Positions 1-33,547 of a DNA stretch of 33,547 nucleotides are shown piece by piece. This DNA is from a virus: the IMG/VR virus record IMGVR_UViG_3300022918_000026, positions 1-33,547 of that record; one strand, given 5' to 3'. The notes under the pieces were generated by a model. That model was not told the origin of the DNA and made no database searches. It saw only the letters and a program-made list of their open reading frames with translations. The position numbers and the translations under genes are program-made. Position 1 is the stretch's first letter, and every line of letters starts with the position of its first letter.

Positions 1-105
1 CCCTCGCCGCCACCCCGGCTAGCGTAACGCCGGATGCGGGGGAGCGGAACCGATCGTCACGCTCCCCCGCATCCGGCGTTACGCTAGCCGGGGTGGCGGC
101 GAGGG
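1..105. repeat. 46-bp perfect terminal inverted repeat (fold-back)
   Basis: Bases 1-46 are the exact reverse complement of bases 60-105, separated by a 13-base loop (47-59). I compared both arms base by base and found no mismatch. The repeat lies inside the open reading frame of the first minus-strand gene, and no stop arises through it. It sits exactly at the edge of the sequence, so it could be a chimeric fold-back from amplification or assembly, a real hairpin, or a hairpin-type genome end. The first is the most economical reading. Confidence 0.95.
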
Positions 106-940
106 CAACAATGGCGTCGGCCAAAGCGTCCGGCCCGGCATTCCAATTTCGTTCGACGGCCTGAAGAACCGCCACGCGGTCAATGGGTGGCAAGGCAATG
201 ATCGTTTGCGATGAACGCAGGGCCTCACACAGAGCCGCATCAACTTCCGGCGGAATACTGATCGCGCCGGGGACGGCGCTCGGATCATAGCAGCTACAGT
301 CGTGAGAATATTCCCCGCAGGCGTCGCACAGCACCCGCCCATCCCCCACGGCAGGGGCGGGAGTGGCGGCGGCAAGGGCGAGGCGTTCGATCATGGCAGC
401 GGCGGCTTCACCGTCGCGGTTGGCGGGGCGCATGATCGGCTCGCCGCCCCATGTTTCGCACTTGCCATCTGACGATATGTTGCCGCCACCTATGGTGCGA
501 AGTCCGCTATCGAACTGCTCGCGCAACCGTTCACACAACGCCCGCGCATCGTCGTCAATCTCCGCGCGCGGGGTGGAAAGGGCTGCAATGGCAGCTTCTA
601 GTGTCTCAATATTATGGCGCAGGTCGCCCGTCCCCCAAGGCCGAACACCATTCGGATACGCCGGTTGCTCATTAGGATGATGGGCCGCGATACGCTCAAA
701 TTGAGCGCGCAGATTACGCAGGCCGCTTAGCACTTCCTCCCCGCGCGGTGTCGGGGCTGCGGCAAGGGCAGCGGCGATCCGATGAAGCGCGCTTTCCGCT
801 ACTAAGATGCGCTTCATTTGCTCCCCGTTTACATGATGCCACTTCGACTGATCTAGAGCCTCTTTCAGCTTGGCGAGTTCTACCTCCGCTGCTGTCCTTT
901 CCACCATCTGCTCGCGCGTCTGCAGGCGATCGTCCGTCAT
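1..940 (-). CDS. Partial early protein with CxxC pair, runs off the left edge
   Basis: Reading the minus strand from the ATG at 940-938, at least 313 codons are open with no stop to the window edge. The start overlaps the stop of the upstream gene as ATGA. The N-terminal part is helical and charged (opens MTDDRLQTREQMVER). A cysteine-rich patch, LCDACGEYSHDCSCYD, lies in the second half, followed by a hydrophobic repeat-like segment. The coding sequence passes through the 46-bp fold-back, so the last roughly 35 codons may not be genuine. It is the last visible gene of the minus-strand early operon. I do not recognise the family; it resembles the modular hypothetical proteins of phage accessory operons. 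Confidence 0.75.
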   Translation of the reverse strand, partial: MTDDRLQTREQMVERTAAEVELAKLKEALDQSKWHHVNGEQMKRILVAESALHRIAAALAAAPTPRGEEVLSGLRNLRAQFERIAAHHPNEQPAYPNGVRPWGTGDLRHNIETLEAAIAALSTPRAEIDDDARALCERLREQFDSGLRTIGGGNISSDGKCETWGGEPIMRPANRDGEAAAAMIERLALAAATPAPAVGDGRVLCDACGEYSHDCSCYDPSAVPGAISIPPEVDAALCEALRSSQTIIALPPIDRVAVLQAVERNWNAGPDALADAIVALAATPASVTPDAGERDDRFRSPASGVTLAGVAAR

Positions 941-1218
941 GCGGGGTCTCCTTCGTTCGTGGTGGGGCGGGGTGTTGGTGGGTCGGGCAGCGGTTGCCAT
1001 GCGAACGGTGGGCCGTACGTCTCATCGATCGAGCAGGCGTGGTATTCGCCGTCGCTGGTGTTCGCCCACCACCACTCGCCACCATTGCTTGCCGGGTTAT
1101 AGAACGCTTCACCGACGATTGGCGGGGCACCATCAGATGCGTGCGCGGCGACGACGACGCCCATTTCCGATCGCGGGTCGGCGATTGCTGCCAGCATGTC
1201 GAAGTTCCAATCGCTCAC
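937..1218 (-). CDS. Small hypothetical phage protein
   Basis: This 93-residue protein most likely starts at the GTG at 1218-1216, because an AGGAGAG ribosome binding site lies about 7 bases upstream and the start overlaps the end of the previous gene. A longer in-frame ATG exists at 1272 but would overlap that gene by almost 60 bases. The protein contains SDWNFDML near the N terminus, a central NGGEWWWANTSDGEYHAC patch and a proline-rich tail. The stop overlaps the next start as ATGA, so translation is coupled. Function unknown. Confidence 0.7.
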   Translation of the reverse strand: MSDWNFDMLAAIADPRSEMGVVVAAHASDGAPPIVGEAFYNPASNGGEWWWANTSDGEYHACSIDETYGPPFAWQPLPDPPTPRPTTNEGDPA

Positions 1219-1430
1219 ATCTTCTCTCCTGTGGTGCGCGACTGCGCGGATAGGAATGCACGGGCGGCCCACTGGCGGCGGGCGTCATTGCCACATGCGC
1301 AGCGGCAGAAAGACAGCGTTCGCGGTCCTATTCCATTCCAGAACCCGCCACACACCGTCTCAACGAAGCCGCTGTCGTCGCACCGCTCGCACGCTTCCCC
1401 TGCCAGGTCCGATTGCGGCGGGGTCAGCAT
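1215..1430 (-). CDS. Small cysteine-rich (zinc-ribbon-like) protein
   Basis: A 71-residue protein with six cysteines: CERC near residue 14, VCGG in the middle and CRCACG further on. The spacing looks like a small zinc-binding fold of the DnaJ central-domain kind, but I cannot name a family. It starts at ATG 1430, overlapping the upstream stop as ATGCTGA, and ends at the start of the next gene. It belongs to the coupled minus-strand operon. The zinc-binding role is inferred from the cysteine pattern only. Confidence 0.65.
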   Translation of the reverse strand: MLTPPQSDLAGEACERCDDSGFVETVCGGFWNGIGPRTLSFCRCACGNDARRQWAARAFLSAQSRTTGEKM

Positions 1431-1753
1431 GACTGCATCCGGCGTAGATTGGCCTTCCGAGCGGCCTTTACCTTGGAGTGCTTGCTAGTCGGCACGCTGG
1501 AGGGTTTGCCCCGATAGCGGCCTATGCGCGGGAGACGCCGGATAGGGCTGCGATTGTTCAATACGCTGCGGATCGACCGCAACTCTTCGAACGGATCGTC
1601 GAACAGCATGATGGGGCTGTAGGACCGTTGCCGAGCAAGGATTTCCATCACTCCAGCGCCCATGCCGCTTCCAAGGACCAAAGACAGCAAACCGGGAGCC
1701 TCTCGCCCCTCCAGCGCCGCGCGCGTGGGTTTCGATTGGGTGGGGTTGATCAT
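1424..1753 (-). CDS. Small basic hypothetical protein
   Basis: A 109-residue protein that begins within the last codons of the methyltransferase gene (ATGA overlap at 1750-1753) and ends overlapping the next gene. The first half has a glycine-rich hydrophobic stretch (LLSLVLGSGMGAGVMEIL). The second half is strongly basic, with many arginines and lysines up to the C terminus, suggesting nucleic-acid contact. No catalytic motif is visible. Coupling to the methyltransferase suggests co-expression, not necessarily a shared function. Confidence 0.6.
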   Translation of the reverse strand: MINPTQSKPTRAALEGREAPGLLSLVLGSGMGAGVMEILARQRSYSPIMLFDDPFEELRSIRSVLNNRSPIRRLPRIGRYRGKPSSVPTSKHSKVKAARKANLRRMQSC

Positions 1754-2799
1754 GATGCTATCTCCGTATCCATCAGGGCACCGAGGACTTCCGCCGCGAG
1801 GACGGGCGAGATTGCATTGCCCGCCACGCGCCAGAGACCCACTCGGCCGGGAAGCCCATCAACCAGCAAGGGAATGCCGGGTTGGGTGCGCCGCGCTTTG
1901 CCGTCGTGGCAGGTGAGCCATTCGTGTCCGGACCAGAAGGAACCGTTTCGGCGGAGTGCGCCATGTAATCGTTTAGCACCGCCATCCCATGCCCCTGCGC
2001 CTTCTTCGCCGCCACGTATTCCGGTGTATGCGGGGGCATCCCGTCTCGCGCGCATGGGGTTGGCCAATTCGCCACCATCTGGCGCGGCAACTGATCGATC
2101 CTCGATCGTCCGTCCGGTCGGACTGTCGCCATCCCGGCGCTGTCCTTCCAGTCGCGAGCCGAGGGCGTTACCCAAGGTGACGCTGCCACCATGTGGTCCT
2201 GCAGATTGACCTGATGCCCGCTCGTCAACCGCGCCGCGCCCTTCGCGGGATCGCTGTAACTGCCCCCGCCCTTCTGCCGCGTCTGCGGTGTCGGCCAAGT
2301 CGAGTGCGACCCAGTATTGCCTTGATCGGATATGGGGGGCGTCCACGGCGCAAGCCGGGATATCGACTGCCCGGCTGGCGTAACCTTCTCCCGCCAGATC
2401 AGCGCGCACTCCGTCGAACCAACCATAGCCAGCCTTTCCCGCAACCTGCTCTCCCACGAGGACAGGGGGCCGTCTGGCACCGGCGAGGCGAAGGATGTCG
2501 GGCCACAAATGCCGTACGTCGTCAGTACCGCCGCCCTTGCCTGCGACCGAGAACGGCTGGCAGGGACAGGAAGCGGTCCAAAGAGGTCGTTCGTCGGGCC
2601 ATCCTGCCATGCGGGCTGCGACGGACCAGAGCCCGCCTCCGGCAAAGAAATGGCATTGCGTGAAGCCGATAAGGTCATCTGGTTGAACCTCGATAATGGA
2701 ACGGGTGTCGATTTCGCCGGGTGCGATCACACCGTCAGCGATCAGGGCGCGAAGGATCAGGACGGCGTCTGCGTCGATCTCGTTGTAATACGCGCTCAC
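1750..2799 (-). CDS. DNA (cytosine-5) methyltransferase, Dcm type, orphan
   Basis: This 349-residue enzyme should transfer a methyl group from S-adenosylmethionine to cytosine C5. Seen in order: motif I (FFAGGG, about residues 51-56), motif IV with the catalytic cysteine (CPCQPFS, 78-84), an EQV in place of the usual motif VI ENV (117-119), motif VIII RSRQYW (158-163), a long low-conservation region of about 130 residues where target recognition is expected, and motif X GNAISP (about 327-332). No restriction endonuclease gene adjoins it, so it is probably an orphan phage enzyme protecting phage DNA or acting in regulation. EQV also occurs in phage members as I remember them. It is coupled by ATGA overlaps on both sides. 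Much of the gene is open in a second frame (1773-2678). Confidence 0.92.
   Translation of the reverse strand: MSAYYNEIDADAVLILRALIADGVIAPGEIDTRSIIEVQPDDLIGFTQCHFFAGGGLWSVAARMAGWPDERPLWTASCPCQPFSVAGKGGGTDDVRHLWPDILRLAGARRPPVLVGEQVAGKAGYGWFDGVRADLAGEGYASRAVDIPACAVDAPHIRSRQYWVALDLADTADAAEGRGQLQRSREGRGAVDERASGQSAGPHGGSVTLGNALGSRLEGQRRDGDSPTGRTIEDRSVAAPDGGELANPMRARRDAPAYTGIRGGEEGAGAWDGGAKRLHGALRRNGSFWSGHEWLTCHDGKARRTQPGIPLLVDGLPGRVGLWRVAGNAISPVLAAEVLGALMDTEIAS
1773..2678 (-). other. Long alternative-frame ORF nested in the methyltransferase gene
   Basis: An uninterrupted 301-codon ORF with its own ATG lies in another frame of the same strand, entirely inside the methyltransferase gene. Its product contains repeated WPTP/WVTP boxes (WPTPQTRQK, WVTPSARDWKD, WPTPCARDG), an early YGICGPTSFAS stretch and a late CWLMGFPAEW stretch. 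I remember very similar sequences annotated as stand-alone phage proteins. The boxes are the frame-shifted image of methyltransferase segments such as LADTAD and LGNALGSRLEG. Either a true dual-coding gene exists or the second frame is kept open by constraint on the first. No clear ribosome binding site decides. Confidence 0.4.
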
Positions 2800-3098
2800 C
2801 GTGCCACCTCGCCGCCAGGGGATGGGGACGGGGAGGCATTGCGGACGGGGCGTATCCGGCTAAGGGCGCGATAGATGATCGTCAGCGTGTGCTGGTTCAC
2901 TCTGTCACGCTCGATGGCATCGCGAACAAGCTGCAGAGCGTTCAGCATCCGATCGCGGTCCCCTTCCGCCTGATCAAGCCGCGCCCACAACTCGGCAAAG
3001 GATGGCTCTCTGCCGAGGCGCGTCATGATCGCGCGCGCCGTCTTGTTCAGCGGCCCGTTGCAGGCCCAGCACTGCAGATCGCCCGTTGCCCCGCTCAT
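2796..3098 (-). CDS. Small hypothetical protein with N-terminal CxxC
   Basis: A 100-residue protein starting at ATG 3098, overlapping the stop of the gene before it, and ending as ATGA over the methyltransferase start. It opens with LQCWACNGPL, a CxxC knuckle that could bind zinc with another partner, followed by a predicted helical region (FAELWARLDQAEGDRDRML) and a proline- and serine-rich tail. The family is not recognised. Its position directly ahead of the methyltransferase implies co-translation. Confidence 0.65.
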   Translation of the reverse strand: MSGATGDLQCWACNGPLNKTARAIMTRLGREPSFAELWARLDQAEGDRDRMLNALQLVRDAIERDRVNQHTLTIIYRALSRIRPVRNASPSPSPGGEVAR

Positions 3099-3253
3099 GC
3101 TGCACCGCCCGGCGCCAAGGTGGCAACGTTAGGAACTATTGCAAACGCCTCGCCAATACCGCGACGGCGGCGTTCGGCAATGATGCGAGCAACAAGCGCG
3201 CGGTCAACTTGGACAAGAACCAAAGCTGATTTAGGACTGATAGCTTCTAGCAT
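3095..3253 (-). CDS. 52-residue hypothetical protein
   Basis: Translation from ATG 3253 gives 52 residues ending at a TGA that overlaps the next start as ATGA. An AGGAA-type ribosome binding site lies about 7 bases upstream. The sequence starts MLEAISPKSALVLVQ and carries a basic patch (IIAERRRRGIG). The perfect overlap with the following gene and the ribosome binding site are the main support. Function unknown. Confidence 0.55.
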   Translation of the reverse strand: MLEAISPKSALVLVQVDRALVARIIAERRRRGIGEAFAIVPNVATLAPGGAA

Positions 3254-3423
3254 TTTTCTATTCCTAATTGCTGGTCAACCCGCGCAGCCCCGTAGCGATC
3301 GTGTCCCGCAGTTGCGTCAATCGCGTCGGGACGGAAGATGGAGGCTAGGGCGAACGTGGTGAGGATGCCTACGATGCACAGCAGCGGGATCAGATGCGCG
3401 TGGCGCTCGATGAACTTCAGCAT
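3247..3423 (-). CDS. Small single-pass membrane protein
   Basis: A 58-residue protein starting at ATG 3423, overlapping the upstream stop as ATGCTGA and overlapping the downstream start by 7 bases. Residues about 11-30 (LIPLLCIVGILTTFALASIF) form one clear transmembrane helix after a short basic N terminus; the rest is hydrophilic. A small inner-membrane protein in an early phage operon could act in host takeover, superinfection exclusion or lysis control, but nothing in the sequence decides. Confidence 0.6.
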   Translation of the reverse strand: MLKFIERHAHLIPLLCIVGILTTFALASIFRPDAIDATAGHDRYGAARVDQQLGIEKC

Positions 3424-3959
3424 GGCGATACCGCGCGGTAGGCAACGATGTTGCCGACGAAAGGCCCGTCAAAGCCTTCTGTGTGAAGCCAGTCGTAATG
3501 ATCGGCGCTAAGGTCATTGTCGCTGACAACGCCGCTGAGAAAGCGCACCTCTACGATCGCGCCATCCGATACTGGACATTCACCGCCCGTCCAATCGATC
3601 CATGCGCCGTGCTGCTGCCCCTCCTGATCCAGAGAAGCGGGGGCGGCGAGGGCGCGACGTGCCACGAGCGACGCTGACGAGCTTGTGTCGTTCGAGATGA
3701 TCAGTTCCAACGCCACCCGCTGCCGTTCGCATTGGGCTTGGAGGGTGGAGGTGGCGGCTATGCGGGCGGCGGCGTACGACTGCACGACCGGGTGTTCGTC
3801 CCAGATGCCTTGCATGATCCCGCGCGAGAACCCGTCAACGAAGAACTGCATTGCAGTGCCGTCCTTGGTTTCCCATTCTGCGGTTGCATCGCGCTGCCAG
3901 CGTACGATTGCCGCTGCTGCCGTGCGGTCGGCCTCGATCACTGCGACCAGCTTACCCAC
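3417..3959 (-). CDS. Modular phage accessory protein with C-terminal WTGGECPV domain
   Basis: I place the start at GTG 3959, since GGAGGGG lies six bases upstream and this overlaps the previous stop by only a few bases; a longer in-frame ATG at 4040 would bury the preceding gene's end. The product is 180 residues. The N-terminal half is helical. The last 60 residues hold HGAWIDWTGGECPV, an acidic middle and IVAYRAV at the end, a module I remember from many phage early-region hypothetical proteins, where it is attached to varied N-terminal parts. Biochemical role unknown. Confidence 0.7.
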   Translation of the reverse strand: MGKLVAVIEADRTAAAAIVRWQRDATAEWETKDGTAMQFFVDGFSRGIMQGIWDEHPVVQSYAAARIAATSTLQAQCERQRVALELIISNDTSSSASLVARRALAAPASLDQEGQQHGAWIDWTGGECPVSDGAIVEVRFLSGVVSDNDLSADHYDWLHTEGFDGPFVGNIVAYRAVSPC

Positions 3960-4251
3960 GATCAGCCCCTCCCACAGCAGCCTCAGCCGCGTTGATTTCG
4001 AGTGTGGCGATTGTCGTACGCGCCACTTCCCGCGCCTCATCGACAGCCACGGAACAGGCGTTCAGCACGGCGCGATGACGACGCTCACCGGCCGCCATGA
4101 ACTGCTGGTGCGTGGCCTCGGCATCGGCCAGGTATCCGTCGAACAGGCGACTCAGACGAACGCCGGCCGCTGCTACAGATGCTGCGATCTCGGCTGGTGT
4201 TGCCTCAATCGCCACCGACTCCCGCACGGCTTGGCTGGTGAAGGCGCTCAT
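3952..4251 (-). CDS. Helical hypothetical protein
   Basis: A 99-residue, alanine-rich, almost entirely helical protein that begins at ATG 4251 as an ATGA overlap and ends inside the start region of the next gene. The heptad-like pattern through FMAAGERRHRAVLNACSV and the following segment suggests a coiled coil. No known motif. It is coupled on both sides within the early operon. Confidence 0.65.
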   Translation of the reverse strand: MSAFTSQAVRESVAIEATPAEIAASVAAAGVRLSRLFDGYLADAEATHQQFMAAGERRHRAVLNACSVAVDEAREVARTTIATLEINAAEAAVGGADRG

Positions 4252-4580
4252 GATGCTGCTCGGGCTAGGGCGGCTGCTTCACGCAGCTTGGCAACTACCT
4301 CGGCTTGGGTGCGTTCGGGGGCGTCGTTCCATGCGGCAAGGGTTTCCTCGCCCTTTTCTATAAAGCGGCTAGCCAAATAGGTGGTCGAGTTGAAATCGCA
4401 GTTCGCCCCACCGACCTGCGCGATTGCGCCATACAAGCACCAGCACACAGCGTCCTTATGCGGCGCGAATACAACTTGCCCGTCTGCCGTTCGGGCGCTT
4501 TCACCCTGCGTCCATTTGCCTTCCGGCTCGATCAAATCGGCCGCACGCTCCAGCACATCAGCAATGGTCAAATCGGTCAT
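4248..4580 (-). CDS. DUF6197-like phage protein
   Basis: This 110-residue protein has an N-terminal helix of the type VLERAADLIEPEGKWTQG, a central AVCWCLYGAIAQ segment and a C-terminal WNDAPERTQAEVVAKLREAA helix. That layout matches what I remember as DUF6197, a widespread family of phage and actinobacterial proteins with no assigned activity. The CWC residues and two later cysteine/aspartate positions could hold a metal, but this is a guess. It is joined by ATGA to the next gene. Confidence 0.7.
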   Translation of the reverse strand: MTDLTIADVLERAADLIEPEGKWTQGESARTADGQVVFAPHKDAVCWCLYGAIAQVGGANCDFNSTTYLASRFIEKGEETLAAWNDAPERTQAEVVAKLREAAALARAAS

Positions 4581-4831
4581 GAGTAAGCTCCCGAAAAATA
4601 AGGATCGCTGCCAGCAACAGCCTCACCCGCATCCCAGCGCGCACAAGCAGCCTCGCGACGCAGCGCCACACGGTCAGCATCGGCCTGACGCGACAGCATC
4701 GGCGCAACACGGGCGGACATCGCCGCCAGTTGCTCGTCCGACACGCCGGCCATCAGCTGGTGCACAGTCGCATCTGCCGACTGGTCATCATTGTAAAAGT
4801 AGGTGTTGCCGACTAGGCGGGCGGGGGTCAT
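4577..4831 (-). CDS. Small hypothetical protein
   Basis: An 84-residue protein from ATG 4831 (ATGA overlap with the upstream gene) to a TGA overlapping the following start. It has an N-terminal VGNTYFYNDD segment, a helical middle rich in alanine and arginine, and a short aromatic tail (PYFSGAYS). The family is not recognised. Coupling and a coding-like amino-acid composition support it. Confidence 0.6.
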   Translation of the reverse strand: MTPARLVGNTYFYNDDQSADATVHQLMAGVSDEQLAAMSARVAPMLSRQADADRVALRREAACARWDAGEAVAGSDPYFSGAYS

Positions 4832-5280
4832 GACGCGCGGGCTTTGGCTAGGGCGGCGCGGGCTTTAGCGACCAGTTCCTTGGCGAACGGGTCACCGACT
4901 TCAATGCGATCAATGCAATCCTCAAACATTACAGCCAGATCGATCGCGTTGTTCGCCCGGCGGTTCAGTTCGCCAATCGCCTTCATGCGACGTTCGTGGC
5001 CCATGCTCGTGGACCGAAGCGCGCAATCCGCATCCCACAATTCGGCGCGCATCTGCGTGTTCTCACGCTCCAGCATTTTGATATGCACGCTGAGGTTGTG
5101 GTCGAGGTTTTCGGCTAGGTAATCCTGCGCCGTACTCATGACGGTATCGTAGAACTCGTCGGCAGCTTTCCGCACGATCGGGGCTAGCTTCTCCGCGTCG
5201 AGATCTGTGAGCAGGGCTGTGATGCGCGCCACGTCGAATGGCTCACCACCGCTGAGTGTGGGGGAACGATCTAGCGTCAT
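4828..5280 (-). CDS. Coiled-coil hypothetical protein
   Basis: A 150-residue protein rich in acidic and basic residues with long helices. A heptad pattern runs through IKMLERENTQMRAELWDADC, a likely coiled coil, and a C-terminal alanine/lysine helix ends the protein. It overlaps both neighbours by four bases. Such coiled-coil proteins are common in phage early operons; no function can be assigned from the sequence. Confidence 0.65.
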   Translation of the reverse strand: MTLDRSPTLSGGEPFDVARITALLTDLDAEKLAPIVRKAADEFYDTVMSTAQDYLAENLDHNLSVHIKMLERENTQMRAELWDADCALRSTSMGHERRMKAIGELNRRANNAIDLAVMFEDCIDRIEVGDPFAKELVAKARAALAKARAS

Positions 5281-5750
5281 GCGGAAGTGACCCGAGCGGC
5301 GATGATCTGAACCGCTTGGTCGAAGCTAAACGTCGTCTCGCTCAGCCAATCGTCGAAATCGCCAGCTTCCTCCTGTGTGGCCGCGTCATCGTAAATACCG
5401 GGACGCTCATCGCTGATGTAGTCGTCCCGGATGCCGTCTATGATGGCGCGAAGAGTGATCGCGCCGTTGCTGACCGCTCCCATTGCCTCGCCATAATTGG
5501 CGGCAATATGCTTCGGCAGATCTAAACGACAGGACTGGTCGTCTAAATCGCTGACCAGACCCTCCAGCTTGAAAAGTGCGAGCAACGCAGGCTGAGCAGC
5601 CTCTACCCATGCATTGGTGGACCGTAGCTTACCGGGATTGTTGGCGTACTCGGGCTGGACTCCGCCGCGCTCACGGATCGCCGCTTCCTGGCAGTTCGTC
5701 CAATAGTTGTTTACAGATGCAGGAAGCATCTCTGCGGGACCGACGTTCAT
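5277..5750 (-). CDS. Hypothetical early protein
   Basis: A 157-residue acidic protein. It begins MNVGPAEMLPASVNNYW, has a helical middle (LLALFKLEGLVSDLDD) and an acidic region DDAATQEEAGDFDDW before a short hydrophobic end. Small acidic phage proteins can mimic nucleic acid or bind host regulators, but no motif here proves that. It is translationally coupled at both ends with the early operon. Confidence 0.62.
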   Translation of the reverse strand: MNVGPAEMLPASVNNYWTNCQEAAIRERGGVQPEYANNPGKLRSTNAWVEAAQPALLALFKLEGLVSDLDDQSCRLDLPKHIAANYGEAMGAVSNGAITLRAIIDGIRDDYISDERPGIYDDAATQEEAGDFDDWLSETTFSFDQAVQIIAARVTSA

Positions 5751-5959
5751 GCCACATCCTTCCGCGCAAACCGTCCGCCTTCACCGCGAACAGTGTGATG
5801 CTTGGCGACGGCTGCGCGCGGGCTCTTGATCTCGTTCGTGCGGTTCAGCAGCAGCTTGTCGTAGAACTGGTTCGAGTGCTTCAGCTTCTCAGCCAGCGCC
5901 CTCGCCGCATCCCGATCGCGCACGACCGCATCGTATGTCGATTTGCGGACGAAAATCAT
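5747..5959 (-). CDS. Small basic helical protein
   Basis: A 70-residue, lysine- and arginine-rich protein from ATG 5959, ending with TGA over the next ATG. The first 45 residues form a probable coiled coil (VVRDRDAARALAEKLKH); the end is basic and glycine-containing (VRGEGGRFARKDVA). It is related in style, not demonstrably in sequence, to the coiled-coil proteins further down the operon. Function unknown. Confidence 0.6.
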   Translation of the reverse strand: MIFVRKSTYDAVVRDRDAARALAEKLKHSNQFYDKLLLNRTNEIKSPRAAVAKHHTVRGEGGRFARKDVA

Positions 5960-6177
5960 GCTGCCAACGCCCCGGCAAAATGCTTGCTGGTGCCCATCAG
6001 CAAGGTGGCATGCTGCTTGTTGCTGGTGCGCGCTGCCTCGGCGCTGTCGAGCGCGACCTTATTGGCCAGACGCGCGCGGCACTTTGGGCAATCTATGTGC
6101 GCAAAAGGATTTGCGGTGCCGCTGACATCCTCGCAACCGCGAGGAACCTTGCGACCAACCAGGGGATAGTGGTTCAC
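5956..6177 (-). CDS. First gene of the early operon, small CxxC protein
   Basis: A 73-residue protein starting at GTG 6177 with a GGAGCGGA-type ribosome binding site upstream. It contains FAHIDCPKCRARLA, a CxxC in a zinc-ribbon-like context, with one further cysteine near the N terminus. It is the promoter-proximal gene of the minus-strand operon and lies about 35 bases downstream of the predicted transcription start. Such proteins often contact DNA or host proteins; this is inferred from class only. Confidence 0.62.
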   Translation of the reverse strand: MNHYPLVGRKVPRGCEDVSGTANPFAHIDCPKCRARLANKVALDSAEAARTSNKQHATLLMGTSKHFAGALAA

Positions 6178-6218
6178 GTCGTCCGCTCCATCGCTGCGGG
6201 AAGCAGCGTTCTGACTTG

Positions 6219-6247
6219 CTTATGCCGATCGCTGTGAGGGGTGTCAA
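6219..6247 (-). promoter_or_regulatory. Sigma70-like promoter for the minus-strand early operon
   Basis: On the minus strand a perfect TTGACA (6247-6242) is followed by exactly 17 bases and then CATAAG (6224-6219), matching four of six positions of the -10 consensus. Transcription would start near 6212, leaving a leader of about 35 bases before the GTG at 6177. The -35 box overlaps an imperfect dyad, so repression by the divergent HTH protein is plausible. Confidence 0.65.
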
Positions 6248-6260
6248 CAACTGTTCGACA
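6242..6260. promoter_or_regulatory. Candidate operator dyad
   Basis: The 19 bases tgtcaacaactgttcgaca form an imperfect dyad with TGTC/GACA ends and six of nine half-site positions paired. It overlaps the -35 box of the minus-strand promoter and lies 50 bases before the small HTH gene. Size and position fit an operator for a Cro/CI-like dimer. Only one copy is clear. Confidence 0.4.
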
Positions 6261-6311
6261 TTTATTTTCACCGCGCTTGACGCGGCGTAAACATAATGCT
6301 TACAAGGAAAA

Positions 6312-6518
6312 ATGAGCAAACCGCGACACAGCCATTCTGCCTTAATCGACAAGCTCGGTAAGGAAGCCCTTCAAACCACATACGGGCTGCCCCGAGCCAA
6401 TCTTTATGCCTGGCGCACAAGAGGGATACCACACCGATATAGAGTTTCATTCGCTAAACTCGCAGCGATGAACGGCATTGTTGTCCCTGTTGATTTTTTC
6501 GATGGAATGGCAGCATGA
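6312..6518 (+). CDS. Small Cro/CI-like HTH regulator
   Basis: A 68-residue protein with the layout of short phage helix-turn-helix proteins (Cro, YdaS-like or carph-isopro type): an N-terminal helix (ALIDKLGKEAL), a recognition segment (TYGLPRANLYAWRTRGIPHRYR) and a C-terminal helix. The pattern of SxxxxW then GIPxRYR matches what I remember for these repressors. It reads away from the minus-strand operon across a 134-base control region and is preceded by AGGAA. It is joined to the next gene by ATGA. The likely job is switching the divergent promoter; whether activator or repressor is unknown. Confidence 0.72.
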   Translation: MSKPRHSHSALIDKLGKEALQTTYGLPRANLYAWRTRGIPHRYRVSFAKLAAMNGIVVPVDFFDGMAA

Positions 6519-6895
6519 TTTATTTCGTTCAATGCCAAGGCAGCCAACGCATAAAAATCGGCCATACTAAATGTCCGATCGGCAGAATGCAGACAATTAT
6601 GGGCTGCAATGCATATCCGGTCGAATTGCTAGCGACGGTCGAGGGGTGTCGTAGGGTCGAGCGCTCTTATCACGAAAAACTTATAGAATATCGCGTCCAT
6701 GGCGAATGGTTCGAGCCATGCAGCGCGGTGCTGAAAGCGGTATCAGACGCCAAAATAGGCGTTTCATTGCCGCCCGCTTCTGTAGCTAGCGCCTCGAAAG
6801 GGTGGGCTGATAAAAAAGCGCTCAACCGTTTGAACAAATGTAAAATTATTCCTGAAATGTTCAAATCTATCGAAAAGGAGAAGTCGCCGTGCTGA
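6515..6895 (+). CDS. GIY-YIG-like protein (T5orf172/Mug113 type)
   Basis: A 126-residue protein whose first 70 residues match the small GIY-YIG branch: IYFVQ (2-6) in place of GIY, IKIG (13-16) in place of YIG, an arginine at 24, an acidic/basic helix around 45-57 and HGEWF (62-66). The family cuts or binds DNA, though many small phage members are uncharacterised and some may be inactive. The C-terminal 40 residues are lysine-rich with no known domain. The region is visibly richer in A and T than its neighbours, which may mean separate acquisition. It is coupled by ATGA to the HTH gene. Confidence 0.75.
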   Translation: MIYFVQCQGSQRIKIGHTKCPIGRMQTIMGCNAYPVELLATVEGCRRVERSYHEKLIEYRVHGEWFEPCSAVLKAVSDAKIGVSLPPASVASASKGWADKKALNRLNKCKIIPEMFKSIEKEKSPC

Positions 6896-6981
6896 AACGC
6901 TTTTTTGCCTACCTTGGCGCTATGTTCGCGCCTGAAGGATACGAAACCGAGGGTGGGTTTTTTTATGGAAAGGGTGAGTAA
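6889..6981 (+). CDS. 30-residue peptide with hydrophobic N terminus
   Basis: A GTG at 6889 follows a strong AAAAGGAG with good spacing and opens a 30-residue frame (begins VLKRFFAYLGAMFAP) that ends in TAA overlapping the next ATG as TAATG. The N-terminal half is a short amphipathic or membrane-seeking helix. The ribosome binding site and exact coupling argue for real translation, either as a peptide or to deliver ribosomes to the next gene. Confidence 0.5.
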   Translation: MLKRFFAYLGAMFAPEGYETEGGFFYGKGE

Positions 6982-7313
6982 TGTCCGACCCGTACCAAAT
7001 CGACGCATTGACGCGAGAGCAGATGCAGGCGCTGATTGACGCGCCTTTGGCGGAAGTTGGGAAAATCAACCTCCCGATGGGTAAAAGATCCCCCAAGCGC
7101 GGACCTAAGCCAATTTATGAAAATGAGTTTGCGCCAGCAATAACCGGCAAAGAGGCACGCGAACGGCGCGAAGCCGAGCGCGATAAAAAGATCGGTGCCG
7201 TCCTTAATTATTACGCCGGCACTGACATCCCGTTCGATCGCATCGCCGCCAATACCAAGCTGGATATTGACACCGTAATTCGCGTGATGGCGCAGAGAGG
7301 ACGAACGCAATGA
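6981..7313 (+). CDS. Probable HTH DNA-binding protein
   Basis: A 110-residue basic protein. The N-terminal part (LTREQMQALIDAPL) is helical; the middle is lysine- and proline-rich (KRSPKRGPKP) and looks flexible; the end (IPFDRIAANTKLDIDTVIRVM) has the spacing of a helix-turn-helix of the sigma/Fis-like sort. It starts by TAATG coupling and ends by ATGA coupling to another HTH protein, so both are likely regulators of the plus-strand genes. No family name can be given. Confidence 0.6.
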   Translation: MSDPYQIDALTREQMQALIDAPLAEVGKINLPMGKRSPKRGPKPIYENEFAPAITGKEARERREAERDKKIGAVLNYYAGTDIPFDRIAANTKLDIDTVIRVMAQRGRTQ

Positions 7314-7915
7314 GCCGTTGCACCCCCAGCACCGCAGAAGAACGCGCAAAAGTGCGTAGCATGGTAGCCAAATCCATGACCGCAAAGCAAATCGCAGCGG
7401 AAACTGGCAGGTCGGCTAAGTCCATCGTCTACATGGTATGCGCTTATGAGCTTGGCCCCTGGCGCGGTAAATCAGGCATGTTTCGTGACCTGACGCATAT
7501 CCCTGAGGATTTTGCCGAGCAGCACGGCCGCATGACGCAAACGCAGCTCGCGGCTCATTATGGCCGCTCTGGGTCCACAATATCTCTATGGGTGCGACGT
7601 GCTGGGTTGCTGCGTCCCAAGACGGTCAAGATCAACAAGACCAAAAAGCCGCCGGTTTCGAAAATCGAGATCAAGCCGATCTGCATGGGCAAAGGCGGCA
7701 AATCTGCTGTGGTCAATTTTCACCGCGACATGTCGCGTGTTGGCCTGGCGGTGGAGTTCCTGCGAAGCCTCAGCCCCGTATCACGCTGTCGCGCTGATGG
7801 CATACTGGACCCCAAGGGCAGCTATTGGCGCCGTGGGTCGGCTGTGTTTAACGATGAGCAGGTGGTGGAACGCGCGGATGAGATTCGGGCGCGTGCTGAA
7901 AGGATGGCGGCGTGA
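7310..7915 (+). CDS. DNA-binding protein with two HTH segments
   Basis: A 201-residue basic protein. Residues about 23-43 (MTAKQIAAETGRSAKSIVYMV) form one helix-turn-helix, and residues about 75-95 (MTQTQLAAHYGRSGSTISLW) form a second of the resolvase/GcrA-like type. The C-terminal half has no known motif but ends in a basic helix. It is coupled to both neighbours. It may be a transcription regulator of phage middle genes; this is inferred from the two HTH segments and position. Confidence 0.65.
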   Translation: MSRCTPSTAEERAKVRSMVAKSMTAKQIAAETGRSAKSIVYMVCAYELGPWRGKSGMFRDLTHIPEDFAEQHGRMTQTQLAAHYGRSGSTISLWVRRAGLLRPKTVKINKTKKPPVSKIEIKPICMGKGGKSAVVNFHRDMSRVGLAVEFLRSLSPVSRCRADGILDPKGSYWRRGSAVFNDEQVVERADEIRARAERMAA

Positions 7916-8145
7916 CTTATCCCCGCGTTATTATTTACGCCGATCCAGATGATATGCTCTTAGCGTCCCGCGTAGCTAAACGTGTCGGGGCGCCAGGATA
8001 CGAATGGCCCAAAGACGGCATCGCAATGGTTTCATTTCATAGCCCTGGGCAACAGATATGGGAGGGCGATAATTTTAGCGCTCGTCGTAACAAGTCCGGC
8101 TTTACGATTTACGGCCCTGATCGGACAAATGGAGCAGCAGCATGA
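7912..8145 (+). CDS. Small hypothetical protein
   Basis: A 77-residue protein starting at GTG 7912 (GTGA overlap with the upstream stop) and ending with an overlap on the next ATG. It begins with a beta-strand-like TYPRVIIYADPDDMLLA and contains short alternating strands afterwards (GIAMVSFHS, SGFTIYG). The family is not recognised. Confidence 0.58.
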   Translation: MTYPRVIIYADPDDMLLASRVAKRVGAPGYEWPKDGIAMVSFHSPGQQIWEGDNFSARRNKSGFTIYGPDRTNGAAA

Positions 8146-8318
8146 CCAACGAAACCACCGGCCCCGCGCTGCTGCGCTCGGTCGCGGATCAGGTGCGGGA
8201 GGCTTTGCGAGAGGCGATGATACATGCCAAAACTTCCAGCGAAGCGGAAGCGTTGGATGATCTGCTTTACTACATCACTAACGACACCGCGCTCCTACTG
8301 CGCCGGCTTATCCGATGA
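8142..8318 (+). CDS. 58-residue helical protein
   Basis: Translation from ATG 8142 gives 58 residues ending at a TGA that overlaps the next ATG. The start overlaps the upstream stop as ATGA. The product is almost all helix (LLRSVADQVREALREAM, then a leucine-rich end LLLRRLIR). Coupling on both sides is the main evidence that it is real. Function unknown. Confidence 0.55.
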   Translation: MTNETTGPALLRSVADQVREALREAMIHAKTSSEAEALDDLLYYITNDTALLLRRLIR

Positions 8319-8716
8319 AATACGGAGCAAAACGCACCGTATGCGGGACGGGGCATACCCACGACAGCAAGCTGGAGGCGGGGCGGTGTGACGAGCTAAC
8401 CGGCAAGGAGGCGCGCGGTGAGATCACGCATCTGGTACAGCAGCCCGTGTATAAGGTCGAGATCAATGGCAAGCTGATGTGTAAATACGTGGCGGACTTT
8501 TCGTGGTTCACGAAAGATTGCCAAATAATTGAGGACGTTAAGGGGTTCTCGACCCCTATTTTCAACCTGAAAAAGAAGCTGGTTGAGGCGTCGCACCCTG
8601 GCACCGTAATTACGGTCTGGCCTCCGAAGGTGAAGAAAAAGCGGAAAGTCGTACCCGCCAAAGAAGTGGCAACTAAGCGCCTGCGCAAACAGCTAACCGG
8701 CAGCCTAAAGGATTGA
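8315..8716 (+). CDS. DUF1064 nuclease-like protein
   Basis: A 133-residue protein with the DUF1064 pattern: N-terminal KYGAKRT, THDSKLEAGRCDEL with a conserved glutamate at residue 21, a Q-x-P-Y strand (QQPVYKVEI), then YVADFSW with aspartate 61, and IIEDVKGF with glutamate 73 and lysine 76. The D...ExK arrangement is that of a PD-(D/E)XK-type nuclease fold, and such phage proteins are proposed to resolve branched DNA during replication or packaging. It sits in the replication block just before the ssDNA-binding protein. Family assignment is firm; the reaction is inferred from the family. Confidence 0.82.
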   Translation: MKYGAKRTVCGTGHTHDSKLEAGRCDELTGKEARGEITHLVQQPVYKVEINGKLMCKYVADFSWFTKDCQIIEDVKGFSTPIFNLKKKLVEASHPGTVITVWPPKVKKKRKVVPAKEVATKRLRKQLTGSLKD

Positions 8717-8720
8717 TGTA

Positions 8721-9002
8721 ATGCCGTTCATGAGCGTCACCGAGAAGCCGTCACCGCCTCCCAAGCTGACCGGCCCAATCCTGACCCGCGCCGCGGCACG
8801 CGCCATGTACGCCGAGATCGTGAGCGAGTTGCAGGGTTGCGACGACAAGGACACGCTGGAGGTATACTTGATCACGATCGGGGAAGAATTGATCCAGTAC
8901 CAGAACGAGCTGGATTACCTGTGGTCTGGCGACGGTGAGGATTTTATCGGGCTTGACGGTGAAATTCAGCGTGCGTTCGCGCGGTTTGCGACGTACTATT
9001 AG
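8721..9002 (+). CDS. Acidic hypothetical protein
   Basis: A 93-residue protein beginning a few bases after the DUF1064 gene with AAAGGA upstream. A second in-frame ATG three codons later is equally possible. After a proline-rich start (KPSPPPKL) the rest is helical and acidic (EIVSELQGCDDKDTLEVYL, then IQYQNELDYLW). No motif recognised. A 69-base spacer without a gene follows. Confidence 0.6.
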   Translation: MPFMSVTEKPSPPPKLTGPILTRAAARAMYAEIVSELQGCDDKDTLEVYLITIGEELIQYQNELDYLWSGDGEDFIGLDGEIQRAFARFATYY

Positions 9003-9071
9003 AGAATTCCGCTTCAGGCGGATTGGGCGACCTGTCCCTAACAGGGGGTAAAGAGCAAAGAGGAAATAGAC

Positions 9072-9665
9072 ATGGGTTTTATGGCAGCACCGGCAGCGTC
9101 CGGCGATTTCACTACCTTCATCAAGTATGATGCCCGTAGCGGCAGGTGGCACACGAAGCCGGAAGGCGGCGGCGATATGTACGAGATCCAGAACATGACC
9201 GCGGTCGTGGATCTGGAGAACATCAAGACCGGCTGGTTCACGTTCATGGAAGGCGCGGCGCCCGTCAAGGTGTTCGATCCTTCACTGAGCGAGGCGGCGC
9301 CCAAGCCATCGCCTGACGCCAAGCGCGGCTTCCAAGTGATGATGTTCAGCGACAAGAACATCGGTGGCCTTCGTGAGTTCGCGGCGACGGCCGGCGCAGT
9401 GATCGAGGCGATGAATTCGCTCTACGATCTGTGGGAAGCGGGTAAGGCCGCGAACCCTGGCAAGTTGCCGGTCGTGAAGTGCATCAAGGTGACGCCGATC
9501 AAGAGCGCCAAGAGCACGAACTATCGTCCAGATTTCGAGATCGTGTCCTGGGCCGACCGTCCGGTTGAGCTAGAGGTTGACGATATGCCGGCGCCGAAGG
9601 CGGAGGACAAAAAACCCTCCGCCCCGCCGCCGCCTTTGGGCGGCGATGAAGATACGGTGTTCTAA
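9072..9665 (+). CDS. Probable phage single-stranded DNA-binding protein
   Basis: A 197-residue protein with a beta-rich body (FIKYDARSGRWHTKPEGG, IKTGWFTFMEG) and a flexible proline-rich acidic tail ending GGDEDTVF. An acidic tail closed by phenylalanine is the hallmark of ssDNA-binding proteins that recruit replication partners. I remember closely similar phage proteins located beside primase genes. It binds and protects replication intermediates if the call is right. AGAGGAAA precedes the ATG, and a clear terminator follows, so it ends a transcription unit. Confidence 0.65.
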   Translation: MGFMAAPAASGDFTTFIKYDARSGRWHTKPEGGGDMYEIQNMTAVVDLENIKTGWFTFMEGAAPVKVFDPSLSEAAPKPSPDAKRGFQVMMFSDKNIGGLREFAATAGAVIEAMNSLYDLWEAGKAANPGKLPVVKCIKVTPIKSAKSTNYRPDFEIVSWADRPVELEVDDMPAPKAEDKKPSAPPPPLGGDEDTVF

Positions 9666-9670
9666 TGATT

Positions 9671-9700
9671 AGGGCCGGGTAAAACCGGCCCTTTTCTTTT
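9671..9700 (+). terminator. Rho-independent terminator
   Basis: An 8-bp perfect stem (AGGGCCGG / CCGGCCCT, 9671-9678 with 9685-9692) closes a six-base loop and runs into TTTTCTTTT. It lies six bases after the ssDNA-binding protein's stop, a textbook intrinsic terminator. It separates early/middle transcription from the primase-helicase unit. Confidence 0.9.
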
Positions 9701-9725
9701 GTGATCGAATGTGATTAATAGGGTC

Positions 9726-9763
9726 GGGTCGAGGGAGCGTTTGCCGCGCTCAGACCTCGACCC
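9726..9763 (+). promoter_or_regulatory. Strong hairpin in the primase-helicase leader
   Basis: GGGTCGAGG (9726-9734) pairs with CCTCGACCC (9755-9763), and directly inside it GAGCG (9735-9739) pairs with CGCTC (9747-9751). This gives a 14-bp stem interrupted by a three-base bulge (AGA, 9752-9754) around a seven-base loop. No U-tract follows, so it is not a normal terminator. It may control expression of the primase gene or be part of an origin. Confidence 0.6.
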
Positions 9764-9792
9764 TAGCATTGGCCGGAGAGGACAGCCGCCGC

Positions 9793-9837
9793 GTGACTAT
9801 TTACATATCATATCTGCCGTCTGGCGCAAGCCTGTGA
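9793..9837 (+). CDS. Possible 14-residue leader peptide
   Basis: After a GGAGAGG (about 9775-9781) a GTG at 9793 opens a 14-codon frame (VTIYISYLPSGASL) whose TGA overlaps the GTG at 9834 that I prefer as the primase start. This is the same GTGA coupling used elsewhere in the genome. It may simply load ribosomes onto the primase gene, which has no good ribosome binding site of its own. Spacing between GGAGAGG and the GTG is longer than usual. Confidence 0.3.
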   Translation: MTIYISYLPSGASL

Positions 9838-11978
9838 AGCCGCTAATAGAGGTCGGCTCCGTCGATATCGATGCAATCAAGGCTCACTACCCGCTTGCGG
9901 ATTTTGTTGGTGAAACTGTCGCGCTGAAGCGTAAGGGCGGATCTCTGGTCGGGCTTTGCCCGTTCCATGATGAGCGCACGCCTAGTTTCACGATATACGA
10001 GAGCGACCAGCATTATACCTGTTACGGCTGTGGCGCATGGGGCGACCTGTTCGACTTCGCCAAGCATATTAAGGGTTGGTCGATCCGCGAGACGGCGGAG
10101 AATCTAAATGGTGGGATCATTCCAACCTATAGCTCCGATCAGATCGAGCAAATCAGGGCGAAAGCTTTGGCCGCCGAAGAGGTGCGCAATGCCCGGCGCA
10201 AAGAAGTCGTGCTTGAAGCACGGCGACGTTGGGACGCCGCGGTTCCTGCCATCAAGCACGATTACCTAACGCGCAAAGGCGTCGATGCGCACGGCACGCG
10301 TATGGAGTCCAGTGGGTTGCTGCTGGTTCCCTTGATCGGCACCGATGGCAAGGTGCAGTGCCTGCAAACCATATCCGCCGATGGGCAAAAGCTGTTCCTG
10401 AAAGACGGAACGGTAAATGACGGATTTTTCATCCTCGGCGGTAAGGTATCGGAAACCGTTGATACTGTGATGATAGCTGAGGGCTTCGCTACCGCTGCCA
10501 CTGTGCAGCAAGCGACTGGCCGGGTAACGATCTGCACATATAACGGTGGGAACATGGTCAATGTGGCCAAGTTTTTCGCTGATAAATACCCGCGCAAGCA
10601 ATTCCAAATTGCTGGTGATGACGACCACGGTAAGAAAGACAATGCTGGCGTTAAATCGGCTGTCGCCGCGGCTCAGGCTGCAGGTTGTGATTACATCCTG
10701 CCGCTGCGCAAGGAAGGATCTAGCGCCACCGACTTCAACGATATGGCAGTAGAGTACGGCTTGGAGGCTGTCACCAGCTATATAATGAGCGGCGAGGTGC
10801 CGGACGATGCTGAGCCGCCTACCCCCGAGCCGTTGCCCGACAGCGTATCGATCCGGCCTCTGGCTCCGTTCGACGCTACTGCTATCCCGGTTCGCCCCTG
10901 GGTCATCCGCGGCTGGTTGCTCAAACGCCAAGTGGCCATGCTTATCGCGCCGCCAGGCGTCGGCAAATCGACCATCACGCTACAGCAGGCCATCGCAATC
11001 GCGACCGGCATGGACTGGGGCGGCTGGAAAATCGAGCGGCCGGGCAAGGTGCTGCTAATCAACGTCGAGGATGACATTGATGAAATGCAGCGGCGTTGCG
11101 CCGCCGCGCTCGATGCTATGGGTCTGACGCAGGCAGATATCGCCGGCAAACTGTTCATTCACGATGGCGATCGGGAGTTCCTGATTATCAAGTCGATGCC
11201 CAACGGCGAAGTGATCTGGTCGCCGTTGGTTTCCGAGCTGACCGAAACCGTGATCCAGAACGATATCGGGGTGCTGATTGTGGATCCATTCGCGGAAACA
11301 CTGGTCGGTGAAGAGAACAGCAACGACGCGATGAAGAAAGCGGCCACCGGCTTCCGCCAGGTAGCAAGAGATGGCAACTGCGCTGTACTGCTGGTGCAGC
11401 ATACCAGCAAGGCCATGTCCACCGCTGCGGGTGATATGAACGCCTCGCGTGGCGGCAGCTCACAGACAGGCGTTGTACGCACTGCGGCTACGCTGTTCGA
11501 CATGGGCGCTGATGATGCGGCCAAGTTCGGTCTGCCGGACAAGGACAGGCGCTTCTACATCCGTTGGGATGATGCCAAATCAAACCAGTCCCTAAAGTCT
11601 GGTGAGCCGCTGTGGTTCCGCAAGGTTAGTGTCGATATCGGCAACGGAAGCGGGTTGCATGGCTCTGACAGCGTGGGAGCGATGGAGCCGTGGTCTCCGC
11701 CTGATGCGTTCGACAATATCTCTGTGGATATCGCGAACCAGATCCTGAACGAGCTGGCAGCAGGCACGTATAAGGAAGATCGCCGGGCGATCGTCAATGG
11801 CGACTGGGCAGGCTGTCCGGTAATGCGGATTGCCGAAAAGTCAGAAGAACAGGCCGTCCGTATCCTGCGCGTGTGGCGTGACAATAGCGTGCTTGAGCAG
11901 TTCAAGGACAAGGATCCGAACACCCGGCAGACCCGCAATTACGTGCGCGTGGTCGAGAAGAACAGGCCCCGGCTATGA
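9834..11978 (+). CDS. Fused primase-helicase (CHC2 zinc finger, Toprim, RepA-like ATPase)
   Basis: From GTG 9834 the product is 714 residues; an in-frame GTG at 9711 adds 41 residues, but these have no primase character and lie over the folded leader. Domains: CHC2 zinc finger with C42, H45, C63, C66 (CPFHDERTPSF ... CYGCG); Toprim with the glutamate in MIAEGFA (about 216) and acidic GDDD (about 261-264); then a RecA-fold ATPase with Walker A APPGVGKST (about 372-380), Walker B VLIVDPF (D484) and a QHTSKA sensor (about 522). It should unwind DNA and lay primers at the phage fork. With no polymerase gene in view, it probably hands over to the host replisome. Confidence 0.9.
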   Translation: MKPLIEVGSVDIDAIKAHYPLADFVGETVALKRKGGSLVGLCPFHDERTPSFTIYESDQHYTCYGCGAWGDLFDFAKHIKGWSIRETAENLNGGIIPTYSSDQIEQIRAKALAAEEVRNARRKEVVLEARRRWDAAVPAIKHDYLTRKGVDAHGTRMESSGLLLVPLIGTDGKVQCLQTISADGQKLFLKDGTVNDGFFILGGKVSETVDTVMIAEGFATAATVQQATGRVTICTYNGGNMVNVAKFFADKYPRKQFQIAGDDDHGKKDNAGVKSAVAAAQAAGCDYILPLRKEGSSATDFNDMAVEYGLEAVTSYIMSGEVPDDAEPPTPEPLPDSVSIRPLAPFDATAIPVRPWVIRGWLLKRQVAMLIAPPGVGKSTITLQQAIAIATGMDWGGWKIERPGKVLLINVEDDIDEMQRRCAAALDAMGLTQADIAGKLFIHDGDREFLIIKSMPNGEVIWSPLVSELTETVIQNDIGVLIVDPFAETLVGEENSNDAMKKAATGFRQVARDGNCAVLLVQHTSKAMSTAAGDMNASRGGSSQTGVVRTAATLFDMGADDAAKFGLPDKDRRFYIRWDDAKSNQSLKSGEPLWFRKVSVDIGNGSGLHGSDSVGAMEPWSPPDAFDNISVDIANQILNELAAGTYKEDRRAIVNGDWAGCPVMRIAEKSEEQAVRILRVWRDNSVLEQFKDKDPNTRQTRNYVRVVEKNRPRL

Positions 11979-12163
11979 TCGTAAGTCGTCGCGACATCGT
12001 CGCAAAGTCGTCGCGCCTCTTAGGGCAGTGCGACGACGAAAACGACTATAGTAAAATCCTGTCGTCGCACGCAACAACCCGCCGCCTTAGGTCGGCGCGG
12101 GATTGTCGCATGCTCGTCGCGTTTCGCTTGGGTAACGAATTTAGCTTGTTGGGGGCAGAATAA
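11975..12163 (+). CDS. Doubtful 62-residue ORF over the repeat cluster
   Basis: An ATG overlapping the primase stop opens 62 codons that end in TAATG with the HNH gene. Overlaps at both ends fit the genome's style, but there is no good ribosome binding site, the product is arginine-rich without pattern, and the DNA is filled with short repeats at an 11-base period, which is not a codon multiple. The DNA is therefore more likely selected as a binding site than as a protein. Confidence 0.3.
   Translation: MIVSRRDIVAKSSRLLGQCDDENDYSKILSSHATTRRLRSARDCRMLVAFRLGNEFSLLGAE
11985..12120. repeat. GTCGTCGC iteron-like cluster, candidate replication origin
   Basis: The octamer GTCGTCGC occurs at 11985, 12007 and 12061 and inverted at 12030-12037; ATCGTCGC lies at 11996, and weaker forms ATTGTCGC and CTCGTCGC lie at 12102 and 12113. 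The first three sites and the last two are each spaced by exactly 11 bases, about one helical turn. An A/T-rich stretch (about 12038-12060) lies between the inverted copy and the 12061 copy. Iterons next to a primase-helicase gene suggest an origin or a replication-protein binding site; a regulator's binding cluster is the alternative. Confidence 0.55.
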
Positions 12164-12630
12164 TGGCAAAATTATCGAAAGCGTTGCGGTTCGAGATCCT
12201 GGCTAGGGATGGATTCCGCTGCCAATATTGCGGCACGGGAGCGAAGGATACCGTGCTTCATGTCGATCATATCAAACCCTTGGCGAAGGGCGGTACGAAC
12301 GATCATGACAATCTTCAGGCGGCATGTGCGGATTGCAATCACGGCAAGGCTGATCGTTCGCTGATACCAAACAGGGCAGGTTTCGATCTTACCCCTGACC
12401 AGCGTCCGGCTCGCTTGGCAAAAATGCGTAAGGGGCAAGCCGCGGCAAAACTAAAACAGCCGCATGTCTTGGATACCGACGCAATCGACCAGTACGATGA
12501 ATTCAACGGCGACTATCAGCTTTGCCTGGTGTGGTGCCGGACACATCAAAGTTACGAGTGGCACTCGTTGGATGTCGATGATGTCGATAGCGGTGTTTTC
12601 GTTACGCTGACATCGGATCCGATCTCATGA
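12163..12630 (+). CDS. HNH endonuclease
   Basis: A 155-residue protein with a complete HNH zinc-finger nuclease domain in its first 62 residues: C20-x2-C23, HVDH (H33, D35, H36), asparagine 50 in the DNLQAAC helix, and C55-x2-C58 with H60. The HNH fold makes metal-dependent DNA nicks or breaks. The C-terminal 90 residues are unlike known domains and carry a second H/C-rich patch (VWCRTHQSYEWH). A GGGGGCAG lies before the ATG. It may be a homing-type mobile gene or a replication/packaging nuclease; its place far from the terminase genes does not favour the packaging role. Confidence 0.85.
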   Translation: MAKLSKALRFEILARDGFRCQYCGTGAKDTVLHVDHIKPLAKGGTNDHDNLQAACADCNHGKADRSLIPNRAGFDLTPDQRPARLAKMRKGQAAAKLKQPHVLDTDAIDQYDEFNGDYQLCLVWCRTHQSYEWHSLDVDDVDSGVFVTLTSDPIS

Positions 12631-13169
12631 TCGGCGCACCACCAACCGCCCATGAGAATCTGGAAAAGATCGACCTGATCGTTCGACAGGTGGACGAGCG
12701 CGGGCGCCAGGCAGACCAGCGCTGGGGTACGGGACGCCTGCCTCTGCTAGTGCCGATCGAGTGGGCTGAACGCTTCCGCACGCAGCGCCAGAAATTCTCC
12801 GCCGCGGTGTGGGAGTATGATGGCGCACAAGTCGCCAAGCACGGTGACGCGATGCTGAGGGCTTATGCCAAGCTGGACGAGCTGGCGGCGGTTGCTGGCC
12901 ATTCGGACGCGCCAGTCGATCAATGGGAGTTCATGGCCGGCGATGATCTGGTCGTGTTGGTGCGTACGCTGGCGGATACGGCGCGTGTAGATCTGCAGGG
13001 CCGCAAGGCGCAGGTCTGGTCACTTGATGAGATCGCCAGCGTGATCCAGGCGCACCCGATGATCGTCGCGGCCAAGAGTGCTTTCCCTGGTGCTGAGGTT
13101 GAGAGCGTGCGGCCGGCCAAAGCGGTGCGCGACAAGCTGAACGACGATCTGCAAGGATTGCCTTTTTAG
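12627..13169 (+). CDS. Hypothetical phage protein
   Basis: A 180-residue protein coupled to the HNH gene by ATGA. It is mostly helical, with a conserved-looking WGTGRLPLLVPIEWAERFRTQ segment at about residues 33-54 and WEYDGAQVAKHGDAMLRAYA just after. The WGxGRLPxLV segment resembles what I remember in hypothetical proteins of other alphaproteobacterial phages. No enzymatic motif is visible. It closes the replication block. Confidence 0.68.
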   Translation: MIGAPPTAHENLEKIDLIVRQVDERGRQADQRWGTGRLPLLVPIEWAERFRTQRQKFSAAVWEYDGAQVAKHGDAMLRAYAKLDELAAVAGHSDAPVDQWEFMAGDDLVVLVRTLADTARVDLQGRKAQVWSLDEIASVIQAHPMIVAAKSAFPGAEVESVRPAKAVRDKLNDDLQGLPF

Positions 13170-13178
13170 GAGAGTGTG

Positions 13179-13358
13179 GTGAATACCTGGCAGGATTATG
13201 AATACAACGATCTTCTGGCCCTTTCGCGCCTATCGGTGGAAGAGGTGAAGCGGCTCTGGGATGAATACGATGGGTGTAATTGTCCCGGCGGGGTTTCCGG
13301 GGAAATGATCCATCATCATCTCAACGCTCATGGCGAGGGCGCTTATTGCGCAGTCTGA
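13179..13358 (+). CDS. Small cysteine/histidine-containing protein
   Basis: The start is set at GTG 13179 because AGGAGAG (13168-13174) gives proper spacing, whereas a GTG three bases earlier is too close. The 59-residue product has an N-terminal helix (LSVEEVKRLWDEYDG), then CNCPGG and a run IHHHLNAHGEGAYC, a pattern that could hold a metal ion. The family is unknown. Confidence 0.58.
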   Translation: MNTWQDYEYNDLLALSRLSVEEVKRLWDEYDGCNCPGGVSGEMIHHHLNAHGEGAYCAV

Positions 13359-13399
13359 TCCATCTTGCAGCCAGCCTAAAACCGGAGTAAACAATCCCC

Positions 13400-13558
13400 A
13401 TGACAACCCTCCTGACCACCATCCTCTTGGCCATCCTGATCGTCGCGGTGCTTGTGTACGCAATCGACCTGATCGGCGTTGATGCGCGCCTTGGACAGCT
13501 GCTGAAGCTGGTTGTGGTCGTCGTGGCGCTGATCGTCGTGCTGGGGAGGGTGTTGTGA
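13400..13558 (+). CDS. Small two-helix membrane protein (holin-like or Thivi_2564-like)
   Basis: A 52-residue protein with two transmembrane segments: residues about 3-25 (LLTTILLAILIVAVLVYAI) and about 35-50 (LLKLVVVVVALIVVLG), split by a short polar turn (GVDARLGQ). The layout matches a small bacterial membrane family that I remember as Thivi_2564-type, and also that of small class II holins. Placement just before the small terminase is compatible with either. The ribosome binding site (CGGAG) is rather far from the ATG. The next tiny gene overlaps its end as GTGA. Confidence 0.6.
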   Translation: MTTLLTTILLAILIVAVLVYAIDLIGVDARLGQLLKLVVVVVALIVVLGRVL

Positions 13559-13638
13559 TCTGGAGCCACTTCCAGCGTGGACTTGGTTGGGGCTTGGGCC
13601 GCGGTCTGGCGTCGCGGTTGCTGCGGGTGTTCGGGTGA
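13555..13638 (+). CDS. 27-residue peptide in a GTGA chain
   Basis: A GTG at 13555 overlaps the stop of the membrane protein, and the 27-residue frame ends at a TGA overlapping the GTG start of the small terminase. The product is basic and amphipathic (begins VIWSHFQRGLGWGLG). Two successive GTGA junctions suggest that it is translated at least as a coupling peptide. There is no similarity to anything I know. Confidence 0.4.
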   Translation: MIWSHFQRGLGWGLGRGLASRLLRVFG

Positions 13639-14084
13639 CACAGGCCGAGCAGATCGATGCCGTAGTCGCCAAGATGGCTCAGGGCATGAGTGAGCGAGCA
13701 GCTTGTCGCGATGTCGGTATCGATCGCTCGACGTTTCGCATGCAGTCGATCAAGCATCTCTCGGCTAGCCAATACGCGGAGGCCCTTCGCGGCCTTGCGA
13801 TGGATCAGGTGGACAAGCTCGAGAACACGATTGATGACATGCGGCTTGGTGTGTTGAACGAGGACGGGACCCGCGGCGAGAAGCTTGATCCGGCGATCGG
13901 TCGCATCGAGATCGACGCGCGCAAGTGGTTCGCCAGTAAATTCCTGCCCAAGCAGTTTGGCGACAAGCTGGCTGTCGGCGGTGCTGACGACTTGCCCGCC
14001 CTGAAGCAGGAGGTGAGCGTTGCCGGCCTATCCCCCGCCACCCTTCGCGAGCTGGCGGGCGTTCGGTTGCCGGATGAGGTTTGA
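13635..14084 (+). CDS. terS: Small terminase subunit
   Basis: From GTG 13635 (GTGA overlap) the product is 149 residues; an upstream in-frame ATG at 13587 would overlap two other genes. The N terminus holds a helix-turn-helix (MAQGMSERAACRDVGIDRSTF), which should bind the packaging site on phage DNA. The middle is a helical oligomerisation segment, and the stretch DARKWFASKFLPKQFGDKL is the signature of many small terminase proteins of this type as I remember them. The subunit recruits the large terminase to start headful packaging. TerL lies 1.7 kb away, with small genes inserted. Confidence 0.82.
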   Translation: MTQAEQIDAVVAKMAQGMSERAACRDVGIDRSTFRMQSIKHLSASQYAEALRGLAMDQVDKLENTIDDMRLGVLNEDGTRGEKLDPAIGRIEIDARKWFASKFLPKQFGDKLAVGGADDLPALKQEVSVAGLSPATLRELAGVRLPDEV

Positions 14085-14085
14085 T

Positions 14086-14283
14086 ATGCCCCGCGGCCTC
14101 ATCATCACGCACCGCTTGAATAGCGAAGGCACTTGGGACCGCCGCGCCTGGTTCAAGGTTTTACCGATGCCGCTGCGGCGGTGGGTTTCTAATGTTTTGT
14201 GGGCGGGACCCAGAGGCGTCGGCGGTTTCTTGGCCATGATTGTCTTAACGATTATTCTAAGCCTAGCCCTGCCTTTCGCTTGA
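14086..14283 (+). CDS. Small membrane protein with C-terminal anchor
   Basis: A 65-residue protein beginning one base after the small terminase stop, with GAGG seven bases before the ATG. The first 45 residues are basic with several tryptophans. The C terminus, about residues 46-65 (GGFLAMIVLTIILSLALPFA), is a single transmembrane helix. A tail-anchored small membrane protein here may be part of lysis control or a moron. Its TGA overlaps a TTGACA box. Confidence 0.55.
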   Translation: MPRGLIITHRLNSEGTWDRRAWFKVLPMPLRRWVSNVLWAGPRGVGGFLAMIVLTIILSLALPFA

Positions 14284-14320
14284 CACCCTCGCCGTAATGG
14301 CGGATACGGGTGTTACGGCG
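14280..14320 (+). promoter_or_regulatory. Candidate promoter with overlapping inverted repeat
   Basis: TTGACA (14280-14285) is followed, after 17 bases, by GATACG (14303-14308), a weak -10. An 8-bp perfect inverted repeat, CGCCGTAA (14290-14297) / TTACGGCG (14313-14320), straddles the -10 region. This looks like a repressible promoter for the small gene cassette, and the XRE protein encoded 200 bases downstream is the obvious candidate ligand. Confidence 0.45.
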
Positions 14321-14341
14321 ATTGGGCCGGGGAGAATGGTG

Positions 14342-14530
14342 ATGTTCAGAGTAGTGGAAACGGACAATTACGGCAGCGATTACCCCGATGAGAAATTCGC
14401 TCTTCCGTATTACATGAACGAAACAACCGCCGCGGAAATCGCAAGCGTTCTTAATATACGCATCGGCGGCAGTCGTTACTGGAAAGTCGTCCAGGACGAC
14501 TATAAACTGCAGCCAGGGTTCGAACCATGA
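14342..14530 (+). CDS. Small hypothetical protein
   Basis: ATG 14342 is preferred over two earlier in-frame starts because GGGGAGA lies six bases upstream of it. The 62-residue product opens MFRVVETDNYGSDYPDEKF and has an LNIRIGGSRYWKVV segment; it looks like a small alpha/beta protein. It overlaps the XRE gene start by ATGA. Function unknown. Confidence 0.58.
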   Translation: MFRVVETDNYGSDYPDEKFALPYYMNETTAAEIASVLNIRIGGSRYWKVVQDDYKLQPGFEP

Positions 14531-14772
14531 CCGGCCCAGAATACCGCGCCGCCCGCCTCGCGCTCGGCCTCACCCGCGACCAGCTAGCCGAGCGCCTGAA
14601 CATCGGGCGCCGCACGGTCGAGCGGATCGAGGCGGAGGGCTGCACGGTGGTTATGGGGCTGGCTATGGAGCGGCTGGCTGAGCTGGTGCGTGTCGAGCAG
14701 CGCGGGACTGAGTTTGCTGGTACGGTGGCTCGGTTGCGGACGCAGGAACAAGCCAATGCCAACGCACGCTGA
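14527..14772 (+). CDS. XRE-family HTH regulator
   Basis: An 81-residue protein whose first 65 residues are a standard lambda-repressor-like helix-turn-helix: YRAARLALGLTRDQLAERL, then NIGRRTVERIEAEG with the recognition helix, and a helical tail. It is small enough to be DNA-binding domain only. Located just after the candidate promoter and inverted repeat, it may repress its own cassette. The fold assignment is firm; the target is inferred. Confidence 0.8.
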   Translation: MTGPEYRAARLALGLTRDQLAERLNIGRRTVERIEAEGCTVVMGLAMERLAELVRVEQRGTEFAGTVARLRTQEQANANAR

Positions 14773-15019
14773 GTTTCGCGCCGCCGGCAAGACCATCAAC
14801 GCGCGCAATCATCCTTATTCACCACGCGCCCAGCAAATTGTCGCGCGGCACAATGGCGTATCAGTTGATAGGCTGCCTAACGACACGTTCCTGTATGCTG
14901 CCAACAGCCACATGCGCGTCTGGTATGATATGCTGGGCGCTGCAGCTGAGGCAGGCAAGATGCATCGCTTTCCCGATGGCCGCTGGTTTACGATGCGCCA
15001 GCTTATGGGGATTATCTAA
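14756..15019 (+). CDS. Small hypothetical protein
   Basis: ATG 14756 lies seven bases after AGGAA and gives an 87-residue basic protein. It contains ARHNGVSVDRLPNDTFLYA and RFPDGRWFTMRQLMGII at the end. The stop overlaps the next ATG as TAATG. A longer in-frame start lies within the XRE gene and is less likely. The family is not recognised. Confidence 0.6.
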   Translation: MPTHAEFRAAGKTINARNHPYSPRAQQIVARHNGVSVDRLPNDTFLYAANSHMRVWYDMLGAAAEAGKMHRFPDGRWFTMRQLMGII

Positions 15020-15324
15020 TGCCCACCGATGACACAAACGGGCTTGGGGGTGATGTCGAGAGCGTCGCCCGTGCTATTGCTGATGCACGATATCATGCCA
15101 GGCTGGACGTGATCGCTGCATCGCAAAGCACGGACCGCCCTATAAGCTGCCCGGGGCCTTTCGATGGAATGGATTATCTTATCCCGGCAGAACAGTGGGA
15201 CCGTGCATCGGATAGTATCCGCGATCCATATCGAGCTGATGCTCGTGCTGCTCTTGCTGTGTCGACTTATTGGGCCCACGTTCCTGATTCGCAGGAAAAG
15301 GAAGCAGACACATGCAACCCCTAA
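15019..15324 (+). CDS. Hypothetical protein
   Basis: A 101-residue protein coupled by TAATG to the gene before. It opens with a glycine-rich acidic start, then a helix (VESVARAIADARYHARLD), and has DYLIPAEQWDRASDSIRD and further alanine-rich helix. The VARAIxxARY beginning recalls a common phage early-protein helix. Function unknown. Confidence 0.58.
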   Translation: MPTDDTNGLGGDVESVARAIADARYHARLDVIAASQSTDRPISCPGPFDGMDYLIPAEQWDRASDSIRDPYRADARAALAVSTYWAHVPDSQEKEADTCNP

Positions 15325-15467
15325 CCCCCCAAGACCGCCGCGAAGCCCGCCTGGCCGATCTCCGCAACAAGCGTGCCGCGTCCGAGCGTATGGGGCTGGC
15401 AACGCGCGTGGTGGCGATCGATCGGGAGATCGAGAAGCTCGAACAGGAGAATGAAAATGCGGAATGA
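15312..15467 (+). CDS. 51-residue charged helical protein
   Basis: ATG 15312 lies after AGGAAG and opens a 51-residue frame that is almost all charged helix (DRREARLADLRNKRAASERM, then EIEKLEQENENAE), a probable coiled coil. It overlaps both neighbours by about ten bases. It supplies the ribosome binding site (CAGGAGA) for the next gene in its own 3' end. Confidence 0.5.
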   Translation: MQPLTPQDRREARLADLRNKRAASERMGLATRVVAIDREIEKLEQENENAE

Positions 15468-15783
15468 CCATATGAGCGCGATGCTTGGCCAGAAGATCAT
15501 TGACGGCCAGTCGAAGTTGCAGGAGCTTGCGGCAACCGAAAGCCCTGAGCTTCAGCGGTTGGCTGATCGTGTCCATATTATCACAGAAACTCTGTGTAGG
15601 GCGAACAAGATTCTGAACGACACCAATTCTGCGGTGTTCGGTGAACGTCCTGTGTCTGCTCAAAGCGAGCCCGTCCGCTCCTACGGTATAAATCGGCTTG
15701 ATGTCCTGCAGTCGGCATTGGATGGTTTGGATAGCGTTGCTTGTGAGATTATCGGCCATGCGGAGCAGCTGTCCCGGCTATGA
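15457..15783 (+). CDS. Helical hypothetical protein preceding TerL
   Basis: ATG 15457, seven to eight bases after CAGGAGA, is preferred over the ATG at 15451. The 108-residue product is helical throughout (SKLQELAATESPELQRLADR, then LDVLQSALDGLDSVAC). It overlaps the large terminase start by ATGA. A helical protein in this place could be a packaging accessory, but I see no proof. Confidence 0.58.
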   Translation: MRNDHMSAMLGQKIIDGQSKLQELAATESPELQRLADRVHIITETLCRANKILNDTNSAVFGERPVSAQSEPVRSYGINRLDVLQSALDGLDSVACEIIGHAEQLSRL

Positions 15784-17159
15784 CCACCATCACCCGTGCC
15801 CATGTGCTGGCAGCCCGGAGGGAACTGGTCATCAATCGCCTGAAGCCTGCATGGGCCAAGGCGTTCGACCGGCCGGCGCGGTACAAGGGCGCATGGGGAG
15901 GCAGAGCCTCAGGAAAATCCCACGAGTTCGCCGAACGTCTCATTAGCCGCTGCTGCGAACGCAAGACGCGCGCCGTCTGCATCCGCGAAGTGCAGAACAG
16001 CCTGAAAGAATCGGTCCGGCAGCTGCTGGTGGACAAGATCCAGGCGTTTAACCTTGGTAATCAGTTCGAGGTGCTGGAGGCGGAAATACGTGGCCCACAT
16101 GGCTCGCTGATCATCTTCCGCGGTATGCAGGCGTACAACGCCGAGACGATCAAGTCGCTGGAGGGTTATGATGTGGCGTGGGTCGAGGAAGCGCAGACGC
16201 TATCCAAGACCAGCCTTAGGATGCTGCGCCCTACGATCCGCGCGCCCGGGTCCGAGTTGTGGTTCACGTGGAACCCGCGGCACGACACCGACGCGGTTGA
16301 CGACTTCCTGCGCGGTTCGTCGCCGCCAACAGGCGCGATCGTGGAGCGTGTCAATTGGTCCGATAATCCGCACCTGCCTGACGAGATGCAGCAGGAGATG
16401 GAGGACGACCGCAAACGTGATCCCGAGATGGCCAGCCATGTGTGGGACGGTGGTTACGAGATCGTCGGTGAGGGCGCCTATTACGCGCTGCTGCTCGCAC
16501 ATGCAGAAGCAGCCGGCCGCATTGGTGATTTCCCCTATGATCCAGCTTTGCCTGTGCTGACAGGCTGGGATATCGGCATGGACGACTACACCGCCATCTG
16601 GTTCGCGCAGGAGAATGGCTCGCAGGTCCGCATGATCGACTATTTCGAGACGAGCGGCGAAGGCGTGCAGGAGATCGTGCAAAGCGCGCTGCCCGAGCTG
16701 GTCCCGGCGGCTCAGCGGTTACTTGATCGCCCTGTGCCGTACAAATATGGAAGGCATTTCCTGCCGCATGACGTTCGGGTGCGCGAATGGGGCGCTGGTC
16801 GTTCGCGTATCGCCACGCTGCAGGAATACGGGGTCAAGCCGATCAACATCGGCATTGCCGCCGGCCCGGTGGAGCGCATCAACGCTAGCCGCAAGATCCT
16901 GCCGTTTGTGTATTTCAACAAGGCAACGACAGATCTCGGCATCAAGCGGCTGCGTGGATACTCGCGCAAGTTCAACCGCACGATGGAGGTTTTCTCAGGT
17001 CCGAGCCACGACGAGAACAGCCACGGCGCGGATGCGTTTGGTGAGTTCGCCATGAATTGCCACCTGACGCGCTCCAAGCTGATCCAGGAGCCGAGCAGCC
17101 CGAAGTCGGGCGACTATCGCCCGCGCAAGCCGCAGGGGACGGCTAGTGCTTGGGGGTAG
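15780..17159 (+). CDS. terL: Large terminase subunit (PBSX/Terminase_3-6 type)
   Basis: The 459-residue packaging motor has an N-terminal ATPase with Walker A GGRASGKS (40-47), Walker B VAWVEEAQ (132-139) with the catalytic glutamate, and the coupling motif FTWNPR (162-167). The C-terminal RNase H-like nuclease shows WDIGMDD (D264), the PHD pair (330-331) and HGADAF (D418). It translocates DNA into the prohead and cuts concatemers at headful. Length and motif order are normal. It is coupled by ATGA to the gene before and followed by a small ORF and the portal. Confidence 0.95.
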   Translation: MTTITRAHVLAARRELVINRLKPAWAKAFDRPARYKGAWGGRASGKSHEFAERLISRCCERKTRAVCIREVQNSLKESVRQLLVDKIQAFNLGNQFEVLEAEIRGPHGSLIIFRGMQAYNAETIKSLEGYDVAWVEEAQTLSKTSLRMLRPTIRAPGSELWFTWNPRHDTDAVDDFLRGSSPPTGAIVERVNWSDNPHLPDEMQQEMEDDRKRDPEMASHVWDGGYEIVGEGAYYALLLAHAEAAGRIGDFPYDPALPVLTGWDIGMDDYTAIWFAQENGSQVRMIDYFETSGEGVQEIVQSALPELVPAAQRLLDRPVPYKYGRHFLPHDVRVREWGAGRSRIATLQEYGVKPINIGIAAGPVERINASRKILPFVYFNKATTDLGIKRLRGYSRKFNRTMEVFSGPSHDENSHGADAFGEFAMNCHLTRSKLIQEPSSPKSGDYRPRKPQGTASAWG

Positions 17160-17161
17160 AT

Positions 17162-17272
17162 ATGCCCCAGCATCATCCGATCAATTACGGATCAACGTCG
17201 ATCTGTTGGGTATCGGCAGGGTTCCCATCCGCCGGGGCATTCGACCTTGATAAACTACCAGATCAGGAATAG
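17162..17272 (+). CDS. Possible 36-residue ORF between TerL and portal
   Basis: An ATG two bases after the large terminase stop has GGGGGTAG upstream and opens a 36-codon frame ending nine bases before the portal ATG. The product begins MPQHHPINYGSTSICW and ends in an acidic tail. It fills the spacer between the two genes almost exactly. No similarity is recognised, so it may be a real small protein or simply a transcribed linker. Confidence 0.4.
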   Translation: MPQHHPINYGSTSICWVSAGFPSAGAFDLDKLPDQE

Positions 17273-17281
17273 CTAGACAGC

Positions 17282-19375
17282 ATGACGGGTATTCTGATAC
17301 CAAACACAGCCATGACCGGTATCACAGCAGACGAAAACCGCGACGGCATCACCTACACAGGTGCGTCCGACACGCTGCCCAAGGAAATGCTGGCCAACGC
17401 GCCCACGATCGAGCGGCTTAGGCAGCGGTTTGACGAGGCCCGCAGTAATCCGAACGGCAATACCGAAAAGTGCAACACCGACCGCGATTACTATGACGGC
17501 CCCAAGCAGCTGAATAGTGAGGTGCGCACCGTCCTGAAGAACCGCATGCAGCCGCCGATCTATACCAACCGGGTGCGCCCTGCCGTCAACGGCGTTCTGG
17601 GCGTGCTGGAGGCCGGTCGTCGCGATCCCCGCGGCTTGCCGCGCAACCCAGACGATGAGGGCGGCGCTGACGTAGCGACCAAGACGCTGCGGTATATCAA
17701 CGATGAATCGAAGTTCAATGACACGCAGATGGACGTGGCTGAGAATTTCTTCATCGAAGGCACTGGCGCCGTCATTATCGAAATGCTGGATGGCAAGATC
17801 GTGCCGACGCAGATCCGGTGGGAAGAGTTCTACGCGGACCCCTATGCCAGGCGCGCCGACTTCAAGGACGCGCGATACATGGGTATTGCCAAGTGGACCG
17901 ACGCGGATGTGATCCGCCAGAAATACCGCGTTCGCATCGAAGAGATTGGCGATCCTTTGTCGCCACAGGGCTTTGGGTTCGTGGACAGCTACCAAGATCG
18001 TCCGCTGTCGATGGGCTGGGTGGACATCAAGCGCCGCCGCATCATGCAGGTTGAGGAATACGCGCTGGAGGAAGGCGAGTGGAAACGCATCGTCTACATT
18101 GCATCCGGTGTGCTGGAATACGGGCCATCGCCCTATCTCGATGACAAAAATCGGCCTTGCAATCCGATCGAGGCGGAAAGCTGCTACATCGACCGCGAGA
18201 ACAGCCGTTACGGCATGGTCCGCGACATGGTGCCGATCCAGGACGAGATCAACGCGAGCCGCTCGCGCTCGCTGCACCTGATGAATTCGCGGCAGGTACA
18301 GAACACCGATCCGAACGCGCCGCCAGTGGATGACGCGATCGTTCGCGCCGAGGCGTCGAAGGCTGACGGCGTCATGCCGATGGGGTGGCAGATCGTCAGC
18401 ACCGCGGAACAGACCAACGCCAACCTGATGCGTATGCAGGAAGCCAAGGGCGAGATCGAGCGCATGGGGCCAACACCTGCCGTGTTGGGTCGTCAAGAGG
18501 GAGCGGGACAGTCCGGCCGCGCTCGGCTTGTATCGCAGCAGGCGGGGCTTACCGAGCTTGCACGGCCTATGGGGCGGCTGCATTCATGGGTGCTGCGCTG
18601 CTATGAGCAGATGTGGAACCGTGCGCGCCAGTTCTGGACCGATCCAATGTGGATCCGCGTCACCGATGAGGTGAAGTCGATCGAGTTCCTAAAGGTGAAT
18701 GAGCCGGAATTGGGCATGGTCATGCAGCCGGCTGCGGGGCCTGATGGCCAGCCTGTTATCGATCCTAACACCGGCCAGCCGCAGATGGCGCCGGCTGTCG
18801 GCGTGACGGGCTACAAGAATCGCCTGTCCGAGCTGAACATGGATATCATCCTGGATCAGAATGAGGACACGGCCACGCTTCAGCAGGAAGTATGGGCGGA
18901 GATCATGGAACTGCTGCGCCTCGGCATGTCGCCATTCTCGCCGGAATTCGAGATGGCGGTGGAGATGTCGCCACTGGCGGACAAGCCGCGGATTCTGGAG
19001 CGCCTGAAGGCCAAGCGTGAGGAAATGGAGAAGGGTCAGGCCGAACAGCAGCAGATGCTCGCACAGCAGCAGCAACGCGCTATGGCGGTGGCGGAAGCAA
19101 AGGAAGTGGCGGCGATCGAAAAGACCGAAGCCGAGACGACCAAGACCACAGCCGACGCGCACAAGATCGCGACCGATGCTGATCTGGCGCAGGTGCAGCT
19201 TTATTCGCAGTTGGGCCTTGATCCCATGCTGGCGCTGGCACCTGAACCGGGCGCTGAGCAGGAAGCCCCGATGGAGCAGCAAGAACCTGTTGCGCCGCCG
19301 ATTGATAACGGGTATCAGAATACCGTTACCCCTCAACAGGGGGAAATGCCGCCGCCGGGCACAACGGGCGTTTAG
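17282..19375 (+). CDS. P22-like portal protein
   Basis: A 697-residue protein that should form the twelve-subunit ring through which DNA enters and leaves the head. Visible P22-type features: the early RDYYDGPKQLN segment, RVRPAVNGVLGVLEAGRRDP, EEFYADPYARRADFKDARY, YGMVRDMVPIQDEINASRSR and the SGRARLVSQQAGLTELARPM helix, then a C-terminal glutamine- and alanine-rich coiled coil (barrel-like) with a proline-rich end. Length is close to that of P22 gp1 (about 725). It lies between TerL and scaffold, as in P22-like phages. A second in-frame ATG at 17312 is also possible as the start. Confidence 0.92.
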   Translation: MTGILIPNTAMTGITADENRDGITYTGASDTLPKEMLANAPTIERLRQRFDEARSNPNGNTEKCNTDRDYYDGPKQLNSEVRTVLKNRMQPPIYTNRVRPAVNGVLGVLEAGRRDPRGLPRNPDDEGGADVATKTLRYINDESKFNDTQMDVAENFFIEGTGAVIIEMLDGKIVPTQIRWEEFYADPYARRADFKDARYMGIAKWTDADVIRQKYRVRIEEIGDPLSPQGFGFVDSYQDRPLSMGWVDIKRRRIMQVEEYALEEGEWKRIVYIASGVLEYGPSPYLDDKNRPCNPIEAESCYIDRENSRYGMVRDMVPIQDEINASRSRSLHLMNSRQVQNTDPNAPPVDDAIVRAEASKADGVMPMGWQIVSTAEQTNANLMRMQEAKGEIERMGPTPAVLGRQEGAGQSGRARLVSQQAGLTELARPMGRLHSWVLRCYEQMWNRARQFWTDPMWIRVTDEVKSIEFLKVNEPELGMVMQPAAGPDGQPVIDPNTGQPQMAPAVGVTGYKNRLSELNMDIILDQNEDTATLQQEVWAEIMELLRLGMSPFSPEFEMAVEMSPLADKPRILERLKAKREEMEKGQAEQQQMLAQQQQRAMAVAEAKEVAAIEKTEAETTKTTADAHKIATDADLAQVQLYSQLGLDPMLALAPEPGAEQEAPMEQQEPVAPPIDNGYQNTVTPQQGEMPPPGTTGV

Positions 19376-19462
19376 CTAAGGTCCCACACCTTTAACGTGG
19401 GTCTGCCGCCGGGATTTCGGGCGCTGCGTTGCCGGTCACGATACGATCGGGAAGGGTAAGGT

Positions 19463-20188
19463 ATGGCTGACTTTCTGGAAGAAGCATTCCCGGTGGAGAA
19501 TCAGGTTACGCCTGAGACGCCGATTGTACCAGAAGTCGCACCGGAGATTGTAGCCGAGGCACCGCCGCCAGAGCCAGTAGCACCGGAGCCGGTTGAGCCG
19601 CAGCAGGATGGGCGATTTGTCCCGCTTGCTGCAGTGTTGGACGAACGAGACAAGCGAAAAGCGTTGGAAGCGCGGATTGCTGAATTCGAACGTAACCAGC
19701 AGGCGCAGCCGCAGACAGCCCCAGATCCCTTTGACGATCCAACCGGGTTCAGGGATTCGGTGAAAGCGGAAATTCGCTTGGAAATGAGCGACCGCTTCGC
19801 CCGCCAGAAGTACGGGGACGATGATACGCAGAAGGCAATCGACTGGGCAATGGAAAGAGCCCAAGCCGACCCTTCAATCGCTATCTCGTTCGCGCGCCAG
19901 GCAGATCCGGTCGGTTGGTTGGTCCAGCAGCATCGACAGCAGGGCATCGTTTCGCAGATAGGCGACAAGAGCATGGACGATTTCGTCCGCGACTACTTGG
20001 CGCAGAATCCGGGGATCGCGGCCACTGTTGCCCCCGCAACGGCCGCGCCAGTCATTCCGACGATCGCGGCTACCCCGGCAGTGAAGCCGGTTGCGCCGCC
20101 GGCCAGTATCGCATCGCAGATTTCGCAGTCAGCACCGATCCAGTCCGACCCCGTAGCCGAGTTCAATGCTATCTTCGATAGGAAGTAG
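19463..20188 (+). CDS. Scaffolding protein
   Basis: A 241-residue acidic protein with a disordered proline/glutamate-rich N terminus, a helical middle (LDERDKRKALEARIAEFERN; AEIRLEMSDRFARQKYG) and a low-complexity alanine/proline C terminus ending DPVAEFNAIFDRK. Position between portal and capsid, low sequence complexity and helical core fit a scaffold that guides capsid assembly and then leaves. AAGGGTAAGG precedes the ATG. Sequence alone gives no family signature, so context carries much of the call. Confidence 0.8.
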   Translation: MADFLEEAFPVENQVTPETPIVPEVAPEIVAEAPPPEPVAPEPVEPQQDGRFVPLAAVLDERDKRKALEARIAEFERNQQAQPQTAPDPFDDPTGFRDSVKAEIRLEMSDRFARQKYGDDDTQKAIDWAMERAQADPSIAISFARQADPVGWLVQQHRQQGIVSQIGDKSMDDFVRDYLAQNPGIAATVAPATAAPVIPTIAATPAVKPVAPPASIASQISQSAPIQSDPVAEFNAIFDRK

Positions 20189-20194
20189 TAACTC

Positions 20195-21361
20195 ATGGCA
20201 GAAGTCGTTCTCGCTACCGCGCTGCAGAAGCAGACGTGGAGCACTGAAGTAACCCGCGAATACGTTCGCGAATCCGGTCTGCTCCCCTACATGGGCACCG
20301 CAGACACCAGCATCATCCGCATCCGCAACGAGCTGAAGAACGAGAAGGGCGATACGATCAACTTCCCGTTGGTCGTTCGCATCAAAGGCCGCGGCGTTCG
20401 TGGTTCGGAGATCCTGAAGGGCAACGAGGTTGATCTCGGCCTGTACAACACGTCGATCTCGGTTGACTGGATCCGTCAGGGCGTGAAGATCCCCAAGTCC
20501 ACGTCGTTCCGCACGGCGATCGATATCTGGGGCCTGACCAAGCCGCAGCTGCGTTCGTGGTCGGCTGAGCTGCTGCGCGATGACGTGATCCAGGCATTCG
20601 CCCAGGTTATCGTGCCCGGCACGGTCGATGCGCAGGGTCTGCCCGGCACCGATGCCGCGGTCAATTACCAGCTTTCGACGGCTGGCCAGCGCAATACCTT
20701 CCTGGTCAACAACAGCGATCGCATTCTGTTCGGCAACGCCCGCGCCAACATCGCATCGGGCAACTGGGCAACGTCGCTCGGTAACGTCAGCGTCGCCACC
20801 GGCCAGTCGTCGGCGGCACATGTGCGGCTGCTCAAGACGATCGCCAAGACTTCGGGCAAGACAGCACCGCTGGGTTCCACTGCTGGCATCACCACGAACA
20901 TCACGCCGTTCAAGTCGGATATGACCGCCGGCCGCGAATGGTTCGTATACTTCGTCGGCAGCCGCGAATTCTCGCTGATCGGGCAGGACACGGCGATCCT
21001 GAACGCCAACACCTATGCGCGTTCGCGTGAAGGCGACGGCATGGAGCGCAATCCGCTCTTCCAAGACGGTGATCTGATGTACGGCGGCGTTCTCATCCGC
21101 GAAATGCCGGAACTGGACGATCTGATCTTGGTGGGCGCCGGTTCCGGTGGTGCCGATCTTGCGTTCGGTTTCCTGTGCGGCCAGTCGGCTGTCGCGGTCG
21201 CTTACGGCATGTCGCCGCGGGTGGTCGAGGATCGGCTGGAGGATTACGAATTCCGCCCCGGCATGGCAATCGAGGAGCTTCGCGGCACCAAGAAGACCAG
21301 CTTCGGCGGCGTTCAGTACGGCATCGTAGAGAGCATCACCGCTCTGCCTGCTCTGGCATAA
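20195..21361 (+). CDS. Major capsid protein (N4 gp56 / DUF4043 type)
   Basis: A 388-residue protein expected to form the icosahedral shell with the HK97 fold. It opens with an N-terminal arm (ALQKQTWSTEVTREYVRESG), then GDTINFPLVVRIKGRGVRG and LGLYNTSISVDWIRQGV, a pattern I remember from DUF4043/N4 gp56-like capsid proteins rather than P22 gp5. A later NPLFQDGDLMYGGVLIREMP stretch is typical of the family. Codon use is strongly biased, as expected for an abundant protein. It starts seven bases after the scaffold stop. Confidence 0.9.
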   Translation: MAEVVLATALQKQTWSTEVTREYVRESGLLPYMGTADTSIIRIRNELKNEKGDTINFPLVVRIKGRGVRGSEILKGNEVDLGLYNTSISVDWIRQGVKIPKSTSFRTAIDIWGLTKPQLRSWSAELLRDDVIQAFAQVIVPGTVDAQGLPGTDAAVNYQLSTAGQRNTFLVNNSDRILFGNARANIASGNWATSLGNVSVATGQSSAAHVRLLKTIAKTSGKTAPLGSTAGITTNITPFKSDMTAGREWFVYFVGSREFSLIGQDTAILNANTYARSREGDGMERNPLFQDGDLMYGGVLIREMPELDDLILVGAGSGGADLAFGFLCGQSAVAVAYGMSPRVVEDRLEDYEFRPGMAIEELRGTKKTSFGGVQYGIVESITALPALA

Positions 21362-21373
21362 GGAAGGACTGAC

Positions 21374-21808
21374 ATGGCAACTTTCAATTCTCTTCAGATG
21401 ACGCCGCCGGTCTATCCGGTTTCCGGTCCTACCGGCGATGGGCGTTCGATCCAGGGCGCGCATGGCGTATTTACGCTGGGTACGCAGTCGCCCGGCGCGA
21501 TTGCTTCCGGCGATATCGTCCGCATGATGCGCGTCCATCGCAACTTCCTGGTCAAGCAGGGTTTCATGAAGTGGGATGCGCTTGGCGCTGGCGTAACGCT
21601 TGCGCTTGGTGATGCCGGTGATCCGACCCGGTACTTCCCGGCAACCTCGGCGGCTACGGCGGGTACGATTTCGGCGCTCGACACCAAGGGTCGGGATTTC
21701 AACAACGCTGGTTTCACCACGATCATTCTCACGATCGGCGGCGCGACCACCAGCGCAACGGGCGTTATCATTGCCGAACTCAACGGCGTGATCGAAAACC
21801 CCTCGTAG
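21374..21808 (+). CDS. Putative head decoration or minor head protein
   Basis: A 144-residue, glycine- and threonine-rich, beta-strand-type protein just after the capsid gene with AAGGAAGG before its ATG. Segments such as RSIQGAHGVFTLGTQSPG and FNNAGFTTIILTIGG suggest a small beta-sandwich. Place and size fit a capsid decoration protein, an inference from context. It is followed 11 bases later by the next head gene. Confidence 0.6.
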   Translation: MATFNSLQMTPPVYPVSGPTGDGRSIQGAHGVFTLGTQSPGAIASGDIVRMMRVHRNFLVKQGFMKWDALGAGVTLALGDAGDPTRYFPATSAATAGTISALDTKGRDFNNAGFTTIILTIGGATTSATGVIIAELNGVIENPS

Positions 21809-21819
21809 GAGATACGGCA

Positions 21820-22140
21820 ATGGCAAAGACGTTCACTGCAACATGGCTTGGGGATGGCGATCCCCAGGCGCAGTTGGTCCGCGAAGGTGGTTTGACTTTC
21901 GTAAAAGGCGAGCCGGTCAAGGTATCCGAGGGCCTGATGTTCAACGGCGTTCACTGGGCGCAGAACATCAAGAACAATCCGACGTTCTCGACCGAGGATG
22001 ACGAAGACCCCGTTGATGCCGGCGAGCAGGAAGAGATCGACGCGACCAAGAAGCTGCTGGATGAGGCCGGTGTAAAGTACCGCGTTAACGCCAGCCTTCC
22101 GTCGCTGCGTGATGCGCTCGAAAAGGCGACGGCCAAGTAA
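21820..22140 (+). CDS. Head protein with C-terminal HeH/LEM-like motif
   Basis: A 106-residue acidic protein. The first half is beta-rich (LVREGGLTFVKGEPVKVSEG), the middle is acidic (STEDDEDPVDAGEQEE), and the end LLDEAGVKYRVNASLPSLRD is like the short HeH/LEM helix-extended loop-helix of phage head and head-tail proteins. The stop overlaps the gp4-like start as TAATG. Probably a structural head-completion or accessory protein. Confidence 0.6.
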   Translation: MAKTFTATWLGDGDPQAQLVREGGLTFVKGEPVKVSEGLMFNGVHWAQNIKNNPTFSTEDDEDPVDAGEQEEIDATKKLLDEAGVKYRVNASLPSLRDALEKATAK

Positions 22141-22835
22141 TGGCGGTGGTTCGCGTCATCGTCAACACCGCCTTGCGAAAGCTCGGTCGGTTGGGGGCTG
22201 GGCGCGAACCACGTCTTGCTGACGCGCAGGACACGCTTGAGGCGTTGCGCGGCATGTATTCCAGCTGGATAGCATCCGGCGCCCTGGGCCGCATGTATGA
22301 CGTGGTGCCGACTGGCACGACGTTCGTGGCCAGCGGCAGCCAGCGCATTTTTAGAGAAAGCGAGGCAACGCTTTCGGTGTTGCTTCCCGAGTTGGTCAGC
22401 GAAGGCTGGATCAGCGATTACGGCGACGAAAACCGACGCCTTGCCAATTACACCGGGGTCGTTGTCACCCTTAACACCATCGGCGGTGTGACCACTTTTA
22501 CCGTCGAACCTGCACAGCCGATTGGTTACGCGACCACGCCGCGCGATGGCGCAGCGGTGGTAATCAGCGACCAGATCGGCGGGCAAACGCAATCATGGAT
22601 TTATGACGGCACCACTAAACATTGGGAGTCGATCGACGGGCTGACGCTGGATAGCGATGCGCCGCGATCGACCGCGGATCCTTCAGGGCTTTCGTCCGCG
22701 CTTGCGGTCGAGGTGGCCGATCTGTTCGGCATCGATGTTAGTCCTTTCACGTTCCGAGCTGCAACACGGTTTCAGGCGTCGCTGATTTCCCGTTTCGGCA
22801 TGCGGCGTGAGCAAGTTTCAGGGAACTATATGTAA
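22140..22835 (+). CDS. P22 gp4-like head-to-tail connector
   Basis: A 231-residue protein that starts with the helical pattern of P22 gp4 homologues (VNTALRKLGRLGAGREPRLA, then DTLEALRGMYSSWIASG), the first tail-machine ring on the portal. The middle is beta-rich and the C terminus is again helical (FRAATRFQASLISRFGMRRE). In P22 the protein also has a proposed peptidoglycan-cleaving activity; no active site can be named here. Position after the capsid block and before the DNA-stabilisation protein supports the call. Confidence 0.8.
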   Translation: MAVVRVIVNTALRKLGRLGAGREPRLADAQDTLEALRGMYSSWIASGALGRMYDVVPTGTTFVASGSQRIFRESEATLSVLLPELVSEGWISDYGDENRRLANYTGVVVTLNTIGGVTTFTVEPAQPIGYATTPRDGAAVVISDQIGGQTQSWIYDGTTKHWESIDGLTLDSDAPRSTADPSGLSSALAVEVADLFGIDVSPFTFRAATRFQASLISRFGMRREQVSGNYM

Positions 22836-23557
22836 TGGCACAGGGCGCGAACACCAACGGCCAGTCGCAGCCGGTCTATCTGACGAATGCTGATGGTAGC
22901 CCAGGCGGCGGCTCTGCTGGGCCCCAGCCGGCCACCGGCTCAACGTCTGTCACGCCCGCCAGTGATGGCGCTGCGTTTCCTGTCGTCGGCAATGTGGCCA
23001 GTGGTACGGCCGATTCTGGCGCTCCGGTAAAAATCGGTGGACGGGCGATGGCTACTGCGCCAGCTGCTCTGACCAATGGTCAGCGCGCCGATGCTTGGTA
23101 CAATCTCAACGGCGCGCAAGCCAATTTCTTGACGGATGCTGCAGGTGCGCTGGTTACCATCTTGGCACCCAACAGTGACGCGAGAGCAATCGCAAACACG
23201 CTGCCAGTTCTCAATTTCAATCATCATTTCAATGGCGCGACATGGGACCGCGCCCGGGGCGACATTACCGGGGCGTGGACACATTCGCCGCCAGCAACTG
23301 TTTCCACCGCTCTTAGCGGCACGATCGCGACATCCGGTGGTACCGCTGCTATCGCCATGACCAATACGACCCGCACCGAAGTCATCAATTCTTCGACCGG
23401 CACGCTGTGGGCTTCGTGGGGAACGCCCGCGGTGAACGGCGCGGGTAGTTTCCAGATCCTCACCGGCGGGTCTTATTCGGCGGATCGCGTGGCGGGCACG
23501 CTGACATTGCTTTCCACCGCTGCGGCTCAGCCCTACACCGTGAATCGGTTCAGCTAA
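22835..23557 (+). CDS. Structural, fibre-like protein
   Basis: A 240-residue low-complexity protein rich in alanine, glycine, threonine and serine. It begins with a QPVYLTNADGSPGGG segment and has a later ADAWYNLNGAQANFL region and FNHHFNGATWDRARGD. The composition resembles phage structural adhesin or head-fibre proteins. It is coupled by TAATG at both ends inside the tail-assembly block. No receptor-binding domain can be identified. Confidence 0.6.
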   Translation: MAQGANTNGQSQPVYLTNADGSPGGGSAGPQPATGSTSVTPASDGAAFPVVGNVASGTADSGAPVKIGGRAMATAPAALTNGQRADAWYNLNGAQANFLTDAAGALVTILAPNSDARAIANTLPVLNFNHHFNGATWDRARGDITGAWTHSPPATVSTALSGTIATSGGTAAIAMTNTTRTEVINSSTGTLWASWGTPAVNGAGSFQILTGGSYSADRVAGTLTLLSTAAAQPYTVNRFS

Positions 23558-24000
23558 TGGCCGATGGCTTGAACAATCCGGGCGTGACCAGCGATTACGT
23601 CGATAGCGTGATGCCGAAGCCTGCCGTGGCGCAGCCCCCCGGGGTCGCTGACAATGGCGCACGCGGTAGCGACGGCCGCTATGCTTTGGGCGATCACACT
23701 CACGCCAGCAAAGCGCGCAAGCAGATCATCACGATGGGCAGTGCTGCCACCACGTACGCGTGGACCTATCCCACGCCATTCGCATCGGGCGTAGTGCCGA
23801 TCATCAATGGTATCGTGCAAGTGCCAGGCGGCAACACAGACTTGTTCAACGTGCAGGTCGTGGGCGCGCCGACGAACACCGGGTGCGTATTTCAGATCAA
23901 CCGCGTGTCTTCGGGGTTGCTGTCGCTGCTTACCGGGGCGTTGTCTATCAACCCGACGCCGATCGCCGCCACGCTGCACATGCTGGCGCTTGAGCCTTAA
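23557..24000 (+). CDS. Fibre-type protein with DHTHASK motif
   Basis: A 147-residue protein carrying RYALGDHTHASKARKQ, a motif common in phage tail or head fibres, followed by a beta-sandwich-like end (YAWTYPTPFASGVVPIINGI, GCVFQINRVSSG). The same order of motif and beta domain occurs in many fibre tips as I remember them. It may be a short fibre on the head or tail hub. It is coupled by TAATG to both neighbours. Confidence 0.65.
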   Translation: MADGLNNPGVTSDYVDSVMPKPAVAQPPGVADNGARGSDGRYALGDHTHASKARKQIITMGSAATTYAWTYPTPFASGVVPIINGIVQVPGGNTDLFNVQVVGAPTNTGCVFQINRVSSGLLSLLTGALSINPTPIAATLHMLALEP

Positions 24001-25322
24001 TGCCCGCCGTCCCGTTAGGTGTCGGCGCGCATAAGCGTGCGGCGGGCTTTACGCCCGAAGTGCGCATGGTGAACATGTACATCGAGCCGGACAAAAGCGG
24101 CCTTTCGCCCGATAACATCCTGCGCATCCAGCGCCCTGGCCTTGCCTTGCTGACGACGCTGGCCAACCCCATTCGCGGCATTGATTATCGGATTGCCGCC
24201 AATCAGCAAATGATCGTTGCTGGCTCGAGTTTGTACGTCAACGGCGTGTCGGTCGGCACGATCTCGGGGGGCGACATTGCGCCGATGGTCGGCACGACGT
24301 TCGCTTATGCGCTGGTCGGCGGTGGCTATGCGTATCTGTACGATACGGCGCTGACCACGCTGGAGATACCTGAAAGCCGGGTTGCGGTCGATGTCGACCA
24401 GCTCAACCAGTACGTTTTGATTCTATGTTCGGATGGTACATTCTACTGGCTGGTACCGGGTGAAATGGTGCTGGACCCGCTCAACTTCGCGACTGCGGAA
24501 AGCCTGCCGGACAAGGGCTTAGCGATCCGGCGTGTTGGTGATGAATTCTGGATATTCGGCACCGATACCGTGGAAATCTGGCAGGCAACGGGTGATCTCG
24601 ATGCGCCTTTCCAGCGCGTCGCGGGCCGTCAATATGAGCGCGGCTGCATGGCGCGGGATACTGTGCGCCGGTTCGACAATTCCGTCATGTGGGTGTCTGA
24701 CGATGGACAGGTATGCCGCGGCGGCGCTGTGGCGCAGGTCGTCAGCGACAACGGCATTGCCGAGCGCATCCGCAACCGTACGGGGCTACCGAGTGCGTGG
24801 GTGTTCACGATCGACGGACACGAATTTTACGCGCTGCGTATACCGGGGCAAGGCACGTTTGCCTATGACGCATTGACCGGTGAATGGTCTGAGTTCGCGA
24901 CGCTCGGCCGCACCGAATGGGCAGCGTACGTGGGTAACCAGTTTCAAGGCACGATTACCTGCGGCGATAGCGACACGGGGCAGGTATGGACCGTTGATGC
25001 TGAGTCGGGTTCCGATGCTGGCCTGGGCATGCAGAAGATCGTGACGGGCACCTACGGTTTCCTAGGCAAAGGCCCGCGTAATGACAGCCTGAGCGTTGGC
25101 GTGGGTTCGTCTGCCAATACCGTGATGCGGATCCGGTGGAAGGATGGGCAGGACGACTACCCGGAATATTACGAGGAACTGGACACCCGCGCGCCGCTGG
25201 ATGTGGTGAGCCTGTACCGCCTCGGCCAGCCCGATCAGCCGTATCGCACGGTCGAGATAAGCCATTTGGGAACTGAGCGCATCCGCATTGCGGGATGTGT
25301 GGCCAATCAATCATGGCAATAG
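24000..25322 (+). CDS. P22 gp10-like packaged-DNA stabilisation (tail hub) protein
   Basis: A 440-residue, beta-propeller-like protein. It begins with the gp10-family opening (MVNMYIEPDK, ILRIQRPGL) and has the typical blade segments RRVGDEFWIFGTDTVEIWQ, FDNSVMWVSDDGQVCRGG and FAYDALTGEWSEFATLGR. In P22 gp10 forms a ring below gp4 that holds DNA in the head and anchors tailspikes and needle. Length (472 in P22) and gene order fit. It ends overlapping the next ATG. Confidence 0.88.
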   Translation: MPAVPLGVGAHKRAAGFTPEVRMVNMYIEPDKSGLSPDNILRIQRPGLALLTTLANPIRGIDYRIAANQQMIVAGSSLYVNGVSVGTISGGDIAPMVGTTFAYALVGGGYAYLYDTALTTLEIPESRVAVDVDQLNQYVLILCSDGTFYWLVPGEMVLDPLNFATAESLPDKGLAIRRVGDEFWIFGTDTVEIWQATGDLDAPFQRVAGRQYERGCMARDTVRRFDNSVMWVSDDGQVCRGGAVAQVVSDNGIAERIRNRTGLPSAWVFTIDGHEFYALRIPGQGTFAYDALTGEWSEFATLGRTEWAAYVGNQFQGTITCGDSDTGQVWTVDAESGSDAGLGMQKIVTGTYGFLGKGPRNDSLSVGVGSSANTVMRIRWKDGQDDYPEYYEELDTRAPLDVVSLYRLGQPDQPYRTVEISHLGTERIRIAGCVANQSWQ

Positions 25323-25927
25323 CCCCGGTACGCATACCGACGCTATCCCAGGCGCAACCGATCGTGGACAAGGATGGCCGTGCGACCGTTGAATTCCTGC
25401 GCACGATCAACAGCACCCTGCAGAGCATCGCCTACGCGCTGAATCAGGTCATCGCGTTGCCGGAAATTCAGGCCGCTTTGATCGCACTGGATGCGGCTAC
25501 AGCGGCGGCACAAGCTGCAGCAGACAACGCCAATAGCGCGGCCACGGTCGTGGCTGACCAGTCCAACCTTGCCAATTCGTATGTCGATGGCCTGACGCTC
25601 GGCGCGACGGATGCCGGCACTAACGCGACGATCACCGTTTCCGCGCACAGCCGGGTATATGGCGACGGCACCACGGTAGCGGTTGCTGGCGGCTCCATCA
25701 CGGCGCTGGCCTATTCCACGCTGTATTACATCACCTACGAGGACCCGACACGCGCGGGTGGCACGGTAACGTACATGACCACCACCAACGCTGCGGTCGC
25801 CGCTCAGACCGGCAACACGCACGTCGTGGGCAGCATCATGACGCCTGCTGCTGCCGCACCGCCTCAGGTCGGTAGCCCCGTGTTGCCTCCTGGCGCGGGG
25901 GCTATCAACCGCGAAAGCACGCTATGA
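25313..25927 (+). CDS. Coiled-coil structural protein in the tail-needle position
   Basis: From ATG 25313 the product is 204 residues (an earlier in-frame ATG lies inside the gp10-like gene). The N-terminal part has a DKDGRATVEFLRTINSTLQ segment, then a long alanine-rich coiled coil (about 50-85), then a beta-strand C terminus (GSITALAYSTLYYITYEDP and a VVGSIMTP strand). In P22 the gene after gp10 encodes the trimeric tail needle gp26; the coiled coil and place are consistent, but a fibre or hub protein is as likely. Confidence 0.6.
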   Translation: MAIAPVRIPTLSQAQPIVDKDGRATVEFLRTINSTLQSIAYALNQVIALPEIQAALIALDAATAAAQAAADNANSAATVVADQSNLANSYVDGLTLGATDAGTNATITVSAHSRVYGDGTTVAVAGGSITALAYSTLYYITYEDPTRAGGTVTYMTTTNAAVAAQTGNTHVVGSIMTPAAAAPPQVGSPVLPPGAGAINRESTL

Positions 25928-26361
25928 TACGCCGGGTGACGACGGATGAAGAATCGCTAGAGGTCGATGCCATCGCCAATGACCCGATCGTCAAGCAGAC
26001 ATCGATGTTGGGCTACAAGCATTACACGCATGATCTCTATTTCGAAGACGTGGTGGCCGACGCCAAGAACCATGTTCTGATCGAAGATGGCTTTTGCGCG
26101 ATATTCGCCTGGACATCGCCGGGCGTTTACGAATGCCATATCATGGCGATGAAGCAGTCTCGTGGCGCATCCATGTTCGATGCTGGCAAGCGCATGCTGG
26201 CGTACATGAAAGAGCAGGGTGCGCGGCAGGTATGGGGACAGCCGAGTATATACAATCGGGGCGCTATTTGTTACATCAGGCGCATGGGTTTGAAGCTATA
26301 CGGTTCCGGGACGCATCCCATGCTCGGTGACGTGCAGTATTTCGTGACGGAGGTGCTTTGA
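25924..26361 (+). CDS. GNAT-like protein in the P22 gp14 position
   Basis: A 145-residue alpha/beta protein: an early helix (EESLEVDAIANDPIVKQTS), a strand with VLIEDGFCAIFAW, YECHIMAMKQSRGASM, a long helix (FDAGKRMLAYMKEQGARQVW) and a final strand pair. The helix-strand order is like an acetyltransferase (GNAT) fold of the type found in phage gp14/DUF2824 proteins, which aid ejection-protein assembly in P22. No acetyl-CoA loop can be pointed to, so enzymatic activity is uncertain. Confidence 0.65.
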   Translation: MIRRVTTDEESLEVDAIANDPIVKQTSMLGYKHYTHDLYFEDVVADAKNHVLIEDGFCAIFAWTSPGVYECHIMAMKQSRGASMFDAGKRMLAYMKEQGARQVWGQPSIYNRGAICYIRRMGLKLYGSGTHPMLGDVQYFVTEVL

Positions 26362-26362
26362 T

Positions 26363-27061
26363 ATGCCGCCTGTAATCATTGGTGCGGGCATCGCGGCGGC
26401 GGGTTCGATTGCCGGGTCTGCGATTTCCTCGTCTGCCAACAAGAAGGCGAGCAAGGCTCAGCAGGCGGCTGCTAATGCGCAGATCGAAGAATCGCGCCGC
26501 AATCAAGCCTATATTACGGGCCTGGAGCAGCCGGCTATCGATCGCGGCAATCTGGCTGGGGCGGCTTACAGTAATTTCCTTGGGTTGGGTGGTGCTGGAT
26601 CGCAGCAGCAGGCGCTCGATACGTTCCGCGGCGCAACCGGCTATCAGGACATCCTGAAAACGGGTTTGGGGGCTGTTAACAGCAACGCCTATGCTCGCGG
26701 TCTGGGGGCTTCGGGCGCGACGCTGAAGGCGCTGCAGGCGCGCGGCTCGGCTATCGCCGACCAGTCGGCGCAATCGTATCTCGGCAATCTAAACACACTC
26801 AACCAGACCGGGCAGCAGGCGGTAGGGACGATTGCGGGGGTTGCGCAGAATACGACCAACAACATCAATGGCGCGACGCAGAACGCCGCGAACGGTGCGA
26901 GCAACGCTGCTCTGGCGAATGGTGCCAACTGGACGCAGGCGCTGCAGAATATCGCCAATATCGGCGGCTCGACGCTCGGCTCCAGCTACGGCACCAGCGC
27001 GTATGCGAAGCCGCCCAACAACGGCATGTACGGTGTCAACGGCTCGGACGGTATTTACTGA
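26363..27061 (+). CDS. DNA ejection protein, gp7-like
   Basis: A 232-residue protein with a hydrophobic glycine/alanine N terminus (IIGAGIAAAGSIAGSAISSS), then a helical QAYITGLEQPAIDRGNLAG region, YQDILKTGLGAVNSNAYARG and ASGATLKALQARGSAIADQS, typical of the small ejection proteins of P22-like phages. These are packaged in the head and injected to build a conduit through the envelope. It overlaps the next gene (stop at 27061). The C terminus is asparagine/glycine-rich. Confidence 0.85.
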   Translation: MPPVIIGAGIAAAGSIAGSAISSSANKKASKAQQAAANAQIEESRRNQAYITGLEQPAIDRGNLAGAAYSNFLGLGGAGSQQQALDTFRGATGYQDILKTGLGAVNSNAYARGLGASGATLKALQARGSAIADQSAQSYLGNLNTLNQTGQQAVGTIAGVAQNTTNNINGATQNAANGASNAALANGANWTQALQNIANIGGSTLGSSYGTSAYAKPPNNGMYGVNGSDGIY

Positions 27062-27696
27062 TGGCCGAAGTGAACTGGAACTTGGCCGGTCCCGGCTTCG
27101 ATGCGTTGCAGGTGCTGCAGGCCGCGGGGCAGACGTACCCGCAACGCCAGCAGCGAGAGCAGGTGCAATACGCGCGCCAGCAGGATCAGCAGCAGAACGA
27201 CCAGCGCCAGGCGCAGATCGATCGCGCGTATCTCGACAAGATGGACGAACGGCAGCGCGCAGAGGCAAAGTCGCAGATCGAACAGTTCGGGCAATTCGCC
27301 TTGCTAGCCGATACGCCGGAAAAGTGGGATGCGACCGTCCAACAATATGTGCAGATGGGCCATCCTGAAGCCGCGCAATATGTCGGCAAGTTTTCGCCGC
27401 AGTTGCGACAGGCTTTCATTGCGCAGGCCGGGGAAGCAAAGGCTTATCTCGACCAGCAGAAGGTTGACTACAAAGTTATCCCTGAGGGCGGCTATCTGCA
27501 GGGGTTTAATCAACAGGGTCAGCCTTTGGGAGACGTGGCCACACAGCCTCGCCAGGCGCCAGTGCAAGGCGGTGCGGACTTGGAGGCACAGGCACAGGCA
27601 GCAATCGCGGCGGGCGCTGATCCCGTCAAGGTGCGTGCCCGTATGCAGCAGATGCAGGGAGGTGCGGGGTCGCAAGCCCCGCGTTCGTTTCCCTGA
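27061..27696 (+). CDS. DNA ejection protein, gp20 position
   Basis: A 211-residue glutamine-rich, helical protein: [20 protein letters not shown] is a probable coiled coil, followed by [20 protein letters not shown] and a long helix ending in a [20 protein letters not shown] region. This matches the second ejection protein of P22-like phages in place and composition. The frame ends TTT-CCC-TGA-C; a +1 slip there would extend it into the M15-type peptidase frame to 296 residues. Confidence 0.78.
27664..27696 (+). other. Candidate +1 frameshift site (CCC-TGA shifty stop with upstream hairpin)
   Basis: The last sense codon and stop of the gp20-position gene are CCC TGA (27691-27696) followed by C. 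Sliding one base forward gives CCT GAC, entering the open frame of the next gene without a break. TGAC is a poor termination context. A 6-bp all-GC hairpin (GCGGGG 27664-27669 / CCCCGC 27677-27682) ends eight bases upstream. The downstream ATG at 27701 has no ribosome binding site. Confidence 0.5.
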
Positions 27697-27700
27697 CCCT

Positions 27701-27952
27701 ATGCGCGCACCCGGCACAATGACGAGCGGCCGGCGCACCGTCGAAGGAAACCGTGCTGTCGGGGGTGTCGCCACCAGCCATCATCTAACCGGCGATGGCG
27801 TCGATTATACTGGCACGTCGATCCAGCAACTGCGCAACTATTTCGGTGCAGGGGCGCGGTTCCTTGACGAGGGCGATCATATTCACACGACCTTGCCCGG
27901 CTATGGCAAGGTGCCTTATTTTGGCAAGCGCGGCACTCAGGGGCGTAGGTAA
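27701..27952 (+). CDS. M15-type peptidoglycan peptidase domain
   Basis: An 83-residue frame with [17 protein letters not shown], then [11 protein letters not shown] and [11 protein letters not shown]. This is the pattern of M15A-type D,D-peptidases, with zinc ligands at about H28, D35 and H62. Such domains cut peptidoglycan cross-links and occur in phages as ejection-protein domains or endolysins. Independent start at 27701 (or ATG 27719) lacks a ribosome binding site; a +1 frameshift from the upstream gene would fuse it to the gp20-position protein. It overlaps the gp16-position gene as TAATG. A virion-borne wall-cutting role fits its neighbours. Confidence 0.75.
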
Positions 27953-30666
27953 TGGCACTGCAGGACAACCCATTCGCGGATCTCATTCCGCAGGCGCCGC
28001 GGCAGCAGCCAGTGGCACCGGCACGGATTTACGGTGCGCCCAAGCGTATCGATCCTGCCGAGCAGCAGCGCCTTGACCTTGCCATGCGCGCCGCACAGCG
28101 TGGCGACAACTCGGACTTGCGCGCTGCGGCCGCGGCTGATCGAGCGGCAGCGGCGGCAGAACGTCAGGCATTGCTGGACGGACAGAAGCTAACGCAGGAA
28201 AAGAAGCTCAACGAGACAGAAGCAAAGACCACGGCGTTCTATAACCGTGCGTTGGGGGCCGACCGTGATTTCGAGGCAACAAATTCTGCCACCAACCCGC
28301 GCGGCGTATTTGCGCAAGGTGTGGTCGATATCCTGCCGACTGGCATCACCAATTCATTCACCAGCCCCGATCGCCAGAAAGCGGAGCAGGCCAAGCGCGA
28401 CTTTATTGCTGCCAGCTTGCGCTATGAATCTGGCGCAGCGATTTCGCCGGCTGAATTCGAAAAGCAGGATTCGACATTCTTTCCGCAGCCCGGCGATAGC
28501 CCGGAGGTTATCAAGCAGAAGGAAGGCGCACGCCAGCGTGTCATCGAGAGTTTCCAGATCGGCGCTGGCACAGGGGCGGCTCGCGTCAACGCCATTCGCG
28601 GCCCCGAAGGCTCGGTGCAATTCAACGATGAGCGCCCCAACACTTCGGCCAACAGCTACCGTCTGAAGCCTGGGCAAGAGGCGCAGATTGCGGCCTTGGC
28701 GCAGTCCGGTGCCAGCGCCACTACCATTGCTGCGCTTGTGAAGGACTTCGGCGGCAATGCGTCACCGGAAAGTCTGAAGGCGCTGCAGGACTTTTACGCC
28801 AAGCCCGAGAACCGTGGCATCGCACCGAGCCAAGATTACAATCAGGTGGACAAGGTCCGCCCAGTGGATTTCGGTGACGGCGCACTAGGCGCAGCAGGCC
28901 GCGGGCTTACCGACACGGCCACGCTTGGATTCGCGGATGAGATCGGTGGCTTGGCTGATACGGTCACTAAGGGTGGTACGTATGCCGACAATCTGGACCG
29001 TCGCCGCGGCAACGCGCTGTATGACGAACAGAACCAGTTCGGCGCGCGGCTTACCGGGCAGATCGCAGGCGGCTTGGTGCTGCCCGGTGGTGGCGCGAGG
29101 ACTGCCGGTGAACTGGCGCGCGTGGGCGCTGCTTATGGGGGTGCATATGGGTTCGGTTCTTCTGACGGTGACATTGGGCAACGTACACTTGGTGCCGCAG
29201 GCGGTGCCGCTACCGGCGGCGCAGCAGGATACGGGTTGGGGGCACTCGGAAACTTGGCAGCCGCTCGGTTTGGTCGTGGTCCGGGCGGCGGTGGCGGCAA
29301 TGCAACTGGCCGCGAATTACTTGCAGCGGCGGGACGGCAAGGCATAGACGTTCTGCCGGCAGATGTGGGCGGGGCAATGACTCGCCGCATGACGGCTGGC
29401 GTGGTTCAGACACCGTTCGGTTCTGGCCCTATCGTGGCGGCAGCGGAGCGCGCACAGGGGCAGGCCGGTACGCGGCTTGGACAGATCGCTGCGGAAGTGG
29501 GCGCACCCGCCCGCCAAGAAGCGTTGGGCGAGGTGGGGCAGGCGGCAGCGCAAGGTTACATTGACCGCACAGGCGAGGCTGCCAGACAGGCCTACGGCAA
29601 TGCCCGAGAATTGTCCCAAGATACATTGGTGCAGGGGCGCGGCGCATTTCAAAATCTTAATGCCCAAATTCGCGAGCTGGCGCCAACATCGAACACTGAC
29701 GCGCCGCTGATTTCCGGTCTGACGCGCTTGCGTGATGATATCGCTAGCGACCGGGGCGTCACTAACCTGTCGGTCGATTCAATCCGCCGGCTGCGCACGT
29801 CCGTTCGGGCAGAAGCGCAGAGCGAGGGATTGCGCGGCACCGATTACAACCGTCGCGCCGGTCAGGTGCTGGACGCGCTGTCCAACGATATCGCGTCGCA
29901 GCTACCACCAGAAGCGGCGGCGGCCTTCCGTACTGCGGATAGGGCATATGCCGAGCGCCTAAACGTCATTGATGACGTTATGGAAAATGTGGTCGGGTCT
30001 GGTGGCGATCGATCCGCCGAAGCGGTCGCGCAACGCCTGAGCAACATGAGCAGGGGCGATAGTGCCCGCCTGCGCACTTTTTTAAACAGTGTGACACCGG
30101 AAGAATCCGGTATTGTTCGCGGTTCCCTTATTCAGGAAATGGGTCGTTCTTCATCGGGCCGGCAAAACGCCGCGGGCAGCCAATTTTCATTGCAGACGTT
30201 CCTTACAAATTGGGATAAAATGCCCAACAGAACGCGTGATTTGCTTTTTCGCGGTGAGCATCGACAGGCAATTGAAGATTTGGCCCGTGTGGCTGAGGGC
30301 GCCCGTGCGTCACGCGCGTATTCCAATACAAGCGGCACGGCGGGGGCGTCAAACTCTAGCCGGCTGGTTTCCGACGTGGGGCGTCTCGGATCATTCGCTG
30401 GCGCCACAAGCACGCTTGGTGGCTCTGTAGTATTGGAAAACCTTACGGGGCGTTTGTTAGGCTCGCAGCGCTTCGCTCAATGGCTTGCGCGTGCGCCGCG
30501 CGATCCAGCGCGTCAAGAGGCATGGGTACGTCGCTTGACCACTTTGGCCTCCCGTGAACCCCAGATCGCCAACGACATTCTGCCCATCCAACAGGCGCTA
30601 CAGTCCGCGATCTCAAAATCCGCGGCCAATGAAGCGCCCGCCGATCAGGTAGATAATCGACGGTAA
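27952..30666 (+). CDS. Large DNA ejection protein, gp16 position
   Basis: A 904-residue protein, the third and largest ejection protein by position and composition. After a proline-rich opening there is a long alanine/arginine coiled coil (about 40-95), an FGDGALGAAGRGLTDTATLG region, a glycine/alanine-rich hydrophobic middle (about 370-440, GAAYGGAYGFGSSDG and neighbours) that could span membranes, and long helices with a C-terminal disordered tail. P22 gp16 (about 609) is shorter; larger homologues are usual in other phages. It should be injected with the DNA and help cross the envelope. No muramidase motif is seen. Confidence 0.78.
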   Translation: MALQDNPFADLIPQAPRQQPVAPARIYGAPKRIDPAEQQRLDLAMRAAQRGDNSDLRAAAAADRAAAAAERQALLDGQKLTQEKKLNETEAKTTAFYNRALGADRDFEATNSATNPRGVFAQGVVDILPTGITNSFTSPDRQKAEQAKRDFIAASLRYESGAAISPAEFEKQDSTFFPQPGDSPEVIKQKEGARQRVIESFQIGAGTGAARVNAIRGPEGSVQFNDERPNTSANSYRLKPGQEAQIAALAQSGASATTIAALVKDFGGNASPESLKALQDFYAKPENRGIAPSQDYNQVDKVRPVDFGDGALGAAGRGLTDTATLGFADEIGGLADTVTKGGTYADNLDRRRGNALYDEQNQFGARLTGQIAGGLVLPGGGARTAGELARVGAAYGGAYGFGSSDGDIGQRTLGAAGGAATGGAAGYGLGALGNLAAARFGRGPGGGGGNATGRELLAAAGRQGIDVLPADVGGAMTRRMTAGVVQTPFGSGPIVAAAERAQGQAGTRLGQIAAEVGAPARQEALGEVGQAAAQGYIDRTGEAARQAYGNARELSQDTLVQGRGAFQNLNAQIRELAPTSNTDAPLISGLTRLRDDIASDRGVTNLSVDSIRRLRTSVRAEAQSEGLRGTDYNRRAGQVLDALSNDIASQLPPEAAAAFRTADRAYAERLNVIDDVMENVVGSGGDRSAEAVAQRLSNMSRGDSARLRTFLNSVTPEESGIVRGSLIQEMGRSSSGRQNAAGSQFSLQTFLTNWDKMPNRTRDLLFRGEHRQAIEDLARVAEGARASRAYSNTSGTAGASNSSRLVSDVGRLGSFAGATSTLGGSVVLENLTGRLLGSQRFAQWLARAPRDPARQEAWVRRLTTLASREPQIANDILPIQQALQSAISKSAANEAPADQVDNRR

Positions 30667-30733
30667 AAACCAGTACATGAGGAAGAGGCCCACGGCCCAT
30701 CTGAAAACACGTTTCACTTGAACGGAATACGAC

Positions 30734-33349
30734 ATGGTAGACGCAACGACAATCTATTTCCCGGGTAATCTGGCGGGTGCCGATACGCTAGCGGGTCTGC
30801 GCGCCGTACCATCTGCACCGTTGCTGACGGATGCCGCGTTTCTGGTGCGCGGGGGCGTGTCGGAAGGCGATGGCCAGGGTGGCGTGTTCACGTGGGTTCC
30901 GGGGTCGCTGGAGGTGGACAACAACTCCAGCGTTATCCGGCCATCGGATCTTACGCCGCTGCAGGCTGGCCGCTGGATCAAGATCGACGGCCAGTCGTCT
31001 GGAGGCGATAGCTTTTCGTTCATTACCGCCAACGGCATGGAGATCCCGGCCAGCCTGACGTTGCTGCAAACTTCATCGTACGAAACTGCCGGCGACGGCG
31101 GTCAGGCATTATTCGCACGCCGTCAGGCGATGGAAGTGATCGGGCCATTTGCCAATACGTTCACCGATTCGGCGGGGTTTCGTTGGGAGCAGTTGCCCGA
31201 GGACGGTCACATCTTCCGCATGCAGACATTCGGCGTCAAGTCGTACTGCAACGCTGGATCGGTGACAGGCACTGCCGGGCAGGTTACCGAGAACACCAAC
31301 CGGGCTAAGCGCACAATGCGCCATGTAGCGTGGATGTGGCAGAACGGTCGCGGCCGGTATACCGTGCAGCTTCCACCCTTCGCTATCGCGATCGATGACG
31401 CACTACCGGCATTCAACCGCGCCGATGACGGTTCGATGCGCCAGATCCAGATGACTATTCAAGGCAGCGGTCGAAATTATGGGCCTGACAATGGCTCGGC
31501 CATTTACATGTCCAACGGCAACGTGCCTGCCTTCTTCGTGTGCGGCGCGCGCGGGGTGAAGTTCAAGGACTTCGGCATCTTCGGCCCGAACGGGGTCTAT
31601 GGTTTCCGCTACACGCCGTCCGCCGATGAGCTTCTGCGTCGCAAGGTAGGCGTTGAGGCGCAGCCGTGGTGGAACCGTGGCGGTGTAATGCGTGACCAGC
31701 GGTACAGCCCTTGTGGCGGCATCGTGATCGAGCCGTTCGGCAATGCTCCACCAGACAGCGGTGGGTATCCGGGGTACGCCGATCACTACGGCGCGCCAAG
31801 CTATCTCGTATCGAGCGGCGTCAGCGTCGAGAATGTGTATTTCGAATGCCTCATCGTTGGCGTGGCGAACGGCATTTCCGTTAACCTGCAGAACTGCGAT
31901 GATGTTCACATCACCGATTGCCGGTGGAACCGGGTCAAGGTGTGCGCTGCTTATGGCACGTCGCAGACGCGGGGCTGCACGGTCACTCGCCCGATGGTGC
32001 AATACGCAGATACGGCGATCGATTGCGCTACCTACGGCTCGGGAGGTGGGGCATTCCCAACGGTCGATAAAGCAACCTTCGTATCGATCCGCGACCTCGG
32101 AAAGTCGCATTCCGACAACCCCGTCATGTTCACCAATACCTACGCAGAGCAATGCTGGCGTTTGGGGTCGTACCAGCTTTCTACGGGCTACTGGACAGTT
32201 TCGTTTTTGCAGAACCAGCTGATTCGCTTGATGGACCCCGAAATCCAATTCGGGTCCGGTAAGACCGTGGATTGCCATGTCGATGTCAATGGTCCGCTTA
32301 TCATGACGGGCGGTTTCTGCGGAACCTATTCGGGTGCAGGCGCCAACAAACAGCAATCGCTATCCCTGCGCATTACGCAGACGCTTTCCATGAAGGATAT
32401 GGCGGTCGAAAACCCGCCTGTGGTTTGCGACGCGAACTCGGCGGGCTTCAAGTCCTCCATCGAGTACGAAAATATGGGGCTTCGCCTGGAGGGCGTGGGC
32501 GGCGCGATCGGTATGCGCCATCGTCATCGCGGCAACTTGCTGAATATGAGCATCTACGGCAGCCTTCACGCGCAGCAGGGGACCATTATCGATGGGTCGC
32601 AATCCGGACTGAACTCGCGCCGCTACATCGTCGGCAACGATGTGCAGGTGCTATCCTTGGAAGCCTCAACCGCTGTTGTGGTTGACGAGACCACCGGGAC
32701 ATTTACGTTCACTGCCAGTGATCCAGCCCGCTACGCCGTCAACGAGCAACTTACCTCTTCGACGGCGTGGATGGGGGAGGCTTATGACGGCACGCTTACG
32801 CTCGGCATGGCCGGCTCGGTTATCGGCCGCGTCGTCTCGATCGTGGGCAGCGTCATCACTTGCTGCAATGCGCCGTATCACTTTAGCTCGGGTAACTACC
32901 AGATCGGTGTGACGCGCTATCCTATCGTACAGCCTGAGTGCCTGGCGACGACGACCGCCGGCAGCACGGCGGTCACGATCACGGCTGGCACGCCTTCGCT
33001 TGCCTATGCCGCCAACCAACGCATTTCCGGTATCACCGGGCCGGGCGTTGCCGTCATGATAGCGGGCAACGTGATCGAAAGCCGGACGGGCAATAACATC
33101 GTGCTGAAAAAGGCGGCAACGGTCACCGCCACCAACGTGCTGTTGTACGATGCCGAATTGATGATCGAGAGCGCATACTCTGACGCGATCCCCACAGAGA
33201 TGAGTGTGCAAGGCCGGTTTGTGCGCAACCGACGCGAGGGGGCGGCTGACGCCAATAATATGAGCATTGAGGGGTGGCTTGCCACTGCGAACGCGTCCCC
33301 AGGCACATGGGAGCCGCGGTATCGTTCCAAGGTAAGTCCGGCTACGTAA
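30734..33349 (+). CDS. Tailspike protein with beta-helix-type body
   Basis: An 871-residue receptor-binding protein. The N-terminal part is a head-binding region common in tailspikes: LLTDAAFLVRGGVSEGDGQG, GVFTWVPGS and then a VIRPSDLTPLQAGRWIKI end (about residues 30-85). A long repetitive middle with short turns (SVENVYFECLIVGVANGI, NCDDVHITDCRW, GCTVTRPMVQYADT) is the pattern of a right-handed parallel beta-helix that binds or cleaves surface polysaccharide. The C-terminal 220 residues are beta-rich (TGTFTFTASDPARYAVNEQL; TAGSTAVTITAG) and likely trimerise the spike. The enzymatic class cannot be told from sequence. Confidence 0.85.
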   Translation: MVDATTIYFPGNLAGADTLAGLRAVPSAPLLTDAAFLVRGGVSEGDGQGGVFTWVPGSLEVDNNSSVIRPSDLTPLQAGRWIKIDGQSSGGDSFSFITANGMEIPASLTLLQTSSYETAGDGGQALFARRQAMEVIGPFANTFTDSAGFRWEQLPEDGHIFRMQTFGVKSYCNAGSVTGTAGQVTENTNRAKRTMRHVAWMWQNGRGRYTVQLPPFAIAIDDALPAFNRADDGSMRQIQMTIQGSGRNYGPDNGSAIYMSNGNVPAFFVCGARGVKFKDFGIFGPNGVYGFRYTPSADELLRRKVGVEAQPWWNRGGVMRDQRYSPCGGIVIEPFGNAPPDSGGYPGYADHYGAPSYLVSSGVSVENVYFECLIVGVANGISVNLQNCDDVHITDCRWNRVKVCAAYGTSQTRGCTVTRPMVQYADTAIDCATYGSGGGAFPTVDKATFVSIRDLGKSHSDNPVMFTNTYAEQCWRLGSYQLSTGYWTVSFLQNQLIRLMDPEIQFGSGKTVDCHVDVNGPLIMTGGFCGTYSGAGANKQQSLSLRITQTLSMKDMAVENPPVVCDANSAGFKSSIEYENMGLRLEGVGGAIGMRHRHRGNLLNMSIYGSLHAQQGTIIDGSQSGLNSRRYIVGNDVQVLSLEASTAVVVDETTGTFTFTASDPARYAVNEQLTSSTAWMGEAYDGTLTLGMAGSVIGRVVSIVGSVITCCNAPYHFSSGNYQIGVTRYPIVQPECLATTTAGSTAVTITAGTPSLAYAANQRISGITGPGVAVMIAGNVIESRTGNNIVLKKAATVTATNVLLYDAELMIESAYSDAIPTEMSVQGRFVRNRREGAADANNMSIEGWLATANASPGTWEPRYRSKVSPAT

Positions 33350-33376
33350 CGCCGAAATACTAGCAGATACGTAACG
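33343..33376 (+). repeat. Short direct repeat TACGTAACG
   Basis: TACGTAACG occurs at 33343-33351, across the tailspike stop, and again at 33368-33376, 25 bases later. It is short and may be chance, but it brackets the point where the tail block ends, so a recombination scar is possible. Confidence 0.35.
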
Positions 33377-33418
33377 AAGCTGATAAAGATGCGAAGCCCA
33401 ACAAAAGGAGCATAACCA

Positions 33419-33514
33419 ATGCCTGACGACCAGCACGGCCCACCGCCAACGCCCACCCCGACGCCGCACCCAACGCCGACGCCTACCCCCACGCCGACCA
33501 ACCCCAACGAATAG
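33419..33514 (+). CDS. 31-residue Pro-Thr repeat peptide
   Basis: ATG 33419 follows AAAAGGAG with good spacing and opens a 31-residue frame ending at TAG 33512-33514. After MPDDQHGPP the product is a near-perfect (Pro-Thr)n tract with one histidine, then NPNE. The repeat is spelled with varied codons (ccg, ccc, cca, cct), so it is maintained as protein, not as a DNA slippage tract. The role is unknown: an extended linker or a rigid polyproline peptide is all that can be said. Confidence 0.55.
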   Translation: MPDDQHGPPPTPTPTPHPTPTPTPTPTNPNE

Positions 33515-33547
33515 ACGTGCAGCATCCTGAGTATCTGTATTACGCGG

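What the first reader, a model, noticed from the sequence alone, without database searches (positions are those of the whole stretch)
27664..27952. Possible programmed +1 frameshift fusing an ejection protein to an M15 wall peptidase
The gp20-position ejection gene ends CCC-TGA-C. A one-base forward slip of the proline codon (CCC to CCT) enters the open frame reading [15 protein letters not shown], directly the start of an M15-type peptidase domain. TGA followed by C is a poor terminator, the same stop context as in the RF2 autoregulatory shift; CCC-UGA shifty stops are, as I recall, used in Listeria phage PSA. An all-GC hairpin lies eight bases upstream, and the downstream ATG has no ribosome binding site. 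Two products, 211 and 296 residues, would place a small amount of wall-cutting enzyme in the virion.
Basis: partly seen in the sequence, partly recalled or inferred. Interest (0 to 1): 0.75.

Follow-up and report, generated by a model that had tools for sequence, protein, structure and literature searches.

The report
Phage frameshift adds wall-cutting enzyme
In this phage the ribosome very probably skips one base at the end of a DNA-ejection gene, at a conserved signal (ribosome-binding-like sequence, RNA hairpin, slippery UUU), so that some copies of the protein carry a cell-wall-cutting enzyme; the same signal sits before several different wall-cutting enzymes in over 100 related phages and prophages.

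Summary
In detail: ORF 27061-27696 ends TTT CCC TGA, and the +1 frame runs straight into an M15 peptidase domain (Pfam PF08291, E=1.3e-7) ending at 27952. It is not a sequencing error. Of 74 distinct related loci, including isolate prophages of Sphingomonas and Sphingobium, 65 have the same +1 layout, 4 a -1 layout and 5 an in-frame fusion. Every one carries a compact signal: GGAGG, a hairpin, a short spacer, then TTT followed by C or T. In +1 loci the hairpin has 6-9 bp and strongly covaries. A covariance model of the signal alone gave 12 hits at E<=0.002 in 295 Sphingomonas genomes; all 12 are +1 junctions into a wall hydrolase. The hydrolase differs (M15, extra domain plus M15, two SLT transglycosylase types). 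The signal also occurs in the isolated cyanophage Pam1. I read it as a modular programmed-frameshift cassette that makes a short ejection protein plus a hydrolase-tailed version. No experiment has tested it.

The parts
27061..27696 (+). 0-frame ORF, 211 aa, gp20-position ejection protein (short product)
   Evidence: Position only: between a DNA-ejection family protein (phrog_598, E=2.3e-18) and a 904-aa ORF. No Pfam match above cut-off and no PHROG family of its own.
27658..27662 (+). Shine-Dalgarno-like GGAGG, in frame as GGA-GGT
   Evidence: Invariant in aligned +1 loci (zero column entropy; one GAGG variant L079). Codon-aligned in 64/64, although GGA is 11% of upstream Gly codons.
27664..27682 (+). 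7-bp hairpin (GCGGGGT CGCAA GCCCCGC) ending 5 nt before TTT
   Evidence: Linker MFE -14.2. 94.6% of pair cells kept in 35 sequences, covariation score 0.741 against 0.194 shuffled and at most 0.193 slid.
27688..27691 (+). Slip site TTT-C (P-site UUU re-pairs to UUC)
   Evidence: TTT in 64/64 +1 M15 loci, followed by C (63) or T (1). TTT is only 28% of Phe codons elsewhere in the same loci.
27694..27696 (+). 0-frame stop TGA, second codon after TTT
   Evidence: Same position in 44 of 62 +1 loci; 1 to 16 codons after TTT in the others.
27692..27952 (+). +1-frame extension: M15_3 peptidase domain and stop
   Evidence: Pfam PF08291 E=1.3e-7, 32.1 bits against cut-off 23.2. SxHxxGxxxD and ExxHxH residues invariant in 14 aligned relatives. 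Median pN/pS 0.36 over 62 sequences.
27655..27696 (+). Whole 42-nt recoding cassette
   Evidence: Covariance model R1: 48.4 bits, E=1.3e-9; next best in the window 9.5 bits.

Best explanation
A programmed +1 ribosomal frameshift cassette. Ribosomes translating the ejection gene pass GGAGG and melt the hairpin. The hairpin refolds behind the ribosome, right beside the E-site, when UUU is in the P-site. Folding also brings GGAGG, which can pair with the 16S anti-SD, to an effective 3-8 nt from UUU. The rear-side duplexes pull the mRNA forward; tRNA-Phe slips from UUU to UUC (or UUU) and translation continues one base ahead into a peptidoglycan hydrolase. Non-shifted ribosomes stop within a few codons. 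The result is two proteins: a short ejection protein and a fraction with a hydrolase tail that could open the wall during DNA delivery. Shown by sequence: the layout, its conservation, the hairpin, the invariant UUU-Y, the exchangeable hydrolases. Inferred: the slip mechanism, the SD and hairpin roles, the product ratio, packaging in the virion and the enzyme's use.
For: 65 of 74 distinct loci keep the +1 offset. GGAGG-22/25/28 nt-TTT spacing with 55 distinct hairpin sequences; mean linker MFE -13.5 against -4.2 in control windows of the same genes. Hairpin covariation. The effective distance stays 3-8 nt while linear distance changes by whole codons. In 4 loci with the -1 offset the slip sequence is C CCU UUC, the hairpin is weak and the effective distance is 9-14 nt, matching the published SD spacing rules (3 nt for +1, 9-14 for -1; PMC5009743). 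An upstream E-site hairpin stimulates +1 and attenuates -1 shifting on 70S ribosomes in vitro (PMC6321510). The cassette alone predicts +1 hydrolase junctions: 12 of 12 hits in 295 Sphingomonas genomes. The same cassette precedes SLT domains, with TTT always needing +1, in 31 further contigs, and occurs in cyanophage Pam1.
Against: No peptide, reporter or ribosome-profiling data. The loci are related, so counts are not independent events. The GGAGG contribution is not separable from the hairpin by sequence alone, and a hairpin between an SD duplex and the P-site of an elongating ribosome is mechanically unusual. Five M15 loci, and three of another M15 type, read the hydrolase in frame with the cassette still present, so the shift is not always what makes the long form. 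The AlphaFold model of the M15 domain was mediocre and matched no PDB fold.
Confidence: 0.88

Rival explanations
1. Programmed +1 shift, but by slippage of the proline tRNA on CCC with UGA in the A-site, as in Listeria phage PSA tsh.
For: The window and many relatives read CCC TGA, and the fused peptide F-P-D is the same for both slip sites. PSA uses CCC_UGA (PMC5009743).
Against: The codon after TTT is CGC in 21, CGT in 3, CTC in 2, CCG in 2 and TGA in 1 of 62 loci, and the stop may be up to 16 codons away. SLT-type loci have TTT TGA or TTT TAA with no proline codon. UUU-Y is invariant.
Confidence: 0.05
2. The hydrolase is a separate gene started internally, using GGAGG brought close by the hairpin, as for T4 gene 38 (T4 example from general knowledge).
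For: A strong SD-like sequence and a hairpin precede the domain; some loci have ATG or TTG early in the domain.
Against: The codon at the SD-effective position is UUU in every +1 locus, not a start codon. The downstream candidates are not conserved: the PDPM position is often not a start, and the TSGRR position is GTA in L049 and L089. Continuity with the upstream frame (TTT phase, GGA phase) is kept in all.
Confidence: 0.03
3. Sequencing or assembly error, or a decaying gene, interrupting a single in-frame fusion.
For: A few relatives do read the hydrolase in frame (L035, L074, L090).
Against: The same offset in 65 of 74 loci, including isolate genomes such as S. parapaucimobilis, S. pseudosanguinis, Sphingomonas sp. 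Leaf9, S. jatrophae, S. baiyangensis and Sphingobium sp. YR768. Catalytic residues kept and median pN/pS 0.36.
Confidence: 0.01
4. The frameshift is real but its main role is regulatory or ratio-setting among ejection-protein isoforms, and the hydrolase activity is incidental.
For: The cassette persists in 8 loci where the hydrolase is in frame and a +1 shift stops after 2-11 codons, which would yield the short form.
Against: The downstream domain is a peptidoglycan-hydrolase type with its motif kept, across different families.
Confidence: 0.12

Closest known systems
Bacterial prfB (release factor 2) +1 programmed frameshift
   Same: +1 direction, internal SD-like sequence 5' of the slip, P-site tRNA re-pairing on a U-rich codon; TTT TGA variants here resemble CTT TGA.
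   Different: Slip codon UUU, not CUU. SD is 22-28 nt away in sequence, with a conserved hairpin between. The stop need not be in the A-site. Not autoregulatory. Most Sphingomonadales lack the prfB frameshift altogether (PMC12421855).
Listeria phage PSA +1 frameshifts (cps, tsh)
   Same: Phage structural genes producing a C-terminally extended virion protein by +1 shifting near a stop.
   Different: PSA slips on CCC with a 3' pseudoknot or stop (PMC5009743); here the slip is UUU with 5' stimulators and the extension is an enzyme.
Influenza A PA-X site UCC_UUU_CGU
   Same: P-site UUU followed by C, often CGN next, +1 direction (site: PMC5009743).
   Different: Eukaryotic; the UCC codon matters there; no SD and no 5' hairpin; not homologous.
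+1 shift at UUU in the Mesorhizobium symbiosis-island ICE
   Same: +1 frameshift at UUU in an alphaproteobacterial mobile element (PMC5009743).
   Different: That account stresses a conserved upstream Trp-Gly (nascent peptide); different gene, and no SD-hairpin module is mentioned there.
T4 gene 60 5' stem loop; engineered E-site hairpins
   Same: A hairpin refolding behind the ribosome moves mRNA (PMC5009743) and stimulates +1 shifting on 70S ribosomes (PMC6321510).
   Different: Gene 60 is a long bypass; the E-site hairpin work used in vitro constructs. Here it is a natural, covarying, modular signal.

Membership tests
prfB-type +1 PRF | Slippery CUUU with a stop in the A-site | tested here: not met
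   UUU-Y; the stop directly follows TTT in only 1 of 62 M15 loci and in a few SLT loci.
prfB-type +1 PRF | SD-like sequence 3 nt upstream of the slip codon | tested here: not met
   22/25/28 nt in sequence; 3-8 nt only if the hairpin is folded out.
Listeria PSA-type +1 PRF | Slip on proline codon CCC | tested here: not met
   CCC follows TTT in 33 of 62 loci only.
Programmed ribosomal frameshift (general) | Conserved slip site and offset across diverged homologues | tested here: met
   65 of 74 M15-type loci at +1, TTT invariant.
Programmed ribosomal frameshift (general) | Conserved stimulatory element | tested here: met
   GGAGG and covarying hairpin are conserved; that they stimulate shifting is inferred.
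Programmed ribosomal frameshift (general) | Both products are made in cells | not testable with these tools
   Needs MS or a reporter.
Peptidase_M15_3 (PF08291) | Score above Pfam cut-off | tested here: met
   32.1 bits against 23.2.
Peptidase_M15_3 (PF08291) | Zinc-site residues SxHxxGxxxD and HxH | tested here: met
   Invariant columns S29, H31, G34, D38, E60, H63, H65.
Peptidase_M15_3 (PF08291) | Fold and activity | tested here: inconclusive
   AF2 pLDDT 70.8 and no significant PDB fold match; best sequence match 1lbu, E=0.0084. Activity not testable here.
P22 gp20 ejection protein | Sequence homology to gp20 | tested here: not met
   No PHROG match and no Pfam match above cut-off for P0001; the assignment rests on gene order, as in Pam1.

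The most novel reading that the evidence does not exclude
A previously undescribed, modular recoding signal: an SD sequence joined to the P-site by a looped-out hairpin, working as a +1 shift device in front of exchangeable wall hydrolases. Its direction can switch during evolution: stable hairpin plus UUU-Y gives +1, weak distant hairpin plus C CCU UUC gives -1, and when the hydrolase falls in frame the +1 shift instead makes the short form, so both products are kept whichever frame the enzyme occupies.
Probability: 0.6. Interest if true: 0.88.

Novelty: new variant of a known kind. Interest (0 to 1): 0.8.

Why it matters
It would be a large natural family of +1 frameshift signals in phages with a 5' SD-plus-hairpin stimulator. 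That offers a ready test of how duplexes behind the ribosome steer the reading frame, for which the evidence read here came from engineered constructs. It would show how short-tailed phages could load a limited dose of wall-cutting enzyme into the virion, and that the enzyme can be swapped while the recoding signal is kept. Annotation misses the product: in Pam1 the extension is listed as a small internal ORF (Pam1_15).

Tried and rejected
Rejected the CCC slip (variable codon), internal initiation (no conserved start), error or decay. I first took L034, L046 and L053 as in-frame fusions without the cassette, i.e. natural negative controls; two searches showed the cassette lies further upstream in all three (L053 is +1), so that argument was dropped. 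CM hits L290-L292 (wider Alphaproteobacteria) and most weak hits (L179, L181, L183-L187) are not hydrolase junctions on inspection; several look like terminator-type hairpins. Rfam has no matching family. Caulobacter phage SR18 and cyanophages Pan3 and Pam5 gave no cassette hit in the stretches searched. A viral-contig search with Pam1's extension found no relative. Literature searches for a frameshift in Sphingomonas phages or in ejection/hydrolase genes found nothing relevant. Translation used the wrong frame and was replaced.

Full report
What is there. The window is a 33.5-kb virus record. Its structural genes match P22-like podophage parts: terminase, portal, major head protein, head-closure protein and a DNA-ejection family protein. 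The closest named phage by portal is Pseudanabaena cyanophage Pam1, at about 40% identity. ORF 27061-27696 (211 aa) follows the DNA-ejection gene and precedes a 904-aa ORF. It ends TCG TTT CCC TGA. In the +1 frame the sequence continues without a stop from upstream of the junction to TAA 27950-27952 and encodes a Peptidase_M15_3 domain (PF08291, E=1.3e-7). The joined protein is 296 aa.

It is conserved. Two viral-contig scans and one scan of 84,980 genomes with the M15 part gave 71 distinct analysable loci plus three with altered anchors. After a correction, 65 of these 74 have the +1 offset, 4 a -1 offset and 5 are in frame. Named hosts of the closest relatives are Sphingomonadales, among them cultured strains. 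A sequencing error is excluded. The M15 part is under purifying selection (median pN/pS 0.36 in 62 sequences), and its zinc-site residues are invariant in the 14 aligned.

The signal. Lining up the junctions shows GGAGG, then 25 nt (51 loci), 22 nt (9) or 28 nt (4), then TTT. TTT is in the upstream frame in all 64 and is followed by C in 63 and T in one, although TTT is only 28% of Phe codons elsewhere in these loci. GGAGG is codon-aligned in 64 of 64, although GGA is 11% of upstream glycine codons. The spacer always folds into a 6-9 bp hairpin ending 3-6 nt (mostly 4-5) before TTT; mean MFE is -13.5 against -4.2 for control windows in the same genes. In 35 sequences with one register, 94.6% of pair cells are kept (shuffled 63.3%, slid at most 47.1%), and the covariation score is 0.741 (shuffled 0.194, slid at most 0.193). 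A covariance model finds the window site at 48.4 bits, with the next hit in the window at 9.5.

Which codon slips. The codon after TTT is CCC 33, CGC 21, CGT 3, CCG 2, CTC 2, TGA 1. In SLT-type loci it can also be TAA, CAA or CAC. The stop is the second codon after TTT in 44 of 62 but may be 1 to 16 codons away. Only UUU-Y is constant, which fits tRNA-Phe (anticodon GAA, from general knowledge) moving from UUU to UUC or UUU. The CCC slip is therefore unlikely as the general mechanism.

Why the hairpin. With the hairpin folded out, GGAGG lies 3-8 nt from TTT whatever the linear length, close to the 3 nt known for +1 stimulation (PMC5009743). In the four -1 loci the slip sequence is CCCTTTCCCG (heptamer C CCU UUC), the hairpin is weak (-3.2 to -6.0) and the effective distance is 9-14 nt, which is the published -1 range. 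Further -1 junctions of another M15 type (L317, L320, probably L315) also end in a CCT TTC-type region. On 70S ribosomes in vitro a stable hairpin next to the E-site stimulates +1 and attenuates -1 shifting (PMC6321510). The natural variants match that rule. This is an inference from sequence; it was not tested here.

A module, not one gene. The model, which contains no protein information, was run over 399 Sphingomonadaceae genomes and 295 Sphingomonas genomes. In the genus search all 12 hits at E<=0.002 sit on a +1 junction into a hydrolase. The enzyme differs: M15; an extra domain plus M15 (L284); SLT transglycosylase of two kinds (PF01464: L180 and L182; L287, with L288 similar by eye). 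Searching viral contigs with two SLT domains gave 31 more distinct contigs with the cassette, TTT always needing +1, plus L212 with a GGGGG variant. A further M15 type gave more +1 junctions. In Pam1 the cassette scores 34.5 bits at 11170-11211, at the very end of Pam1_14, and the +1 frame encodes a 102-aa domain with SxHxxxGxxxD-like and HWH motifs. Pfam does not recognise that domain, so calling it M15-like is by eye. Among 385 genomes drawn from the wider class no convincing case appeared outside Sphingomonadales.

The in-frame loci. In L034, L035, L046, L074, L090 and in L310-L312 the hydrolase is in the same frame as the ejection gene, yet the cassette is intact. There the +1 frame stops after 2-11 codons (2, 2, 3, 3, 11, 3, 3, 3 in the eight), while the -1 frame runs 9-43 codons. 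This suggests the roles are swapped: normal reading makes the long form and the shift makes the short one. Eight related loci are few, and some of these stops arise from the common ATG-A sequence, so I hold this loosely.

Function. P22 injects about 12, 12 and 30 molecules of gp7, gp16 and gp20 (abstract of PMC8402733). A shift of some percent in a protein of that copy number would give a few enzyme-bearing copies per particle. That is the most plausible use, but neither the ratio nor virion location is shown. Sequence homology of the window protein to gp20 was not found; the label is positional.

Verdict. Programmed +1 frameshift: very likely. Slip at UUU with SD and hairpin stimulators: likely. 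Virion-borne wall hydrolase: plausible. No paper found describes it, but only open-licence literature was searchable.

Noticed in passing
L294 11366-11515 (Pseudanabaena phage Pam1, ON014753.1): Pam1_15 'hypothetical protein' appears to be the tail of the +1 extension of Pam1_14, whose frame continues from 11207 after TTT; an annotation miss.
   Followed up: yes
L178 1504-1900: A 632-aa protein, TraG-like by eye (no Pfam match), has a cassette-like linker (GGAGG, hairpin, TTTCCC; CM E=1.6e-5) read in frame into a peptidase-like C-terminus with an HLH motif. Possibly the same module in a conjugation system.
   Followed up: partly
L017, L021, L043, L064; also L315, L317, L320: Relatives with the -1 offset have CCCTTTC-type junctions and weak or distant hairpins: an apparent evolutionary switch of shift direction.
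   Followed up: partly
L034, L035, L046, L074, L090, L310-L312: Cassette kept although the hydrolase is in frame; the +1 frame stops within 2-11 codons, so the shift may make the short form.
   Followed up: partly
L284, L177, L034, L046, L053: A conserved extra domain of about 90 aa (NIDLHSRPIVRNRDGSISTVRS...) sits between the cassette and M15 in some loci; no Pfam match in L284 or L177.
   Followed up: no
host genomes: Most Sphingomonadales lack the prfB frameshift (PMC12421855), yet their phages carry this +1 signal.
   Followed up: no
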